The position numbers and the translations under genes were made by a program. A stretch of DNA of 64,000 nucleotides from Bacteroidaceae bacterium (GTDB lineage Bacteria; Bacteroidota; Bacteroidia; Bacteroidales; Bacteroidaceae). Of the stretch, positions 1 through 64,000 are shown in pieces (position 1 is the stretch's first letter; each line of letters begins with the position of its first letter). The stretch lies in the NCBI GenBank assembly GCA_017617335.1, contig JAFZWK010000005.1, forward strand, positions 1-64,000, read 5' to 3'. Below the pieces are notes generated by a model that saw only the letters and a program-made list of their open reading frames with translations, had not been told where the DNA came from and did no database searches.

Positions 1-51
1 CTTGAATCTCAACTCTCGACCGCAGGTCACTCTAAACTCTAAACTATTAAC

Positions 52-195
52 CTACCATTCCTCCTCCATATCGTCGAACTGTTCTTTGTGGCGGCGGCTG
101 AGGACATCGTCGGTGGTTTCTGATGTTATCAGTATTTCTTTGCTGTTACTGAGTCGGATTTCCTTCATCTTGGGGGCTTTATATATCTTTTTCAT
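52..195 (-). CDS. 47-residue peptide gene downstream of BspA-like gene (copy 1)
   Basis: This short gene is read directly from the minus strand, with ATG at 195 and TAG at 52. The product begins MKKIYKAPKMKEIRLS and ends in a very acidic tail (DDMEEEW). A second gene at 4681-4818 encodes a 45-residue relative that shares the start, a central VLSR(R/K)H motif and the acidic end. Each lies just downstream of a BspA-like gene, separated by the same G/C-rich hairpin. Conservation of the frame in two diverged copies suggests a real gene. I see no signal peptide or known domain. Function is unknown; small peptides with MKK-x-Y-x-(A/S)-P starts are common in Prevotella, but I know of no assigned role. 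Confidence 0.6.
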   Translation of the reverse strand: MKKIYKAPKMKEIRLSNSKEILITSETTDDVLSRRHKEQFDDMEEEW

Positions 196-470
196 AATTG
201 TATCTTGTTTATGTTATCGTTATTCTAACTTTGAACTTTCACCACCTTCGTCCCTCCCCTTGAGGGGAGGGGCAAGGGGAGAGGCCTGTTATTTAATCAA
301 GGTCTTGCGTCCGTTGTTGATATAGATACCCTTCTGAGTCGGCTTCCCTTCGAGCTTGCGTCCACTCAGGTCGTACCACTCATCGGATTTACCATTTGAC
401 GATTTACCATTTACGATTTCTTCAATCCTCGTCTCGTCGTCGAATACGATGGTAATGCCCTTCACGTCTG
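147..470. repeat. Direct repeat copy A (partner at 4770-5093)
   Basis: This stretch covers the start of the small gene, the hairpin and the 3' end of BspA-like gene 1. It is nearly identical to 4770-5093 at a constant offset of 4623 bases. The repeat marks a tandem duplication of a [BspA-like gene + small gene] unit and is a likely substrate for homologous recombination. Confidence 0.8.
252..271 (-). repeat. G/C-rich hairpin between BspA-like gene 1 and its small gene
   Basis: CCCTCCCC and GGGGAGGG form a perfect 8-bp stem around a TTGA loop. An identical hairpin lies at 4875-4894 in the same place relative to the second BspA-like gene. No U-run follows, so it is more likely an mRNA stability or attenuation element between cotranscribed genes than a full terminator. 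That role is inference. Confidence 0.6.
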
Positions 471-3400
471 CTTCCAGAGCAATGCCAGGAATGTAGGCGC
501 GGTTGGCGGGAATGGTTGTGCCTGTGTACCACCAGAAACCATATTCTCCTGTCTTGTTGCCCTTACCCAGCGTGAGAACGGAATGGGAGTCTACGGTCAT
601 ATCCTCTAAGGTGCCTTCCAGGATGTTGTCCTTGATGGTTGGAATTATGTATAATTCATTGCTCTTGGGATGCTCAAACTTATACTCACCTTGGGGCGCC
701 TTCACGAATACGCCCGTTTTGGCGGGAATCAAATAGCTTGAAGAGATCTGTTGGGCATGTGTTGTAGGAACAGCTTCGTTATCATCCAATCCTGTGCAGT
801 AGTACACCTCTACGCCGTTTGGAATCACGGCATTGTATTCGAGATAAAGGGTTGCCATACCTGCCTCGGTCACCGTCAGGATGTAGTCTTCGTTGCCCTT
901 GTAGGTGAAGTAACCTCCATCTGTACCATTATACATCTTGGCGTAGGTGCCATTGATTGTACCATCCCATGGGAACTTCTTGCTACTGTATTTTCCTGAC
1001 AACTTGGTGCAGCCAGAGAACATAGAGGTGTAGTTCCTATCTTCAACTCCACTCCAATCAGCATCTTTTGCACAATAGATGGTCTCGAGGGCATAGCAGT
1101 TGTAGAACATGTAGCTCATGTCCTCCACGTTGGATGTGTTGAAGTTGCTCAGGTCAAGCGAGGTGAAGGCTTTGCAGCCATAGAACATGCTTTTCATGTC
1201 CTCCACGTTGGATGTGTTGAAGTTGCTCACATCGAGCGAGGTGAGGGCTTCGCAGAAAGCGAACATTTGGCTCATGTCGGTCACGTTGGATGTGTTGAAG
1301 TTGCTCAGGTCAAGCGAGGTGAGGGCTTTGCAATCCCGGAACATGTAACTCATGTCGGTCACGTTGGATGTGTTGAAGTTGCTCACATCGAGAGTCTCAA
1401 GGGATGTGCACTCATAGAACATGAAACTCATGTTCGTCACGTTGGATGTGTCGAAGTTACTCAGGTCGAGCGTCTCGAAGGCATAGCAGTAAGCGAACAT
1501 GAAACTCATGGCGGTCACGTTCTCTGTGTTGAATTTGCTCACATCGAGAGTCTCAAGGGCTTTGCAGCCATCGAACATGCAGCTCATGTCCTTCACGTTG
1601 GATGTGTCGAAGTTGTCACCCAGCTCGAGCGTCTCGAGGGCATAGCAGTTGTAGAACATCCAGCTCATGTTGGTCACGTTCCCTGTGTTGAAGTTGCTCA
1701 GGTCGAGCGTTTCGAGGGCTTCGCAGTTATAGAACATGTTCTTGGTGCTCGTCAAGCCATAATAGTTGCCAAACGATACGTCGAACTCAACGGTGGTGAT
1801 GGTGGTGTTGCCGTCTGAGCTTGTCCAGCCAGGATAGGTCCCTGTCCAAGGGATGTCATAGACATTATCTCCCGTTGGCTTGTTCTCGTCGTAGTAGAAC
1901 TTCAGGGTCGTACCATCAAGTATGGCGTAAGCTTCGCGTGCTGTGAAGTAGCCAGGATCGTCTTTGCCACCGTCAGGATGAGCATAGGCGGCATCAATGT
2001 GGTCAGCATCATAAACTGTGCTGCTGCCTCCCACAAGTTTCGTACATTGATAGAACATCCTGTCTGACACAAGGCCTTCCTTCGCCCAGTTTTTGTTGCA
2101 ATAGAGGGTGGTGAATTTGCAGCCAGCGAACATGCTTGTCATGTTCTTCACGTTCTCCGTGTCGAAGCTGTTCACGTCGAGCGTCTCGAGTTTATTGCAA
2201 TTATAGAACATGTTCCTCATGTTCTCCACCTTCTCCGTGTTGAAGTTGCTCACGTCGAGCGTCTCGAGGGATGTGCAAGCATAGAACATGTATCCCATGT
2301 TGGTCACGTTCTTCGTGTTCAGGTAGTCAAGGCCGGTGATGGCCGTCAGCTTAGTCAAATTAGCAAACATTCCATAGAGATTCGTCAAACCGTTGTATTC
2401 GGCGAACGATTCGTTGAACTCGACGGTCGTTATTTCGCTGTTGCTCGCCCAAGGAGCAAACGAATCTGTTGTCCAAGGAAGATCGTACACATTATCTCCC
2501 GTTGGCTTGTTCCCATCGAAATAGAAGGTCAGGGTCTTGCCCTCACCGTCCTCATTGTCGGTCAGCACGGCGTAGGCTTCCAGCTTACTCTTCAGAATGC
2601 GTATCTGATTCTTCGAGGTCGTAGTGGTAAAGGAGACACCTTCAATGCTCTTCGGATCATAATTAAAAGGTGTACCACCAATCACAAAAGAAATATAATC
2701 AGAAATATAAATGGCCTGAGATGTTGCCGTGGGGTAAACACGGAATACAGTAGAAGGAATTTGCACGGAACCCGTGTTGTCATCAACGATGATGGCGACA
2801 TTGTTCGTACCGTCGTAGATGAATGGTTGGGTCAGCGTGATGGTGGTCCACTTGTTTTCTGCGAAAGTCACTTCACCGCTGAAAACGAGGTCATCGTCAG
2901 TGACGGATATCCCATTGCTACTTCCCGCGAATTGGGTCTTGTCGGTGCTGACCATGTAGATGTCAAGGTTGCGGGTGGTAGCAGAACTGGTATTATAAAA
3001 GCCGATACTCTCGATGAGTCCAGCCTCTCCCAGTTCAGCAGCGGTGTAAATCTGCTGGGTAAGGCTATACATAGTACGTGTATAAGTAGGGAGATCAGTG
3101 TCGATGCTTGTGTAATCGCCAATGACGGGTATGTCTGTTGGATAGAAACTTACAGCATCGCTCCATTCGCTTTCATCGGTTCCGTTGTAGGCTTTCACAC
3201 GGACATAATAACCCTGATCTTCGTCAAGTCCTGTCAACGTTATGGAGGGAGTGGTGTTGACATCCTTCTCGGTGTATGTTCCTTCTTTGAACGAACTGTC
3301 CGTGCCGTATTGCAGTTTCCAGCTGGTTTGGTCGTTCTCTTCCCAACTGATGGTCGCTTTCGCTTTAATGGCATCCACCGTAAGTCCCTTCGGTTTGATA

Positions 3401-4326
3401 AGGCCAAACTTCACGATGACGTAAACGTCGTCGTTGGGCATGGTGAAAGAGTATTCCTTGGGAGGCGCCATCTTCGTGGCGTCGATCTCGTTGTATTTCA
3501 CACTGACTGTTTCGTAGCCGGGATCGGGAGTCACGATCAGGGTGGGAATCACGTCTGCTTGGGCCGAGGTCGGGATAGCTTTGACAGTACCGTTTGCGGT
3601 TTCCTCAATGATGATATTGTGTTCCACTACCTCTGTAGATACGTCAAAGCAGGCTGTGTAGGTGCCTGCCGTTTCGTCGCCGATGGTGATTGGGTAGGGG
3701 TTTTGGATGGAGGCATACTCTGTGCCATCATTGAACTTCCAGCCCGCAAACTTGTAGCCGGTAGCTGCCGTGGCCTTGATGCGTACCTGATCCCCGTCCT
3801 TCACGACCAGCGGAGAGCCCAATATGGCTGCCGTACCGCGGGTGTCGTCTTCGCTCTCTACTTGCAGGCGGGTGAAGTTGGCAAAGACCAGCTGCTTGTA
3901 GTTTTCGTCCCAAGGGATGGGATTGGGGGTAGCTTCTTCCGCGCCATACAAGAATTTCGTACTCTGAATAGCAATTGCTCCCGAAGGATTGCTTGTGTCG
4001 ACAATATCACTCTCCTCTGTGGCAGGTTGGTCCAACGACCACCCCACGAAGAAATAACCGGGTGATGCTTCATCTTCATCTTCATCGCATTTAAAATTCC
4101 AGGTTGTAGTACTCCCACCGATACTCATTAATCCCGAGGTGTTTAACTGGTACTTTTCATCCGCTTCAGAACTCTGTTTCACATAGACCTTCGCAACGCC
4201 TGTCGGGTTGGTCGCTACATGAACGTTGTACTGATAATAAGTAGAATATCCAAATGCCTTTGGGATGGCAAGCGCCCACACTGCAGCGATCAGTGCAAGC
4301 CGTAAGAATAGAGTCTTTGTCTTCAT
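289..4326 (-). CDS. BspA-like surface protein with InlB-type, FN3 and DUF285 repeats
   Basis: This encodes a 1345-residue secreted protein. Residues 1-26 form a signal peptide. Residues about 150-310 hold two InlB-type B-repeat-like segments (GYKFAGW motif), and 312-398 an FN3-like domain. About 410-540 is a beta-rich region. Residues about 640-790 and 840-1120 hold DUF285/BspA repeats of roughly 25 residues (LDLSNFNTSNVTDMSYMF-type). The last 45 residues contain YDLSGRKLEG and KGIYINNGRK, resembling C-terminal sorting domains of type IX secretion cargo. BspA proteins are known adhesins; host or bacterial binding here is inference. A TATATTTG box lies at 4393-4400. The small gene at 52-195 follows and may be cotranscribed. 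Confidence 0.88.
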   Translation of the reverse strand: MKTKTLFLRLALIAAVWALAIPKAFGYSTYYQYNVHVATNPTGVAKVYVKQSSEADEKYQLNTSGLMSIGGSTTTWNFKCDEDEDEASPGYFFVGWSLDQPATEESDIVDTSNPSGAIAIQSTKFLYGAEEATPNPIPWDENYKQLVFANFTRLQVESEDDTRGTAAILGSPLVVKDGDQVRIKATAATGYKFAGWKFNDGTEYASIQNPYPITIGDETAGTYTACFDVSTEVVEHNIIIEETANGTVKAIPTSAQADVIPTLIVTPDPGYETVSVKYNEIDATKMAPPKEYSFTMPNDDVYVIVKFGLIKPKGLTVDAIKAKATISWEENDQTSWKLQYGTDSSFKEGTYTEKDVNTTPSITLTGLDEDQGYYVRVKAYNGTDESEWSDAVSFYPTDIPVIGDYTSIDTDLPTYTRTMYSLTQQIYTAAELGEAGLIESIGFYNTSSATTRNLDIYMVSTDKTQFAGSSNGISVTDDDLVFSGEVTFAENKWTTITLTQPFIYDGTNNVAIIVDDNTGSVQIPSTVFRVYPTATSQAIYISDYISFVIGGTPFNYDPKSIEGVSFTTTTSKNQIRILKSKLEAYAVLTDNEDGEGKTLTFYFDGNKPTGDNVYDLPWTTDSFAPWASNSEITTVEFNESFAEYNGLTNLYGMFANLTKLTAITGLDYLNTKNVTNMGYMFYACTSLETLDVSNFNTEKVENMRNMFYNCNKLETLDVNSFDTENVKNMTSMFAGCKFTTLYCNKNWAKEGLVSDRMFYQCTKLVGGSSTVYDADHIDAAYAHPDGGKDDPGYFTAREAYAILDGTTLKFYYDENKPTGDNVYDIPWTGTYPGWTSSDGNTTITTVEFDVSFGNYYGLTSTKNMFYNCEALETLDLSNFNTGNVTNMSWMFYNCYALETLELGDNFDTSNVKDMSCMFDGCKALETLDVSKFNTENVTAMSFMFAYCYAFETLDLSNFDTSNVTNMSFMFYECTSLETLDVSNFNTSNVTDMSYMFRDCKALTSLDLSNFNTSNVTDMSQMFAFCEALTSLDVSNFNTSNVEDMKSMFYGCKAFTSLDLSNFNTSNVEDMSYMFYNCYALETIYCAKDADWSGVEDRNYTSMFSGCTKLSGKYSSKKFPWDGTINGTYAKMYNGTDGGYFTYKGNEDYILTVTEAGMATLYLEYNAVIPNGVEVYYCTGLDDNEAVPTTHAQQISSSYLIPAKTGVFVKAPQGEYKFEHPKSNELYIIPTIKDNILEGTLEDMTVDSHSVLTLGKGNKTGEYGFWWYTGTTIPANRAYIPGIALEADVKGITIVFDDETRIEEIVNGKSSNGKSDEWYDLSGRKLEGKPTQKGIYINNGRKTLIK

Positions 4327-4392
4327 CTTTTTTTGTTTTAGGGGTTATTGATATGTTTATTTTGTTTTCTGTTCAATTGTTACTTTTGCGTA

Positions 4393-4400
4393 CAAATATA
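4393..4400 (-). promoter_or_regulatory. Bacteroidetes -7 box (TATATTTG) for BspA-like gene 1
   Basis: On the minus strand the sequence reads TATATTTG, matching TAnnTTTG, 67 bases before the start codon. A TTTG lies further upstream with a 23-base spacer, longer than the usual 19-21. The surrounding bases closely match the DUF4105 promoter region near 9165. Confidence 0.55.
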
Positions 4401-4583
4401 GGGTAAAGTTTTTCAAATTCGTGCAAAAAACTTTGTTTTTTTAATGTTTCTCTTCTTTTTTTTAATGCTGTAAGCAGAAACCTTCAGATTTCTTTCATTT
4501 GTGCACCTCCTGTAAGCTTTCTGGGCGTTATCCAATCAACCCAAACCGAAAAATAACGATTACGATGACGTTGATGAGAACAA

Positions 4584-4620
4584 TAAAAAAACTCCGCCCA
4601 AGTTGCCCTGAACGGAGTTC
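4584..4620 (-). terminator. Rho-independent terminator after the second BspA-like unit
   Basis: On the minus strand, AACTCCG and CGGAGTT pair (4613-4619 with 4590-4596) and a run of Ts follows. It lies about 60 bases after the 45-residue small gene and probably ends the DUF4105-BspA-small gene transcript. The rest of 4327-4680 holds only the promoter region of BspA-like gene 1. Confidence 0.8.
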
Positions 4621-4680
4621 CTTTCCTAATTAATTATGGCCGTGTCTCTTGAGTCTTGACTCTCGACCTTTGTCTCGACT

Positions 4681-4818
4681 TCAGTCGTCTTCCTCGTAAT
4701 CATCGAACATCGCATCGTGCTTGCGGCTGAGGACCTGGCTGGTGGAATCTCTTACCAGTACTGCTTCGCTACTGAGTCGGATTTCCTTCATCTTGGGGGC
4801 TTGATATATCTTTTTCAT
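4681..4818 (-). CDS. 45-residue peptide gene downstream of BspA-like gene (copy 2)
   Basis: ATG is at 4818 and TGA at 4681. The product begins MKKIYQAPKMKEIRLSSEAV and ends FDDYEEDD. It is a paralogue of the 47-residue product at 52-195, with the N-terminus and VLSRKH motif conserved and the middle diverged. It sits between the broken BspA-like gene and a clear terminator, so it is probably the last gene of that operon. There is no recognisable domain, signal peptide or cysteine. Function is unknown. Confidence 0.6.
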   Translation of the reverse strand: MKKIYQAPKMKEIRLSSEAVLVRDSTSQVLSRKHDAMFDDYEEDD

Positions 4819-5093
4819 AATCGTATCTTGTTTATGTTATCGTTATTCTAACTTTGAACTTTCACCACCTTCGTCCCTCCCCTTGAGGGGAGGGGCAAGG
4901 GGAGAGGCCTGTTATTTAATCAAGGTCTTGCGTCCATTGTTGATATAGATACCCTTCTGAGTCGGCTTTCCTTCGAGCTTGCGGCCACTCAGGTCGTACC
5001 ACTCATCGGATTTACCATTTGACGATTTACCATTTACGATTTCTTCAATCCTCGTCTCGTCGTCGAATACGATGGTGATGCCCTTCACGTCGC
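4770..5093. repeat. Direct repeat copy B (partner at 147-470)
   Basis: It is nearly identical to 147-470 and spans the small-gene start, the hairpin and the 3' end of the BspA-like gene. See copy A. Confidence 0.8.
4875..4894 (-). repeat. G/C-rich hairpin between broken BspA-like gene 2 and its small gene
   Basis: This is the second copy of the 8-bp stem, TTGA-loop hairpin seen at 252-271. It again lies between the BspA-like stop codon and the small-gene start. Confidence 0.6.
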
Positions 5094-7819
5094 CTGTGGT
5101 TGATTCCAGAGCAGTGCCAGGAATATAAGCGCGGTTGGCGGGAATGGTCGTGCCTGTGTACCACCAGAAACCAAGCTCTTCTGTCTTCTTGCCGTATCCC
5201 AGCGTGAGGACGGAGTGAGGTTCTACTTCCCAATCCATCAAGGTCCCTGTCAGGATGTTGGGACGGAGAAATTCTGCAGAATAGCCAACAGAGGTATAAG
5301 GCTCTGCCGAATAGTAGTATTCAAACGTGTATGTACCAGGCTCTGCCTTCACGAACACACCCGTGTATTCGGACAGTAAGGCACCCATCTTATGAGTCGT
5401 TGCGTAGGGGGTGTCGTTCTCCAGGTCTGCAAGGTAGCAGATGTACGCATTCACGCCCTTAGGAATCCTGGCAGGGAAGTCAAGATAAAGAGTTGCCATA
5501 CCTGCATCGGTCACCGTCAGAGTGTAGCTGGGGATATTGCCCTTATAGGTGAAGTAAGCTATATTTGTTCCATCGAAGACTCTGGCGCAGTTGCCATCGG
5601 TATAGCCGTCATACCCCAACCAAAATTGTTCGCTTCCACATTTTCCTGACAGGTAGGTGCAATTATTGAACATATCATCGGCCTTAGGAACTTTACTCCA
5701 ATCAGCATCTTCTGCACAGTAGATGGTCTCGAGGGCAGAGCAATCTGCGAACATGCCGCTCATGTCAGTCACTTTCTCTGTGTTGAAGTTGCTTACATCG
5801 AGCGTCTTGAGGGATGAGCAGCCTTCGAACATGCTGCTCATGTCAGTCACCCTCTCTGTATTCAGGTATTCCAAACCAGTGATTTCTTTCAACCCACTCA
5901 AACAGAAGAACATGTTCTCCGTGGACGTCAGCCTGAAGTTGGCAAAGGACTCATCGAACTCAACGGTGGTGATAGAAGTATCAAATGCCCATTCAGGACC
6001 TGAATTCTCATCCCAAGGAAGGTCATAGACAGTACCTGTCGTTGGCTTGTTCCCATCAGAGTAGAACGTTAGGGTCGTGCCGTTAAGTACGGCATAGGCA
6101 TTCTTGTTACTCTTCAGAATGCGTATCTGATTCTTCTGGGTCGTAGTGCTAAAGGAGAAATCTTCAGAAAGATTCTTCGGATCATAGTTGGTACCATCAC
6201 TATATCTATAAATGGCTTGACATGCTTCTGTGGAGAAAACACGGAAATAACAAGAAGATCTCCAGGTACCCGTGTTGTCATCAACGATGATGGCAACATT
6301 CTTCGTACCGTCGTAGTCGAATGGTTGGGTCAGCGTGATGGTGGTCCACTTGTTTTCTGCGAAAGTCACTTCACCGCTGAAAACGAGGTCATCGTCAGTG
6401 ACGGGAATCCCATCGCTACTTCCCGCGAATTGGGTCTTGTCAGTGCTGACCATGTAGATATCAAGGTTACGGGTGGTAGCAGAACTGGTATTATAAAAGC
6501 CGATACTCTCGATGAGTCCAGCCTCGCCCAGTTCAGCAGTAGTGTAAATCTGCTGGGTGAGACTATAATTCTCATATATATTAGTAGGGAGATAACTGTA
6601 GGTGCTTGTGCCAGAGCCAATGATGAGTTTGTCTGTTGGATAAAAACTTACAACATCGCTCCATTCGCTTTCATCGGTTCCGTTGTATGCCTTCACACGG
6701 ACATAATAAGATAATTGATCCTCATCAAGTCCTGTCAACGTTATGGAGGGAGTGGTGTTGACATCCTTCTCGGTGTATGTTCCTTCTGTGAACGAACCGT
6801 CCGTGCTGTATTGCAGCTTCCAGTTGGTTTGGCTGTTCTTTTCCCAACTGATGGTCGCTTCCGGATAAGTGGTCTCCACCGTAAGTCCATTCGGTTTGGC
6901 ATAGGCAAACTTCACGATGACGTAAACGTCGTCGTTGGGCATGGGGAATGTGTATTCCGTGGGCTTCCCCTCCGTCATCGTGGCGTCGATCTCTTCGTAC
7001 CTCACACTGACTGTTTCGTAGCCAGGATTGGGAGTCACGGTCAGGGTGACGGTCTCGCCCGCTGGGGCAGAGGTCTTGTCGGCTTCAACAGTGCCGTTTG
7101 CAGTCTCAATGATGATATCGTGTGCAACAACCTCTGAAGATTCCTCGAAGCAGGCTGTGTAGGTGCCTGCTGTTTGGTTGCTGATGGTGATTTCGTAGGG
7201 ATTTTTTAGGGGACACACACTCAGTACTTTCGTTGCGCTTCCAGCCCACAAACTTGTAGCCAACAGCTGCCGTGGCCTTGATGCGCACCTGATCCCCGTC
7301 CTTTACGACCAGCGGAGAGCCCAATATGGCTGCCGTACCGTGGGTGTCGTCTTCGCTCTCTACTTGTAGGCGGGTGAAGTTGGCAAAGACCAGTTGTTTG
7401 TAGCTTTCGTCGTATTGGGGATCGGCGAGGGGGCTACTAGAAGTAGAAGAACCCAAACTTTTCTCACTCTCAATAGTAATATCTCCCGAAGGATTTTTTT
7501 TGTCGACAATCTCGCTCTCCTCTGTAGCAGCTTGATCCTTCGACCACCCCACGAAGAAATAACCGGATGATACATTATCGCATTTAAAATTCCAGGTGGT
7601 ACTACTCTCCGCGATGTCACGTAGTCCCGACGTGTTTTCCTTGTACGCGGCCTCCGCTTCAGAACTCTGTTTCACATAGACCGTCGCAGCGCCTGTCGGG
7701 TTGGTCGCTACATGAATGTTGTACTGATAATGAGTAATAAATGCAAATGCCTTTGGGATGGCAAGCGCCCACACTGCAACGATCAGTGCAAGGCGTAAGA
7801 ATAGAGTTTTTGTCTTCAT
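4912..7819 (-). pseudogene. BspA-like surface protein, frameshifted (copy 2)
   Basis: Two overlapping reading frames, 7106-7819 (N-terminal) and 4912-7263 (C-terminal), together match the intact neighbour at 289-4326 from end to end. The frame changes at an A6 run (coding strand; 7202-7207). Removing one A joins ...TECVSP to KNPYEITI, which aligns with TEYASIQNPYPITI in copy 1. The joined product would be about 968 residues: signal peptide, InlB-like and FN3-like segments, fewer DUF285 repeats than copy 1, and the same DLSGRK C-terminus. It starts 30 bases after the DUF4105 gene. A fixed mutation, slippage-based phase variation and a sequencing error are all possible. Confidence 0.82.
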
Positions 7820-7849
7820 CTTTTTTGTTTTAGAAGGTTATTAATATGT

Positions 7850-9112
7850 TTATTTTGTTTTCTGTTCAATTGTTTTCCCGCCAGCGCATGAAAGGCACCT
7901 GACGGCGATGGCTGCTGCCGCAAGCTGATGGGCGGGGATGAGTTGCTTGGTAATGAGTGGAGCACAGAATGCCAGCAACAGCAGGAGGATGCCATAGAGC
8001 AGGGCAAGACGACGGTAGAGGGCACGATGGCGGCAGCAGAGCCACACCAGCCACGGCAGGGGAGTGAAGATGAGCAGGCACCAGTTCCAGTACTGACCGA
8101 AGAGATTGCTCACCAGGACCAGATAGAGCAGCACCACGCCCAGCAGGGCCTGCACCTTGAGGAGCACCACGTCGGCGATACGTGCCGCACGCCGCCAGCC
8201 TCCCAGCCACTCGCTGGCAGTGATCAGCAACACCAGCACGAGCAGGAGGACGGCAAGGAGTAGGGGCGTAAACCTCGTGGGACGGACGATAAGGGTCTGG
8301 GGCAGCAATTGCTTAGGCTGACCCAACAAGGCGGGACGCTCCGTTCCATTGGCGTCGACTATGACGGCGTGGTTCATCACCTCACCGATCACCTCGGGGG
8401 CCACACACTGTTCCTTGGGTTTGGCCTTGTCAGCTTCGTTACCCATGATGGTCATCAGCACGAATTGCATCCACGGCATAAAGCGTGTGTGATTCAGACA
8501 GGCAAATGCCGCGCTGTGGCGCATTACCTCTGGCCACTCCCTCACCTCCATGCGTTCGTCCAACAACTGGTTCTTCACGGCGGCAAGGCACATCGAGGTG
8601 CAGTTGTGAAAAAGGAAGTCGAACTGGGTGGAAATGCCCTCCATCATGTTCTCGTCCAACCGTCGCCATAGTTCCTGTTTCTGTTGGGGATTCAGATTGA
8701 GCGTGTATTGCACCACGCCGCGCCCTTGCTCCTCGAATCTTTCCAGATAGTACTTGGTCTCCATGGCGATGAAGCCTGCCGGTGCATTTCCACTGAAGAA
8801 GCGCAGGTAGTCGGTAAGGGCAAGCCCTGTGTTGACTTCATAGCTGAAACAGTAGTCAAGTCCGTAGGTGGGGCATTCCATGCGCAGGGCGCAGTGACCC
8901 AATGCCGAATAGCCCTCCTCGCCAGGCGAAGCTACCAGCATGCTGGCCGTCACGAAACCATCGGTCTGACGCAGGGAATCGGCCTCTGCCTCGGTCGGTA
9001 TCCGCAACGTGTCAGCCTCGTTGAAGGCTTGTCCCCATACCGTGGCAATCGTAAAAATCATCACGGTCAGTGTCATGAATGCGCGGACGAGATATGTGCT
9101 GCTTCTTCTCAT
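7850..9112 (-). CDS. DUF4105-family secreted/membrane protein
   Basis: This encodes 420 residues. A signal peptide or signal anchor covers 1-27. A DUF4105 (Lnb N-terminal periplasmic-type) region follows, with GYSALGHCALRM and LFHNCTS motifs that look like a His/Cys-containing catalytic-type fold. The C-terminal third has four or five hydrophobic segments, so the protein is probably anchored in the inner membrane with the DUF4105 part outside. The gene has its own TATCTTTG box at 9165-9172 and lies 30 bases upstream of the broken BspA-like gene. Its last six or seven codons lie in sequence that also occurs upstream of BspA-like gene 1. The substrate is unknown. Confidence 0.78.
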   Translation of the reverse strand: MRRSSTYLVRAFMTLTVMIFTIATVWGQAFNEADTLRIPTEAEADSLRQTDGFVTASMLVASPGEEGYSALGHCALRMECPTYGLDYCFSYEVNTGLALTDYLRFFSGNAPAGFIAMETKYYLERFEEQGRGVVQYTLNLNPQQKQELWRRLDENMMEGISTQFDFLFHNCTSMCLAAVKNQLLDERMEVREWPEVMRHSAAFACLNHTRFMPWMQFVLMTIMGNEADKAKPKEQCVAPEVIGEVMNHAVIVDANGTERPALLGQPKQLLPQTLIVRPTRFTPLLLAVLLLVLVLLITASEWLGGWRRAARIADVVLLKVQALLGVVLLYLVLVSNLFGQYWNWCLLIFTPLPWLVWLCCRHRALYRRLALLYGILLLLLAFCAPLITKQLIPAHQLAAAAIAVRCLSCAGGKTIEQKTK

Positions 9113-9164
9113 GTCTTTGCCGAAGTTGACTTTGCTGTTACTTTGCGATTGTTACTTTTGCCCA

Positions 9165-9172
9165 CAAAGATA
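9165..9172 (-). promoter_or_regulatory. Bacteroidetes -7 box (TATCTTTG) for the DUF4105 operon
   Basis: The minus strand reads TATCTTTG about 53 bases before the DUF4105 start. The flanking 80 or so bases match the region upstream of BspA-like gene 1 (4382-4470). Confidence 0.55.
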
Positions 9173-9236
9173 TGATAAAGTTTTGCAAATTCATGCAAAA
9201 AACTTTGTTTTTTTAATGTTTTCCTTTTATTTTTTT

Positions 9237-9532
9237 TGCAATGTCGCTGAAATCTCCCTGTTTCCTTCTGATTGAGGTTAAGACGTTGTCTCTGATGCCC
9301 AGATTTTCAACAAAAACCGAGAAAACCCTTGCTTGTGCTGCATGCTCTGCGAGCATCTGTTCCAAGGCATCGCCCCAAGTCCTGTCCAAGCAAGCTTGAC
9401 AGCCCCTGTTCCAATACCTTACAACAGCCTTTGGCCTCGCAGCACAACCAAGAAAAACCACAAAAACAACGATAACGTTAACCTTGACGATAACGATGAC
9501 AGATGACAGTTTTTCGAAAATCGGTGTCAACG
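9237..9532. other. Intergenic stretch with no supported gene
   Basis: An open frame crosses this stretch on the minus strand, but it is dominated by low-complexity ACG/ATC-rich sequence, has no homologous look and overlaps the discoidin gene stop. I see no hairpin with a T-run or other clear element. Confidence 0.4.
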
Positions 9533-12500
9533 TCATCGTTGAATCATCTTTTTCCCGTCTATGATGTAGATACCCTTCGGTAATTTACTGTTTGACGATT
9601 TTCTGTCTGCTATTTTGCGTCCCATGAGGTCATATATGCCGTTGTTCCGAACCTTGGGGGCAGAGTCTTGAGTCATCTCGATGCCTGTGCCGTAGAAGGA
9701 ACCTCCTTCCGCCTGCATCTGGGCAGGGGTAATCATCAGGAAATGACGAGCTTTGAGCTGTTGGCTGCTGCTGGTTGTCATGGCCCATCGGATGGTACTC
9801 GACGCGTCGCCCCATCCCCATTCTGAGCGTGGAGTGCTGAAGTCGAGATAGACCTTCTTCCAGTCAGATGTGGCAGTCAGGTCATCGTAGGTGATGAGGT
9901 GAGTGATATCCGTGTCGGTGTAGATGATACCATCCTTGAGAGTTTCGGGAGCCGAGTATTCGAATGTCAGTACGGTGCGATCCTCGGCAAGGTCTTCGTA
10001 GAGGCCGCTCAATGCCATGTAGGGCATGGTGCCGCTGATGGTAATGTCGTACTCGAAGGGGGCAGCCTCGTTGGCCATCACGGCGCTGCTTTGGTCGAGC
10101 TGCTCGCTCCGCTCCAGATAGTCGGGATAACGTGTAAAGAGGTCAGCCTTTTCCTGTAATGCCTCGGCGGCAGAGTACTTGCCATCAAGCAGTCCTGTCT
10201 CGATGCTTTCCACGGTAACGTCGAAGGCCTTTGCCTCTTCCTTGTCCATGATGCTGTAGCGTGAGCCCCACTTGTCATACACCTTCTGTTCGCCCTCGAA
10301 GAGCGTGATGTAGGCAGGCTTGGTCTCGTAGATGCGTTTAAAGATGCTGCTGAGTTCCTCCACCATCTCGTACATTTCCCTCGGTGATCTGAGAGACAGT
10401 ATGGAGGGGGACATTACGATATGTTCCAGCGTTTCACGGTCTTCCTTGGCGTAGTTGGGTTTCTGCTTGTATTCTCTGCCATCGAGTGAGCTTTCCCACT
10501 GGATCAGGGAGAAGGCACGTTCCTTGCAGCATCCCAGGGCGTTGTTGATGCCCACGATAAAGTCAGAGGAATCGAGCGTGCCGTGATAGATGAGCTGTGT
10601 GTTGCCAAAGGCCATCCAGTCGTCATCGGGGGACGTGGTACCCGGGTCTTTGATGCCGATGGTCAGCGTCCCGTCGGTCACATTCGCGCAGATGACATTC
10701 TCGTAGCGTCCTGCACTGAAGGCACAGGCTGAGCCTGCCACGCCCCAGGGTACGAAGCCGATGGTGTCAGCCGTCGCCTCGTCCAGGATGGCCTTGTCCC
10801 TGTAAACGCCCGTGATGTGGCAGTTCACGCCATCCACAGCCTCCTCCACAGGAATCATGTCTTCGATGGCCGACTGTACATACACGACGTTGTCGTTGGC
10901 ATAGATCTGTGCGGCATAGTTCGTGCTGAGGACATCACCGCAGGGACGGCAGACGGCATTCATGCGCAGTTCGTAGATACCGTTCTTCAGCCCCGTGATT
11001 GTCTGGTGGATGTCGCATTGCTGTCGTGCATTCTCGGCAGCAGGCACGCCGGCATCATTGCGTCCGAAGGTGTAGCCCGTGCCTTCCCATCCCTTGAAGG
11101 ACACGATGGTGCTGCCCTCGAGATAGGTGCCTTCCGCGAAGTCAGCGTTTGCCACGAGCGGAGTGATGTTGGTGCCTGGCGTGTAGCTCTGCTTCATGGC
11201 AGCTACCCACAGCTCTTTCATGTAGCTCGTCTCCTCGAGAATCTCATCGCGGTTCAGTCCTCCTGTCTCGTAGATATACTGGAAGGAACCGTTGGGGAAC
11301 ACGTCGCCTGGCTTCACTTTACCGGTCAGGTAGCTCATGAGTTTGCTCAGCGCCTCGCACGTTTCGAGATCATTGCTGGCAACGTATTCCTTGATTTCAT
11401 CAGCTGCCTCGCTGTAGGAAGCGTAGGCCAGCATGCTTTCCTTGATGCTTTCCTGAAGTGAACCTATCAGGTTATAGTTTCTGGCGAGGGTCACCATGTC
11501 CTGGCTTTCTGCCATAGTGATGATTTGCAACTCGTATTCGTCGAGCAGGCTCTTCTCGGCAACGACGTCGAGGTCGAACTCCAAGGCCGCGTCGCAATAC
11601 TCATCGCGTAGTCTCTCGAAGTCTTCCTTCGTGCCGAATGCCATCTCTGCCATCTGCATCTGAATACCGTCGAAAGCCTTTGTCACCTCGACCAGGAAGT
11701 ATTTGTATTCCTTCTCCACAGACTCGGAGAAGTCGAAGTACACGGTCCGCTTGTTCTCAGCTGGCAGTACGTCATCGCCCACAGCCTCGTGGCTATCCAT
11801 CAGTTCCCATCCCTGGGCATCACGTGTGGCAAGAGCGTTCTCTGAGAAGTTGCCGCCGTAGATCTTCCAGTCCGCCCAGTTGCGTCCATAGTACTTCTTT
11901 GTGTCGTCGGCTGTGGTAAGGGAGAAGAAAGCGGGTTGGATAGCCTTTATGGACTTGAAAATGACGTAGGCTCCCCCGTCTGGTATGTCGGTTCCCCACT
12001 TGGTGTCTGGGTTGCGGTCCACCAGTTTTGTCCAATTCTCGTTGCTGTTCCATGCTCCGTTGCCTGTGATGACCACGAAACCGCCCTTCGAGAGTGCCGC
12101 GATATAGTTCTTCCAGAAGTTTATCTCGCTGGCAAGTTGGGAAGTGCTGGGTTCGCGGTGGTTCATGATGTAGGCGTAGGAACCCAGGGTGAAGGTCTCG
12201 CCAGGGGCAGTCTCCTCGTTGTAGTCGAAGTATGCTGCCATCGTGGGATCGGCGGAGCGAATGTCGTCGAGATATTCGTAGATGATGTCCTCGATGTATG
12301 CTTCGTATTCGGCATAGCGCTCGGCCGACTTCTCAATGTCCGTCTGGAGGGTGGTCAGCGTGTTGCGCAGGGAGAGCAGATGCGTGATGGTGGTGCATTG
12401 CAGCATGCTCTCCAGGGATTTGGTGTACTGGTCGATGAGAGCCTGCTGAGCGATGATGTCGGTCAGTTCATAGTCGGCATACTCGTTGTAGTATTCCTGC

Positions 12501-14476
12501 CTCAGCATGAAGAGGTTGGCATTGTTGGCAAACGAGAACTCGGACATCTGCATGATGCTGCCGCTCACACTTTCGGTAATCTCTATCTTAAAGTACTCGT
12601 ACGGCGTGTTGGAAGGTTTCGACAGGTAGAGATAGGCCTCTGCGAAATTGTCAGCTGGAATCTGGTCTTTCCCCACGTCCTTCTTGTCGTCCAGAAGCAC
12701 CCATCCGTCAGCTTCTCTGGTAGCTTGTTCTGGGTTAGAGAAGTTGGCTCCATAGATTTTGTAGGTCTTCCAGTTTCTGCCTGGGAAACTCTTCGTGTCG
12801 TTGGCCGTCACGAGTCGGTAGTAGGAAGGCGTAATGGGTTCCGCTGCTTTGAAGACAACGTAGGAGAGGCCTCCCTTGTGGTTATGGCACCATTTGGTGG
12901 ACGAGTCGCCGTCGAACAGGGCAGATGCGTCTTCGGTGGAGGCATAGCCTTCTGTGGCGTCGAGCACCTGATAGGTGGTTTCGATGGCTCCCTCTGTCAG
13001 GCTGTTGGCATATTTCTCGATCAGTACGCCGAGGAAGGCAGTCTCGTCGTTCATGGCGTCATCGTCCAGCGTCTGCTGCTCCATGATGTAGAGGAAGGTA
13101 CCGTTGGGATACAGGCTGCTTGGTCCAGCGTTGGTGGTGAGATAGTCGCCGATGACCTTCAGGCCCTCGCTGTTCAGCTGCCCGTTCTCGTAGTAGCCGC
13201 GTGCAATGGACACAGCGTTGGCATAGCTCTGATAAGAGAGGACAGATCGGGTGATGTCGGCTTTGGCAGCCTCCAGCACGTTCATCGCATCGCGTACCTC
13301 GGCACAATTCCTTGCGGCCTGCAGGGAAGCTACAGCCTGGGTATAGGCCTCCTTGTATGGCTTATAGGCGGTGACGCTCAGGTCATAGGCGTTGTAGTCG
13401 TCGAGATACTCCTTTTTCTTGGCTTCGAAGTCGTTGGCGGTACCCAAAGTCAGTTCTGACATCTGCGAGTAGGGCTGTCCCACGTTGGCTGTGACGTTCA
13501 CCTTAAAATACTTGAAGGCGGTGGAAATCCCCTCCGAAACATCCAGAAGAACCTCCTTGTAGTTCTCAGGGGGCAGGATGTCCGTGCCGATATCCGTCTT
13601 GTTGTCGATGAGTACCCATCCGTCGGCATCCGGCGTGGCATCAGCGTCGCTGGCGAAGTTTCCTCCAAAGATCTGCCAGTCACGCCAGTTGCGCCCAGGG
13701 TATTGGTGTGTGTCGTTGCCCGTTATCATCGAGTAGAAGGTGGGGGCGAGGGGACTGTTGGCCTTGAAGATCATCCAGCTTGGTAATTGATTGAACACCC
13801 ATTTGGTGGTGGATACCCCGTCGACCAGAGAGGAAGCTCCCTCGTTGTGCTCCACGTTTCCGTCGTAGGTGTTGGTACTGAGAGTCGTGAAGGAGAAGGT
13901 CTCCGATTGTTCGCTGCTGCCGAAAGCGAATTCAGCCATCTGCATGTAGTCACCCTCCTTCAGTGTCATGATGGCTTTTACCTCTATCTTGTAGTATTTG
14001 TAGGCCGTCGTGTTGTTTTCCGAGCAGGTGAAGTCAGCCATCGTCAGGCTCTTTGCAGGGAGCATATCGGTGCCGACATTCATTTTCTGGTCCACCATCA
14101 CCCATCCGTGGGCATCCACGGTAGCCTCTTCATCGTTCTCGAAGTTGGCACCATAAATGTACCAAGCGCGCCAGTTTCGTTCGGGGAACCTGCTTGCGTC
14201 ACCCGCTGTAGTCAGGTAATAGTCCTTGGGCACGAGAGCCTCGGCAGCGCGGAAGATGACGTAGGGCGTGTTGCTGCTGCTGAAGACCTGACACCATTTG
14301 GTTCCTGCCTGGCCATCTACCAGTTTCTCACATCCCTCACCGTAAAGGGAATTCATGTTGGTGCCACTGATGCAGGTCAGTTTTACCTGAGCCTCTGCGC
14401 CCTGGCTTGCCATCAGGAGGATTGCTGCAAAAATCATGCTGCAGAATCTTTGAAAGATCGAAGTACTTGTTTCCAT
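9533..14476 (-). CDS. Large secreted protein with four discoidin-like repeats
   Basis: I chose ATG at 14476, not 14545, because a TATCTTTG promoter box lies at 14515-14522 and a signal peptide (METSTSIF...QGAEA) begins at 14476. The 1647-residue product has four repeats of about 150 residues, each with LVDG/LFDG...TKW, YVIFK and (P/Y)GRNW..W.I(Y/F)G.NF motifs and an end like QMSE(F/L). These look like F5/8 type C (galactose-binding-like) domains. Alpha-helical linkers separate them. The C-terminus has YDLMGRKIAD and KGIYIIDGKK, a likely type IX sorting tail. Carbohydrate or surface binding is inference; no catalytic domain was recognised. Confidence 0.82.
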   Translation of the reverse strand: METSTSIFQRFCSMIFAAILLMASQGAEAQVKLTCISGTNMNSLYGEGCEKLVDGQAGTKWCQVFSSSNTPYVIFRAAEALVPKDYYLTTAGDASRFPERNWRAWYIYGANFENDEEATVDAHGWVMVDQKMNVGTDMLPAKSLTMADFTCSENNTTAYKYYKIEVKAIMTLKEGDYMQMAEFAFGSSEQSETFSFTTLSTNTYDGNVEHNEGASSLVDGVSTTKWVFNQLPSWMIFKANSPLAPTFYSMITGNDTHQYPGRNWRDWQIFGGNFASDADATPDADGWVLIDNKTDIGTDILPPENYKEVLLDVSEGISTAFKYFKVNVTANVGQPYSQMSELTLGTANDFEAKKKEYLDDYNAYDLSVTAYKPYKEAYTQAVASLQAARNCAEVRDAMNVLEAAKADITRSVLSYQSYANAVSIARGYYENGQLNSEGLKVIGDYLTTNAGPSSLYPNGTFLYIMEQQTLDDDAMNDETAFLGVLIEKYANSLTEGAIETTYQVLDATEGYASTEDASALFDGDSSTKWCHNHKGGLSYVVFKAAEPITPSYYRLVTANDTKSFPGRNWKTYKIYGANFSNPEQATREADGWVLLDDKKDVGKDQIPADNFAEAYLYLSKPSNTPYEYFKIEITESVSGSIMQMSEFSFANNANLFMLRQEYYNEYADYELTDIIAQQALIDQYTKSLESMLQCTTITHLLSLRNTLTTLQTDIEKSAERYAEYEAYIEDIIYEYLDDIRSADPTMAAYFDYNEETAPGETFTLGSYAYIMNHREPSTSQLASEINFWKNYIAALSKGGFVVITGNGAWNSNENWTKLVDRNPDTKWGTDIPDGGAYVIFKSIKAIQPAFFSLTTADDTKKYYGRNWADWKIYGGNFSENALATRDAQGWELMDSHEAVGDDVLPAENKRTVYFDFSESVEKEYKYFLVEVTKAFDGIQMQMAEMAFGTKEDFERLRDEYCDAALEFDLDVVAEKSLLDEYELQIITMAESQDMVTLARNYNLIGSLQESIKESMLAYASYSEAADEIKEYVASNDLETCEALSKLMSYLTGKVKPGDVFPNGSFQYIYETGGLNRDEILEETSYMKELWVAAMKQSYTPGTNITPLVANADFAEGTYLEGSTIVSFKGWEGTGYTFGRNDAGVPAAENARQQCDIHQTITGLKNGIYELRMNAVCRPCGDVLSTNYAAQIYANDNVVYVQSAIEDMIPVEEAVDGVNCHITGVYRDKAILDEATADTIGFVPWGVAGSACAFSAGRYENVICANVTDGTLTIGIKDPGTTSPDDDWMAFGNTQLIYHGTLDSSDFIVGINNALGCCKERAFSLIQWESSLDGREYKQKPNYAKEDRETLEHIVMSPSILSLRSPREMYEMVEELSSIFKRIYETKPAYITLFEGEQKVYDKWGSRYSIMDKEEAKAFDVTVESIETGLLDGKYSAAEALQEKADLFTRYPDYLERSEQLDQSSAVMANEAAPFEYDITISGTMPYMALSGLYEDLAEDRTVLTFEYSAPETLKDGIIYTDTDITHLITYDDLTATSDWKKVYLDFSTPRSEWGWGDASSTIRWAMTTSSSQQLKARHFLMITPAQMQAEGGSFYGTGIEMTQDSAPKVRNNGIYDLMGRKIADRKSSNSKLPKGIYIIDGKKMIQR

Positions 14477-14514
14477 ATCTGAATGATAGATTTTGTATCT
14501 GTTGTTTCTGTATG

Positions 14515-14522
14515 CAAAGATA
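14515..14522 (-). promoter_or_regulatory. Bacteroidetes -7 box (TATCTTTG) for the discoidin-repeat gene
   Basis: The minus strand reads TATCTTTG 38 bases before the chosen start. It decides the start codon, because the longer frame would begin upstream of this box. Confidence 0.55.
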
Positions 14523-14638
14523 AGTGTTTTTTTCGATTTATGCAATACCCCTCACACGGTCGACGGGCGGCGGTTAGTTTTTCTCCATATTTTTTGTATT
14601 CTTAGCACCAACATCGCTCAATATTTGCATTTTTTTTG

Positions 14639-14646
14639 TAACTTTG
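14639..14646 (+). promoter_or_regulatory. Bacteroidetes -7 box (TAACTTTG)
   Basis: TAACTTTG lies 19 bases before a 30-residue open frame and about 130 bases before the GH29 gene, so it probably drives both. Confidence 0.5.
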
Positions 14647-14665
14647 CAGGCGTAAAGCAAACAAT

Positions 14666-14758
14666 ATGTTACGCGAGCAATTCGTAAATAAACACAAGAA
14701 CCTCTTCTGGTACACTCCTGAGGCTGAGACCGAGTTGTTACCGCTCAGTCAGCTCTGA
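14666..14758 (+). CDS. 30-residue open frame, possible remnant or leader
   Basis: ATG at 14666 opens a 30-residue frame (MLREQFVNKHKNLFWYTPEA...) placed immediately after a good promoter box. KHKNLFWYTPE resembles the first residues of a family of small Bacteroidetes proteins that I recall often sit beside nucleotidyltransferase genes, so this may be a truncated remnant. That recollection is unverified. It could also be a leader peptide for the GH29 gene 15 bases downstream. Confidence 0.35.
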   Translation: MLREQFVNKHKNLFWYTPEAETELLPLSQL

Positions 14759-14773
14759 AAAAAAATTTTTACT

Positions 14774-16192
14774 ATGAATAAACTATTACAGATTCTGTTC
14801 CTCGCTGTCATGATATGTGGTAATGCCGATGCAGCCCGCACCAAGGTAAAGGCGCCGGCTCCCTTCGGTGCTACACCATCACCGCGCCAGATGGCTTGGC
14901 ATGACATGAAGTTCTATGCCTTTGTCCATTTCACCACTACCACGTTCCGCGATGTGGAATGGGGCTATGGCGATGCTGTGCCCGACGAGTTCCAGCCCAC
15001 GAAGTACAATCCCCGTCAGTGGGCAGAGGTGTTTAAGGCGGCAGGCATGAAGGGTGTAATCCTCACTGCCAAGCATCACGATGGTTTCTGCCTCTGGCCA
15101 ACGAAGGAAACCGACTACTGCGTGGCAAACAGCAGTTGGCGCAACGGCACAGGTGATGTGGTGGGTGACCTTAGCCGCGAGGCCCGTCGGGCTGGACTTC
15201 GCTTTGGTGTCTATCTATCCCCCTGGGACCGTCACGATTTGCGCTACGCCACGCCTGCATACATCGATTATTATCGTGCTCAGCTACGCGAGTTGCTTAC
15301 CAATTACGGCCCTATCTTCGAAGTGTGGGAGGACGGTGCCAATGGAGGCGATGGATACTACGGAGGGTTGAAAGAGAAACGCACGATAGGTCCAGGCTAT
15401 TACGACTGGCCAAATACTTCCTTCCTCATCCACAGTCTTCAGCCGGATGTCATCATCTGGGGAGCAGGTGGAGATGCCCGTTGGTGTGGGAATGAAAGCG
15501 GATACATGCCTGAGCCCAACTGGGCGGTGATGGAGGTAAATGGTACGGAGTATTGGAATCCTGCTGAGGTAGATGTGTCGATCCGACCAGGATGGTTCTA
15601 CCATGCCTCAGAGGATGACCGGGTCCGCAGCGTGGACAACCTGATGCAGATCTATTACGAGAGCGTGGGAAGAGGTGCCAATCTCATTCTCAACGTGCCT
15701 CCTACCAAGGAAGGACTTATCCATCCCACCGACTCTGCCACTCTTGTAGCTTTTGGTAAAGCATTGAAGCGCGAGTTCAGTCATCCTCTGAAGCACAGCG
15801 CAATCAAAAGTCTCACGGCATCGAATGTTCGGGGAGACGACAAGACCTATGACGCAACCCGCCTGACGGATGGAAAACGATCCACCTACTGGGCTACAGA
15901 TGATGAGGTGAGGGAAGCCTCGGTGACGATGATGCTGAAGTCGCCACAACCGCTCTACGCTTTGCAGTTGAGCGAGCCCATACAGTTAGGCCAGCGCATA
16001 GCAAAATTCAGCGTAGAGGTACAGACATCCGAGGGACAGTGGCAACAGGTGGCTACGGGTACCACAATTGGGCCGCAGCACATCATGCGCCTGCCTGACA
16101 TGAAAGCTCAGGCCCTGAGAGTAAACATTGAGTCCTCGCGTGCCTGTCCCTTGATGAATGAACTTGTCCTCTATCTGCCCCCCAAGCCATAA
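14774..16192 (+). CDS. Alpha-L-fucosidase (GH29) with C-terminal discoidin-like domain
   Basis: This encodes 472 residues with a signal peptide (1-20). Residues about 30-340 match GH29: WHDMKFYAFVHF, LTAKHHDGFCLWPT and EVWEDGANGGDGYYGG. In that last motif Asp187 is at the nucleophile position. The usual WFDG is WEDG here. The C-terminal 130 residues (LTDGKRSTYWATDD) look like an F5/8 type C binding domain. It should release L-fucose from glycans in the periplasm or at the surface. There is no SusC/D pair nearby, so it is not part of a visible utilisation locus. Confidence 0.88.
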   Translation: MNKLLQILFLAVMICGNADAARTKVKAPAPFGATPSPRQMAWHDMKFYAFVHFTTTTFRDVEWGYGDAVPDEFQPTKYNPRQWAEVFKAAGMKGVILTAKHHDGFCLWPTKETDYCVANSSWRNGTGDVVGDLSREARRAGLRFGVYLSPWDRHDLRYATPAYIDYYRAQLRELLTNYGPIFEVWEDGANGGDGYYGGLKEKRTIGPGYYDWPNTSFLIHSLQPDVIIWGAGGDARWCGNESGYMPEPNWAVMEVNGTEYWNPAEVDVSIRPGWFYHASEDDRVRSVDNLMQIYYESVGRGANLILNVPPTKEGLIHPTDSATLVAFGKALKREFSHPLKHSAIKSLTASNVRGDDKTYDATRLTDGKRSTYWATDDEVREASVTMMLKSPQPLYALQLSEPIQLGQRIAKFSVEVQTSEGQWQQVATGTTIGPQHIMRLPDMKAQALRVNIESSRACPLMNELVLYLPPKP

Positions 16193-16239
16193 TCCTCCAG
16201 GGGTATGTGGTTTCCGAACGATCAAAAAAAGGTTAATGG

Positions 16240-17133
16240 TTAATCTTTAACCTTTGGAAACACGAATTCCATCCATCCCACGTTGTAACGATCAATGCCT
16301 TCGGTGGGAACTCCGCCATTGACGGTACTGGTTTCGTGGTTGGTGTATGAGATAATGCGGCCTGCTGTGTCGAGCTGATACTCGAATGTGTTGGTGACAT
16401 GGATGGATTGAGTCTGTGTGGCAGACTCAATAACATTGCTGTACTGGCGGCTGAGGAGTTGATGGACTGGAGGAGTACCGAAGTAGCCTGCACGGAGTAG
16501 GAGGCCATCAAGTTCAATGTAGTCAGAAGGGCAGAACTGGAAAAGCACGTCGCCATAAGTGTATTTCGCGGTACTTGTGCTGGTCAGTTTCTCGCTGGTA
16601 CTGCAGTATTCTTTCTTTACGATGTCGCCGCCCTGCCAAGTGAGGAAGGTAGTGTCGGGAGTACTTTTCTGGAGGTTGTTGATGATGCGGATGATGTGCC
16701 CCTGAGCATCATAGTCGTAAGCTGTTTCCGTAACCGTTTCCATATCATCAAGGGAGGAAATGATATAGTTGAGGGATGTGATGAGTCCTGTCTCGTCGAG
16801 AGTGTAAGTGGAGCGATAGGTTACTTCTTTAGTGCCCACGTACCTCACTTCTGTTTCTGTAATTTGTCCATTTTCATAGGTAAAGGTGGTGGTTGATATG
16901 TTGTTGGAGGCATCTGTTTCCTCTGCGCGAATGCATCTCCCTTGCTCGTCGTATGAATAGGTGATGTGGCTGATAGGCGTTGTCGATCCTCCACTGAAAT
17001 AATCGTAGGAGATGATTTCCGTCATCGTGTTCACCTCTACGGTATCATCCTCGTAATCGGAGCATGAGGTGAGCATGGTTATGCCGCAGAGAGTGGGGAT
17101 GGCGGCGAGCATCCATGTGAAACGCTGTTTCAT
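16240..17133 (-). CDS. Lipoprotein with YD-type repeats (DUF4595-like)
   Basis: This encodes 297 residues with a lipobox (LTSC, Cys24) followed by SDYEDD. Acidic residues after the Cys fit the surface export signal of Bacteroidetes lipoproteins. The body has repeated TYSYDEQGRC, AYDYDAQGH and FEYQLDTAGR segments like those in YD-repeat/DUF4595 proteins. The gene stands alone, convergent with the fucosidase gene. No enzymatic motif is visible. Surface location is inference. Confidence 0.7.
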   Translation of the reverse strand: MKQRFTWMLAAIPTLCGITMLTSCSDYEDDTVEVNTMTEIISYDYFSGGSTTPISHITYSYDEQGRCIRAEETDASNNISTTTFTYENGQITETEVRYVGTKEVTYRSTYTLDETGLITSLNYIISSLDDMETVTETAYDYDAQGHIIRIINNLQKSTPDTTFLTWQGGDIVKKEYCSTSEKLTSTSTAKYTYGDVLFQFCPSDYIELDGLLLRAGYFGTPPVHQLLSRQYSNVIESATQTQSIHVTNTFEYQLDTAGRIISYTNHETSTVNGGVPTEGIDRYNVGWMEFVFPKVKD

Positions 17134-17275
17134 GAGGTTATCTGTTTTGAATTTTGATCCGTTTTGTCTTATTTATAAGAAGAAATGATATTCTCTTAGG
17201 TGCAAAGTTACGAATTATTCATCAATTTTGTATAGAACAGAGCAGGAAATGTGATGAAAAAGTGACAGCATTGGA

Positions 17276-18148
17276 TTACACATTGCCCAGATAGACATGC
17301 TTCAATCCTTCCTCGTAGGCGACTTGTTGAGCTTGCTTCAAGGTGTGGATTGGTGTGGGCGGGAGGTTGCTCATCTTGTATCGAGGGAAGAATCGACTGA
17401 AATGAAGAGGGTTTTCAGAGAGTTCATTGTCTGAGAGCCATCGGCACATCTGGCGAATCATCCTCATGTCGTCGTTGATGCCTGGAATGATGAGATTGGT
17501 TAACTCAATCCATACTCCAGCATCGCGCATGGCAAGGATGGTGTTGAGCACCGTAGAGAGATGACCGCCGCTGACACGTTGGTAGATGTCGTCGCTGAAA
17601 GATTTCAGGTCGATGTTGGCAGCATCGATGAAAGGTAGCAGGTCGGCAAGAGGTTCCTGACACACATAGCCCGCCGTGACGAGGATATTCCAAAGGCCAT
17701 TCTCGTGTGCCAGACGGGCAGTATCCATGATATACTCGATATAGGTAAGTGGCTCCGTATAGGTATAGGCAATGCCTGGACACTTATGTTTCATGCAGAG
17801 AGCGACGACCTCGTTAGGCTGTAGCTCATAGTGATCGGCATCGTTTGGGGCAGCCTGTGATATATCATGGTTCTGGCAGTTTCGACAGTGGAAATTGCAC
17901 CCCGTACAGGCTATGGAAAGACACGTCGTGCCAGGATGGAAGTGATACAGAGGTTTCTTTTCCACTGGGTCGATAGCCAGTGCACAAGGCTTTGAATAGA
18001 CTTCACTGATGAGTACACCGTGATGGTTGCGACGGCTACGGCAGATACCTGTCTTGCCGTTGGCAATGCGACAATGATGCGGACAGAGAAGACACTGCAC
18101 AGCTTCACCCTCTAACCGCTGATAATACTTACATTCAAATGCAGCCAT
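17276..18148 (-). CDS. AmmeMemoRadiSam system radical SAM enzyme
   Basis: I start the gene at 18148 (MAAFECKYYQRL...) because the longer frame from 18268 overlaps the upstream gene and lacks family similarity. The 290-residue product has an N-terminal CLLCPHHC...GKTGICRSR segment and the radical SAM CxxxCxxC cluster in CTGCNFHCRNC. This matches the radical SAM member of the conserved AMMECR1-Memo-radical SAM set, whose reaction is unknown. The MEMO/AMMECR1 partner is encoded just upstream at 19153-20589, with a hydrolase gene between them. All three run in the same direction, so an operon is likely. Confidence 0.88.
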   Translation of the reverse strand: MAAFECKYYQRLEGEAVQCLLCPHHCRIANGKTGICRSRRNHHGVLISEVYSKPCALAIDPVEKKPLYHFHPGTTCLSIACTGCNFHCRNCQNHDISQAAPNDADHYELQPNEVVALCMKHKCPGIAYTYTEPLTYIEYIMDTARLAHENGLWNILVTAGYVCQEPLADLLPFIDAANIDLKSFSDDIYQRVSGGHLSTVLNTILAMRDAGVWIELTNLIIPGINDDMRMIRQMCRWLSDNELSENPLHFSRFFPRYKMSNLPPTPIHTLKQAQQVAYEEGLKHVYLGNV

Positions 18149-18170
18149 CCCTTCTTTGTAAAGATGATAT

Positions 18171-19097
18171 CTATTTGCCGAATTTCTTGTTCTTTTCGAT
18201 GGTCCATCCTTGCCGTTTCGACAGTTTACATTTCTTGCCCTTGAACATCTTGGCGGCTTGCTTATCACCCTTCAACTGCCATTGCAGCCAGGCCAGAGCC
18301 ACAACAGAGAACTCCCCACCATGCGGCTCACGATAGGTGCCACCGTGACCTACAGGGAAGTTTGCTGCGCAGGCTGGTACGTGGTTGATACGGTGGAAGT
18401 CGTCCATGCCGTTGCCGTATGCGATGTCCTTTTCTCCCCCTAAAATATAGATGACAGGTGTATGAATATCTGTGAGCTTTTCCTTTGGAGGCATGGGCAT
18501 GCCGCCTACAGCCTGATGCGCGTTCTGCTGATTGAACAGCCCGCTGTTGCATACCATCAATGTTTTGATACGTGGGTCAGCACAGTTGTAAAGCGTCTGC
18601 AGTCCTCCACACGACATGCCTGCAACGCAAATGTTCTTCACGTCAATCTTCTGGTAATAGGGTGAATTGGAATCTGCGTTCTGAGCCTCTACCCAGTCCA
18701 TCGATTCTATTTGTTGCCGGGTGGTTGACATGGGACCTTGATAGGGCTTTTCTTCCATGGGAATGTAACCTGTGGCTACGACAATGAAGCCATAGCTGGC
18801 AATCTCGTTGAGGAACTTGAAATGCTCCCAGGGAGAGTTGGTACATGCACCATTTCCCCAGACAAGCACGGGAAGCGGGTGCTTGCTGTTGAAAGCGGAC
18901 AGGTCTTGTGGCACGAAGATAGTATGAGCCCATAAGGTTGGTTCCTGCTTCATGATGGCTTTGTACGGACCTGATCCTCCGTTCTCAACGATACGCTGTT
19001 TGGGTTGTTCTGTGATTTCCACCTGATAAGATTGTGCAGAGGCGTACAGCGTTGAAGCTGTGAGCACCAATGTAAGAATAGTTTTGATGTACTTCAT
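18171..19097 (-). CDS. Secreted alpha/beta hydrolase
   Basis: I start at 19097, where a signal peptide (MKYIKTILTLVLTASTLYASAQ) begins. The 308-residue product has the nucleophile elbow GMSCGG (Ser162), a GGEKDIAYG acid segment and VGHGGTY for the catalytic His. It resembles secreted dienelactone hydrolase or esterase-type enzymes. The substrate cannot be told. It lies between the MEMO/AMMECR1 gene (55-base gap) and the radical SAM gene (22-base gap), so it may be cotranscribed with them although its product is exported. Confidence 0.8.
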   Translation of the reverse strand: MKYIKTILTLVLTASTLYASAQSYQVEITEQPKQRIVENGGSGPYKAIMKQEPTLWAHTIFVPQDLSAFNSKHPLPVLVWGNGACTNSPWEHFKFLNEIASYGFIVVATGYIPMEEKPYQGPMSTTRQQIESMDWVEAQNADSNSPYYQKIDVKNICVAGMSCGGLQTLYNCADPRIKTLMVCNSGLFNQQNAHQAVGGMPMPPKEKLTDIHTPVIYILGGEKDIAYGNGMDDFHRINHVPACAANFPVGHGGTYREPHGGEFSVVALAWLQWQLKGDKQAAKMFKGKKCKLSKRQGWTIEKNKKFGK

Positions 19098-19152
19098 TTT
19101 ATTCTTTATTTGAGTGTCAATATTTGTAATTGATGAGAATGATTGTGCGTCG

Positions 19153-20589
19153 TCAGAACACGATGGCTTCGTAGACGTATAGTTCAGCATCGCGCCAGCC
19201 GTCCCAGCCAAGTCCGGCTTTGTCACGGGAGCAATGTCCGACGAATTCCTCTTTTGTCCAATTTACCTCATCGGCCACCTGCGGAAGGAATGTTCCGCTG
19301 CGATATCCCTTGCGGATGTAGATGCCATGACGGTGTAATTGGAACTCGTCGAGACTTTGGATGCGGCGCATAGGAGTGAGGACGGAAATTTCAATGTCAA
19401 TGTCGTCAAGCTCTTCGCGGCGAAGGGGTGTGAATCGCGGGTCTTCAAAAGCGGCGGCACGTGCCATCTCGGCCACAATCTCATGCAGGGGGAAATCTTC
19501 ACCGAAATGTCCGATGCAGCCACGCAGTTGTCCATGTTTATGAAGCGAAACGAAAGCTCCACATTTTCTGTTGAGATTTGAAAGTTGAAAACTGATAGTT
19601 TCGTGGATGCTCTTGCCGTCCAGAGAATCCTTGATGCTCTGGAATGCTATCTCCTTGAGAATCTGTTTCTCTTGGTCAGAAAGTGTGAATTCCTCATCTG
19701 ACGGTTGCTTGCGAAGAATAGCAAAAGAATGATAGCCCACCACGCGACTGTGATCATGGTCATCAATGTCACCAGAGTTCTGATACATCAAGTGTCTTAT
19801 TTCGTGATGCTTTTCGAGCATCAGCATCAAGGTAATGATAGGGAACTCTCCGCAAGCACTCGTAGCCAGATTGCGCTTTCCACTACGGGCGTTAGTCTCA
19901 AGGGCATCGATAAATTGCTCCACATCCCCACTTGCAATGGCTTCACCTGTTCTGGCATCCACCTCACAAGCGTCCTCATACGACGGATAGTGAGAGAAGT
20001 CGCTGCTGATGATGAAGAGATTGTCATCGTTGAAATAAGGTTTCAGCACTTCAGATATCCGTTTCAAATGAGAAAAGTCGTTGGTGGAAATAATGATTGG
20101 CACGATGGGTGGAACATCGCCCAGCCTTCGTTGGAGGAATGGCAATTGTACTTCCAAGCAATGCTCGCGGTTGTGAGCTTCCTTCCTATAGGAAAACAGA
20201 GTATCGGCCTCTACCAGTTGTTGGGCTGTCTCGCGGTCAACCTTCACGTTGTCCAATGGCGTGGCGTAATAGTCGAATTCAGTGTTGACAGAAGCTCCGT
20301 CAAACCATTCGTGATGACTGGGACCAAGGAGGAATATGCGCTGATAAGGCTTCGCGGGATTGAGCGTCATATATGCTGAGGCTGCCACATTGCCAGAATA
20401 ATAATAACTTGCATGAGGAACGATGAGTGCCGCCACATTATCAGGCATGAGACTTCCCTTATGGAGAGCCAGGAAGCTGTCGACCTCGTGGCAAAGTTGC
20501 TGAGGATTGCCATCATAGAAGCGGTTTGCCTGGGTTGCAGGTCTCACAATCGGATCAGATATTTGTCTTTCATTCATATTCATCATCAT
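19153..20589 (-). CDS. MEMO1-AMMECR1 fusion protein (AmmeMemoRadiSam)
   Basis: The N-terminal 280 residues match the MEMO1 family, with VPHASYYYSG, LGPSHHEW and TSACGEFP at the metal-site positions. The C-terminal 190 residues match AMMECR1, with the LRGCIGHF motif. It is the partner of the radical SAM protein at 17276-18148. The start is uncertain: several in-frame ATGs lie at 20577-20589, and the longer frame to 20625 would add an unlikely hydrophobic start. Cytoplasmic location is expected. The biochemical role of the system is not established. Confidence 0.88.
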   Translation of the reverse strand: MMMNMNERQISDPIVRPATQANRFYDGNPQQLCHEVDSFLALHKGSLMPDNVAALIVPHASYYYSGNVAASAYMTLNPAKPYQRIFLLGPSHHEWFDGASVNTEFDYYATPLDNVKVDRETAQQLVEADTLFSYRKEAHNREHCLEVQLPFLQRRLGDVPPIVPIIISTNDFSHLKRISEVLKPYFNDDNLFIISSDFSHYPSYEDACEVDARTGEAIASGDVEQFIDALETNARSGKRNLATSACGEFPIITLMLMLEKHHEIRHLMYQNSGDIDDHDHSRVVGYHSFAILRKQPSDEEFTLSDQEKQILKEIAFQSIKDSLDGKSIHETISFQLSNLNRKCGAFVSLHKHGQLRGCIGHFGEDFPLHEIVAEMARAAAFEDPRFTPLRREELDDIDIEISVLTPMRRIQSLDEFQLHRHGIYIRKGYRSGTFLPQVADEVNWTKEEFVGHCSRDKAGLGWDGWRDAELYVYEAIVF

Positions 20590-20745
20590 GATTGCAGATG
20601 TTAAGATACTCAAAAACATGCCCAAAAATATGAATAATTCTTCAGATTACGAAGAATCTCACCTTTTTTTACAACAAATATCAAAATTGAAGGGAAAAAG
20701 CATCCTAATAGAATGCGATTCGTATCAGGATGCCATAGTTATCTT

Positions 20746-21408
20746 TTATTCTTCCTCAAAGAACGAGCCAGTGGGCATGGCGACATCCTTAGCTAAGCAA
20801 CAGTTGTAGCGTTCGCGGCTGCGATGCTCGCGGGCAAACATGGCCCTGGTTCCTTCCTCGTCCTGCTGGAACTCCAGATGCTCATCGATGGAGAAGGAGT
20901 GGGCCATAGTTTCAACATCAAGATTGTCAGTTCCAATGAGGGTGAATGTCCAGTGTTGTTTCTTCAGTTTCTCTATCAGTGTACGTATCATCCTCAGTGT
21001 CCATTCCTCAGAACTGTTTTCCTCTTCGTCGGTAATGACGGTCACCAGTACATGATCGCCATCTGCCACTTGAGCATTGACCTTCGAAATGGCTTTGCCC
21101 ATCGCATCGTAGAGTGGCGTGGCAGCACTGGGACGGTAGGCTTTCCAATCGAGATTCTTCGTCCTACCGGCAGGAATGTTGTCATAGTGCCATTTGGTGT
21201 GTTCACTGTCGAAGGTGACGAGGGTGACACGTTGTTCCTGATCAGGAAACTTTTTCTGCATCTGACGCACGGTTTGAAGGGTTTCATTCATCCCGACAAA
21301 GGCTTGCTTACGGATGATGTTCATGGAACCGCTCTCGTCAACGATAATCAGGTTGTGTACTCGTTTTGTTGTTTTCTCATTCTGCATCTTCTTACTTGAA
21401 TCATTCAT
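20746..21408 (-). CDS. VWA-domain protein
   Basis: This encodes 220 residues, mostly one von Willebrand factor A domain. The MIDAS motif DESGS is at 24-28, with the Thr in SAATPLYD and the Asp in ITDEEENS completing the metal site. There is no signal peptide, so it is probably cytoplasmic. It resembles TerY-type VWA proteins. It is divergent from the sigma/macro-like fusion gene at 21535, with 126 bases between the starts, and the two may work together. That link is inference. Confidence 0.82.
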   Translation of the reverse strand: MNDSSKKMQNEKTTKRVHNLIIVDESGSMNIIRKQAFVGMNETLQTVRQMQKKFPDQEQRVTLVTFDSEHTKWHYDNIPAGRTKNLDWKAYRPSAATPLYDAMGKAISKVNAQVADGDHVLVTVITDEEENSSEEWTLRMIRTLIEKLKKQHWTFTLIGTDNLDVETMAHSFSIDEHLEFQQDEEGTRAMFAREHRSRERYNCCLAKDVAMPTGSFFEEE

Positions 21409-21534
21409 AATTGTAGTTTTTTTAATGGTAAATACTATTTTGCAAGACGTCTTTTATCTCTTTAAAGAAGATTTCAGTGAAAAATTAAGCAAGAATTAGT
21501 TTTTTTCGTAATTTCGCATCAAAATCAGTGGAAA

Positions 21535-22608
21535 ATGTATCGTCAACGATTGACAGATGAGGAGATTCTGAATGGCTTTCACAAAGGCAATGCAGCGGTT
21601 ATCCGTGAGTATTTCTACGGGTATTGCCGTGTGGGTTATAATATCTTCGACCAGCGCTATCAATTAAAAGGCAAAGAGAATTTGGACTTCATGTCGCTGG
21701 CCCACCAGTATGCACTCTATTTGATGGAACATGACTGGAAGCCACTGGAGGATCGCTCGACGAATGTCAGTCTCCGCACGTGGCTCATCAATGGTTTCCG
21801 CTATGTGGTACTGGATGCATTGAAATGGTATCACAAGGAATGTGGCAGCATAACTTTCGAGGATTATCTCCAGTCTTTCGACGTGACCAGTGACCTGCGT
21901 CTTCAATTCAACCGAATGGTGGAAGATGTATGTGATCATGCCTCGCTGAGCCGTCAGGACAGACTCATTATCGACATGCTGTTGCTGCAAGGATTCAAGG
22001 GTAAAGAGATTGCCGCAGAGATAGGCATGACGCCATCGGCAGTCTCTCAGAAATACAAACAACTGAAAGAACGTATCATTGTTCCATACTTCAGGAAGAA
22101 CTTCGACATGGACTTGGATATGCCAGAAGTTATGGATGAACGAGCTATTGTTTATGAGGAAGGGCCGATGGCAGAGGCGCCGATTCCTGCTCCGATGTCT
22201 TATGGAGGTATGGATTATTCAATTGTAAGGAACATGAAACTGAAGAGAACGACACCAGAGTTCATTACGGAACTGGAACCTGACGAGATCTTTGTGTTTG
22301 GAAGCAATCTAAAGGGCATGCATGGTGGTGGCGCGGCTTACATCGCCTACCGCAAGTTTGGAGCCATCATGGGTCAGGGCGTTGGCCTGCAAGGCCAGAG
22401 TTATGGCATCCCAACAATGCAGGGTGGGGTAGACACCATTCGTCCTTATGTGGATGAGTTTATCGAATTTGCCAAACTTCATCCAGAACTGACCTTCCTT
22501 GTCACTCGTATTGGATGTGGAATCGCAGGGTTTACAGATGATGAAATCTCTCCCTTGTTCAAAGAGGCTCACAATGTGGATAATATTGTGCTGCCAGAAG
22601 GTTGGTAG
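21535..22608 (+). CDS. Sigma-factor-like region fused to a macro-like domain
   Basis: This encodes 357 residues. Residues 1-185 look like a sigma-70 family protein: a helical region resembling region 2, then a helix-turn-helix (GFKGKEIAAEIGMTPSAVSQ, about 153-172) like region 4. Residues 190-240 are a linker. Residues 241-357 hold FVFGSNLKGMHGGGAA, GLQGQSYGIPTM and LVTRIGCGIAGF, motifs of a macro-domain-like fold found alone in phage and bacterial proteins. I do not know this fusion from described systems. Sensing of a nucleotide or ADP-ribose ligand that tunes transcription is a hypothesis. A near-consensus TAATTTCG lies about 20 bases upstream. Confidence 0.72.
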   Translation: MYRQRLTDEEILNGFHKGNAAVIREYFYGYCRVGYNIFDQRYQLKGKENLDFMSLAHQYALYLMEHDWKPLEDRSTNVSLRTWLINGFRYVVLDALKWYHKECGSITFEDYLQSFDVTSDLRLQFNRMVEDVCDHASLSRQDRLIIDMLLLQGFKGKEIAAEIGMTPSAVSQKYKQLKERIIVPYFRKNFDMDLDMPEVMDERAIVYEEGPMAEAPIPAPMSYGGMDYSIVRNMKLKRTTPEFITELEPDEIFVFGSNLKGMHGGGAAYIAYRKFGAIMGQGVGLQGQSYGIPTMQGGVDTIRPYVDEFIEFAKLHPELTFLVTRIGCGIAGFTDDEISPLFKEAHNVDNIVLPEGW

Positions 22609-24240
22609 CTACTGAATCTGCCTTAGAAATTCCCTAATCTGTTCAAGTGATTGCTGCTGCTCGTTGGGCTTGAAGCCATGACCGGCACCAGGGATGACAT
22701 GAAGGCGGGCATCCTTGTAAGTTTTGACGGCACGGCGAGAGTCGTCCATCGAAACAATGGGGTCTTTGTCGCCCTGCACAATCAGCACGGGACGCTTGAA
22801 CTTCTTGATGGTCTTGAACACGTCTATCTTGCGTGCTTCAAGAAAGTAACGTCGCCCTAAGGGAACATTCCACATCCTTGTGGTATCAGGGATTTCAGCC
22901 TCTGTGGGATAGCGTTCGTTCCAGTTGTCAGGGATGCAGAAGGCGGGGAAAACCAGTACTGCTGCTTTGATGTCCGTAGGTATACTGGCTGCTGTCATAG
23001 CTGAAACCAAGCCACCTTGGCTCTCGCCGATGAGCACTATCTTGCTGGCATCCACATCAGGCTGATTCTTGAAGTGACGTACAATGGCCTGCAGGTCACT
23101 CACCTCGTCGTGGACGGACATATTCATCGTGTTGTTATCGCTGCGGCTGTAGACAGATCCGCAGGGGAAGTCAAAGGTGTAGACCTGATAGCCCATCGTG
23201 TTGAGCATCTCGAAATATGCGTATCCGGAATAATGGTTGGCGTTGAAGCCATGAGCGATGATGGCTACAGGCTGCCGGTTACCTGTCTGGAATGGCTTGC
23301 TGATAACGCCAAAGATGTGACGGTCGCCATTCTGAATCCATAAGCTCTTGAAGTTCCTGTCGGCACGTTTCAAGACATCCTCCAGCGCAGGATTCACCCA
23401 TCTCGCATCATGGGTTCCCTCATCGACATGCATTGCACAGGGGATACCCTTTTCACGGAGAGCCTTTACAAAATCCATGTTGGCTTCGAGGGTAAAGTCC
23501 TGGTCGCCCACAGCCACTTTCCAGTCAACCTTGCGCCATGCTTTCAGGTCGTCTTCCGTGCCACGACTGACACGAAGGATGGGATTGTTGGCATCGATGA
23601 CACGTTGCCGCCATGCAGCCGATGGGTCATTCTTCAGAAAGTCAAGCTGCTGGGCACGCAAGTAACCGCTGATGTCATAGACCATAGCGAACATTTCAGG
23701 GTGATGTACGCCATAAACCGTAGCTGCGCCGCCGCCCATGGAAAAGCCAGCGATGGCACGTCCGCCTTTGTCTGTGCGGACACGATACTTGTTCTCTATG
23801 AAGGGAATCAGTTCCAGGAAGAAATAGTCCTCGTATTTCCAATCAGGGGTGCCGTCGGCCTGGGGTTCAGCGTTAAAATACATCATGTTCTGCTGGTTGC
23901 CTTCCGGACATACCACAATCATGTTCTGGATAGCGCCGCAACTTGTCAGGCTGTCTGCCACTTGCGAGAGGTGATTCCATCGTTCCCAGTCGGTATGTGC
24001 CCCGCCACCGCCGTGCATGAGATACAGCACAGGATATCGTTGCAAGGAATCCTGGTCGTAGCTTCCTGGTAGATAGATGCCATACTCGCGCTCCTCGATA
24101 CCTTTCAGCATTCGGCACGGCATCTTTGCGGAAAGGAATCTTCCTGGCGTCTGCTTGAAATCCTTGTCCTTCAACCCCTCTGCCTGGATGCATACATTAC
24201 TGCCAATTAATATGGATAGAACTGCCAACAGTTTCTTCAT
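22609..24240 (-). CDS. Secreted two-domain esterase (CE1-like + alpha/beta hydrolase)
   Basis: This encodes 543 residues with a signal peptide (1-20). Residues 40-290 resemble CE1/esterase D enzymes, with GFSMGGG (Ser167) and EGTHDARWV for His277. Residues 300-543 form a second alpha/beta hydrolase domain, with GESQGG (Ser407), QGDKDPIV and GAGHGF. Both domains keep a full set of catalytic-looking residues. Deacetylation or feruloyl removal from plant polysaccharide is the likely role, by family. Its stop codon directly abuts the stop codon of the convergent sigma/macro-like gene. Confidence 0.82.
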   Translation of the reverse strand: MKKLLAVLSILIGSNVCIQAEGLKDKDFKQTPGRFLSAKMPCRMLKGIEEREYGIYLPGSYDQDSLQRYPVLYLMHGGGGAHTDWERWNHLSQVADSLTSCGAIQNMIVVCPEGNQQNMMYFNAEPQADGTPDWKYEDYFFLELIPFIENKYRVRTDKGGRAIAGFSMGGGAATVYGVHHPEMFAMVYDISGYLRAQQLDFLKNDPSAAWRQRVIDANNPILRVSRGTEDDLKAWRKVDWKVAVGDQDFTLEANMDFVKALREKGIPCAMHVDEGTHDARWVNPALEDVLKRADRNFKSLWIQNGDRHIFGVISKPFQTGNRQPVAIIAHGFNANHYSGYAYFEMLNTMGYQVYTFDFPCGSVYSRSDNNTMNMSVHDEVSDLQAIVRHFKNQPDVDASKIVLIGESQGGLVSAMTAASIPTDIKAAVLVFPAFCIPDNWNERYPTEAEIPDTTRMWNVPLGRRYFLEARKIDVFKTIKKFKRPVLIVQGDKDPIVSMDDSRRAVKTYKDARLHVIPGAGHGFKPNEQQQSLEQIREFLRQIQ

Positions 24241-24290
24241 GTCCTTCTTCTTATTTGTCGTATAACAACATATCCTTTCTTAACAACAAT

Positions 24291-24322
24291 TTGGGAGAGA
24301 CCTTCTTGTAAATCTCTCCCAA
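24291..24322 (-). terminator. Hairpin after lipoprotein gene 1
   Basis: TTGGGAGAGA (24291-24300) pairs perfectly with TCTCTCCCAA (24313-24322). It follows the 24352-24876 gene. The U-run is weak, so termination strength is uncertain. A similar hairpin follows the paralogous gene at 25072-25101. Confidence 0.6.
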
Positions 24323-24351
24323 ATATCATTAATTCCTGACGTGGAATACTA

Positions 24352-24876
24352 TCACTTCTGGTTTAGATATTTCTCTATTTCCTTCTCTGAAATACCTGAG
24401 AATTTTATTGATCTTGGTTTTCCGTCTTCTTCATCAATATATGTTATGGTCAAAGTCTTTCCCTTAACACTAAAGTTGACTTCATTATCATCTTCATCAT
24501 CACCAAAATAGTTTACTGCTAATTTGTTACCAGAAACAGTGTATGTTCCTTTGTCAACATCAACTACAGGATTTTCAAAACCAGGATAGTCTTTCATCCT
24601 ATCAACTGCCTGTTGGGTATAGTATAATACGGTAACACTGGTAAAGTGACCATCCTTTTCAAATTTGAAATAACTATCAAAACTTTTAGTGTATTCGCTG
24701 ATCTCATCATAATCCTCTATTTCATCCTTGTAGTCTAACATGTTGCATTTCCAGGTGCCAACAATATCACCACCGCCTCCATTGGGTCCATCTTCATCGT
24801 CGTCACCACAGGCTGTCAGTCCACAGGTTGTCATGGCCATCAGCATAGCCAGCATCAAATAATAAATCTTCTTCAT
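24352..24876 (-). CDS. Lipocalin-like lipoprotein (paralogue 1)
   Basis: This encodes 174 residues with a lipobox (LTAC, Cys23) and then GDDDEDGPNGGGG, an acidic surface export signal plus a flexible linker. The rest is a beta-rich domain that starts IVGTWK and ends with a TLTITYIDE strand, as in small lipocalin-like domains of Bacteroidetes. It is paralogous to the gene at 25134-25628, and about 130 bases of upstream sequence are duplicated too. Function is unknown; a ligand-binding or surface role is inference. Confidence 0.75.
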   Translation of the reverse strand: MKKIYYLMLAMLMAMTTCGLTACGDDDEDGPNGGGGDIVGTWKCNMLDYKDEIEDYDEISEYTKSFDSYFKFEKDGHFTSVTVLYYTQQAVDRMKDYPGFENPVVDVDKGTYTVSGNKLAVNYFGDDEDDNEVNFSVKGKTLTITYIDEEDGKPRSIKFSGISEKEIEKYLNQK

Positions 24877-25010
24877 AACTTTAATTTGTATTGGTTGTTA
24901 ATAAATTGTGTATCGCGTTTAGCACAAATAACGGTGACAAAAATACATTAAATTTTGTTAACTCCCAAAATATTGTAGGAAAAATGAAATAATACACAAG
25001 AAATTATGTG
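24877..25010. repeat. Duplicated upstream region, copy 1 (partner 25629-25762)
   Basis: This region upstream of lipoprotein gene 1 is nearly identical to the one upstream of lipoprotein gene 2. It contains TATTTTTG (minus strand, 24938-24945), a -7 box. Both genes should therefore share regulation. Confidence 0.75.
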
Positions 25011-25071
25011 GAAATGACACATCAGTATGTAGTTCTTTAGTAAATATGACTTCTCGTCCTAATGAAACAAA

Positions 25072-25101
25072 TTGGGAGAGATCTTGACGAATCCCTCCCA
25101 A
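25072..25101 (-). terminator. Hairpin after lipoprotein gene 2
   Basis: TTGGGAG pairs with CTCCCAA, with a further 3 bp beyond one mismatch. It is related in sequence to the hairpin at 24291-24322, as expected for a duplicated unit. Confidence 0.55.
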
Positions 25102-25133
25102 ATATTATTGAATCTTAACTTGGAATGATGTCA

Positions 25134-25628
25134 CTACAGATATTTGTTTATCTCCTTGTCGTCAACACGAGTGAATGTCGTTTTGACCTCCTGTCCATCT
25201 TCTATATAAGTTATGGTCAACTTCTTTCCACTAATGCTGAATGTGGATTCGTCTCTTTCGCCGTCGCTATCGATAGTGGTTAATTTGTTACCATTAACAG
25301 AATATTCTCCATCTTCGGGGAAAACTTCAGGATTCTTGAAATTAGGTTCATATTGTCTGATCTCTTCAATTCCTTTCTTGGTGTAATGGATTATTGTAAC
25401 ACTAACATACTTACCACCTTTCTTGAATTGAATCAGAGCCTCGGCTTTCTCGATATAATCAGCGTCTTCCTCGTCAATGGTATTTGCGAGATTGGCTTTC
25501 CAGGTACCTACAATGTCACCACCGCCTCCATTGGGTCCATCTTCTTCGTTTTCGTCACCACAGGCTGTCAAACTAAGGGTCGTCATGGCCATCAACATAG
25601 CCATCATCAAATAATAAAACTTCTTCAT
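25134..25628 (-). CDS. Lipocalin-like lipoprotein (paralogue 2)
   Basis: This encodes 164 residues. The signal peptide and lipobox (LTAC, Cys23) are nearly the same as in the paralogue at 24352, followed by GDENEEDGPNGGGG and IVGTWK. The mature domain has diverged much more than the signal peptide and upstream DNA. That pattern suggests duplication followed by selection for a different ligand or antigenic form (inference). It has a TATTTTTG box at 25690-25697. Confidence 0.75.
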   Translation of the reverse strand: MKKFYYLMMAMLMAMTTLSLTACGDENEEDGPNGGGGDIVGTWKANLANTIDEEDADYIEKAEALIQFKKGGKYVSVTIIHYTKKGIEEIRQYEPNFKNPEVFPEDGEYSVNGNKLTTIDSDGERDESTFSISGKKLTITYIEDGQEVKTTFTRVDDKEINKYL

Positions 25629-25762
25629 AACTTTAATTTGTATTGGTTGTTAATAAAATGTGTATCGCATTTAGCACAAATAACGGCGACAAAAATACAT
25701 TAAATTTTGTTAACTCCCAAATTGTTTCGGAAAAAATGAAAGAATAAATAAGAAATTAAGTT
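25629..25762. repeat. Duplicated upstream region, copy 2 (partner 24877-25010)
   Basis: It is nearly identical to 24877-25010 and carries the -7 box of lipoprotein gene 2. Confidence 0.75.
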
Positions 25763-25802
25763 GAAACGGCTCAAAAGTCGGCACAGGTGTCTTTCTTGAA
25801 CG

Positions 25803-25878
25803 CAACGTGTTGACTTTGCCAACACAACACGTTGTGTTTGGGATTTCAACGTGTTGACTTTCCCAACTCAACACGTTG
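25803..25878. repeat. CAACGTGTTG array, 22-bp period, four units
   Basis: Ten-base units start at 25803 (CAACGTGTTG), 25825 (CAACACGTTG), 25847 (CAACGTGTTG) and 25869 (CAACACGTTG). The spacing is exactly 22 bases, about two helical turns. The two forms are reverse complements, so orientation alternates. Related arrays lie at 34306-34359 and 62721-62796. It lies between two divergently transcribed genes, upstream of both. Confidence 0.85.
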
Positions 25879-25963
25879 CATCTGCCATCACATCTGTTTA
25901 TGCATAATTATGCTACAAAGTTGCGGATTAACTGACACTTGGGAAAAAAAGAAATGGATTTCT

Positions 25964-25994
25964 TTTGTTCTGCACTTTTTTTTACGTAAATTTG
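25964..25994 (+). promoter_or_regulatory. Consensus Bacteroidetes promoter (TTTG-N19-TAAATTTG)
   Basis: TTTG at 25964-25967 and TAAATTTG at 25987-25994 are exactly 19 bases apart. It lies 42 bases before the DUF4468 gene. Confidence 0.7.
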
Positions 25995-26036
25995 CAATCG
26001 AAAAAGAACAACTTATTAAAATCATAACAAAGAACT

Positions 26037-26771
26037 ATGAAACAAAAAGTAACAGTCATTATGGCGCTGCTGCTGACGGTATTCGGCACGATCTGCATGC
26101 AGGCACAAGTGATGAAGTCTGCTGACCTGGAGAAATATGCCAAGGAACGTTATGGCGACAAGTGGGTAGATGCAGCCAAGAACCTTGCCTCGGATCTGGT
26201 ACTCGACAAGAATGAGAGCCTCACCTATCAGCAGGTGATTGAGGCACAGGGAAAGACCAAGGAACAACTCTATCTGATATTGAACTATTGGGCTACTGCC
26301 ACTTTCAAAGACAAGCAGGCTATCACCCTCAATGACAAGGATGCTGGATGCATCATCATTACATCGACCATTCTCGACATTGCCAGCCATACGGGTACTC
26401 TCAACAAGTACTCCGTGAGCATCACGCCCGTGATTCGCCTTGACATCAAGGATGAGAAGGTTCGTGTGACCTTTACCGTGCAAAGCTACGATATTCTGGC
26501 CGACATCACAGGTGGATGGATCAGTCTCGTCGACCCAGACGAGAGGACTTTCGGCGATTCGAAGCGCAAGAAGGACGACAAGACCAATGCCTTCCTATAC
26601 GACGAGCAATGGGAGATTGCCCATCATTATCCTTTCGTGGAAAAGGACTCGAAGAAACGTACTTGCGCCAAAGCTCTTGTCATGACTCATGCCTACTCTA
26701 ATGCCATCATGGACAAGGCTGAGGAGGCCATCAAAAACGGCATCGTGGGCAACGAGGACGATGACTGGTAA
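26037..26771 (+). CDS. Secreted DUF4468-like protein
   Basis: This encodes 244 residues with a signal peptide (MKQKVTVIMALLLTVFGTICMQA). The body, including LYLILNYWATATF and KYSVSITPVIRLDIKDEKVRVTF, fits the TBP-like-fold DUF4468 family of Bacteroidetes periplasmic proteins, whose role is unknown. A full consensus promoter precedes it. The GH3 gene begins 61 bases downstream on the same strand. Confidence 0.65.
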   Translation: MKQKVTVIMALLLTVFGTICMQAQVMKSADLEKYAKERYGDKWVDAAKNLASDLVLDKNESLTYQQVIEAQGKTKEQLYLILNYWATATFKDKQAITLNDKDAGCIIITSTILDIASHTGTLNKYSVSITPVIRLDIKDEKVRVTFTVQSYDILADITGGWISLVDPDERTFGDSKRKKDDKTNAFLYDEQWEIAHHYPFVEKDSKKRTCAKALVMTHAYSNAIMDKAEEAIKNGIVGNEDDDW

Positions 26772-26832
26772 GGACGGCCAACAGATATACTGATAAGTAA
26801 AAGAAATCCTTAGCTTAAAATCAATAATAAAG

Positions 26833-29376
26833 ATGAAAAAAACGTTGTTAGGCATTATCGCATGTTTCATGGTAGTGATGACATGGAGTGGATGCTCGAA
26901 TGAAAAGAAACTGCCCTATCAGAACGAGTCGCTGTCTATAGAAAAGCGTGTAGACGACTTGCTGGATCGTCTTACTGTGAATGAGAAAATCGACCTGTTG
27001 CGAGCTACCTCGCCAGCCAATGAGCGTCTGGGATTCCCCAAATACTATCATGGCAACGAGGCATTGCATGGTGTGGTTCGTCCTGGTCGTTTCACGGTGT
27101 TTCCTCAAGCGATCGGCTTGGCAGCCATGTGGGATCCTGAGTTGATGCAGAATATTTCGACAGTTATCAGCGATGAGGCGCGCGCCAGATGGAACGAGTT
27201 GGAACAAGGGGCTAATCAAAAAGAACAGTTCAGCGACCTGTTGACATTCTGGTCACCCACTATCAACATGGCTCGTGATCCACGTTGGGGACGCACGCCT
27301 GAGACGTATGGCGAGGACCCTTTCCTTACAGGAGAAATGGGAACGGCTTTCGTCAAAGGCTTGCAGGGCAACGATAAACGTTATCTGAAAGTCGTGTCTA
27401 CTCCTAAGCACTTTGCCTGCAACAACATAGAATCGAATCGCTTCGAGGCAAATGCTGACATTTCCGAGAAGCAGCTGCGCGAGTATTATTTGCCTGCTTA
27501 CGAAGCTTGTATCCGTCGTGGCGGTGCGGCCTCTATCATGTCGGCTTACAATTCCATCAACGGTATTCCCTGTACGGCTAATCCTTGGCTCCTTACCAAA
27601 TTGCTGCGTGACGAATGGGGCTTTAAAGGCTATGTGGTTTCTGACTGCGGAGGTGTGCACCTGATTCAGTCAGGCCACCACTTCGTGAGAGAAAAGTTGA
27701 CTGCTGCCACGTTGGCTCTGAAGGCTGGACTTGATTTGGAATGTGGAGACGATTGCTACATCGAGCCCTTGCAGAAGGCCTACGAACTGGGCATGGTGTC
27801 TGACGAAGACATCAATCGTGCTGCTCGCCGAGTCTTGACAGCCAGAATGAGGTTAGGTTTCTTTGATGCCCCTGAAAGCTGTCCCTATTCGAAGATCTCG
27901 CCAGACGTAATCGGTTCCGAGAAACATCAGCAGATGGCTCTGCAGGCTGCACGTGAGGCTATTGTACTCTTGAAGAATGAAGGCAAAATCTTGCCGATCG
28001 ACAAAAAGAAGATTCACTCGCTGGCTGTGGTGGGCGTGAATGCTGCCGACTGCGTGTTTGGCGATTACAGCGGCATACCCGCTTCACCACCAATCTCTGT
28101 GCTCGAAGGTATCAAGACTTTGGCAGGCAAGGACATTGAAGTAAAGTATGCTCCCTGGAAATCGGCTCGCGCAGACAAGGAAGTGGTGGCTCCTGAGTTC
28201 TTCCCCGATGGGTTGAAGACAGAATACTTCGATGGCGAAAGTATGGAGGGCACACCTGCTGTCAGGAACGAGGAATGGATCAACTTTGAACCCTCTAATC
28301 AGGCACCCGATCCTTTTGTGCCTACAGCACCGTACTGCATTCGGTGGACTGGCAAGTTGCGCCCGCCTGTAACTGGAAACTATGTCATTCGCTTCGAGGC
28401 TGAAAAGGGTGGTCGCCTGTATCTTGATGGGCAGAAGGTAACTGACGTTTGGGAGAGCCATCATCTGGGATGCGATACAGTGGCCATACGTTTGGAGGGC
28501 GGTCGCGACTATAATCTAAAGGCCGAGTTCCAGAACATCAGAGACTACTCGCTGGCTCGACTTAGTTGGAAGATTCCGACACCGGCTTCCAAGGAGAAAT
28601 TGGCCCTTTATGGTAAAGCTGGCGAATTGGCCAAAGAGTGCGATGCTGTAGTGGCTGTGATGGGAATTAACCGTACCATCGAGCGTGAGGGCAAGGATCG
28701 TGACGAGATTGCTCTGCCTGCAGACCAGGAGGAGTTCCTGCAAGAACTTGTCAAGGTAAATCCCAACATCATTTTAGTACTTGTTGCAGGCAGTTCACTT
28801 TCCATGAAATGGGAACAGGAGAATTTACCTGCCATCGTCAACGCATGGTATCCGGGCGAGAAGGGTGGTACGGCAGTGGCAGAGGTGCTGTTTGGTCAGT
28901 ACAACCCTGCGGGTCGTCTCCCTTTGACGTTCTACAGAAGTATGAGCGATTTGCCTCCCTTCAATGATTACGATATCACAAAACGAACCTACAAATATTT
29001 CGAGAAAGATGTGCTCTATCCATTCGGCTATGGACTGAGTTATACACAGTTTGAGTATACTGGGCTGAATGTTGAAGATAAGGGAGAAAACGTTGATGTG
29101 ACGTTCACCATAAAGAATACTGGTGAGTGTGATGGCGATGAGGTTGCTCAGGTTTATACACGCCTGCCGGAATATGAGGGGAAAGCTCCGCTGAAAGAAT
29201 TGCGTGGATTCAAGCGTGTCCATCTCAAGAGTGGCGAAAGCAAGGAAGTGACTATCCATCTGCGTCGCGAAGACTTGCGCTATTGGAGCGAGTCAAAGAA
29301 ACAATTCATTGTTCCCGAAGGACTGCCCACGGTGTTGGTAGGAGCTTCATCGGCCGATATCAGGTTGGAGAAATAA
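26833..29376 (+). CDS. GH3 glycoside hydrolase lipoprotein with PA14 insert
   Basis: This encodes 847 residues with a lipobox (WSGC, Cys21). The GH3 N-terminal barrel has NEALHGV, RDPRWGRTPETYGEDP and KHFACNN, and the nucleophile Asp271 lies in VVSDCGG. A PA14-like domain (about 455-590; YFDGESMEG, GGRLYLDGQKV) is inserted in the C-terminal GH3 domain. An FN3-like domain ends the protein. It should be a lipid-anchored beta-glycosidase, probably beta-xylosidase or beta-glucosidase. Exact specificity cannot be read from sequence. Confidence 0.88.
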   Translation: MKKTLLGIIACFMVVMTWSGCSNEKKLPYQNESLSIEKRVDDLLDRLTVNEKIDLLRATSPANERLGFPKYYHGNEALHGVVRPGRFTVFPQAIGLAAMWDPELMQNISTVISDEARARWNELEQGANQKEQFSDLLTFWSPTINMARDPRWGRTPETYGEDPFLTGEMGTAFVKGLQGNDKRYLKVVSTPKHFACNNIESNRFEANADISEKQLREYYLPAYEACIRRGGAASIMSAYNSINGIPCTANPWLLTKLLRDEWGFKGYVVSDCGGVHLIQSGHHFVREKLTAATLALKAGLDLECGDDCYIEPLQKAYELGMVSDEDINRAARRVLTARMRLGFFDAPESCPYSKISPDVIGSEKHQQMALQAAREAIVLLKNEGKILPIDKKKIHSLAVVGVNAADCVFGDYSGIPASPPISVLEGIKTLAGKDIEVKYAPWKSARADKEVVAPEFFPDGLKTEYFDGESMEGTPAVRNEEWINFEPSNQAPDPFVPTAPYCIRWTGKLRPPVTGNYVIRFEAEKGGRLYLDGQKVTDVWESHHLGCDTVAIRLEGGRDYNLKAEFQNIRDYSLARLSWKIPTPASKEKLALYGKAGELAKECDAVVAVMGINRTIEREGKDRDEIALPADQEEFLQELVKVNPNIILVLVAGSSLSMKWEQENLPAIVNAWYPGEKGGTAVAEVLFGQYNPAGRLPLTFYRSMSDLPPFNDYDITKRTYKYFEKDVLYPFGYGLSYTQFEYTGLNVEDKGENVDVTFTIKNTGECDGDEVAQVYTRLPEYEGKAPLKELRGFKRVHLKSGESKEVTIHLRREDLRYWSESKKQFIVPEGLPTVLVGASSADIRLEK

Positions 29377-29532
29377 GATATCTCATTGATCCGGGACGTT
29401 TGATGGACTTTGTTGTCCCTTTGTAACGTGAGTTCAGACAGCCATTGAAATGACATAATGGACCATGAGAATGATGATTGGTAAAACAGGTTCGTGCATA
29501 GGATGAAACTTGTTTCTTATTCCCCCAAAAAA

Positions 29533-29567
29533 ACACCGTGCAGCTTTTGTTGACACGGTGTTTTTTT
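29533..29567 (+). terminator. Bidirectional terminator between GH3 and GH2 genes
   Basis: ACACCGTG (29533-29540) pairs with CACGGTGT (29554-29561), with an A-run before and a T-run after. It can end both the plus-strand GH3 transcript and the convergent minus-strand GH2 transcript. Confidence 0.85.
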
Positions 29568-29589
29568 GTACTAAAAGTTTTGTCTTCCG

Positions 29590-31386
29590 CTATTTCCCTT
29601 CGTACCACTTTTTCAGCACGTCGAAAGCGAGTTTCTTTTCACCTTGGTCGCTGATGACTCCCTTGCGATTGTAGTAATCCTGAATGCCAGTAAGTACGCG
29701 GCGCGGTGAGCGGAAGTCCTTCAGGATCCAGGGTGTGGTACCAGCGAGGCCGTCGATCTTATCGAGCATCGCCGTGTTCTCTCGGTAAAGGTTCTCCTGG
29801 AACTCCTCTGTCCAACGCTGGTTCTTCGCGCCATGCAGTCCTGCCCTGGCACCTCCACCGAACTCGCTGATGATGACTGGCTTGTTGTAGGGAATCTCCC
29901 ATGTCATCTTCGGAGCGTCATTCACGTCGCGATACCAACCGATGTATTGATTGAACGACACCACATCGACATACTTGTTCATGTTGTCCTGCAACTTGTT
30001 ATGGTAGTTCGAGGCACCTGTCACCTCCATGGCCATTGAGATGAGGCGTGTCGAGTCTTGCGAACGGGCGTAGGTTGCCAAACGGCTCAGGAACTGGTCG
30101 CGTTCAGACGAATGGGGTGTCTCATTGGCAATGGACCAGATGATGATGTTGGCGCGGTTGTGGTCGCGGGCAATCATGTCGTTCAGCTGAGCTTCTGCAT
30201 TCTGATAGGTGGCGAAGTTCTTCCAGGCAATCGTCCAGTAGACAGGAATCTCTGACCACACAAGAATACCCATACGTTCAGCTTCACGCACGGCATACTC
30301 GTTGTGTGGATAATGGGCCAGTCGCACGAAGTTGCATCCCAGTTCCTTGGCCCATGAGAGTAGCGTGTGGGCATCCTCGGTGCAGTTGGCACGTCCTCCG
30401 CCATAGGGTTTCTCTTCGTGGATGCTGATGCCTTTCAGGAAGATGGGCTCCCCATTGAGTAGAATCTGCTTGCCGCGCGTTTCAATCTTGCGGAAGCCAA
30501 TCTCGTCGGTGATGGTTTCGCCGTCCATCGTGATTTCCACCTTATAGAGTTTAGGATTGTCAGGACACCACAGCTGCGGCTTAGCTTTCATATAAGTGGT
30601 GGCAGTACCGTTATCAGATGTGGTGACGGTTTTCTCCTGCTTCAGCTCAGGAATGCGTAGTGTCACCTGATGACCTGCTTCAGCCTTGTTCAGTTTCACC
30701 GTGAAGCCCAGACGTCTCCCTTCGAGGCTGAGCAGTTGCAAGGAATAGTTCTCCACATAAGTTGCGGGCACGTCGACAAGCAGCACATCTCGCGTGATGC
30801 CGCCGTAGTTCCACCAGTCGAAAATCTGTGTGGGTACATCCTCGGCATGTCGTTTGTTGTCGACCTTCACGATAACAAAGTTCTCGCCTTCCTTCAGCTG
30901 GTTGGTCACGTCGAAATTGAATGGAGTGAAGCCGCCGACATGATGTCCCAGATGGTGGCCGTTCACGTAGACATGAGCATCATAGTTGACAGCACCGAAG
31001 TAGAGCAGTTTGCGGCGACCTTCTTTCAACTTTGAACCCTCAACGGTAAACTTCTTGTAGAACCAGACGGTGCCTTCATAGAAGAACAGCCGCTCGTCGC
31101 GTGTGTTCCAGTCAGAGGGAATTGTCATCTCCTCAGCTTTGTCGAAATCGTATTCGATGAGATCTTCCGGTCGTTGCGGCTTGGCATTGCGGAAGAATCC
31201 AGATTGCGTGGGGTTCATTCGATAGTCATAATAGCCTTCTTCCTGGACGTCGACAATGTAGTGCCATTTGCCGTTGAGCGATGTGGTGTTTCGTCCAAGG
31301 ATGTTGCCAACTTGTGGCACCTGTTGTGCCTGTGTGGTGAGCAGGGTTGCTGCCATCATCACGAGTGTTGTGAATATCTTTTTCAT
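29590..31386 (-). CDS. GH2 beta-glucuronidase-like enzyme
   Basis: I start at 31386, where a signal peptide begins (MKKIFTTLVMMAATLLTTQA). The 598-residue product has the GH2 sandwich, immunoglobulin-like and TIM-barrel domains. Glu422 in WSIANETPHS is the acid/base and Glu508 in ISEFGG the nucleophile. YYNRKG (Asn573-x-Lys575) matches the N-x-K motif that binds the glucuronate carboxylate in bacterial beta-glucuronidases. It should cleave beta-glucuronides in the periplasm. A beta-galactosidase activity is less likely given the NxK motif. Confidence 0.85.
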   Translation of the reverse strand: MKKIFTTLVMMAATLLTTQAQQVPQVGNILGRNTTSLNGKWHYIVDVQEEGYYDYRMNPTQSGFFRNAKPQRPEDLIEYDFDKAEEMTIPSDWNTRDERLFFYEGTVWFYKKFTVEGSKLKEGRRKLLYFGAVNYDAHVYVNGHHLGHHVGGFTPFNFDVTNQLKEGENFVIVKVDNKRHAEDVPTQIFDWWNYGGITRDVLLVDVPATYVENYSLQLLSLEGRRLGFTVKLNKAEAGHQVTLRIPELKQEKTVTTSDNGTATTYMKAKPQLWCPDNPKLYKVEITMDGETITDEIGFRKIETRGKQILLNGEPIFLKGISIHEEKPYGGGRANCTEDAHTLLSWAKELGCNFVRLAHYPHNEYAVREAERMGILVWSEIPVYWTIAWKNFATYQNAEAQLNDMIARDHNRANIIIWSIANETPHSSERDQFLSRLATYARSQDSTRLISMAMEVTGASNYHNKLQDNMNKYVDVVSFNQYIGWYRDVNDAPKMTWEIPYNKPVIISEFGGGARAGLHGAKNQRWTEEFQENLYRENTAMLDKIDGLAGTTPWILKDFRSPRRVLTGIQDYYNRKGVISDQGEKKLAFDVLKKWYEGK

Positions 31387-31523
31387 TTTTTCTTTATAAC
31401 TCCCTGAAACAGGGAGGTTGCAATTAGTGAAACATAATGTTGAATTCATTTCCATATTGTCCTTGCTGGACTTCTGCTACGCATCATCGTGTGGAAAGAT
31501 GTGGTAAGCCAGGATAGTTATTC

Positions 31524-34040
31524 TCATGGGATGCTGGAGTTTTGTATTGTCCTGAGGTCGAAGATGCCACCGGCAAGATTATGGTTGTGGGCGTTGAACT
31601 TTACTGTAATGTGAGTCTTGCCGTGAGTCAGTTCTTCAGGAATCTCCACTTCCTCGTAATAGAGTGGTTTCTCCACATCTTCTTTGGGATGACGGTGATC
31701 GAAAGTATGGATGGTGCGACCGTCCACCTGAAGGTCAAAGAGGCGGGCACCTGCATCGTCCTGACGGAAGCGTATGGCGATGGCTATGGGCTTGTCAGGA
31801 AGACAGCGCATCTGATACATGAAGAAACCTCCATCGGTAGCATGTCGCCAATGCTGGCCAAAGTCTTCACCCGTGCTGGAGAAGTAGGATTCCATCCGAT
31901 GCTCACGTTCCGACTCATCGTCGGTCACCTTTACCTGGTCTATCTGGAGACGCTCGTAACGGGCCAGCTGTTCAGGGGTAGGCGAGTATGACTCTCGATT
32001 CCCAGAGCCTGGAGACAGAATGGAATCCAGCTGGGCTTGCGTGTCCACACATGGGAAGTAAACTTCGTAGCGATCGAAAAGCAAGCGAGTAAAAGGTACC
32101 AGAGAGATGGACTTTGGGGTTCCTGGCAGATTGCAGAGGAGGGTCAAGCTGTCGCCTTTGGCCCGATGTATGCTCTTCTTTATGGAAGCGATATTACCAA
32201 CCAGGGTAGTGACCTCGTCCTGTGGTAGAGCCTTTCCTGCTACGCTACCGGTACTCACAAAGTCATGATGTGTAAGTCCATGATTGTCTATCTTCTGGGC
32301 CATCACCATAGCTCCGTACTGAATGGAGACATATTGGTTGAACTTCTTGAGCGGCTGTACATCGAGGACTGGACGGAACGAGAGGTCTATGCGGTCACCT
32401 TCCTGCCAATCGCGGCAGAGCACAATATACTTGCTCTCCCGACTTCCTTTCTGCAAGCTGTAGTGATGGTTCTTGCCATTCACCTTGATGCGCATGCTGC
32501 CCTGTTCCACCCAATAAGGACAACGTATGGCCAGGGCAACGCGGCCACCTCGCTGCACAATCAGCGTGGAGCGATCGGCATCAGGATATGAGGTCTGCTG
32601 CTCGATGGCAAAGCCTCTCTCTTTCCATTCCAACGTGGTGGGAACGAACATATTCACGAAGAGCGTGTCAGCCTGATAGGCATAAACCATCTTGGCCAGC
32701 TTTGCAGGAGCCTGCAAGCCTGTGCCCACGCAGCACCAGAAACAGCCGTAGGGGTCGGCATAGACCTTATACTGTCCGGGGCGCATGGAGGTATAGTAGC
32801 AGCTCATACCCATCTCAGGGTCGAAGTTGCCCAGAATATGGTTCAGCAGGACGCGCTCGTAATAATCCACGCGACTCATTTCGCCATCCCACTGGTAGAG
32901 GGCCTCGGTGAGTCGCATCATGTTGACTGAGTTGCACGATTCAGGTCCGCCAGTGGCTTCCACCTTTTCTATGTATTGGTCTTCGGCAAAGAAATGCTCG
33001 CCGCAACTGTTTCCGCCATTCACCCAGGTGTGGTTCTTCAGCACAATGTCCCAGAAGAGATGAGCGGCATCCAGCATCCGCTTGTCTCCGTTGGCCCTTC
33101 CCACAGCCACGAATCCCGTGAACTTGGGAATCTGGGTATTGGCGTGCCAACCTTGCAGAATGTCTTTTCCTTGCGAGAGCGGAACCCACATATCCTCGTC
33201 GTTAAGTCGTTCAGCCCATCTGAGATAACGTTCTTCGCCTGTGAGGCGGTAGACGTCGATATAGGATTCATTGATGCTGCCATGTTCGCAGACAAGTAGT
33301 TTCTGCATGCCTTCATGGTCCAGTTTGTCGATGACACTTTGCCCAAACCAGTCGGCCAGACGTGTCAGTACAGTTCGTGCCTCGTCGATACCACAAAGTG
33401 TATAGGCATCATAGAGGCCGAGCATCAGTTTGTTCATCACGTAGACAGGTTCCCAAGTCTTGTTTATCATGGGATTGCTGGTCTCGAAATTGCCTGCCGC
33501 CACATCCTCGAAGACATGCCGCCCGATACGTGTGGCAGCCACATAGCCGTCGCCTCCAGCATCCTGAGCCTCGCGCAAGCCGTGAATGCTGTAGCGCAGA
33601 CGTTCCAGGATGGCAGGGTCGCCCGTTGTCTGGTACATCATCGACATGCCAGAAAGGTAGAAGCCCATGATATGTCCTGCCAAAGACCACTCGTCGTGGA
33701 TTACCGACTCCCATTGTGGATAGGGTTGTGCCAGAGGGGTGAGGCCAGCCTCTCGACGGAACCACGACAGCAGGCGATCAGGTTCAAGCGTGAGCAGATA
33801 CTTGTGCGACAGGTCTTGGATGCTCTTCATCTGCCCACCTGTGATGCGTACATCAGTTAGTTCAAACAGGTTAACCTGCGAGCCCTCCAGAGGTTTCTTC
33901 AACACATTGGTTGGCTCACACCATACGGGATCCACACATGTGATCCACCCAAGGAGTGTAACAATTATTGTACGACAATGCGTCCTAATAAAGGAAGGTT
34001 GTTCTCTGTAAAGGTGAGGCTTCCTGTTCGTATGTTTCAT
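31524..34040 (-). CDS. GH127/GH146-type beta-L-arabinofuranosidase
   Basis: I start at 34040 (MKHTNRK); a start at 34055 is also possible. The product has an N-terminal hydrophobic export signal and about 838 residues. The DUF1680 barrel is clear. Glu367 and Cys369 (GGPESCNS) and Cys436-Cys437 (CFWCCVGTG) match the zinc-binding Glu-Cys3 site of GH127/GH146, in which one Cys is the nucleophile. It should remove beta-L-arabinofuranose from plant glycans. It runs in the same direction as the GH2 gene, 137 bases upstream of it. Confidence 0.83.
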   Translation of the reverse strand: MKHTNRKPHLYREQPSFIRTHCRTIIVTLLGWITCVDPVWCEPTNVLKKPLEGSQVNLFELTDVRITGGQMKSIQDLSHKYLLTLEPDRLLSWFRREAGLTPLAQPYPQWESVIHDEWSLAGHIMGFYLSGMSMMYQTTGDPAILERLRYSIHGLREAQDAGGDGYVAATRIGRHVFEDVAAGNFETSNPMINKTWEPVYVMNKLMLGLYDAYTLCGIDEARTVLTRLADWFGQSVIDKLDHEGMQKLLVCEHGSINESYIDVYRLTGEERYLRWAERLNDEDMWVPLSQGKDILQGWHANTQIPKFTGFVAVGRANGDKRMLDAAHLFWDIVLKNHTWVNGGNSCGEHFFAEDQYIEKVEATGGPESCNSVNMMRLTEALYQWDGEMSRVDYYERVLLNHILGNFDPEMGMSCYYTSMRPGQYKVYADPYGCFWCCVGTGLQAPAKLAKMVYAYQADTLFVNMFVPTTLEWKERGFAIEQQTSYPDADRSTLIVQRGGRVALAIRCPYWVEQGSMRIKVNGKNHHYSLQKGSRESKYIVLCRDWQEGDRIDLSFRPVLDVQPLKKFNQYVSIQYGAMVMAQKIDNHGLTHHDFVSTGSVAGKALPQDEVTTLVGNIASIKKSIHRAKGDSLTLLCNLPGTPKSISLVPFTRLLFDRYEVYFPCVDTQAQLDSILSPGSGNRESYSPTPEQLARYERLQIDQVKVTDDESEREHRMESYFSSTGEDFGQHWRHATDGGFFMYQMRCLPDKPIAIAIRFRQDDAGARLFDLQVDGRTIHTFDHRHPKEDVEKPLYYEEVEIPEELTHGKTHITVKFNAHNHNLAGGIFDLRTIQNSSIP

Positions 34041-34209
34041 GTTATCTTTGTGCATCGTGGTCAGTCTTCATCAAATTCGCGTGGTAAAGATAATGAAAAT
34101 CTCTCTGTCAAGAAAACATTCATGGGTTTTTCTGATGTTGAAGGACAGAATAGTGCGGAAATCATACTCGAAATCCCCATTTGGATGCGAAAGGACAAAG
34201 TGTAACGTT

Positions 34210-34368
34210 ATGGGCAAGTATCTCATCCCTGAAGAATGGTACAACATCATCAGCTATAGATACGGCAAGAAGAAGTATCTGAATAAACGGAAGTCGCCGC
34301 AAAGACAACGTGTTGACTTTGCAAAGACGTCGTGTTGTGTTTCTCATTTCAACGTGTCGCATTTGTGA
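34210..34368 (+). CDS. 52-residue open frame reading into a repeat array
   Basis: ATG at 34210 opens MGKYLIPEEWYNIISYRYGK..., which looks like plausible protein for about 27 residues. The frame then runs into the CAACGTGTTG array. No family was recognised. It may be the remnant of a gene cut by the repeat, or chance. The rest of 34041-34431 holds nothing else I can support. Confidence 0.2.
   Translation: MGKYLIPEEWYNIISYRYGKKKYLNKRKSPQRQRVDFAKTSCCVSHFNVSHL
34306..34359. repeat. CAACGTGTTG array, 22-bp period, three units
   Basis: Units start at 34306 (CAACGTGTTG), 34328 (degenerate CGTCGTGTTG) and 34350 (CAACGTGTCG), again exactly 22 bases apart. The spacer bases (CTTTGC, ATTT) resemble those in the other two arrays. 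It lies between the divergently placed GH127-type gene start and the GlpT gene end. Confidence 0.75.
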
Positions 34369-34431
34369 TAGCGACCTGTTGGCTCTTTGAGGGCGAATGA
34401 GAGGTTGTTGGGAAAACTCTGATTCTGAGCT

Positions 34432-35835
34432 TTATCCTTTCTTCACCGTGAGCAGCATGAAGAGGATGCTGAGAACACATGCCGCCAGGAGAAGGATGAA
34501 GGTCCAGTTCCATCCAGCACTTTGTGCTACGTATCCGATAACGCTGTTGGCGAGGATGGCTGTGCCGAAGAAATAGCCGAAGAAACCTGTGAGACCAGCT
34601 GCGGTGCCTGCTGCATTCTTGGGAGCAAGGTCAAGAGCCTGAACGCCAATCAGCATGACGGGACCATAAATGAAGAATCCAATGCCGATGAGACTCAGGA
34701 TGACAAGATTGATGCTGGGAGTCTCCAGCGAGGAGGCGTACCAATAGAGGCCGATGAAGAGGGCTACGAAGAGCATGAAAATGATGGTGGGCATAGCTCG
34801 ACGCCCTTGGAAGATCTTGTCGCTGATGAGACCACAAATGATGGTGCCTGGAATGGCTGCATACTCGTAGGCGAAATATGCCCAGCCAGCAGAGGTGAGG
34901 TCAACTCCCTTGTCGCTGAGCAGGGTGGGTGCCCAATCGAGACATCCGTATCGAACCATATAGATGAAAGCATTAGAGATGGCTATGAACCACAGGTATT
35001 TGTTGGGAAGAACGTACTTCATGAAGATGTCGCGAACGGGAAGTACTTCTTCGGCTTTCTCGGAATAACCCTCTGGATAATCGTTGCGCCACTTCTCGAC
35101 GGAGGGAAGCCCACAGCTTTGGGGAGTGTCGCGCAGGAGGCAATAGGTGAGCAGGGCGATGAGAATGGCTGTGGCGGCTGGGAACAGATAAGTTCCAGCT
35201 AAGAAATAAAGATTCTGGTGAGTGCCATAGAACCAGCTGCCGAACCAGACGGCGCCGTACGTTGCCATAGGGCCAACGAGACCACCTCCCACATTATGGG
35301 CGCAGTTCCAGATGGACATCATGGTGCCTCGCTCTTTTTGCGAGAACCAATGCGTCATGACTCTGCCACAGGGGGGCCATCCCATGCCGTTGAACCAGCC
35401 TACCAGGAAGTTGAGGATGCCCATGAGGATGATGGCGAACGAAGTGCGCTCTGGGTGATTGATGAGGTCGAGACCTGTGATGGGAACCACCATGAATGCC
35501 ATCGTGATGGCGGCGAGGATGAGTCCCAAAGGCAGGAACTTTCGCACATCGCTGCGGTCTGAAATGGATCCCATGAGGAACTTGCTGAGGGCATAAGCGA
35601 CTGCATTCATGCCAAGAACAGTACCCAGTTCACCCTTGTTGATGCCGAACTGCTCGAGCATGGGGATGGCCATCGTGAAGTTCTTGCGGACGATATAGAA
35701 AGCTGCGTATCCGATGAAGGCACCAGCAAAGACCTGTAGGCGCAGTCGACGATACTTGGCGTCAGCTGCGGGGCCACTCTCCTCGGCCTTGAAGGCTGGG
35801 GGAGCCAGGAACCCTTTTCTTAATTCGTTGTTCAT
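34432..35835 (-). CDS. glpT: GlpT-family glycerol-3-phosphate transporter
   Basis: I start at 35835 (MNNELRKGFLAPP); the longer frame is chance antisense to rplM. The 467-residue product is an MFS transporter with about 12 membrane segments. GAFIGYAAFYIVRKNFTMAIP and FNGMGWPPCGRVMTHWF are typical of the organophosphate:phosphate antiporter family (GlpT/UhpT). Import of glycerol-3-phosphate in exchange for phosphate is the best call. A related hexose-phosphate specificity is possible. Confidence 0.83.
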   Translation of the reverse strand: MNNELRKGFLAPPAFKAEESGPAADAKYRRLRLQVFAGAFIGYAAFYIVRKNFTMAIPMLEQFGINKGELGTVLGMNAVAYALSKFLMGSISDRSDVRKFLPLGLILAAITMAFMVVPITGLDLINHPERTSFAIILMGILNFLVGWFNGMGWPPCGRVMTHWFSQKERGTMMSIWNCAHNVGGGLVGPMATYGAVWFGSWFYGTHQNLYFLAGTYLFPAATAILIALLTYCLLRDTPQSCGLPSVEKWRNDYPEGYSEKAEEVLPVRDIFMKYVLPNKYLWFIAISNAFIYMVRYGCLDWAPTLLSDKGVDLTSAGWAYFAYEYAAIPGTIICGLISDKIFQGRRAMPTIIFMLFVALFIGLYWYASSLETPSINLVILSLIGIGFFIYGPVMLIGVQALDLAPKNAAGTAAGLTGFFGYFFGTAILANSVIGYVAQSAGWNWTFILLLAACVLSILFMLLTVKKG

Positions 35836-36005
35836 AGTGCTTGCTGTTATAGAACGTATGTTTGTTTTTGACCTGATATGCGCAGGAAAGAGACAATTCG
35901 ATGCTGAGGTCCTTACAAAAGTACGCATTTTATGTCGTTCGAGCGTGTGTTTGCAGGAATAATGTGAAAGAGGAATGAAGAATTTTAAAAAAAAGAGGCT
36001 TTGGT
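35836..36005. other. Upstream region between glpT and the rplM promoter
   Basis: This stretch holds the divergent upstream regions of glpT and rplM. I see no gene. The rplM promoter and a 130-base leader follow it. Confidence 0.4.
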
Positions 36006-36036
36006 TTTGCTGGTTTGAGAAAAAGTCGTACCTTTG
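36006..36036 (+). promoter_or_regulatory. Consensus promoter for rplM-rpsI (TTTG-N19-TACCTTTG)
   Basis: TTTG at 36006-36009 and TACCTTTG at 36029-36036 are 19 bases apart, an exact Bacteroidetes consensus. The leader of about 130 bases before rplM is long enough to hold a regulatory structure, but I could not define one. Confidence 0.75.
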
Positions 36037-36171
36037 CACGCCGATTATTATCAAAAGGGGCGAATTGTGCCTCTTCTGCACGTGTGAATAGTTCGTTCTT
36101 TGGCCAGGCGGACGGTTCGTGAATCGTGTGGAAATGAACTTAGTAGAACAATAAAAACAAAAAAACAAAGA

Positions 36172-36633
36172 ATGGATACTTTGAGTTACAAGACCATCTC
36201 TGCCAACAGGGCAACTGTCAAAAAGGAATGGGTTGTAGTGGATGCTACAGACCAGATCCTGGGTCGCTTGGGCAGCAAGGTGGCAAAATTGTTGAGAGGT
36301 AAGTACAAGCCTGAGTTTACTCCTCATGTTGACTGCGGTGACAACGTGATTATCATCAACGCAGAGAAAATTAAGATAACGGGTAACAAGATGACCGAGA
36401 AGATTTATTATTCTTACTCTGGTTATCCTGGTGGTCAGAAGCAGGCTACTCCTGCCAGTATTCTGGCAAAGCCCAATGGTGCAGAGAAACTGATCCGTAA
36501 GGTAGTGAAGGGTATGCTCCCCAAGACAAAGTTGGGTGACAAGATCCTGCACAATCTCTACATTTACGAAGGTAGCGAGCACAAGCAAGAGGCTCAGCAA
36601 CCCAAGGCAATAGATATTAACCTCCTAAAATAA
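36172..36633 (+). CDS. rplM: Ribosomal protein uL13
   Basis: I start at 36172 (MDTLSYKTIS); the extra upstream frame is leader sequence. The 153-residue product has GRLGS, the TPHVDCGDNVIIINAEKI segment and the YSGYPGG motif of uL13. It is a large-subunit ribosomal protein. rpsI follows after 6 bases, the conserved uL13-uS9 pair. Confidence 0.96.
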   Translation: MDTLSYKTISANRATVKKEWVVVDATDQILGRLGSKVAKLLRGKYKPEFTPHVDCGDNVIIINAEKIKITGNKMTEKIYYSYSGYPGGQKQATPASILAKPNGAEKLIRKVVKGMLPKTKLGDKILHNLYIYEGSEHKQEAQQPKAIDINLLK

Positions 36634-36639
36634 TAAACG

Positions 36640-37026
36640 ATGGAAGTAGTAAATGCATTAGGTCGCCGCAAGAGCGCCATCGCTCGCATTTATGTTAGCG
36701 AAGGAACAGGTAAGATTACCATCAACAAGAGAGACTTGGTTGATTACTTCCCCAGCACTATACTGCAGTATGTGGTTAAGCAACCTCTGAACACGTTGGA
36801 TGTTGCTGAGAAGTATGACATCAAGGTGAACCTGCAAGGTGGTGGTTTCACTGGTCAATCTCAGGCTCTGCGTCTGGCAATTGCCCGCGCATTGGTGAAG
36901 ATCAACGCTGAGGACAAGAAGGCCCTGCGTGCAGAAGGCTTCATGACTCGTGACAGTCGTGAGGTAGAGCGCAAGAAGCCAGGTCGTCCAAAGGCACGTC
37001 GTCGTTTCCAGTTCAGCAAGCGTTAA
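36640..37026 (+). CDS. rpsI: Ribosomal protein uS9
   Basis: This encodes 128 residues with GRRKSAIARIYV at the start and the basic tail RPKARRRFQFSKR that reaches toward the P-site tRNA. It is cotranscribed with rplM. Length and termini are normal for the family. Confidence 0.97.
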   Translation: MEVVNALGRRKSAIARIYVSEGTGKITINKRDLVDYFPSTILQYVVKQPLNTLDVAEKYDIKVNLQGGGFTGQSQALRLAIARALVKINAEDKKALRAEGFMTRDSREVERKKPGRPKARRRFQFSKR

Positions 37027-37121
37027 TATACAGATTTGCTGTTCTCTGCCTTCTACCTTATTTATTTTATTATGGTGTTGCAGAGATATTTGGAAAGAAT
37101 CGGCAAAAAGTTTAGTATCTA

Positions 37122-37174
37122 AACCCTTTCGACTTCGGCTATCAGAGAGATGAACGGCGAATTACCAGAGGGTT
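37122..37174 (+). promoter_or_regulatory. Possible structured leader before rpsB
   Basis: AACCCT (37122-37127) can pair with AGGGTT (37169-37174) around a roughly 41-base insert, in the 208-base gap before rpsB. It could be a ribosomal-protein autoregulatory leader. The pairing is short and the role is inference. Confidence 0.3.
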
Positions 37175-37234
37175 GGTTCTAATCAGAAAGAATACAAAAA
37201 GAAAGTAAACAAACAAAAAAAAGAAAAGAACAAG

Positions 37235-38098
37235 ATGTCAAGAACAAATTTTGATACATTGTTGGAGGCTGGATGTCATTTCGGCCACCTGAAGAGAAAG
37301 TGGAATCCCGCTATGGCTCCTTACATTTTCATGGAGCGCAATGGCATTCATATCCTGGATCTGCACAAGACCGTCGTTAAGCTCGACGAGGCTGCAGAGG
37401 CTATGAAGCAGATTGCAAAGAGCGGCAAGAAAATCCTCTTTGTTGCTACTAAGAAGCAAGCAAAGCAGATCGTGGCTGACAAGGCTACCTCTGTGAACAT
37501 GCCCTACGTGATCGAGCGTTGGCCTGGCGGTATGCTGACCAACTTCCCCACCATCCGTAAGGCTGTGAAGAAAATGGCCAATATTGACAAACTGACTGCT
37601 GACGGTACCTTTGGCAACCTGAGTAAGCGTGAGATCCTGCAGATCACTCGCCAGCGTGCTAAACTGGAGAAGAACCTGGGTTCTATTGCTGACTTGACTC
37701 GTCTGCCTGCTGCTCTTTTCGTTGTTGACGTATTGAAGGAGCAGATTTCCGTACGCGAGGCTAATCGCTTGGGTATCCCCGTATTCGGTATCGTTGACAC
37801 CAACTCAAATCCTGACAATATCGATTTCGTAATTCCTGCCAACGATGATGCCAGCAAAAGCATCGAGGTTATCCTGGATGTTTGCTGTGCTGCAATTGCA
37901 GAGGGTATCGAGGAGCGTAAGGCTGAGAAGGTTGATGCCGAGGCAGCTGCTGAACAGGAAGACCAGCCCGTAAAGAGAGGCCGTCGCAGTGGTAAGGCTC
38001 GCGAGGAAGAAGAAGTTGCAGAGACTCCCGTAGAGGCAGAGGCTCCCGCTGAAGAAGAGACTTCCGAAGCACCTGCAGAAGAGGCTGACGCTGAGTAA
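37235..38098 (+). CDS. rpsB: Ribosomal protein uS2
   Basis: This encodes 287 residues. The uS2 core (about 1-225) has GCHFGHLKRKWNP, FVATKKQAK and GIVDTNSNPDNIDFVIPAND. The last 60 or so residues are an Ala/Glu-rich acidic tail, a common extension in Bacteroidetes. It is followed by tsf, the usual rpsB-tsf order. Confidence 0.97.
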   Translation: MSRTNFDTLLEAGCHFGHLKRKWNPAMAPYIFMERNGIHILDLHKTVVKLDEAAEAMKQIAKSGKKILFVATKKQAKQIVADKATSVNMPYVIERWPGGMLTNFPTIRKAVKKMANIDKLTADGTFGNLSKREILQITRQRAKLEKNLGSIADLTRLPAALFVVDVLKEQISVREANRLGIPVFGIVDTNSNPDNIDFVIPANDDASKSIEVILDVCCAAIAEGIEERKAEKVDAEAAAEQEDQPVKRGRRSGKAREEEEVAETPVEAEAPAEEETSEAPAEEADAE

Positions 38099-38130
38099 TC
38101 ATAATAAAAACATCAATTAAAAACAACTTT

Positions 38131-38191
38131 TCTCTCATGACTGAACCTTGAAGGGCAGTTTCCCTTCCGAGCAAGTCAGGGGAGAGCAAAA
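38131..38191 (+). promoter_or_regulatory. Structured rpsB-tsf intergenic hairpin
   Basis: CTCTC-A-TGACT can pair with AGTCA-GGG-GAGAG, with an inner GAAGGG/CCCTTC hairpin. The structure ends just before the tsf start. It could tune tsf expression relative to rpsB, as a partial terminator, a processing site or a translational control. Edge coordinates are approximate. Confidence 0.45.
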
Positions 38192-38205
38192 AATATTTGT
38201 ACGAT

Positions 38206-39195
38206 ATGGACGTTACAATGACTGATATCAAAAAGCTCCGTGAGATGACTGGAGCTGGTTTGGCTGACTGCAAGAAGGCTTTGGCTGAATCTGAGAATTT
38301 CGACGGTGCTATTGCATATCTTCGCGAGAAGGGTAAGGCTGTTGCTGCTAAGCGCAGTGACCGCGAGGCTTCTGAAGGTTGTGTTCTGGTAAAGACAGAG
38401 AATGGGTTTGGTGCCATCATTGCTTTGAAGTGCGAGACCGACTTTGTTGCCAACAATGCTGATTTCATTGCTTTGACAAAGCAGATTCTGGATGCAGCTG
38501 TTGCCGCCAAGGCTAAGACTTTGGATGAGGTGAAGGCTCTCACTCTGGATGGTGTTACCATCGCTGATGCTGTGGTTAACCGCAGTGGTATCACTGGTGA
38601 AAAGATGGAGTTGGATGGTTATTGTGTTATCGAGGCAGAGAACATCTACACCTATAATCACATGAACCGCAACGGCCTGTGCACTATGGTTGCTTTGAAC
38701 AAAGATGTTGATCCCTCTGTAGGTAAGAATGTTGCCATGCAGATTGCCAGTGCTGCTCCTGTTGCCATTGATGAGACAGGTGTACCCCAGTCTGTTAAGG
38801 ACAACGAAATAGCTGTTGCTATCGAGAAGACAAAGGCTGAGCAGGTTCAGAAGGCTGTAGAGGCTGCTATCAAGAAGGCTGGCTACAACCCCGCTCACTT
38901 TGATTCTGAGGATCACATGGAGAGCAACCAGACCAAGGGTTGGATTACAGCCGAGGATGTTGCTGCTGTTAAGAAGATCATCGCTGAGGTTAGTGCTGAA
39001 AAGGCTGCAAACCTGAACGAAAACATGATTATGAACATCGCCAAGGGTCGTCTGAACAAGTTCTTGAAGGAGAATTGCTTGTTGAGCCAGGAGTACATCT
39101 GGGACAAGAATTTCACTGTTGCTTCTTATCTCCAGTCTGTAGACAAGGAGTTGACCGTTGTTGATTTCAAGCGTTTCACTCTCCGTGCAGAATAA
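38206..39195 (+). CDS. tsf: Translation elongation factor Ts
   Basis: I start at 38206 (MDVTMTDIKKLREMTGAG), the usual Bacteroidetes EF-Ts start, rather than the TTG at 38197. The 329-residue product has the UBA-like N-terminus with TGAGLADCKKAL and the core motif CETDFVA. It recycles EF-Tu-GDP to EF-Tu-GTP. It follows rpsB and is ended by a strong hairpin at 39226-39258. Confidence 0.96.
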   Translation: MDVTMTDIKKLREMTGAGLADCKKALAESENFDGAIAYLREKGKAVAAKRSDREASEGCVLVKTENGFGAIIALKCETDFVANNADFIALTKQILDAAVAAKAKTLDEVKALTLDGVTIADAVVNRSGITGEKMELDGYCVIEAENIYTYNHMNRNGLCTMVALNKDVDPSVGKNVAMQIASAAPVAIDETGVPQSVKDNEIAVAIEKTKAEQVQKAVEAAIKKAGYNPAHFDSEDHMESNQTKGWITAEDVAAVKKIIAEVSAEKAANLNENMIMNIAKGRLNKFLKENCLLSQEYIWDKNFTVASYLQSVDKELTVVDFKRFTLRAE

Positions 39196-39225
39196 GTAAG
39201 GCTTACAGATTACACACTTGATAGA

Positions 39226-39258
39226 GAAAAAGTGGACCTATTGGTTCACTTTTTTTTG
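39226..39258 (+). terminator. Rho-independent terminator after tsf
   Basis: AGTGGACC and GGTTCACT pair with one mismatch around a short loop, with flanking A-run and T-run. It lies 30 bases after the tsf stop. Confidence 0.8.
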
Positions 39259-39288
39259 TGTGTATTTGCGCTCTTCACTCGTTTTCCG

Positions 39289-39371
39289 TAACTTTGACTT
39301 CGTCGAAGTTTCTCCCGCTCGAGAAAACTCAAAAACATTCTTGGTTTTCTGCTCGCTTATTCGTAACTTTG
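39289..39371 (+). promoter_or_regulatory. Two TAACTTTG boxes upstream of the FAH-family gene
   Basis: TAACTTTG occurs at 39289-39296 and again at 39364-39371, each preceded by a GTTTTC-containing segment, 75 bases apart. The downstream box is 18 bases before the start codon. Tandem promoters are likely. Confidence 0.5.
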
Positions 39372-39389
39372 GACCGATTTTAGAAGAAA

Positions 39390-40007
39390 ATGAAGATATT
39401 TGGTATAGGAATGAACTATGTGGAGCACAATAAAGAGCTCGATGGTTCGTTATATAAACCAGAGGCACCCGTGATTTTCACCAAGGCTGACTCTGCGCTG
39501 CTAAGCGGTGGGAAACCCTTTTTCATCCCTTCGTATACCCAGCAGTGTGACTACGAGACAGAATTGGTGGTTCGCATCAGTCACTTGGGCAGAAGCATTC
39601 CTCAGCGGTTTGCTCATCGCTACTACCAGGAAGTGACGGTGGGGATCGATTTCACAGCACGTGATATCCAGCGTAGTTTACGTCAGAAGGGACTTCCCTG
39701 GGATCTGTGCAAAGGGTTTGACGGAAGTGCTGTAGTGGGCGACTTCATTCCTTTGGACCAGTTGGGTGGCGTGCAGAATCTGCACTTCCATCTGGATATA
39801 AATGGAAAGACTGTGCAACAAGGATTTACTGGTGATATGCTCTACAAAGTGGATGAACTGGTGAGCTACATCAGTCAGTTCTTCACTCTGAAAACAGGCG
39901 ACCTGATATACACTGGTACTCCAGTAGGTGTGGGCCCCGTTCATATCGATGACCATCTGGTGGGTTATCTGGAGGACAAAAAAGTGATGGAGTTTAATGT
40001 GAAATAG
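39390..40007 (+). CDS. Fumarylacetoacetate hydrolase-family protein
   Basis: This encodes 205 residues with GIGMNYVEHNKE, FTKADSAL, DYETELVVRI, GIDFTARDIQ and TGTPVGVGPV. These match the FAH fold, including the acidic metal-site residues. Members hydrolyse or decarboxylate acylpyruvate-type compounds; the short form is often an acylpyruvase or oxaloacetate decarboxylase. The exact substrate is not known. porU follows 46 bases downstream. Confidence 0.88.
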   Translation: MKIFGIGMNYVEHNKELDGSLYKPEAPVIFTKADSALLSGGKPFFIPSYTQQCDYETELVVRISHLGRSIPQRFAHRYYQEVTVGIDFTARDIQRSLRQKGLPWDLCKGFDGSAVVGDFIPLDQLGGVQNLHFHLDINGKTVQQGFTGDMLYKVDELVSYISQFFTLKTGDLIYTGTPVGVGPVHIDDHLVGYLEDKKVMEFNVK

Positions 40008-40053
40008 AAGATGTGCTTGCTGCGATGACAATAACGTGGAGAAAAAAGATGCG

Positions 40054-43000
40054 ATGAAGAGATACATTACATACATACTGTTGCTTTTGGTGATTCTTCC
40101 CTCCTCAGGAAGAGCATCGACAAAGGAAGAAACAGAGAAAGCGAAGTCCACCTTTACTACCCTCGACTGGACGGAGCTGCAGATAGATTCGATGCTGCCT
40201 ATCTATACTGAGGTGGTTCCCTTGGAGACTGATTACCGTTTCTATGACTATGTTGTTCTGTTGGAATACCCTGAGTATGGTTCGCTCAACAAGGCTGAGG
40301 AGAAGATTGTAGAGCAATTCAAAGAAAGGGTAGGTGAAACTATCAAGGTGGAGACTCACGTGGGTGTGGATCGTCGTCAAGGTTTTTTGGACATCTCCTT
40401 CATCCCCATTATCCGTAGGGATGGAGCCTATAAGAAACTCCTCAGTTGCCGAATCACCATTCAAGCCAATCCCAAAGCCTCTGTGCCTCGCAAGGTTCCC
40501 TCCAGTTCATCTCGCTACGCAGATCATTCTGTCTTGAGTAGTGGTACTTGGGTAAAGATCAGCATCACAGAGGATGGCATCTACAGCTTGACTCGCAGTA
40601 GCTTGCGGAGAATGGGATTCTCGAATCCAGACAAGGTTCATCTCTATGGTTATGGTGGTTATCGACAAAACGAGTTGATAGATGCTGACAAGGACTTCGA
40701 TGATTTGGAGGAAATCCCTCTTTACAAGCAAGGCGACAACTTACTCTTCTGGGGTAATGGCTTGACTTACTGGAACGGCAATACTCGGGTGGTGAATCAC
40801 TATGCTAATCAGGCTTGCTATTTCTTGACGGAAGGAAATTCTAATACTATCATAGAGGCCATAGCACAATCTGATGGGACAGCCGATACTATCTATACGA
40901 CCTTCCCGTCACATGTACTCTATGAGAAAGACGAATATGCGTGGTACTGGGGTGGAAGGAATCTCTATGAGAATGTCAACTATGGAAGCAGCAATTCCCA
41001 TACTTACAAGTTGACTACCTCCAATTCGGCAGGCAACGAACTGCTGACTGTTAGTTTCTCGGCTGGAGCCAGCAAAGAGACTATCCTCCAGACCAACGTG
41101 AATGGGGCAGACATGAAGGAAACAATGTCAATGCCAGCTCTTAGTAAGTATACTTATGCCACTCTTGCCAGCCGAACATTCGATGTAAGCAAGTTGGCAG
41201 ATGGAAACAGTTGGACTGTACGTCTGACCAGCACTTCGGGCAATGATGCCCGATTGGATTATCTGGCCCTCCATTATGACAGAAAGATTGTTCCCACCAA
41301 CGAGGAGGGTTTTGTCGCCTTTTCTCAGACTGGTAATGCAATTTCAGAATTTGATATCATCTGTGACCCAAACAATGTTCAGGTGATGAGAGTGGGACAA
41401 CGAAACGATCCTGCCGTTTTGATCAAAGGAACTGCCAAGGATGGCAACATATTGAGCATTACTGTGGATGACCCTACTCGTCGTTATGTGGCTTTCGACA
41501 CAACTCATAACTTTCCTGAACCTACTTATGTGGGTACGATTGAGAATCAAGATCTGCATTCCTTGGATAGTTTGGATATGGTCATCATCATCCCTACGAG
41601 TGGAAAAATGAAGCAGCAGGCCCAGCGCTTGGCGGCTGCTCATCTTTATTATGACAGTTTGCGGGTAGGTATTGTTCGTGCTGATCAAATATATAATGAA
41701 TTCAGCAGTGGAACACCTGATGCCACAGCTTATCGACGTCTGATGAAGATGCTTTACGATCGAGCTGAAACGGAAACTGATGCTCCCCGTTATTTGCTCC
41801 TGATGGGCGATGCTGCATGGGATAACCGTATGGTGAGTACAGCTTGGCGAAGTTATAAACCTGATGACTATTTGCTTTGCTACGAGAGTGAAAACAGTTA
41901 CAGCGATACCCGCTGCTACGTAATGGAAGATTACTTTGGCTTGCTCGATGATGGTGAAGGAGGTAAATTGCTTCGAGATAAAACAGACCTTGGCGTGGGA
42001 CGTTTCCCTGTGACATCTGCTTCAGAAGCTAAGATTATAGTGGACAAGACTATCAACTACATGAGTCGCCAGAATGCTGGCAGTTGGAAGAATGTTGTTT
42101 GCATGATGGGTGATGATGGAGACGAGAATGAGCACATGAAATATTGCGATGACGTGGCAAAACGCATCAAATCAAATAATCCTGAAATAGAGATCCGTAA
42201 AGTAATGTGGGATGCCTATACTCGCGTAAGTACTGCGCGAAGCAATACCTATCCTGAGGTGGAGGCTTTGTTGGCCAAACAGATGAAGGAAGGTGCTCTG
42301 GTGATGAACTATACTGGACACGCCAGCACTTATACCTTATCTCATGAATTTGTTCTGAATCTTGAGGATTTCGAAGCCTTCAAGAGCAGCAATCTTCCCC
42401 TTTGGGTCACTGCAGCTTGCGACGTGATGCCTTTCGATGGTCAGTCTGCCAACATCGGTGAGACGGCTGTATTGAACCCGGGAGGTTCCGCAGTGGCTTT
42501 CTATGGGACCACACGTACTGTATATGCTAACCAGAATTTAACGATGAACCGCTTTTTCATGAAATATCTTTTTGGCGTAGATGATCATGGGGTACGTTAT
42601 CGTTTGGGTGATGCGATTCGTTTGGCCAAGAGAGACATTATTACAGATGGTTTTGAATCAGGATTTGAGGAGAATAAGCTGCATTATGCCTTATTGGGTG
42701 ATCCAGCTTTGGTGATGGGGGCTCCATTGCAACGTGTCGTGTTGGACAGTATCAACGGTCAGGTCGTCTCCAGCGAGAATCCCATTGGGTTGAAGGCTGG
42801 CAGTAAAGTGAATATGAGTGGACACATCGAGGACAATGAAGGTAATGTGCTTCCTGATTTCCAAGGAGTTCTCTCTGCTCGTGTTTACGACAGCGAGGAA
42901 ACTGTGACATGTAAAAACAATGCAAAAGCTTCCACTCCCTTTACTTTCTTAAGTCGTGAAGATGTTCTCTATAATGCTCAAGACAGTATCCTGGATGGCA

Positions 43001-43818
43001 AGTTTGAACTTGCTTTCACTGTGCCTGTGGACATCAATTATAGTGACGAGAGAGGGCGTATCGTCTTTTATGCCATCAATGATGCTAAGACTGTGGAGGC
43101 CAATGGATACAGCGAGGACTTCAATCTGGGTGGTGTAAGCGATGAACTTGATACCGATACCATCTCTCCTTTCATCTATGCCTATCTTAACAATGAGGAC
43201 TTCCAAGATGGTGACGAAGTGAACTCAGAACCATATTTCGTGGCTTTACTGCAGGATGAGAGTGGAATAAATGTGAGCGGAAATGGAATCGGCCACGACT
43301 TGATACTTTGTGTGGATGGACGGGCCGACCGTACCTATAATCTGAATGATAACTACGTGGTTGACTTTGGAAATCCTACCCGTGGAGTTGTTACTTATAC
43401 CATTCCTACCTTGGAAGCAGGTCCTCACTCGCTTACCTTCCGTGCATGGGATGTACTGAACAACACGAGTTCCATTTCGATGAATTTTGTGGTGAATCCT
43501 GGCATGAAGCCTGAGTTGCTGCAACTGACGGCTAATCCCAATCCTGCGGTCACCAACACCAACTTCCTGATTACTTATGATCGGCCTGGTTCAGAATGCA
43601 CTTTCACCATTGATGTTTTTGACTTCATGGGGCGTAAATTATGGACTCAGAGCGAAACGGGAAACAGTAGTGGACTTTACGTGATACCCTGGAACTTGAC
43701 AACCGGATCAGGTGGTAGGGTGGGCACAGGTATCTATCTCTATCGTTGTACCTTGCAGTGTGGTGAGAGCAAAGAAGTGTCAAAAACTCAAAAAATCATT
43801 GTTTTGAACAATAAATAG
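40054..43818 (+). CDS. porU: PorU, type IX secretion sortase
   Basis: I start at 40054 (MKRYITYILLLLVILPSSG), which gives a clean signal peptide. The 1254-residue product has a gingipain-like C25 protease domain, with His756 in NYTGHAS and Cys789 in TAACDVMPFDG. The C-terminus (GRKLWTQSE, GTGIYLYRCTLQ) is itself a sorting-type domain, as in known PorU. PorU removes cargo C-terminal domains and attaches proteins to the surface. porV follows after 24 bases, the conserved order. Confidence 0.93.
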   Translation: MKRYITYILLLLVILPSSGRASTKEETEKAKSTFTTLDWTELQIDSMLPIYTEVVPLETDYRFYDYVVLLEYPEYGSLNKAEEKIVEQFKERVGETIKVETHVGVDRRQGFLDISFIPIIRRDGAYKKLLSCRITIQANPKASVPRKVPSSSSRYADHSVLSSGTWVKISITEDGIYSLTRSSLRRMGFSNPDKVHLYGYGGYRQNELIDADKDFDDLEEIPLYKQGDNLLFWGNGLTYWNGNTRVVNHYANQACYFLTEGNSNTIIEAIAQSDGTADTIYTTFPSHVLYEKDEYAWYWGGRNLYENVNYGSSNSHTYKLTTSNSAGNELLTVSFSAGASKETILQTNVNGADMKETMSMPALSKYTYATLASRTFDVSKLADGNSWTVRLTSTSGNDARLDYLALHYDRKIVPTNEEGFVAFSQTGNAISEFDIICDPNNVQVMRVGQRNDPAVLIKGTAKDGNILSITVDDPTRRYVAFDTTHNFPEPTYVGTIENQDLHSLDSLDMVIIIPTSGKMKQQAQRLAAAHLYYDSLRVGIVRADQIYNEFSSGTPDATAYRRLMKMLYDRAETETDAPRYLLLMGDAAWDNRMVSTAWRSYKPDDYLLCYESENSYSDTRCYVMEDYFGLLDDGEGGKLLRDKTDLGVGRFPVTSASEAKIIVDKTINYMSRQNAGSWKNVVCMMGDDGDENEHMKYCDDVAKRIKSNNPEIEIRKVMWDAYTRVSTARSNTYPEVEALLAKQMKEGALVMNYTGHASTYTLSHEFVLNLEDFEAFKSSNLPLWVTAACDVMPFDGQSANIGETAVLNPGGSAVAFYGTTRTVYANQNLTMNRFFMKYLFGVDDHGVRYRLGDAIRLAKRDIITDGFESGFEENKLHYALLGDPALVMGAPLQRVVLDSINGQVVSSENPIGLKAGSKVNMSGHIEDNEGNVLPDFQGVLSARVYDSEETVTCKNNAKASTPFTFLSREDVLYNAQDSILDGKFELAFTVPVDINYSDERGRIVFYAINDAKTVEANGYSEDFNLGGVSDELDTDTISPFIYAYLNNEDFQDGDEVNSEPYFVALLQDESGINVSGNGIGHDLILCVDGRADRTYNLNDNYVVDFGNPTRGVVTYTIPTLEAGPHSLTFRAWDVLNNTSSISMNFVVNPGMKPELLQLTANPNPAVTNTNFLITYDRPGSECTFTIDVFDFMGRKLWTQSETGNSSGLYVIPWNLTTGSGGRVGTGIYLYRCTLQCGESKEVSKTQKIIVLNNK

Positions 43819-43842
43819 GACTCATGTGAGTTAATATAGTAT

Positions 43843-45024
43843 ATGGATACAAAAAATTTTCGTAATATATTTTTCCTGATAGCTTTTCTCGTGATGGGAA
43901 CTCTTGCAACGAGAGCACAGGATAAGAAGAACATGTTCAACCCTGTGAATACCAGTGTGACCTCTCTTGCTATTGCTCCCGATGCTCGAGCAGGTGCTAT
44001 GGGTGACGTGGGTGGTGCCACCGAGGCAGACGTGAATTCTCAGTACTGGAATCCCGCCAAGTATCCTTTCAATATCGGTCGTGCAGGCGTGGCTGTCAGT
44101 TATACCCCTTGGTTGCGTAAGTTGGTCAACGATATCAATCTTGCAAACATGACGGGTTTTTATCGAATTGGTGATTATTCCGCCTTCAGTGCATCACTAC
44201 GTTTCTTCAGTCTCGGCGAAGTGTTCCTGAGCGATATGGAGGACATGACCATCAATCCCTATGAGATGGCCATCGATGCTGGTTACAGTCGAATGTTGAG
44301 TGAATGTTTCTCAATGGGTGTAAACATGCGTTTTATCTACTCTGATATCAAGTATGACTATACGGCTGAGAGCAGTGCCGGTAAGGCTTTCGCGGCAGAT
44401 ATTGCCTTATATCGTCTGGGTTATTTCATGGCTGGTAGCCGCGAGTGCAGTTTTGGATGGGGTTTGAACATCAGCAACATTGGTTCCAAAATTTCCTATG
44501 GAGGCGATGATAATTCCGAGTTCATTCCCACCAACTTGCGTCTGGGTATGAACTTCACTGTACCCTTCAACGAGTACAACAAGTTTAGTGTAGCTGCCGA
44601 TGTTAACAAGATGTTGGTGCCTACTTATCCCAAGCAGGAGACAGATGAGCCCGATAATGACTACGAGGACCGTGTGCAGCGTGATTACTATGATATTTCG
44701 CCCATTGCAGGTATATTCAAGAGTTTCTATGATGCTCCCAATGGATTCAAGGAGGAGATGCAGGAGATTCAATGGAGTCTGGGTGCCGAGTATACCTACA
44801 ATGACCGTTTCATGCTGCGCGGAGGTTATCACCATGAGGCTGCCAACAAGGGTAATCGTAAATATTTCACCGTTGGTGCCGGTTTCCACATGAGTGTCTT
44901 TTCGGTGGATGCAGCCTATGTCTTCAGTACCAGTCAAACCAATCCTTTGGATCAGACCATGCGTTTTACACTCGGTTTTGATCTGGATGGTATCAAGGAC
45001 CTTTTCAGTACGAGAAGAAGATAA
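43843..45024 (+). CDS. porV: PorV, type IX secretion outer-membrane protein
   Basis: This encodes 393 residues with a signal peptide (1-25) and a FadL-like outer-membrane beta-barrel. SLAIAPDARAGAMGDVGGAT and SQYWNPAKYPF are typical PorV motifs. PorV shuttles cargo from the translocon to PorU. The gene pairs with porU and converges on ispF, with 15 bases between stops. Confidence 0.93.
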   Translation: MDTKNFRNIFFLIAFLVMGTLATRAQDKKNMFNPVNTSVTSLAIAPDARAGAMGDVGGATEADVNSQYWNPAKYPFNIGRAGVAVSYTPWLRKLVNDINLANMTGFYRIGDYSAFSASLRFFSLGEVFLSDMEDMTINPYEMAIDAGYSRMLSECFSMGVNMRFIYSDIKYDYTAESSAGKAFAADIALYRLGYFMAGSRECSFGWGLNISNIGSKISYGGDDNSEFIPTNLRLGMNFTVPFNEYNKFSVAADVNKMLVPTYPKQETDEPDNDYEDRVQRDYYDISPIAGIFKSFYDAPNGFKEEMQEIQWSLGAEYTYNDRFMLRGGYHHEAANKGNRKYFTVGAGFHMSVFSVDAAYVFSTSQTNPLDQTMRFTLGFDLDGIKDLFSTRRR

Positions 45025-45039
45025 GGGTAATTCTTTATG

Positions 45040-45519
45040 TTAAGGCTTTTGTATCAGTACTACTGCGTAAGCTGATATACCTTCCTCTCGGCCTGTGAAG
45101 CCCAATTTCTCTGTAGTGGTAGCTTTTATGCTTACATCGTCAATATCAATTTCCATTACCTTGGCAAGGCATTCCTGCATGGCTGGGATGTGGGCTTTCA
45201 ACTTGGGTCGCTCGGCACAGACGGTAGCATCAATGTTGCCTACATGATAACCTTTAGTGGCTACCAGCTCTATGGTCTTACGTAGCAGAATCTTACTATC
45301 GATATTGAGGAACTTGTCGCTGTTGTCGGGGAAGTGATAACCGATGTCGCGCATATTGGCGGCACCTAATATGGCATCGCATATTGCGTGAATCACAACG
45401 TCAGCATCGCTGTGACCTTCCAATCCCAATGTGTGATCCACTTTGATGCCTCCAAGCCATAGGTCGCGTCCTTCCACCAATCGATGGACATCATACCCCA
45501 TTCCTACTCTTATTCTCAT
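45040..45519 (-). CDS. ispF: 2-C-methyl-D-erythritol 2,4-cyclodiphosphate synthase
   Basis: I start at 45519 (MRIRVGMGYDVHRL). The 159-residue product has the metal ligands Asp10 and His12 in GYDVHRL, EGHSDADVVIHA and TTEKLGFTGR. It makes the cyclodiphosphate of the MEP isoprenoid pathway. dxr of the same pathway is at 51545. It is the last gene of a minus-strand cluster and lies 8 bases after the MORN gene. Confidence 0.95.
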   Translation of the reverse strand: MRIRVGMGYDVHRLVEGRDLWLGGIKVDHTLGLEGHSDADVVIHAICDAILGAANMRDIGYHFPDNSDKFLNIDSKILLRKTIELVATKGYHVGNIDATVCAERPKLKAHIPAMQECLAKVMEIDIDDVSIKATTTEKLGFTGREEGISAYAVVLIQKP

Positions 45520-45527
45520 TGTCTCAG

Positions 45528-46178
45528 TTATCTTTGTTTGATGGATATTACACGTATGGCTTGTTCTCCTTGCCATTCACCTGCAAAGATGCCACTCTCA
45601 GACGTGAAGAAGGCCCCGTAACCCCAACGCTGATCGTTACCGAATTCGCCAAACCAGAAATCACCATTGGGATAATAGTATATTCCGTAACCATGACGTT
45701 TCCCAAGATAGGTTTCACCCATATACCGCTCTCCGTTGGGATAGTCAATGGTTTGGAAACGATAAGCATTGATATCTTTGTCCTCCAGTGTATCTTTTTC
45801 TTTGCCTCGCAGGATGTATTCAATGTCCCCGCCTGCCATATTATAGGCAACATGATATTCGGGATCTCCTACTATGGAAACTCTGTTGGCAATGGTAATG
45901 CCGAAGAGGAGTTTGTTTTCACGGAACTTGCCTATTACACGGGAACCATCCAGATTGATAAGCATCCCATAACCATAAAGTTGGTTCAGGTTGTCTAATT
46001 GGCCCACGTATTGTCCGAATGCCGTATCAATGACTTTACTCTTATATTTGCTTATCTGGTCCAAGAAGATTTGTTCGTAGGCACTTGGTGCAATCTCATA
46101 CTTCTCGATGGGAGTAATTTGGGCAGAGCAATATAGTGCGCTGACTGCCAATATGGTGAAAAACAACGTCTTTTTCAT
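45528..46178 (-). CDS. Secreted MORN-repeat protein
   Basis: I start at 46178 (MKKTLFFTILAVSALYCSAQ), giving a signal peptide. The start overlaps the nadD stop by 4 bases (ATGA), so translation is probably coupled. The 216-residue product has MORN-type repeats (QLYGYGMLINLDG, YMGETYLGKRHGYGIYYYPNG, WFGEFGNDQRWGYG). Periplasmic or outer-membrane location is expected. Its link to NAD and isoprenoid genes is positional only; function is unknown. Confidence 0.78.
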   Translation of the reverse strand: MKKTLFFTILAVSALYCSAQITPIEKYEIAPSAYEQIFLDQISKYKSKVIDTAFGQYVGQLDNLNQLYGYGMLINLDGSRVIGKFRENKLLFGITIANRVSIVGDPEYHVAYNMAGGDIEYILRGKEKDTLEDKDINAYRFQTIDYPNGERYMGETYLGKRHGYGIYYYPNGDFWFGEFGNDQRWGYGAFFTSESGIFAGEWQGEQAIRVISIKQR

Positions 46179-46747
46179 TGATAGTATCCTTTCTTTTTTA
46201 TTTCTTTCCATACAGCGGGAGCAAGGTCCTCACCCTTGTAGGTTCCCGCCTTTATTTGTTCTCGAATGACCGTGCTGCTTATGTCCAGCAACGGTGTGTT
46301 GGCAATAAGAATGTTTGCCGACACGTTACTTAGTTCGTAGCCTGGCCGAGGGTAGATGATGATACGATGTTGTTGCAAAATTTCATCGTGATGGTACCAC
46401 TGAGGGAAACGTTCCCAGTTGTCGGCTCCAATGACTAATACGAATTCCCGTTCAGGATATTTCTCTCGTAAATGCTCAAGTGTGATTACCATATAGGAGG
46501 GACGTGGCAGTTTCATCTCAATGTCACATACTGCCAGATGAGCTCTCCCTTTGATGGCGAGACGAGTCAAACGCAGGCGATCCTTATCACAGAGTAGTTT
46601 GTCATCTACCTTGAATGGGTTCTGAGGAGAGACAAGAAACCACAGTTCGTCCACCAATCCCTGTTTCACCAGTGCCTTCCCTAACGTGGTGTGCCCATTA
46701 TGAATGGGATTGAAACTTCCTCCGTAGATTCCTGTCACTATCTTCAT
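46175..46747 (-). CDS. nadD: Nicotinate-mononucleotide adenylyltransferase
   Basis: This encodes 190 residues with GGSFNPIHNGH (9-19; nucleotidyltransferase HxGH site), a KVDDKLLCDKDRLRL segment and the C-terminal DISSTVIRE. It makes nicotinate adenine dinucleotide in NAD synthesis. It lies 12 bases after gmk and overlaps the MORN gene. Confidence 0.95.
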   Translation of the reverse strand: MKIVTGIYGGSFNPIHNGHTTLGKALVKQGLVDELWFLVSPQNPFKVDDKLLCDKDRLRLTRLAIKGRAHLAVCDIEMKLPRPSYMVITLEHLREKYPEREFVLVIGADNWERFPQWYHHDEILQQHRIIIYPRPGYELSNVSANILIANTPLLDISSTVIREQIKAGTYKGEDLAPAVWKEIKKKGYYQ

Positions 46748-46759
46748 GCCAACGGTTCT

Positions 46760-47383
46760 TTATTTTCTCAGAAACTCATTTATCAGACGCAAAGTCTCGG
46801 CTTCAGCATCCTCCAGTATGTCATTTACCACAATGTGGTCGAATCGGGAGGCGAAACTCAGCTCGTAGTCCGCCTTGGCCAGACGCTTTTCTATCTGTTC
46901 CATATCATCCGTACCACGATTGATCAGACGTCGGCGCAGTTCCTCTATCGAAGGTGGTTGGATGAAGAGGCTCATTGCTCGGTCTCCATAGAATTCCTTG
47001 ATATTGCATCCGCCTTTCACGTCCACATCGAAGACCACGTTTTGTCCTTCCTTCAGCTGATGCTCCACCTGTTCCTTCAGTGTACCGTAGAATCGGTCCT
47101 GATAGACTTCTTCATACTCCAGGAACTCATCGTTCTGAATCTTCTGGCGGAACTCTTCGGGCGAGAGAAAGAAATATTCCACGCCGTTCTGTTCAGTCCC
47201 ACGAGGAGGACGGCTTGTTGCGCTGATGCTGAATGCCAGTTTCAACTCTGGGTGCTCATTCATCAACCACTGCACGATGGTGGTTTTCCCGCTGCCAGAG
47301 GGAGCAGAGAAGATCAACAAGCCTCCCTCTGTCCTTTCTGGAGAGGGATGAGACAACTCTTTTTGTGTCTTTTTCCTTGCCAT
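46760..47383 (-). CDS. gmk: Guanylate kinase
   Basis: This encodes 207 residues with the P-loop APSGSGKTT (about 27-35), the GMP-binding RPPRGTEQNGVEYFF segment and a normal family length. It converts GMP to GDP. The yicC-gmk-nadD order is conserved in Bacteroidales. Confidence 0.95.
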   Translation of the reverse strand: MARKKTQKELSHPSPERTEGGLLIFSAPSGSGKTTIVQWLMNEHPELKLAFSISATSRPPRGTEQNGVEYFFLSPEEFRQKIQNDEFLEYEEVYQDRFYGTLKEQVEHQLKEGQNVVFDVDVKGGCNIKEFYGDRAMSLFIQPPSIEELRRRLINRGTDDMEQIEKRLAKADYELSFASRFDHIVVNDILEDAEAETLRLINEFLRK

Positions 47384-47451
47384 TTTTTTATGCTTTTTAT
47401 GTTCCTTTTTATCCGATTACCATTCCTTCTTTGGAGGAGGAAGAAGAGTTC

Positions 47452-48327
47452 CTACATCACATTCAGCACTTGTTCCTTAATCTGTTCCAATTCGTCCTTC
47501 ATTTTTACGACGATGTTCTGCATTTCTGCCTGGTTACTCTTGCTTCCTGTAGTGTTGATCTCACGTCCCATCTCCTGAGCAATGAAACCAAGTTTTTTTC
47601 CTTGGCCATGGCCGTTTTCCATTGTCTCTCGGAAATAACGGAGATGGTTGGTCAGACGCTGTTTTTCTTCATTGATGTCCAGTTTCTCAATGTAATAGAT
47701 CATTTCCTGCTCTAAACGGTTGCGATCATATTCTACTTCAGGGATGGTCTTCAGGTTGTCAACCAAGCGTTGACGGATCTTCTCCGTGCGTTCTTTTTCG
47801 TAAGGGGCTATGTTGGCCAAAAGAGTTTCGATGTTATCCAGTTTCTCCTGAAACTTTTTCTGCAGGGCAGCACCTTCCTGCTTCCTGAATTCCACTAATT
47901 GCAGAACGGCTTGTTCCACGACGTTGCGAGCCACCGTCCATTCCTCTTCACTGAGTTCCTGTACATCCGTCTTAGAGAGTACATCAGGCATACGCATCAA
48001 AGTGCTCCACCAATCAATCGGCTCGGGTAAATTATATTTAGTCATGATATTCTTGATTTGCCGATAGTAATTTTCTATGAGTGCATCGTTGATGGGAGTG
48101 GCGACTTGGTCAGTTGTTGGTTCAACCCAGAGATTGAATTCCACCTTTCCACGCTCAAGAGTTTTGGATATCAAACCTCTGATTTCCATATCCTTTTCTC
48201 GATATATGGGAGCCAGGCGTGTTGACAAGTCCAGTGCTTTGCTATTGAGTGACTTTACCTCTGCTGTAATCTTTTTTCCCTGGTATTCGGCTGAGGCCTT
48301 ACCGTAACCAGTCATTGACTGAATCAT
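47452..48327 (-). CDS. yicC: YicC-family endoribonuclease
   Basis: I start at 48327 (MIQSMTGYGKA), the universal YicC start. The longer frame is upstream noise. The 291-residue product has the N-terminal SMTGYG and C-terminal GREINTTGSKSN motifs. YicC proteins are RNA-degrading enzymes. It leads a cluster of five minus-strand genes. A TACTTTTG box lies at 48349-48356. Confidence 0.92.
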   Translation of the reverse strand: MIQSMTGYGKASAEYQGKKITAEVKSLNSKALDLSTRLAPIYREKDMEIRGLISKTLERGKVEFNLWVEPTTDQVATPINDALIENYYRQIKNIMTKYNLPEPIDWWSTLMRMPDVLSKTDVQELSEEEWTVARNVVEQAVLQLVEFRKQEGAALQKKFQEKLDNIETLLANIAPYEKERTEKIRQRLVDNLKTIPEVEYDRNRLEQEMIYYIEKLDINEEKQRLTNHLRYFRETMENGHGQGKKLGFIAQEMGREINTTGSKSNQAEMQNIVVKMKDELEQIKEQVLNVM

Positions 48328-48348
48328 AATTTTAACAACAATTTTGTG

Positions 48349-48386
48349 CAAAAGTAGCAAAATAATAGGAGAAAATTGTAACTTTG
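48349..48386. promoter_or_regulatory. Divergent promoter region for yicC and tsaB
   Basis: The minus strand reads TACTTTTG at 48349-48356 (toward yicC) and the plus strand TAACTTTG at 48379-48386 (toward tsaB). The two large housekeeping clusters therefore share an 84-base intergenic region. Confidence 0.6.
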
Positions 48387-48411
48387 TGCCAAAATAAAGA
48401 AAAAAAACTGG

Positions 48412-49104
48412 ATGGCTTGTATTCTGCATATTGAAACCAGCACTCAAGTGTGTTCTGTGGCCGTAAGTCAGGATGGTGTTCTTCTTTTCCATGAAGAAGA
48501 CATGGAAGGTCCCAGCCACAGTGTCAAGTGTGGGGTTTTTGTTGAGGAAGCTCTCTCGTTTGCCGAGAGCCATGCCATCCCTTTGGATGCTGTAGCTATC
48601 AGTAAGGGTCCTGGCAGTTATACAGGATTGCGCATCGGTGTTTCGATGGCAAAAGGTGTATGTTATGGCCGTCGGGTTCCTTTGATTGCGGTTCCCACGT
48701 TGCAGGTTCAGTGTGTGCCTGTTCTGCTTTATCATGAGGAACTGGAAGATGATGCCCTACTCATTCCTATGATAGATGCTCGCCGAATGGAGGTTTACTC
48801 TGTGGTGTTTGACCGTGCTTTGCATGAGATTCGCCCGACGCAAGCCGATATCGTGGAAGAGGGAACCTATCAGGAATATCTAGAACGAGGTCCTGTCTAT
48901 TTCTTTGGTGACGGAGCTGCCAAGTGTGAGGCAAAGATTCAGCATCCCAATGCACATTTCATTCCTAATATTAACCCATTGGCAAAATATATGTATCCTT
49001 TGGCTGAGAAATCATTCTTACGTGGCGAGTTTCAGGATGTGGCATATTTTGAGCCTTATTATCTGAAGGAGTTCGTGGCAACTCATTCTAAAAAGTTTTT
49101 TTAA
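48412..49104 (+). CDS. tsaB: TsaB, tRNA t6A modification protein
   Basis: This encodes 230 residues with ILHIETSTQVCSVAV, SKGPGSYTGLRIGVSMAKG and PLIAVPTLQ. TsaB helps TsaD place threonylcarbamoyl on A37 of ANN-decoding tRNAs. It starts a plus-strand gene series that runs to 56045. The next gene begins 5 bases downstream. Confidence 0.93.
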   Translation: MACILHIETSTQVCSVAVSQDGVLLFHEEDMEGPSHSVKCGVFVEEALSFAESHAIPLDAVAISKGPGSYTGLRIGVSMAKGVCYGRRVPLIAVPTLQVQCVPVLLYHEELEDDALLIPMIDARRMEVYSVVFDRALHEIRPTQADIVEEGTYQEYLERGPVYFFGDGAAKCEAKIQHPNAHFIPNINPLAKYMYPLAEKSFLRGEFQDVAYFEPYYLKEFVATHSKKFF

Positions 49105-49109
49105 TTTCA

Positions 49110-49700
49110 ATGCAATACAATACACAAAGAGAACACTTGGTAATGCCCGAGTATGGAAGGGGAATCCAGGACATGGTTGATGTGGCTGTTTCCATTCCCG
49201 ACAGAGAGGAACGACAGCGTTGTGCCGAAACTATCATTGCCATCATGGCACGTATCCAGCAGGGACAAGACCGGCAGCCTGATTTCGAGCAGAAGCTTTG
49301 GAATCATTTGGCTCGCATGGCACACTACAAACTGGATATTGACTACCCGGTGGAGATTGTGCCCGAGGATCAAGTTTTTGCTCATGCCGCTCCCTTGCAC
49401 TATCCCATGAAAAATATTAGGCGTAAGCACTATGGATATCAGGTGGAGAATGCCTTGAACTATGCCATGCAACTTCCCGAAGGGGAAGAGCGTGACGCCT
49501 TGGTCGGCATGATAGCCAATCAGATGAAACAGGATCTCTACAATTGGAACCGCGATTCGATGGATGATAATCTTGTGGCTCAGGATTTGGCCCGTTATAC
49601 GGATGGTAAGATTCGTTTGGACCTTTCCTCTTTCCAGTTTGCTCCTGTCCAGACTTCCAATCAACCTGTTATTGCGAAGAAGTCCAAGAAGAAAAAGTAG
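49110..49700 (+). CDS. DUF4290 protein
   Basis: This encodes 196 residues (MQYNTQREHLVMPEYGRGIQ...) that match DUF4290, a cytoplasmic family seen almost only in Bacteroidetes, usually just before murA. It ends in a Lys-rich tail. It has no signal peptide. Function is unknown; position suggests a link to cell-wall synthesis, which is inference. Confidence 0.82.
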   Translation: MQYNTQREHLVMPEYGRGIQDMVDVAVSIPDREERQRCAETIIAIMARIQQGQDRQPDFEQKLWNHLARMAHYKLDIDYPVEIVPEDQVFAHAAPLHYPMKNIRRKHYGYQVENALNYAMQLPEGEERDALVGMIANQMKQDLYNWNRDSMDDNLVAQDLARYTDGKIRLDLSSFQFAPVQTSNQPVIAKKSKKKK

Positions 49701-49731
49701 TCTCTCCACTTTCTGCTTTATTCTCTCAGCT

Positions 49732-51039
49732 ATGTCAACATTTATCATCGAGGGCAATCACCGTTTGTCTGGAGATATCACTCCTCAGGGAGCCAAGAAC
49801 GAGGCTCTGCAGGTGCTTTGTGCAACATTGTTGACAGATGAACCTGTTACTATCCACAATCTTCCGGATATTGCAGATGTCAATAATCAGATTTATCTGT
49901 TGGAAAAGGTCGGTGTTAAGGTTACCTGTCTTGAGAAGGGAACTTATACATTCCAGGCAGATAAAGTGAACACGGATATTTTGGAGAGTGATGATTTCTT
50001 GCAGTGCTGCTCTCGTCTGCGGGGAAGTATAATGTTCATCGGTCCTTTGGTGACCCGTTACGGAAAAGCAATGGTTACCAAGCCTGGTGGTGACCAAATT
50101 GGCCGACGTCGGCTTGACACTCATTTCTTGGGGATGCAGAAGCTTGGAGCTGAGTTCCGGTATAATGATCCTCGTGGAATCTTCAACATCAAGGCCAAGC
50201 GTTTGCAAGGAACCTCCATGCTCCTCGATGAGGCTTCTGTGACAGGTACTGCCAATATCATCATGGCAGCCGTCTTGGCTCAAGGTACCACCACCATCTA
50301 CAATGCGGCTTGTGAACCTTATATTCAGCAACTCTGTCATTTGCTTAATCGGATGGGAGCCCGCATCAGCGGAATTGCCAGCAATCTGCTTACCATCCAT
50401 GGAGTGGATAGCTTGCATGGGGCAGAACACACCATTTTGCCTGACATGATTGAGGTGGGATCCTTTATCGGTATGGGAGCTATGGTGGGTGATGGAATAC
50501 GCATCCGTGGGGTGGAATATGACCAGTTGGGCATCATTCCCAGTACTTTTAACCGATTGGGAATCCTGATAGAGCGTGAAGGAAACGATCTGCTTATTCC
50601 TCGACACGATCACTATGAGATAGAGTCTTTCATAGATGGTTCCTTTATGACTATCTCTGATGCTCCTTGGCCTGGGTTGACTCCCGACTTGCTTAGTGTC
50701 TTGCTTGTGGTGAGTACGCAGGCAAAGGGATCCGTTCTCATTCATCAAAAGATGTTCGAGAGTCGTCTTTTCTTTGTGGATAAGCTCATTGATATGGGTG
50801 CTCAGGTGATTCTGTGCGATCCTCACCGCGCTGTTGTGGTAGGACATGATCATCAGTTGAAGTTGCATGCTGGTCGTATGACGAGTCCTGATATTCGGGC
50901 AGGTATCGCTCTCCTCATCGCTGCCATGAGTGCTGAAGGAGTGAGCCAGATTGATAATATTGGTCAGATTGACCGTGGATACGAAAACATAGAGGGGCGT
51001 CTCAATGCTTTGGGAGCCCATATTACCCGTGTAGAATAA
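49732..51039 (+). CDS. murA: UDP-GlcNAc 1-carboxyvinyltransferase
   Basis: I start at 49732 (MSTFIIEGNHRLSG). The 435-residue product is full length, with PQGAKNEALQVL and ASVTGTANIIMAAVLA. It makes the first committed step of peptidoglycan synthesis. At the position of the catalytic Cys of other MurAs (GGC-x-IG) it has Asp121 (KPGGDQIGRRRLDTH), a change known to give fosfomycin resistance. Its stop overlaps the rimM start by one base. Confidence 0.95.
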   Translation: MSTFIIEGNHRLSGDITPQGAKNEALQVLCATLLTDEPVTIHNLPDIADVNNQIYLLEKVGVKVTCLEKGTYTFQADKVNTDILESDDFLQCCSRLRGSIMFIGPLVTRYGKAMVTKPGGDQIGRRRLDTHFLGMQKLGAEFRYNDPRGIFNIKAKRLQGTSMLLDEASVTGTANIIMAAVLAQGTTTIYNAACEPYIQQLCHLLNRMGARISGIASNLLTIHGVDSLHGAEHTILPDMIEVGSFIGMGAMVGDGIRIRGVEYDQLGIIPSTFNRLGILIEREGNDLLIPRHDHYEIESFIDGSFMTISDAPWPGLTPDLLSVLLVVSTQAKGSVLIHQKMFESRLFFVDKLIDMGAQVILCDPHRAVVVGHDHQLKLHAGRMTSPDIRAGIALLIAAMSAEGVSQIDNIGQIDRGYENIEGRLNALGAHITRVE

Positions 51040-51548
51040 TGATAGAGGAGAGTTCTGTTTATAAGATAGGTGTTCTTACGCGTACGCATGGCGTACAAGG
51101 GGAGGTGTCATTCACTTTTACCGATGATGTGTGGGATCGGGCCGATGCAGATTATCTTGTCTTGCGTATCGATGGAATCCTGGTTCCCTTCTTCCTCGAG
51201 GAGTACCGTTTCCGTTCCGATAGTGTGGCTCTGTTGAAATTCTTGGATTACGACTCCAGCGAGGCAGTGCAGGAACTCTGTGGTGCAGAAGTGTATTTCC
51301 CCTATGATCTCACTCCCCAACCCGATGAGAACGATGAATATACATGGCGCTATTTCACAGGTTTTCGTGTAGTGGATGTCAACGTGGGAGACTTGGGCGT
51401 GATAGACCAGGTGGATGACTCCACACCCAACATTCTCTTTCAATTGGGAAATCTCCTCATTCCCGCTGCTGAGCCCTTCATCCGTGAGGTGGATTGTCAG
51501 AAACGAGTCATCAAGATGGAGTTGCCCGAAGGTTTGATAGAATTATGA
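51039..51548 (+). CDS. rimM: Ribosome maturation factor RimM
   Basis: This encodes 169 residues with IGVLTRTHGVQGEV at the start and a PRC-barrel-like C-terminal half (GFRVVDVNVGDLG). RimM assists 30S head assembly. It overlaps murA by one base and dxr by four. Confidence 0.92.
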   Translation: MIEESSVYKIGVLTRTHGVQGEVSFTFTDDVWDRADADYLVLRIDGILVPFFLEEYRFRSDSVALLKFLDYDSSEAVQELCGAEVYFPYDLTPQPDENDEYTWRYFTGFRVVDVNVGDLGVIDQVDDSTPNILFQLGNLLIPAAEPFIREVDCQKRVIKMELPEGLIEL

Positions 51549-52699
51549 AAAAGAAAGTTTGTATTTTAGGCTCTACGGGTAGTATTGGCACGCAAGCCTT
51601 ACAGGTGATAGAGGAACACGGCGATCTCTTCGAGGTCTATGTGTTGACGGCAAACACCCAAGCAGATCTGCTCATTCAGCAGGCTCGCAGATTCCAGCCT
51701 TCTTCGGTGGTGATTGCTGATGAGTCCCGTTATCAATATGTTAGTGATGCCCTCTCGGATCTTCCTGTCCAAGTCTATGCTGGGGCTGATGCATTGTGTC
51801 AGGTAACCCAGATGGATCCGATAGATATCGTGTTGGTTGCTTTGGTCGGATTCTCTGGATTGCGTCCGACGATCAGTGCCATTCAGGCGCATAAACTTAT
51901 CGCATTGGCCAACAAGGAGACTCTTGTGGTGGCTGGTGAACTGGTCACACGTCTTTGTCTTGAGAATCATGTTCCTATCCTCCCAGTGGATAGTGAGCAC
52001 AGTGCCATTTTCCAGAGTTTGATGGGCGAGCAGAGTCCTATCGAGAAGATTATCCTGACGGCAAGCGGAGGTCCTTTCCGCACTTTCACTCCAGAGCAGT
52101 TGCAAAAGGTTACTCCAGCCATGGCACTCAAGCATCCGAATTGGGATATGGGCGCTAAGATTACGATTGATTCTGCCAGCATGATGAACAAGGGTTTCGA
52201 GGTCATAGAAGCCCGATGGCTCTTCGATGTGTCTCCCGAGCAGATTCAGGTGGTGGTACATCCCCAGAGCGTTGTTCACAGTGCAGTACAGTTCCAGGAT
52301 GGTGCTGTGAAGGCCCAACTTGGTTGTCCTGATATGCGTGTTCCCATTCAGCTTGCTCTCTCGTATCCCGTTCGTCTTCAGAGCGATTTTCCTCGTCTGG
52401 ATTGGTGGGATATGAAGGACCTCACGTTTGAGCGTCCCAATATGGAGAAGTTTCGTTGTTTGCAGATGGCTTACGAGGCAATTCGTCTGGGAGGAAATGC
52501 AGCTTGTGTGGTCAATGCAGCGAACGAGGTTGTCAATCTCGCTTTTCGTCAGGAGCGTTGCACCTTCCTCCAGATGGCAGATATTATCGAGGCTACTCTC
52601 CAGCGTGTTCCTCATCTGGATCAACCTTCCCTGGAGGATTATCTTGCGTGTGATGCCGAGAGTAGAGTAGTGGCAAGAGAATTCTTGCAGAAGAGTTAA
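51545..52699 (+). CDS. dxr: 1-deoxy-D-xylulose-5-phosphate reductoisomerase
   Basis: I start at 51545 (MKKKVCILGSTGSIG); this overlaps rimM by 4 bases. The 384-residue product has the NADPH-binding GSTGSIG, ANKETLVVAGE, DSEHSAIFQSL and TIDSASMMNKGFEVIEA. It commits carbon to the MEP isoprenoid pathway. Confidence 0.96.
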   Translation: MKKKVCILGSTGSIGTQALQVIEEHGDLFEVYVLTANTQADLLIQQARRFQPSSVVIADESRYQYVSDALSDLPVQVYAGADALCQVTQMDPIDIVLVALVGFSGLRPTISAIQAHKLIALANKETLVVAGELVTRLCLENHVPILPVDSEHSAIFQSLMGEQSPIEKIILTASGGPFRTFTPEQLQKVTPAMALKHPNWDMGAKITIDSASMMNKGFEVIEARWLFDVSPEQIQVVVHPQSVVHSAVQFQDGAVKAQLGCPDMRVPIQLALSYPVRLQSDFPRLDWWDMKDLTFERPNMEKFRCLQMAYEAIRLGGNAACVVNAANEVVNLAFRQERCTFLQMADIIEATLQRVPHLDQPSLEDYLACDAESRVVAREFLQKS

Positions 52700-52723
52700 T
52701 GGATTTTATTTTAAGGAAATGTT

Positions 52724-54127
52724 ATGAATGTAGTTTTAATAAAGGCCTTGCAGCTGTTGTGCTGTCTTAGTCTATTGGTTGTGTTGCACGAGGGAGGACA
52801 TTTTGGTTTCTCCAAGCTTTTCCGTGTTCGTGTGGAGAAGTTCTATATGTTTTTCAATCCTTGGTTCCATCTCTTCAGTACCCGTGACACGTGGTTTACC
52901 CGTTTGTTCCCTTACTTTAAGAATAACGAGACGGAATATGGCGTAGGATGGATTCCCTTGGGTGGATACGTCAAGATTGCCGGTATGGTGGACGAGAGTA
53001 TGGACATGGAGCAGATGAAGCAACCCGCCAAGCCTGATGAGTTTCGTTCGCAGGCCGTTTGGAAGCGTTTCTTTATCATGGTGGGAGGCGTGCTGATGAA
53101 TCTCCTTACCGCTTGGGTTATCTATAGTGCTATCATGTTCGCGTGGGGACGTGATTATCTTCCCATGCAGGACATCAAGCATGGATTCCAGTTCAACGAA
53201 CATGCTCAGTCCCTTGGATTCCGCAACGGTGATATTCCCGTCGCTGCCGATGGAAAAGCCATTGAGGAGTGGAATACGGGTGTGTTGCGGACTTTGAGCA
53301 ATGCGGAACAGGTGACTGTATTGCGTGATGGTAAGCAGGTGACTATTGTGTTACAAGAGAAACTCAATCTTCTCCACATGATTGAAGAGAGTCCAGCCTT
53401 CCTTACCGCATATATTCCTACGGTCATTGACTCTGTCCTGCCTACTGGAGCTATGGGAAGGGCAGGTGTCTGCAAGGGAGACTATCTTTTGGGCGTGGAT
53501 GGCACCGATATTCAGACGTGGGCAGATTTCGACAGTCTCATGCTGCGTCGTTCAGATGTACTTTCCATGGAGGGTTGCACCCATGCCGACAGCATGCGTC
53601 TTCGTCAGATGGGTATCGTGTACCGAAGTGCGGATGGTGTTCGCCAGGATACGGTTCAGATTCAACTCGACGAGAACTATATGTTGGGAATTGTGAAAGC
53701 CAGCCCGTACAGCATCTATAAGCCGAAGCATCAGGATTACAATATCCTGTCCTGCATTCCTGCCGGTCTCCAGTACGGTTGGCGTATTCTCTGTGGTTAT
53801 GTCAACGATTTGAAGTATGTGGCTAGTGCAGATGGAGCGAAATCCGTAGGTTCCTTCATCACCATCGGTAGCATCTTCCCCAGCGTTTGGGATTGGCAGC
53901 AGTTCTGGATGTTGACTGCTTTCATCAGCATCATTCTGGCCGTCATGAATATTCTTCCCATTCCTGGACTCGACGGAGGTCATATCGCCATTCTTGCATA
54001 CGAGGCCATTACGGGTCGCGAACCTTCCGAGAAGTTCCTGGAGTGGGCTGAGCGCATTGGTATGTTCATTCTGATAGCCCTGATGCTTTTAGCCTTTGGT
54101 AACGATATTGTGCGTTTCATTTTGTAG
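52724..54127 (+). CDS. rseP: Site-2 membrane protease RseP
   Basis: This encodes 467 residues with HEGGH (His22, Glu23, His26) in the first membrane segment, a PDZ-containing middle, and NILPIPGLDGG (from Asn409, Asp417) near the end. It cleaves membrane-bound anti-sigma or signal fragments. It is 24 bases after dxr, the usual arrangement in Bacteroidetes. Confidence 0.93.
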   Translation: MNVVLIKALQLLCCLSLLVVLHEGGHFGFSKLFRVRVEKFYMFFNPWFHLFSTRDTWFTRLFPYFKNNETEYGVGWIPLGGYVKIAGMVDESMDMEQMKQPAKPDEFRSQAVWKRFFIMVGGVLMNLLTAWVIYSAIMFAWGRDYLPMQDIKHGFQFNEHAQSLGFRNGDIPVAADGKAIEEWNTGVLRTLSNAEQVTVLRDGKQVTIVLQEKLNLLHMIEESPAFLTAYIPTVIDSVLPTGAMGRAGVCKGDYLLGVDGTDIQTWADFDSLMLRRSDVLSMEGCTHADSMRLRQMGIVYRSADGVRQDTVQIQLDENYMLGIVKASPYSIYKPKHQDYNILSCIPAGLQYGWRILCGYVNDLKYVASADGAKSVGSFITIGSIFPSVWDWQQFWMLTAFISIILAVMNILPIPGLDGGHIAILAYEAITGREPSEKFLEWAERIGMFILIALMLLAFGNDIVRFIL

Positions 54128-54164
54128 AATGCTTCCCTGTGGACGCTAAAGTTTTTTCTTCACA

Positions 54165-54527
54165 ATGTTCAAGTTTCAATCTTCGATATTTAAAGTTTCT
54201 TTCCTGGCTCTATTCCTCTCTGCCTGTTCCAGCAAGCCTAATCATGAGGAGATGGGGCAGCGCATGTTGGATGAGGCTCGTCGTGAACTCTCCCAAAAGA
54301 ATTTTGCTGCTGCCAGGGATACTATCATGTCTCTGCGTCTCCGTTGCCCTAAAGCTCTTCAGGCACGTCGACAGGCACTTGTTTTGCTTGACAGCATTGA
54401 AATGTTGGGAGCGGCAGACAGCCTCTCTCGTGCTACCGGTCCAGAATGGGAGCGCTTGGAGGTCAAACATAAGTTTTATCAGCGCAAACTGCAGGAGGAT
54501 CTCACGCAGAATAAGTTCGTGAAATAG
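54165..54527 (+). CDS. Small lipoprotein
   Basis: This encodes 120 residues with a lipobox (LSAC, Cys21). The mature part is helical and charged (MLDEARRELSQKNFAAARDTI), resembling a short TPR-like helical pair. The residues after Cys (SSKPN) are not acidic, so periplasmic retention is possible. It lies between rseP and the CCA enzyme gene, 6 bases before the latter. Function is unknown. Confidence 0.72.
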   Translation: MFKFQSSIFKVSFLALFLSACSSKPNHEEMGQRMLDEARRELSQKNFAAARDTIMSLRLRCPKALQARRQALVLLDSIEMLGAADSLSRATGPEWERLEVKHKFYQRKLQEDLTQNKFVK

Positions 54528-54533
54528 AGTGTT

Positions 54534-56045
54534 ATGAGATATCTCACGGATCAGGATTTGGCGCATCTGCTGGACAAGCGCATCTTTCACCAGATAGGCG
54601 AGACGGCCGACCAGTTGGGGCTGGAGTGCTATGTGGTGGGAGGATATGTGCGTGACCTCTTCCTTGACCGCCCCAGCAAGGATATAGATTGCGTGGTGGT
54701 GGATTGCTCTGGGGAACCTGCCCATGAGGAGAAGGAGGGCCCAGGTATTCGTTTGGCCAAGCAATTGAGCCAGCATCTGGGAAAGGGTGCCAATGTCAGC
54801 ATCTTCCGTAATTTCGGAACGGCCCAACTGAAGTATCGTTCCCAAGAGATTGAGTTCGTAGGAGCACGACGCGAGAGTTACAGCCATGATTCCCGCAAAC
54901 CTATCGTGGAGGATGGCACCCTCGAGGACGATCTCGACCGTCGAGATTTCACCATCAATGCTTTGGCTATCTGTCTCAATCCTGGCACTTCGGATGCTCC
55001 TGGCGAGAATGGTCTTTATTTCGGAAAGCTCATCGACCGTTTCGATGGGCTTCTGGATATCGAGGATCGCCTGATAGCTACTCCGCTCGATCCTGACGTG
55101 ACCTTCTCAGACGACCCGCTGCGTATGATGCGCTGCATCCGCTTTGCCACCCAACTTCGTTTCCAGATCGAAAACGAGACACAAACGGCTCTGACCCGCA
55201 ATGCAGAGCGTATCCGCATCATCTCTCAGGAGCGTATCATTGATGAACTGAATAAGATCATGCTGTCTCCTGCTCCCAGCATTGGCTTCTTCGAATTGGC
55301 TCGTTGTGGGTTGCTTCCCATCATCTTCCCTGAGCTTGCGGCTCTGGAGGGCGTAGAGGTTCGCAACGGACGCGCCCATAAGGACAATTTCTTTCACACC
55401 CTGGAAGTATTGGATAATGTAGCCAAGACGACCGATCCCGCATCCTCCCTTATGCTCCGCTGGGCAGCCCTGCTTCACGATATAGGAAAGCCCAGGAGCA
55501 AACGATGGGAGAATGGAGTGGGGTGGACCTTCCATAGCCATGACTACATAGGTGAGAAGATGGTGTCTGTCATTTTCCGTCGCATGAAACTCCCTATGGA
55601 TGAGCGCATGAATTACGTCCAGAAACTCGTGGGGCTGCACATGCGACCTATCGTGATAGCAGATCAGGAGGTGACGGACAGCGCCGTTCGCAGGTTGCTT
55701 TTTGAGGCGGGTGAGGACATTGATGATCTGATGATTCTTTGTGAGGCTGACATAACCAGTAAGAATCAGCAACGCAAGCAGCGTTTCCTCGACAACTTCC
55801 AGATCGTTCGCCAGAAGCTAAAGGACCTTCAGGCCCGCGATAATTATCGAACCTGGAAGAACCCCATAACGGGCGAGGAAATCATGGAAACCTTTGGCTT
55901 GGAACCCTGTCGAGAGATTGGCATTCTCAAGCAGAAAGTGAAGGACGCCATTTGGGACAGCCTGATTCCCAACGACCATGAATCCGCTCGCCAGTACATG
56001 ATGCAGAAAGCCGAGGAAATGGGTCTGAACCCCGTTCAGGATTAA
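54534..56045 (+). CDS. cca: CCA tRNA nucleotidyltransferase with HD domain
   Basis: This encodes 503 residues. The nucleotidyltransferase head has VVGGYVRD (about 34-41) and the metal pair Asp50/Asp52 in SKDIDC, with RRDFTINAL further on. The C-terminal half has an HD-type region (LLHDIGK). It adds or repairs the tRNA 3' CCA end. It is the last gene of the plus-strand series. Confidence 0.93.
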   Translation: MRYLTDQDLAHLLDKRIFHQIGETADQLGLECYVVGGYVRDLFLDRPSKDIDCVVVDCSGEPAHEEKEGPGIRLAKQLSQHLGKGANVSIFRNFGTAQLKYRSQEIEFVGARRESYSHDSRKPIVEDGTLEDDLDRRDFTINALAICLNPGTSDAPGENGLYFGKLIDRFDGLLDIEDRLIATPLDPDVTFSDDPLRMMRCIRFATQLRFQIENETQTALTRNAERIRIISQERIIDELNKIMLSPAPSIGFFELARCGLLPIIFPELAALEGVEVRNGRAHKDNFFHTLEVLDNVAKTTDPASSLMLRWAALLHDIGKPRSKRWENGVGWTFHSHDYIGEKMVSVIFRRMKLPMDERMNYVQKLVGLHMRPIVIADQEVTDSAVRRLLFEAGEDIDDLMILCEADITSKNQQRKQRFLDNFQIVRQKLKDLQARDNYRTWKNPITGEEIMETFGLEPCREIGILKQKVKDAIWDSLIPNDHESARQYMMQKAEEMGLNPVQD

Positions 56046-56123
56046 GACAAGGCTCCCATTATCTGAAGCAGAGTGTGCATATTTTGCACATACTTTTAAC
56101 CATAGTCTTCTGTGCCTTGTCTT
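56044..56123. terminator. Structured convergent intergenic region after cca
   Basis: AAGACAAGGC (56044-56053) pairs with GCCTTGTCTT (56114-56123), enclosing a smaller TGTGCA/TGCACA hairpin (56074-56090). It lies between convergent genes, so a bidirectional terminator is plausible, though no strong T-run follows. Confidence 0.4.
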
Positions 56124-56161
56124 ACCTCTTCCTTCATTTATAGTATGCAAAGTTGGGAATG

Positions 56162-57085
56162 TTACTGCTTCTTCTCTATGGCTGGGAAATGCAAGACCTC
56201 CATCGTTGTACCATCAAGGAAATAACACCTGAACAACTCTGGGCTTAGTTTCTCCACTCTTCGATAAATAGGTTCCGTCAAACGCTTGCCCGTATTATCC
56301 ATTATGCCGCAGCGTTCCTTGTTCAATGCATCTTGGACATAATAGACATTGTACCCCGTTGTATCTAAGGCTTCCACCCTGACAATCAGGTCGCTCTGCA
56401 TAACCTTTCCATTATAGTTCAATTGCACTCTTGAAGTAGCTGTTGAGGCATAGACGCAAGCCTCAGTCATTTTGAGTGCTTCGTAAATGGGTTTGATGGC
56501 CCAATTTCCTCGCTTGTCAATCACACCTAATCTGCCGTCACGTCCAGCCATTCTGCAATAGCCATAATGAAAAGCGATTTCCTTCATCTCCTTGTTTGTC
56601 CTGCTGAGATACTGGAATGGAATAACCTGCTTCCCCTCGATGTCCACGAAACCGATCTTTCCATCCTGCAGTACAGCAGCCAGCCCTTCTGAATAGAAAC
56701 TCACATTGTCATATTCCTTGGGAATACCTGCGGAGTTCCTTACAAGCACCTTTTCCGTATTCAGGTTATAGAAGCCCCACTTCTCTCCTTTGCGGTACAA
56801 GCCAATAGAATCCATTACCCGCGTCTTTGTCTCATTCACCTTCATCCCATCGACTGTCTCTTTTGCCTTCACAGCTTCCGTGATGGCTTCATCCACGGAG
56901 TTTACAATGCGGTCTTCATACGATGACTGGCCATTCCCTCGTTCACAACTGTAGCATCCTATCATTTCACCCAACAACATGCCAGCGATCAATAGAATTG
57001 TCACTTGTACTGTTTTCTTGAAGAACCTCTGATTCTTCACCATTTCTTGCAGTTTTTCAGCAATGTTTTTCAACTCGTTTTCCAT
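56162..57085 (-). CDS. Membrane protein with WG repeats
   Basis: This encodes 307 residues with one membrane segment (about 26-46), then a Cys-containing stretch and coiled region. From about 100 it has WG-type repeats (KGEKWGFYNL, DGKIGFVDIEGKQVIPF, DGRLGVIDKRGNWAIKPIY, ERCGIMDNTGKR). WG repeats form beta-propeller-like sensors. The C-terminal part should face the periplasm if the N-terminus is inside. It is 22 bases after the SEL1 gene and probably cotranscribed. Function is unknown. Confidence 0.75.
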   Translation of the reverse strand: MENELKNIAEKLQEMVKNQRFFKKTVQVTILLIAGMLLGEMIGCYSCERGNGQSSYEDRIVNSVDEAITEAVKAKETVDGMKVNETKTRVMDSIGLYRKGEKWGFYNLNTEKVLVRNSAGIPKEYDNVSFYSEGLAAVLQDGKIGFVDIEGKQVIPFQYLSRTNKEMKEIAFHYGYCRMAGRDGRLGVIDKRGNWAIKPIYEALKMTEACVYASTATSRVQLNYNGKVMQSDLIVRVEALDTTGYNVYYVQDALNKERCGIMDNTGKRLTEPIYRRVEKLSPELFRCYFLDGTTMEVLHFPAIEKKQ

Positions 57086-57107
57086 TTTCCTTTATTTTTT
57101 ATGAACT

Positions 57108-57860
57108 TTAACTCAACGACTTAGACACAGGGCAAGGAGTATTAAAGACTTTTTCGTAATGATATCTTGCCACTTTAAGTAATGTCTTTATACGATTGTC
57201 AGTTGTTACACATTTTCTACTTTCTTTTACCCAAAAACTAGCTTTTTCTTTATCATTGTCAGCAGCAAAAGTATATATAAGCCACACAAATGCTAATGGG
57301 TAATGCTTTTCGGCAGCTTTTTCCAAGCATTTAATGGCTAACTCTTTATCAACTGCTACTCCACTTTTTCCACGAAGATACATCTCACCTATATTATTTA
57401 AAACCGTTGCTTCATTATCTATAAAGGCATTTTTTATAGACTTTTCGTGCCAATACTTAAAGTATCGACTATTCCTCCTTAGATACGTACCTTCATAATA
57501 TAATTTAGCTAATACGGACTGACCTCTTGAATCATTATGCTTTGCCGACCTCCTCAACCAATAAATCGCCTTCTCCATATCCATCGATACGCCCTTACCT
57601 TGAGAATAACAAACAAAAAGGTTATATTCTGCTAACTTACATCTTTTTCCAGCAGCAATCAAATACCATTTAACAGCTTCTGAAAAATTTTGAGGGACAA
57701 TGTTTCCATACCAATAACATAATCCTACTTCATTCAATTCACTCGATGTTAGCCTTGCTGTATTATAATCGTGTCCTTCTTGAATACTTTTCAGCACTCT
57801 CAAAACTCTTGGAGAGAGCTCTTTTACCATTTCGCAAACCACGAATTTCTTTCTTCTCAT
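57108..57860 (-). CDS. SEL1-repeat protein
   Basis: This encodes 250 residues with SEL1-like (TPR-type) repeats: GLCYWYGNIVPQNFSEAVKWYLIAA, CYSQGKGVSMDMEKAIYWLRRSA, and GEMYLRGKSGVAVDKELAIKCLEKAA. There is no signal peptide, so it is probably cytoplasmic. SEL1 proteins are usually scaffolds in signalling complexes. It lies in an A+T-rich cluster with a kinase-like protein that also has SEL1 repeats. Confidence 0.78.
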   Translation of the reverse strand: MRRKKFVVCEMVKELSPRVLRVLKSIQEGHDYNTARLTSSELNEVGLCYWYGNIVPQNFSEAVKWYLIAAGKRCKLAEYNLFVCYSQGKGVSMDMEKAIYWLRRSAKHNDSRGQSVLAKLYYEGTYLRRNSRYFKYWHEKSIKNAFIDNEATVLNNIGEMYLRGKSGVAVDKELAIKCLEKAAEKHYPLAFVWLIYTFAADNDKEKASFWVKESRKCVTTDNRIKTLLKVARYHYEKVFNTPCPVSKSLS

Positions 57861-58095
57861 AATTATTCAAGTATGTACATGCCCCTGCTAACTTTTTCTG
57901 GTTATCAGGGGCAATTTCTTCTTCATGACAATTTTTTGTAGTTACATCATATTAAAATGGTAACCTCTTCCCATTAACCTTAATGTGCTTTCTTGCACTC
58001 ACCTAATATGTATTCGTAGTTTGTCATAACAGTATTGTTTTAATTATCTGCCACAAAAGTACGAATACAGCCGTACACCAACAAGCAAAACATCT

Positions 58096-58110
58096 CCACA
58101 AGCCTTGTGG
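58096..58110 (-). terminator. CCACAAG palindrome after the 457-residue membrane-protein gene
   Basis: CCACAAG and CTTGTGG flank one C. It lies 10 bases after the gene at 58121 and a short T-rich stretch follows on the minus strand. A similar palindrome lies at 62294-62306. I see no gene in 57861-58120. Confidence 0.5.
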
Positions 58111-58120
58111 AAATGCGATT

Positions 58121-59494
58121 TTATTCCCAGATTACCAAGTCACGAGGGAGGGTGATCTTCTTTGGCTCGCCTCTAAATCCCAATATGTAATAATGATGAG
58201 CCATTTGATCGTCAAATTGTTCCAAAAAGGCTCCACGAATACGTGCACATTTTTCATTAATGGAGTTCAAACATGGATTTGTAACATCTTCTATAGTCTT
58301 TATCGCTTTCTCGTTCAATCCAAGTGGTTTTATCTTTTGGTAAATATCAGCCAATTCCTTTCTGTAATTAGGAAGGTGTTTAAAAATAATACCTTCTGGA
58401 TGTCTGAGAAACAAGAAGAACACAGCCTTGTTTATTGGCTCCATTTTTATTTCCATGTTATTATAGTCTGGAAGCATGATGCGCATATCCTTTGTAATAA
58501 CAAGTCGGCTAAGCTCTTGCTTTTCTGTGAATAGTTTCATCAATATCTTTCGTGAAATACCACGCTGTTCCAATTTCTCTACTCGCTCACGTATCTCATC
58601 TACCAAAATGCCTATTTCCCATTCAAACTGTTCATCAGCAAAGTCTTCAGTTGGTTGTTCATCTTTTGATGGTCTCTCAATAGAACAGTGGAATCCTCGC
58701 GTGTTATGATAAAATGTCTCTTTAGCTATATTTTCAATCTGCTGCATAATGTTTCCTTCGTCAGCTTCTTCTAAAGGGTAATATGTAGCATGATAGTATT
58801 CTGCTCCATGATTATCACAACATCCCATACATGAGATTAGCCCATGTGTTAACTTTGCTGCATCATCAGGGTAACATAATTCATCTAACAACGATGACGT
58901 ATCTATATTAATTGACTTATCCAATCCGCCTTTGGAACCTGGATTCCAATACATAAGTACATCCTCATTCGTTAACCCTTGCATGCAATGAGGCAGATAA
59001 ATAACTCGGATGTTATGTTTTAAATGAATAACTGGATGGCGTTTAAAGAATTCATTCAATACGCTGTTGTATACGTTTTCAATATACACCAAATCTCGCC
59101 ATTCATCTCCATATAACAGCTTACCATATACCTCAAAGTGCCTAATTCCATCAAGAGTCCTTGGCAATTCATCTCTTCTTAATTCCCCTTTTTCATACGC
59201 ATCCCTTAATCTATTGTATTCTTCGTCATATAGTTCATTTTCTCTTTTTCGTTCATTAATCTTCCTATAATGGAGTATGAATCCACCATCTAGCCAAACA
59301 TCTGTTAGATACACAAATAAATGGAATAACCCATAAAAGAAAAAAAACGGAATCAAAAACAAGCCAATGGCCAAATATCCCCATTCCCATTTCTTCTCTT
59401 TTATTCTTGTATCTATGCAGAAATACACTCCCAGAAGAAATGTAAAGAGGGTTAAAATGCCATATATTATTGCTATGATTTGCCAGAAACTCAT
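58121..59494 (-). CDS. Membrane protein with an unnamed conserved C-terminal domain
   Basis: This encodes 457 residues. Two membrane segments lie at about 5-27 and 40-65. The middle is charged and has a possible helical region. The last 110 residues (KAVFFLFLRHPEGI..., SINEKCARIRGAF, YYILGFRGEPKKITLPRDLV) form a distinct domain that I recall from other Bacteroidetes hypothetical proteins but cannot name. No catalytic motif is visible. It lies between the kinase-like gene and the SEL1 gene on the same strand, suggesting a shared pathway. Confidence 0.6.
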   Translation of the reverse strand: MSFWQIIAIIYGILTLFTFLLGVYFCIDTRIKEKKWEWGYLAIGLFLIPFFFFYGLFHLFVYLTDVWLDGGFILHYRKINERKRENELYDEEYNRLRDAYEKGELRRDELPRTLDGIRHFEVYGKLLYGDEWRDLVYIENVYNSVLNEFFKRHPVIHLKHNIRVIYLPHCMQGLTNEDVLMYWNPGSKGGLDKSINIDTSSLLDELCYPDDAAKLTHGLISCMGCCDNHGAEYYHATYYPLEEADEGNIMQQIENIAKETFYHNTRGFHCSIERPSKDEQPTEDFADEQFEWEIGILVDEIRERVEKLEQRGISRKILMKLFTEKQELSRLVITKDMRIMLPDYNNMEIKMEPINKAVFFLFLRHPEGIIFKHLPNYRKELADIYQKIKPLGLNEKAIKTIEDVTNPCLNSINEKCARIRGAFLEQFDDQMAHHYYILGFRGEPKKITLPRDLVIWE

Positions 59495-59585
59495 GTGATT
59501 ATTTATTTATATCTTCTTGATTTTTGTATTACTCTATAGGAATTACTAAATAATATCGACGAAACAGTACTGGTTATGGTGACGA

Positions 59586-61811
59586 TCAATCGTAATATGT
59601 ATCATCATATGTTTCAATTATCTCATCATATGGTTTTAATTCAAATACCGCATTATTAACAATGTCACAAACTATGCCGTTACGACTTTCACAAGCTTCT
59701 AGAAAAAAGAGTTCGGCGACACGAGGATCTTTTTTTACACCTATCCCATGTTCATATGCATAAGATAAATTGCACATTGCAATCGCATTTCCAAGACGTG
59801 CTGAAAATTTAAAAAATTTAACAGCTTCTGAATAATTGTGATACCATGAATATATTACCCCCAAATTAAATGCAGAAATATGATCTTCGTATATTAAGTT
59901 TTTCTTATAATAAGACAAGGCCATCGCAGTTCTAAACTTGGAATTTACTGATATAAGCGAATGCATTGTCATATATGCTAATTTTCTATTGGCAATAACA
60001 TTGCCCATTAATGATGCTTCTTTGAATTTGTCCGCAGATTCTACAAATTTACACAATTCCATCAAAGATTCTCCCTCTTCAACCATTAATTGTGATTCTT
60101 TTTCATACGGATTGTTCAGAATGACATTTTTCTTTAACTCTTCAGGTAAATATCCCTTATCAAGAACCGCAATAAAACATGAATATAATTTCCTAAAATC
60201 AGAATCTTCCAACAATGTTGATAGCTCATTAGTTAGGGAAGATTTTGCAATATTTGTAAAATCCTTTGACTGAAATACCAAAGAAGTGTTATCCTTGTTA
60301 TTTTTATACAGAGCAGGATTAATGGCTATAGCCTTTAACGACAAAAGGATTGTTACGATTGAGAAATCGTCAGCATTTTCCATATTATATTGTACATCTC
60401 CCGGGAAAGTATAATTGGGATCACTTTGTTTGATTCTTCCTTTTTGTTCAGGAAAAATCATGTTGTCATAGTCATAAATATGTATGGCATCGGTTAAATT
60501 GTCTATATAAATATTCCAGGGATTAATATTGCCGTGGGCGAAATCCCACTTCTTTATTTGTCTGAAAACAAGACTCATTTTATAGGCAAGCATATTCATT
60601 CTCACTTTATCTTCTGCATAGGTGCGTACATATGTCAGCATATTAATACCAGATACCCAATCAGAAATAACTATCGGGATTTTCGATACCCCCATCTCTG
60701 TATATATTGCCAACTCATTATCAAGAACTTTTGGAATGGCAATGGTTTCTTCATAATATTTCTCAGAAAAATAAGATTCGATGGCCTTGTATTTTGCTGT
60801 AAGTGTTTTAATATCCTTAGTAAAGACCTTTAAAGCATATTTTTTGTTTGTTCTCTTATTTATCATCTTAAAGTCAATCGTTTCGCCAAATCTGTTTACA
60901 ACAAGTTTCTCGTCTTTTGAGTAAACTGGCATAATATCCTTTAATGAAGAAAAGGCCTCAATGCCTTTTTTAATTGAAACTATATATTCGTTAAGAGTTG
61001 GCTGAATGAGTTCATTTATTTCTGTTTTCCGAGAATTCTTGTCGCATAATATTGGTTCATAGACTTTTATGTTTTTTTGAATAAGAATGCGTCCATCATA
61101 ACAAAGAATATGAGATGTGATAATCTCAGTCCTGCATTTGTAAAAATTCTCCTTGTACTTAATGATCGGGTATTGGTTGCCATTGTTATTAATTGTGATA
61201 ACGCCGAATCTTTTATCATATTCTGCCACATAACCTTTTGACAATATTTTTTCAAATATTTCCGAAGACATTTTTGTTTCCAGAGTGCGTGATTTTCTAA
61301 TTACATCAATTCCGTCTTCGTCGTATATCTTTTGGTATCGAGTAATGTCACTTGAATAAAATGTCATTACTTCGTAAAGAACACCAGAATCGTCAAAGCA
61401 TTTCATCTCATATTTAGCACCAGCATCAGCATAAAATACACCTTGATATTTTTCAATCGAATGGCCTTTATAAGTGTATCTAATCTCAAAACTACCATTT
61501 TCTGTATACCCCTTCTTAATTTCACCTCCGTATTTTTTTATGAAAGCTATATCCTCTGGAGTAACATTTGTATCGTTGTCTATATGCCACAATATAGATC
61601 GATCTTTGTCAATAATAATACTTTCTAATAGAGATGATTGGCTGCAAACATCCTCCCAAAAGTTAGGAACATGATTAAATATCATATTTAAATATGGTTT
61701 TATTTCATCAAATGTATTATTAAAGCGACACAAAAATCGACCATCTTTTAGTTGTAGTTCAGTTTCAGTTATACCCCAATTGCCCTTTTTTGTATTTATA
61801 TTGAATTTCAT
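59586..61811 (-). CDS. Kinase-like protein with SEL1 repeats (possible pseudokinase)
   Basis: This encodes 741 residues. Residues 1-300 have no recognised domain. About 310-500 resemble a Hanks-type kinase: Lys328 in KKYALKVF, HGNINPWN (426-433) for the catalytic loop and DYDNM (447-451) for the DFG position. The catalytic Asp of HGD is Asn428 here, so activity is doubtful. Asn433 and the DDFS segment are kept. About 580-710 hold SEL1-type repeats (AFNLGVIYSWYHNYSEAVKFFKFSA). There is no signal peptide. Base composition is A+T-rich against the housekeeping genes. Confidence 0.72.
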   Translation of the reverse strand: MKFNINTKKGNWGITETELQLKDGRFLCRFNNTFDEIKPYLNMIFNHVPNFWEDVCSQSSLLESIIIDKDRSILWHIDNDTNVTPEDIAFIKKYGGEIKKGYTENGSFEIRYTYKGHSIEKYQGVFYADAGAKYEMKCFDDSGVLYEVMTFYSSDITRYQKIYDEDGIDVIRKSRTLETKMSSEIFEKILSKGYVAEYDKRFGVITINNNGNQYPIIKYKENFYKCRTEIITSHILCYDGRILIQKNIKVYEPILCDKNSRKTEINELIQPTLNEYIVSIKKGIEAFSSLKDIMPVYSKDEKLVVNRFGETIDFKMINKRTNKKYALKVFTKDIKTLTAKYKAIESYFSEKYYEETIAIPKVLDNELAIYTEMGVSKIPIVISDWVSGINMLTYVRTYAEDKVRMNMLAYKMSLVFRQIKKWDFAHGNINPWNIYIDNLTDAIHIYDYDNMIFPEQKGRIKQSDPNYTFPGDVQYNMENADDFSIVTILLSLKAIAINPALYKNNKDNTSLVFQSKDFTNIAKSSLTNELSTLLEDSDFRKLYSCFIAVLDKGYLPEELKKNVILNNPYEKESQLMVEEGESLMELCKFVESADKFKEASLMGNVIANRKLAYMTMHSLISVNSKFRTAMALSYYKKNLIYEDHISAFNLGVIYSWYHNYSEAVKFFKFSARLGNAIAMCNLSYAYEHGIGVKKDPRVAELFFLEACESRNGIVCDIVNNAVFELKPYDEIIETYDDTYYD

Positions 61812-61996
61812 GTTTCTTTTTTATCAAATTTAATTGTATCTACAAAATAATCAATTCTACCCACCAATCACATAATGACCTGATATGTTATCTTAGTACA
61901 GCATGTCCAATTATAAGCACCCTATCATCTATCATACTAAAAAATACAGAAAACAGAGTTTTTCAATCTCGTTCATAATTCATGGAAAATTGTTTA

Positions 61997-62215
61997 TTAG
62001 CAATTTAGTCTTTTCTGTTCCTTAATGAAGCACTTTAAAGCATATAGTTTTCCATCACGTTCGTCCTTCATCTTAAAGACCACAGCGAAATTGCCACTTG
62101 TCATCACGGGCAAGCCATCATCACCCAATACTGGCCTCAGATAACTCAATTCCTCAAAGTTGTCTTCTGCCGACTTTATGGCTTCTATATATTCTGATAT
62201 TAATGGAAACGGCAT
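61997..62215 (-). pseudogene. Truncated protein-kinase N-lobe
   Basis: From ATG at 62215 the frame encodes 72 residues that match the start of a Bacteroidetes kinase-like family: SYLRPVLGDDG, MTSGNFAVVFKMKDE (glycine-rich loop) and GKLYALKCFIKEQ (the ATP-site Lys). It then stops after KRLNC, so the C-lobe and catalytic loop are missing. A TATCTTTG box at 62238-62245 is intact. It is probably a remnant of a paralogue of the adjacent kinase-like gene. A small functional ATP-binding peptide is possible but unlikely. Confidence 0.6.
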
Positions 62216-62237
62216 AGGTATAGTAAATTTCTCGCTA

Positions 62238-62245
62238 CAAAGATA
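62238..62245 (-). promoter_or_regulatory. Bacteroidetes -7 box (TATCTTTG) for the kinase remnant
   Basis: The minus strand reads TATCTTTG 23 bases before the 62215 start. It may also drive the genes downstream of the remnant. Confidence 0.5.
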
Positions 62246-62293
62246 GCGATTATTTACATAATGCAGCAATTATTTGGAACTATAAATCATTTC

Positions 62294-62306
62294 CACAAGG
62301 CTTGTG
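62294..62306 (-). repeat. CACAAG palindrome near the island edge
   Basis: CACAAG and CTTGTG flank one G. It resembles the palindrome at 58096-58110; the two bracket the kinase-like block. It may be an old terminator of the gene whose remnant lies just upstream. Confidence 0.45.
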
Positions 62307-62341
62307 AAAAAGATTGCGTGGGCAAATTATAACAATCCAAT

Positions 62342-62473
62342 TCATGTGCTGTGAACATGGGAGTCTTGGTTATTTGACCAATAATTGGCATCGTGGGCAT
62401 CTGCCTTCTTCATGACCTGATAGTAGAACAAGGTGAAGGAATCGACAAGCTGGTAAAGCGTATCTGTACTTTT
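62342..62473 (-). pseudogene. Fragment of an AAA-type ATPase (DUF234-like C-terminal region)
   Basis: This minus-strand segment encodes LYQLVDSFTLFYYQVMKK followed by ADAHDANYWSNN, then stops. The pattern LYQLVD.(Y/F)TLFY....DE.(F/Y)W is like the start of the DUF234-type C-terminal region in Bacteroidetes AAA ATPases. The nucleotide-binding part and the rest of the C-terminus are missing. It is a gene remnant; the assignment rests on family memory. Confidence 0.4.
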
Positions 62474-62720
62474 TCTTTCCTTCAAACAGCCAAGAAAAAA
62501 AATGCGCGAAAAAGGTCGCAGAGGGGTTGTTTTTGCTATGTTAGCGACTATTTTCGTGCACATTTATCTAACCCCAAAATTCTTTTTATAATGTTCTTTC
62601 ACCCTTCACTACAAAGTATAGAAAGCGAAAAAATGCTCCAAATAGTTTCAAAAAATTGTATTTAGGCTACATACATACATGGTTTTCACTCTTCTGACAC
62701 CTACGCGAATCTGCCAGGAA

Positions 62721-62796
62721 GAACACGTTGTAACCTCAAAATCAACGTGTTGAGTTGCCCGACTCAACGTGTTGTCTTTGCGATTTCAACGTGTCG
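62721..62796. repeat. CAACGTGTTG array, 22-bp period, four units
   Basis: Units start at 62721 (GAACACGTTG), 62743 (CAACGTGTTG), 62765 (CAACGTGTTG) and 62787 (CAACGTGTCG), exactly 22 bases apart. It is the third array of this family in the window. It lies directly beside the GCCTACAT array, with 33 bases between them. Confidence 0.85.
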
Positions 62797-62829
62797 CGTT
62801 TACAAAAAAAATTTTTTGAAATGGCATAC

Positions 62830-63080
62830 AAGCCTACATGCCTACATAAATTATATTTAAGTCAAAGATTATCAATCAAATACATTTTTTCAAGCCTACA
62901 TAAAGCCTACACAAAGCCTACATAAAGCATACATACATGGATTTACTATTTAGCGATTTACCAATTACGATTTGATGTAGGCTGAATGTAGGCTGAATGT
63001 AGGCTTTATGTATGCTACTATATGTCGTAACCTATTTATTTACAAACGTTTAAGACGATTTTATGTAGGCATGTAGGCTT
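62830..63080. repeat. Mirror-image array of 11-bp-period GCCTACAT units
   Basis: The outer arms, 62830-62850 and 63060-63080, are perfect 21-base inverted repeats containing two GCCTACAT units each. Inside, AAGCCTACAT-type units start at 62892, 62903, 62914 and 62925, and ATGTAGGCT-type units start at 62975, 62986, 62997 and 63008, all at an 11-base period. A 40-base spacer lies at the centre. The last inner unit on each side carries the same variant (GCATACAT / ATGTATGC). It is non-coding. The form recalls iterons or a large cruciform; function is unknown. Confidence 0.85.
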
Positions 63081-63119
63081 ATTCTCAATTTTTGAAAAAA
63101 AATAATTGAAAAATGATAG

Positions 63120-63152
63120 AAAAACTTCCACGGCCTTCACAGGTTGTGGAAG
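63120..63152 (-). terminator. Terminator downstream of the partial right-edge gene
   Basis: CTTCCAC (63125-63131) pairs with GTGGAAG (63146-63152), and on the minus strand a TTTTT run follows. It lies 140 bases after the stop of the gene at 63292. I see no gene between them. With the two arrays and the ATPase fragment, this describes all of 62216-63291. Confidence 0.65.
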
Positions 63153-63291
63153 TGGACTCGACCAGATCTACTGAAAATCATGAAATAATAAAGATGTTAA
63201 CCTTCTGACACGAACATGGAAGGATGTTGTGCAGGGTTTTTGTCGAGCTCAAGTTCTTATCGAACCTTTTATAAAACACCAGGTTCTGTCT

Positions 63292-64000
63292 CTATTCCTT
63301 TGGCAGGTCGCCTATGCGTTCGAGGACAAAGTCGCAGGCGGAGAACCAGTGTCCTTCCATGTGTGAGCCTGTGAACTCTGGAATGTTGGATACACCATAG
63401 GTGAGTTTCCCGTTCTTTACTTCAATGCCATCGATGACGATGGGGAACCAGCCGCGTCCCTTGCCCCCATTGGTGCCGCTTGCCAGAATATCCAGTTCCT
63501 CGGGTTTTTCCCCTCGTTGCTCTGCCTGTTCCACCTTGCGACGGGCCGACTCCCAAAGCGGACCGCCGATGCCCATGCAGCCAGGAATCTCGACCTTTTG
63601 CAGTTTCTCATCCTGTCTTTCGCCTGTTCTGGCGAAGATGAACACGCCACTATGTGTTGCCTCTGCTCTTGCAGCAGCGCTCAGACGATAGATGCCTGGA
63701 GTCAGGTGCTCCTCGTAATGCTCGGCATGATAGGGCGCATAGGTGTCATCGACTGCATCGAGATAATACAGGTCTTCGCTGAGGTAGTGGGCACCGTAAT
63801 GCACCATTTGGTCGTAGCCGAGGTCGTGTGTGAGGACATGCCAATGGTTGTCGTTCAGGTAGTCTCTCTGCCAATTAGGATAATTGTCCAATCCTGGTGT
63901 ACGGTTCAGTTTGGCGCGAAGTGACTCCAATGCTTGCATGACGGTGGGGCTGGCGGCACGATTCTTCTCGTCCGTCACCTTCTTGATTCGGATGATTTGT
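63292..64000 (-). CDS. Partial gene, C-terminal part of an unrecognised protein
   Basis: The frame is open to the window edge, so the GTG at 63978 need not be the start. About 235 residues are visible. The region from about 100 residues in (LTPGIYRLSAAARAE, GVFIFARTGER, WFPIVIDGIEVKNGKLTYGVS, WFSACDFVLERI) looks like a beta-sandwich carbohydrate-binding-type domain, as in the tail of secreted or surface proteins. The earlier part is helical. I do not recognise the family. A terminator lies downstream at 63120-63152. Confidence 0.6.
   Translation of the reverse strand, partial: QIIRIKKVTDEKNRAASPTVMQALESLRAKLNRTPGLDNYPNWQRDYLNDNHWHVLTHDLGYDQMVHYGAHYLSEDLYYLDAVDDTYAPYHAEHYEEHLTPGIYRLSAAARAEATHSGVFIFARTGERQDEKLQKVEIPGCMGIGGPLWESARRKVEQAEQRGEKPEELDILASGTNGGKGRGWFPIVIDGIEVKNGKLTYGVSNIPEFTGSHMEGHWFSACDFVLERIGDLPKE

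Follow-up and report, generated by a model that had tools for sequence, protein, structure and literature searches.

A mirrored array of 11-bp-phased units in a Bacteroidaceae genome as a probable orphan copy of an origin-like helicase-loading site

The window analyzed here is a stretch of 64,000 nucleotides from a Bacteroidaceae bacterium (GCA_017617335.1, contig JAFZWK010000005.1), and a palindromic group of short repeats close to its right end raises the question of what such DNA does there; the original prediction considered it possibly a relic or active site of replication or integration. The sequence confirms that the window has two arms facing each other, each with four 8-bp units (GCCTACAT and variants) set 11 bp apart, and that they are part of a larger arrangement with the following features.

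62723..62801, no strand: B module, a 22-bp-period array of CAACGTGTTG units beside the mirror array
62800..62825, no strand: A/T tract on the left, beyond the outer pair, 81% AT (tract conserved in 192 ends)
62832..62847, + strand: left outer pair GCCTACATGCCTACAT, two units at an 8-bp step
62848..62893, + strand: left linker, 46 bp
62894..62934, + strand: left arm, four units at an 11-bp step, read from the sequence
62935..62974, no strand: centre, 40 bp, 70% AT, of the short class without a 22-bp palindrome core
62975..63015, - strand: right arm, four units at an 11-bp step, facing the left arm, read from the sequence
63016..63062, - strand: right linker, 47 bp
63063..63078, - strand: right outer pair, mirror of 62832-62847
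63084..63110, no strand: right A/T tract, 85% AT

The left-arm units start at 62894 (GCCTACAT), 62905 (GCCTACAC), 62916 (GCCTACAT) and 62927 (GCATACAT), and those of the right arm, on the reverse strand, at 62975, 62986 and 62997 (all GCCTACAT) and 63008 (GCATACAT). The sequence thus bears out the earlier description of four units per side that face each other with an 11-bp period across a 40-bp centre, and also the perfect 21-base inverted repeats outside them, since 62830-62850 and 63060-63080 are exact reverse complements across 21 bp. It does not bear out the statement that the inner ends of both arms share a variant unit, because GCATACAT adjoins the centre on the left and is farthest from it on the right. 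Unnoticed before was that the outer inverted repeat is itself composed of two units, head to tail at an 8-bp step. GCCTACAT occurs 13 times in the window against 1.39 expected, and unit pairs at the 11-bp step (at most 3 mismatches) occur 7 times against 0.37 expected; neither 13 nor 7 was reached in any of 100 shuffles.

The B module beside the array is of a dispersed kind. Arrays of CAACGTGTTG plus 12 bp with a 22-bp period were seen at 62723-62801 and 25803-25878 of the window and in many other intergenic places of its genome (G000), and when that genome was searched, a 22-bp array of the CAACGTGTTG type was the target of most of the 69 matches. By eye, these arrays often follow soon after stop codons with A and T runs flanking them, and they may double as bidirectional terminators.

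At least five copies of the mirror array, counting the window, are present in the window's genome assembly (2.37 Mb in 73 contigs, 62% complete); the others are on contigs C15, C40, C73 and C37, the C37 copy being half decayed, and by eye they sit between unrelated genes. An exact unit pair at the 11-bp step was found in 14 of 121 genomes of the genus, this one included, and the backwards control in none. A scan of a collection of named genomes returned 117 stretches with the array pattern, and among the 80 of them that were listed, nearly all were Prevotella, Xylanibacter, Prevotellaceae, Bacteroidaceae or Bacteroidales records, many of the records listed being titled from ruminant stomachs. 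The exceptions among those listed were one Comamonadaceae contig and one Pseudobutyrivibrio bin. The Comamonadaceae match was rejected as a family member because it is an unrelated 8-bp tandem run: in Comamonadaceae bacterium G21597-S1 (L133, 2643-2714), nine exact GCCTACAT units stand head to tail in what is apparently a coding region, possibly a phase-variable tract. The contig in the Pseudobutyrivibrio bin (L127) resembles, by eye, the C40 locus of the window's genome, and its placement in that bin is probably a binning error. The end pattern had no exact match in 2.9 million viral contigs. An empty site was sought in close relatives and none was obtained, as the contig of the only close genome, G009, stops some 110 bp beyond the aligned flank and does not reach the place of the element.

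The plan of the element was compared over 81 two-ended copies (82 sequences listed, the window twice), the majority being from genomes of Prevotella/Xylanibacter type, a set that leaves out the single-ended copies and the half-decayed one on C37. The 11-base period, whose conservation was part of the test set by the original prediction, is kept in 446 of 504 successive spacings, and 153 of 164 arms have 3-5 units (the window counted twice in both figures). The linker measures 46-48 bp in 186 of 192 ends. Directly outside the outer pair, the A/T tract has 82% AT compared with 60-63% farther out, and the centre is only mildly AT-rich, with a mean of 63%. The copies fall into a long class of 55, which carry palindromes of the form AAATTCTC-NN-GAGAATTT, two of them 65-66 bp apart in 54 copies, and a short class of 26, to which the window belongs. 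When the palindromes were masked, the long centres of 54 elements resembled themselves at offset 22 with a score of 0.356, against 0.24-0.28 at the other offsets from 12 to 33. An adjoining 22-bp-period array (score of at least 28) was found in 21 of the 26 short copies, compared with 3 of the 55 long ones and with 11 of 1658 stretches drawn at random from these loci, and the B module of the window scores 30/44. The 22-bp signal is therefore inside the long copies and beside the short ones, indicating that arms phased at one turn and an array phased at two turns go together.

Comparison of flanks among the loci revealed one group that shares both, and these flanks are two divergent genes, hereafter the cassette, which occurs in Prevotella of the gut and its relatives. 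The first encodes a protein of about 704-734 aa with a BT4734-like_N domain (PF08800, E 6.7e-39; 133.5 bits against a cut-off of 22.4) and a VapE-like helicase domain (PF05272, E 7.9e-34), besides weaker DUF5906/DUF3874 matches; the second encodes an HU-HIG protein (PF18291, E 5.7e-16) of about 130-150 aa. A profile of nine helicase proteins matched PDB 7pds_A, 'Similar to D. nodosus vapE' (E 4.2e-11), and the helicase half also matches phage helicase/primase families. Neither the helicase nor the HU protein reached the cut-off of any NCBIfam family, PADLOC returned PrimPol/DRT-related domain matches only, and no close relative of the cassette protein was confirmed in the viral contigs.

A BT4734-like_N/VapE helicase match, an HU-HIG match or both lie less than 800 bp away from 15 of the 81 copies; 11 have both genes, divergently arranged, 2 the helicase only and 2 the HU gene only. 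Another 44 are orphans, with at least 800 bp on both sides free of cassette genes, and 22 are too near contig ends to classify. The cassette copies carry the array in the shared intergenic region, upstream of the helicase gene. Rep or primase/VirE-like neighbours had been named as candidates for adjacent genes, and most of these 15 copies have neighbours of the latter kind. The refuting case named beforehand, an array confined to ordinary intergenic sites with no link to mobile elements and no conserved 11-base period, is not what the copies show, the period being kept in most spacings. Of the functions first proposed, replication is the one towards which this link to a primase/helicase-type gene points, although the window copy is an orphan. 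Reading of the neighbours of the copies showed neither an integrase nor a transposase, and no target duplication was found. No integrase or att sites were noticed beside the cassettes read either; in one distant Bacteroides relative, an integrase is annotated some 3.3 kb away from the HU gene. At one locus (L194) only fragments of both cassette genes remain beside the array. In Xylanibacter ruminicola D31d (L137, 5214-6751), which like strain Ga6B6 is a cultured carrier of the array, the helicase gene is split into two frames and the array is of full length.

The first cassette protein can be placed with the BT4734/BF3469-like family of archaeo-eukaryotic primases (AEP; PF08800), since it scores above the Pfam cut-off and is fused to a PF05272 helicase. 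In the part of PMC5862659 that was available, motif I of AEPs is defined as hhhDhD/E and the VirE/VapE domain (PF05272) is given as a predicted helicase of mobile elements; this part makes no mention of cognate arrays. Unlike the BT4734/BF3469 primases as described there, none of 29 aligned homologues of the cassette protein has both acids of motif I (by eye), which makes self-priming doubtful. Walker A and B are present in the close homologues that reach that far; over the 29 aligned, Walker B is kept wherever it is reached and Walker A is altered in many distant ones. Judged from these alignments, the primase fold may now serve a different purpose.

Unit positions are more conserved than the rest of the element. 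In 41 of 42 pairs among ten cassettes, they were 0.79-0.97 identical compared with 0.47-0.75 elsewhere, although unit positions were defined by a match (at most 1 mismatch) in one member of the pair, which biases their identity somewhat upward; the exception was one near-identical pair (0.96/0.95). For six copies from the window's genome and its close kin, the values were 0.94 for units and 0.67 for the rest, and copies within four other genomes gave 0.97/0.73, 0.97/0.85, 0.98/0.90 and 0.95/0.70; unit positions were defined in the same way here, with the same bias, and of the copies compared two belong to cassettes (G083, G073) and some are at contig ends.

Arrays and cassette helicase also tend to occur in the same genomes. 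Ten of the 121 genomes have a homologue that matches with an E value of at most 1e-180, at 44-85% identity, and arrays were found in 8 of these 10 compared with 6 of the 111 others (Fisher p 1.4e-7, with the cut set after the list was seen and kinship of the genomes uncontrolled). The cut falls in a gap, the next best match being at 1e-127, and adding G085, with a 227-aa match at 52% and no arrays, changes p to 4.8e-7. The array genomes in which no close homologue was found are the window's own (62% complete), G009, G052, G080, G103 and G104. A GCCTACAT array is directly upstream of the homologue in only 4 of the 8 (G118, G083, G064 and G073), and G051 has no array in the upstream DNA that its contig keeps.

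At other homologues a different repeat occupies the upstream region. By eye, G057 (70% identity) has a mirror array of ACCTACAT/ACATACAT, G090 (66%) a CTCTACT array and G033 (67%) one GTAGAGG arm, all at the 11-bp step. The CTCTACT-type pattern gave 35 matches in G090 at seven places, one of which is the cassette, 21 in G033, 4 in G118 and 0 in G000, G057, G083, G073 and G116, while its backwards control gave 2 in G090, 2 in G033, 5 in G118, 1 in G057 and 0 in the rest; G090 has no GCCTACAT unit pair. Three TTCCCANNNTGGGAA palindromes at 22-bp steps are present in 6 of 7 loci of G090 and in 4 of 8 loci from G033, G118 and G057. They are absent in the other five, four of which are cut near a contig end, and the fifth, from G057, has a 21-bp repeat in the centre instead (33/44). 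These diverged units with the same phasing at 11 bp and 21-22 bp indicate that the sequence changed and the geometry stayed.

Copies elsewhere in the genome match the repeat type of the cassette in G083, G073, G090 and largely G033. Two array types occur together in G033 and in G118, the latter having a TCTACY place besides its GCCTACAT cassette. In G114 and G036 (45 and 44% identity), the units at the homologue look like CTATACAT/TCCTACAT and the other copies are GCCTACAT, with 20 and 2 unit-pair matches, respectively. G057 has its variant array at the cassette and no further copies.

Phased arrays may be a wider property of BT4734/VapE-type genes, although this is less certain. Because a k-mer count upstream of 30 genes was too blunt, upstream iterons were measured by period score: among 40 such genes, 17 have a strong 22-bp-period array upstream (at least 31/44) and five more reach at least 31 at other periods, compared with maxima of 28 in 400 Markov sequences and 29 in 400 stretches of the window. 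The array units differ by genome. GTCCCAYTARTGGGAC, for example, occurs 26 times in G116 and 0, 0, 1, 0, 0, 1 and 0 times in seven other genomes, and in four places it is 125-695 bp from the 5' end of the match to a BT4734/VapE gene of G116. Palindromic 22-bp arrays in that genome are common to several BT4734/VapE genes and many other places (C4:42166, C11:30622 and C2:63609 are examples among the 26 sites).

Distant relatives of the cassette protein (those listed at 26-37% identity) are found in 71 plasmid and 481 phage records, of which 5 and 7 cover 80% of the query. A Parabacteroides plasmid record has a 22-bp array (36/44) before a gene annotated BT4734/BF3469, two Bacteroides records have weaker ones (29 and 25), and a cat Bacteroides plasmid record shows an HU family gene, a small frame and BT4734 in divergent arrangement. 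HU-HIG-like matches are also present in the loci of four distant homologues (L288-L291). A gene with similar residues at its end, judged by eye, precedes 22-bp arrays and BT4734/VapE genes in tandem on contig C70 of the window's genome (L307), on C4 and C11 of G116 (L333, L331) and in L349, where it is annotated DUF6078.

Apart from cases such as G114 and G036, the array beside the gene tends to change with the helicase, which gives it the look of an origin-like element that spreads. We give a probability of about 0.56 to the reading that the window array is an orphan copy of a cognate, origin-like helicase-loading site of the cassette, with its units conserved; binding, replication and the mode of spread are what we infer here from sequence comparison. 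The helicase, with HU-HIG, would bind the units, whose 11-bp phasing puts one on each helical turn and all on a single face of the DNA. Because the arms face each other, a pair of helicase rings would be loaded head to head, in the manner proposed for iteron origins. Wrapping and opening of the DNA may be aided by the array of 22-bp phasing together with the A/T tracts, and the orphans would be extra copies of the cassette site that spread through the genome, with their units kept by selection or renewed. Against a plain origin, copies away from the cassette genes outnumber those beside them, the primase motif I is incomplete and the site is upstream of the gene.

The nearest known systems are SaPI and SCCmec. 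According to the available part of PMC7581432, SaPI replication requires a Rep helicase that recognizes an iteron origin next to its own gene, seemingly in the form of two hexamers. For SCCmec, a putative origin is bound by Cch2, and the same paper states that replication of SCC in vivo is still to be shown. As in these systems, so far as that part describes them, the gene of a primase/helicase-type protein adjoins intergenic short repeats in the cassette, and its helicase half matches the vapE-like 7pds_A. Unlike the SaPI origins, placed downstream of rep in the same part, the cassette site is upstream and between divergent genes. Set against that description of SaPI and SCCmec, the cassette further differs in its mirrored 11-bp arms, outer pairs at an 8-bp step and 22-bp-phased array, and in its HU-HIG partner, incomplete primase motif and many copies away from the cassette genes.

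Other parallels are partial. The array shares 11-bp repeats, two clusters and a centre of about 40 bp with parC of plasmid R1, which, like other ribbon-helix-helix centromeres, has two clusters of 11-bp direct repeats flanking such a centre; the clusters of the array face each other, unlike those of parC. The alpha protein of phage P4 is a primase-helicase whose ori and crr carry short iterons in both orientations, which resembles the cassette, but P4 has its own integrase and a phage life cycle, and no integrase was seen at the cassettes read.

A domesticated system, in which the helicase-HU pair uses the orphans for nucleoid organization, segregation or gene control and not for its own replication, is possible but rather unlikely. 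It agrees with the conservation of units in copies away from the cassette genes, with the loss of the motif I acids while Walker B is kept, with the intergenic position of the arrays (flanking genes divergent in 14, tandem in 16 and convergent in 8 of the 38 scored) and with the possibility of several such genes per genome. Nevertheless, the GCCTACAT unit pair is present in only the 14 of 121 genomes of the genus counted above, and some array genomes have no detectable close partner gene. Moreover, in contrast to essential chromosome sites, no sharing of orphan places was found; by blastn, no orphan pair has at least 120 bp in common on both flanks (72 of the 81 copies testable). Shorter flanks are common to a few orphans (L131, L162, L223), and some of the places may therefore be old.

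The orphans could also have arisen from a self-spreading origin, in which the cassette binding site was copied to many chromosomal places without a transposase, perhaps through aberrant over-replication and recombination that started there. Every lineage would have evolved a repeat code to go with its helicase, and one genus would hold mutually distinct networks of orphan helicase-loading sites. We regard this extension as doubtful.

Unlikely, too, is a MITE-like origin, with the arms as transposon ends that each contain several sites for an undescribed transposase and the cassette merely carrying one copy. MITEs, foldback elements and REP/BIME sequences are dispersed, non-coding and have inverted ends, sometimes with short subrepeats, and the array is similar in its many dispersed copies and its inverted ends with conserved spacing. 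None of the 44 orphans is inside an open frame of at least 110 aa, no orphan pair shares both flanks in the blastn comparison above, asymmetric end linkers are kept within one genome read closely, and GCCTACAT copies exist in genomes without a close helicase homologue. The array is nevertheless tied to the helicase/HU cassette, at a fixed place in 15 copies, unlike such elements, and no transposase partner was found. Comparison of 75 elements over offsets 0-49 showed no clear target-site duplication, the strongest signal being an identity of 0.41 against 0.27 for 2 bp, and no copy in the 117 stretches, which are at most 8 kb and come from contigs often ending in the repeat, has a second end more than 700 bp away with a gene between. 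Among the 12 single-ended copies read, neither an autonomous transposon nor a recurring gene inside was found: 11 enclose ordinary genes (one ORF6N-like by eye), and the twelfth has no frame of at least 100 aa inside.

A transcribed structure, either a bidirectional terminator or a small RNA, dispersed like REP elements, is very improbable: although the inverted repeats are between genes and the B module is often flanked by A and T runs, Rfam at gathering score found no family in the elements of eight loci (tmRNA and tRNA elsewhere only), the two matches near the window copy were both sub-threshold, and phasing at one and two turns with conserved units and freer linkers fits DNA-binding sites better.

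Under the orphan-site reading, the BT4734/VapE and HU-HIG pair gains a predicted cognate DNA site whose sequence changes between lineages. This would account for one kind of phased repeat between the genes of Prevotella-type genomes, and it may point to a route by which DNA spreads within a genome using the binding site of an initiator and no transposase. BT4734/VapE relatives are common in the genus, being present in 81 of 121 genomes sampled (E 1e-15 or better). In the literature searched, from which subscription papers were mostly outside, we recognized no cognate array for BT4734/VapE/HU-HIG genes and no account of these Prevotella repeats, and we found no described function for the gene pair.

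As for the window copy, it occupies an ordinary intergenic site and counts as an orphan. Cassette proteins had no match between 58 and 64 kb of the window, and in the window's genome, at its 62% completeness, the only helicase homologue detected is one of 32% identity on contig C70; the array of that BT4734/VapE gene shares only an ACACGT core with the unit of the window's B module. The original prediction placed the array among remnants of an ATPase and a kinase. A Pfam scan of eight nearby frames gave Sel1 and WG repeats only and no ATPase, and the right-hand neighbour of the array is an open frame of 546 aa. For the kinase there is an indication by eye: a fragment at 61997-62269 matches part of the adjacent protein (741 aa) with 36% identity over 69 aa, and the matched part looks kinase-like, although Pfam finds only Sel1 repeats in that protein. 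These surroundings are not relevant to the array, and the fragment looks like a partial duplication of part of the neighbouring Sel1-repeat protein.
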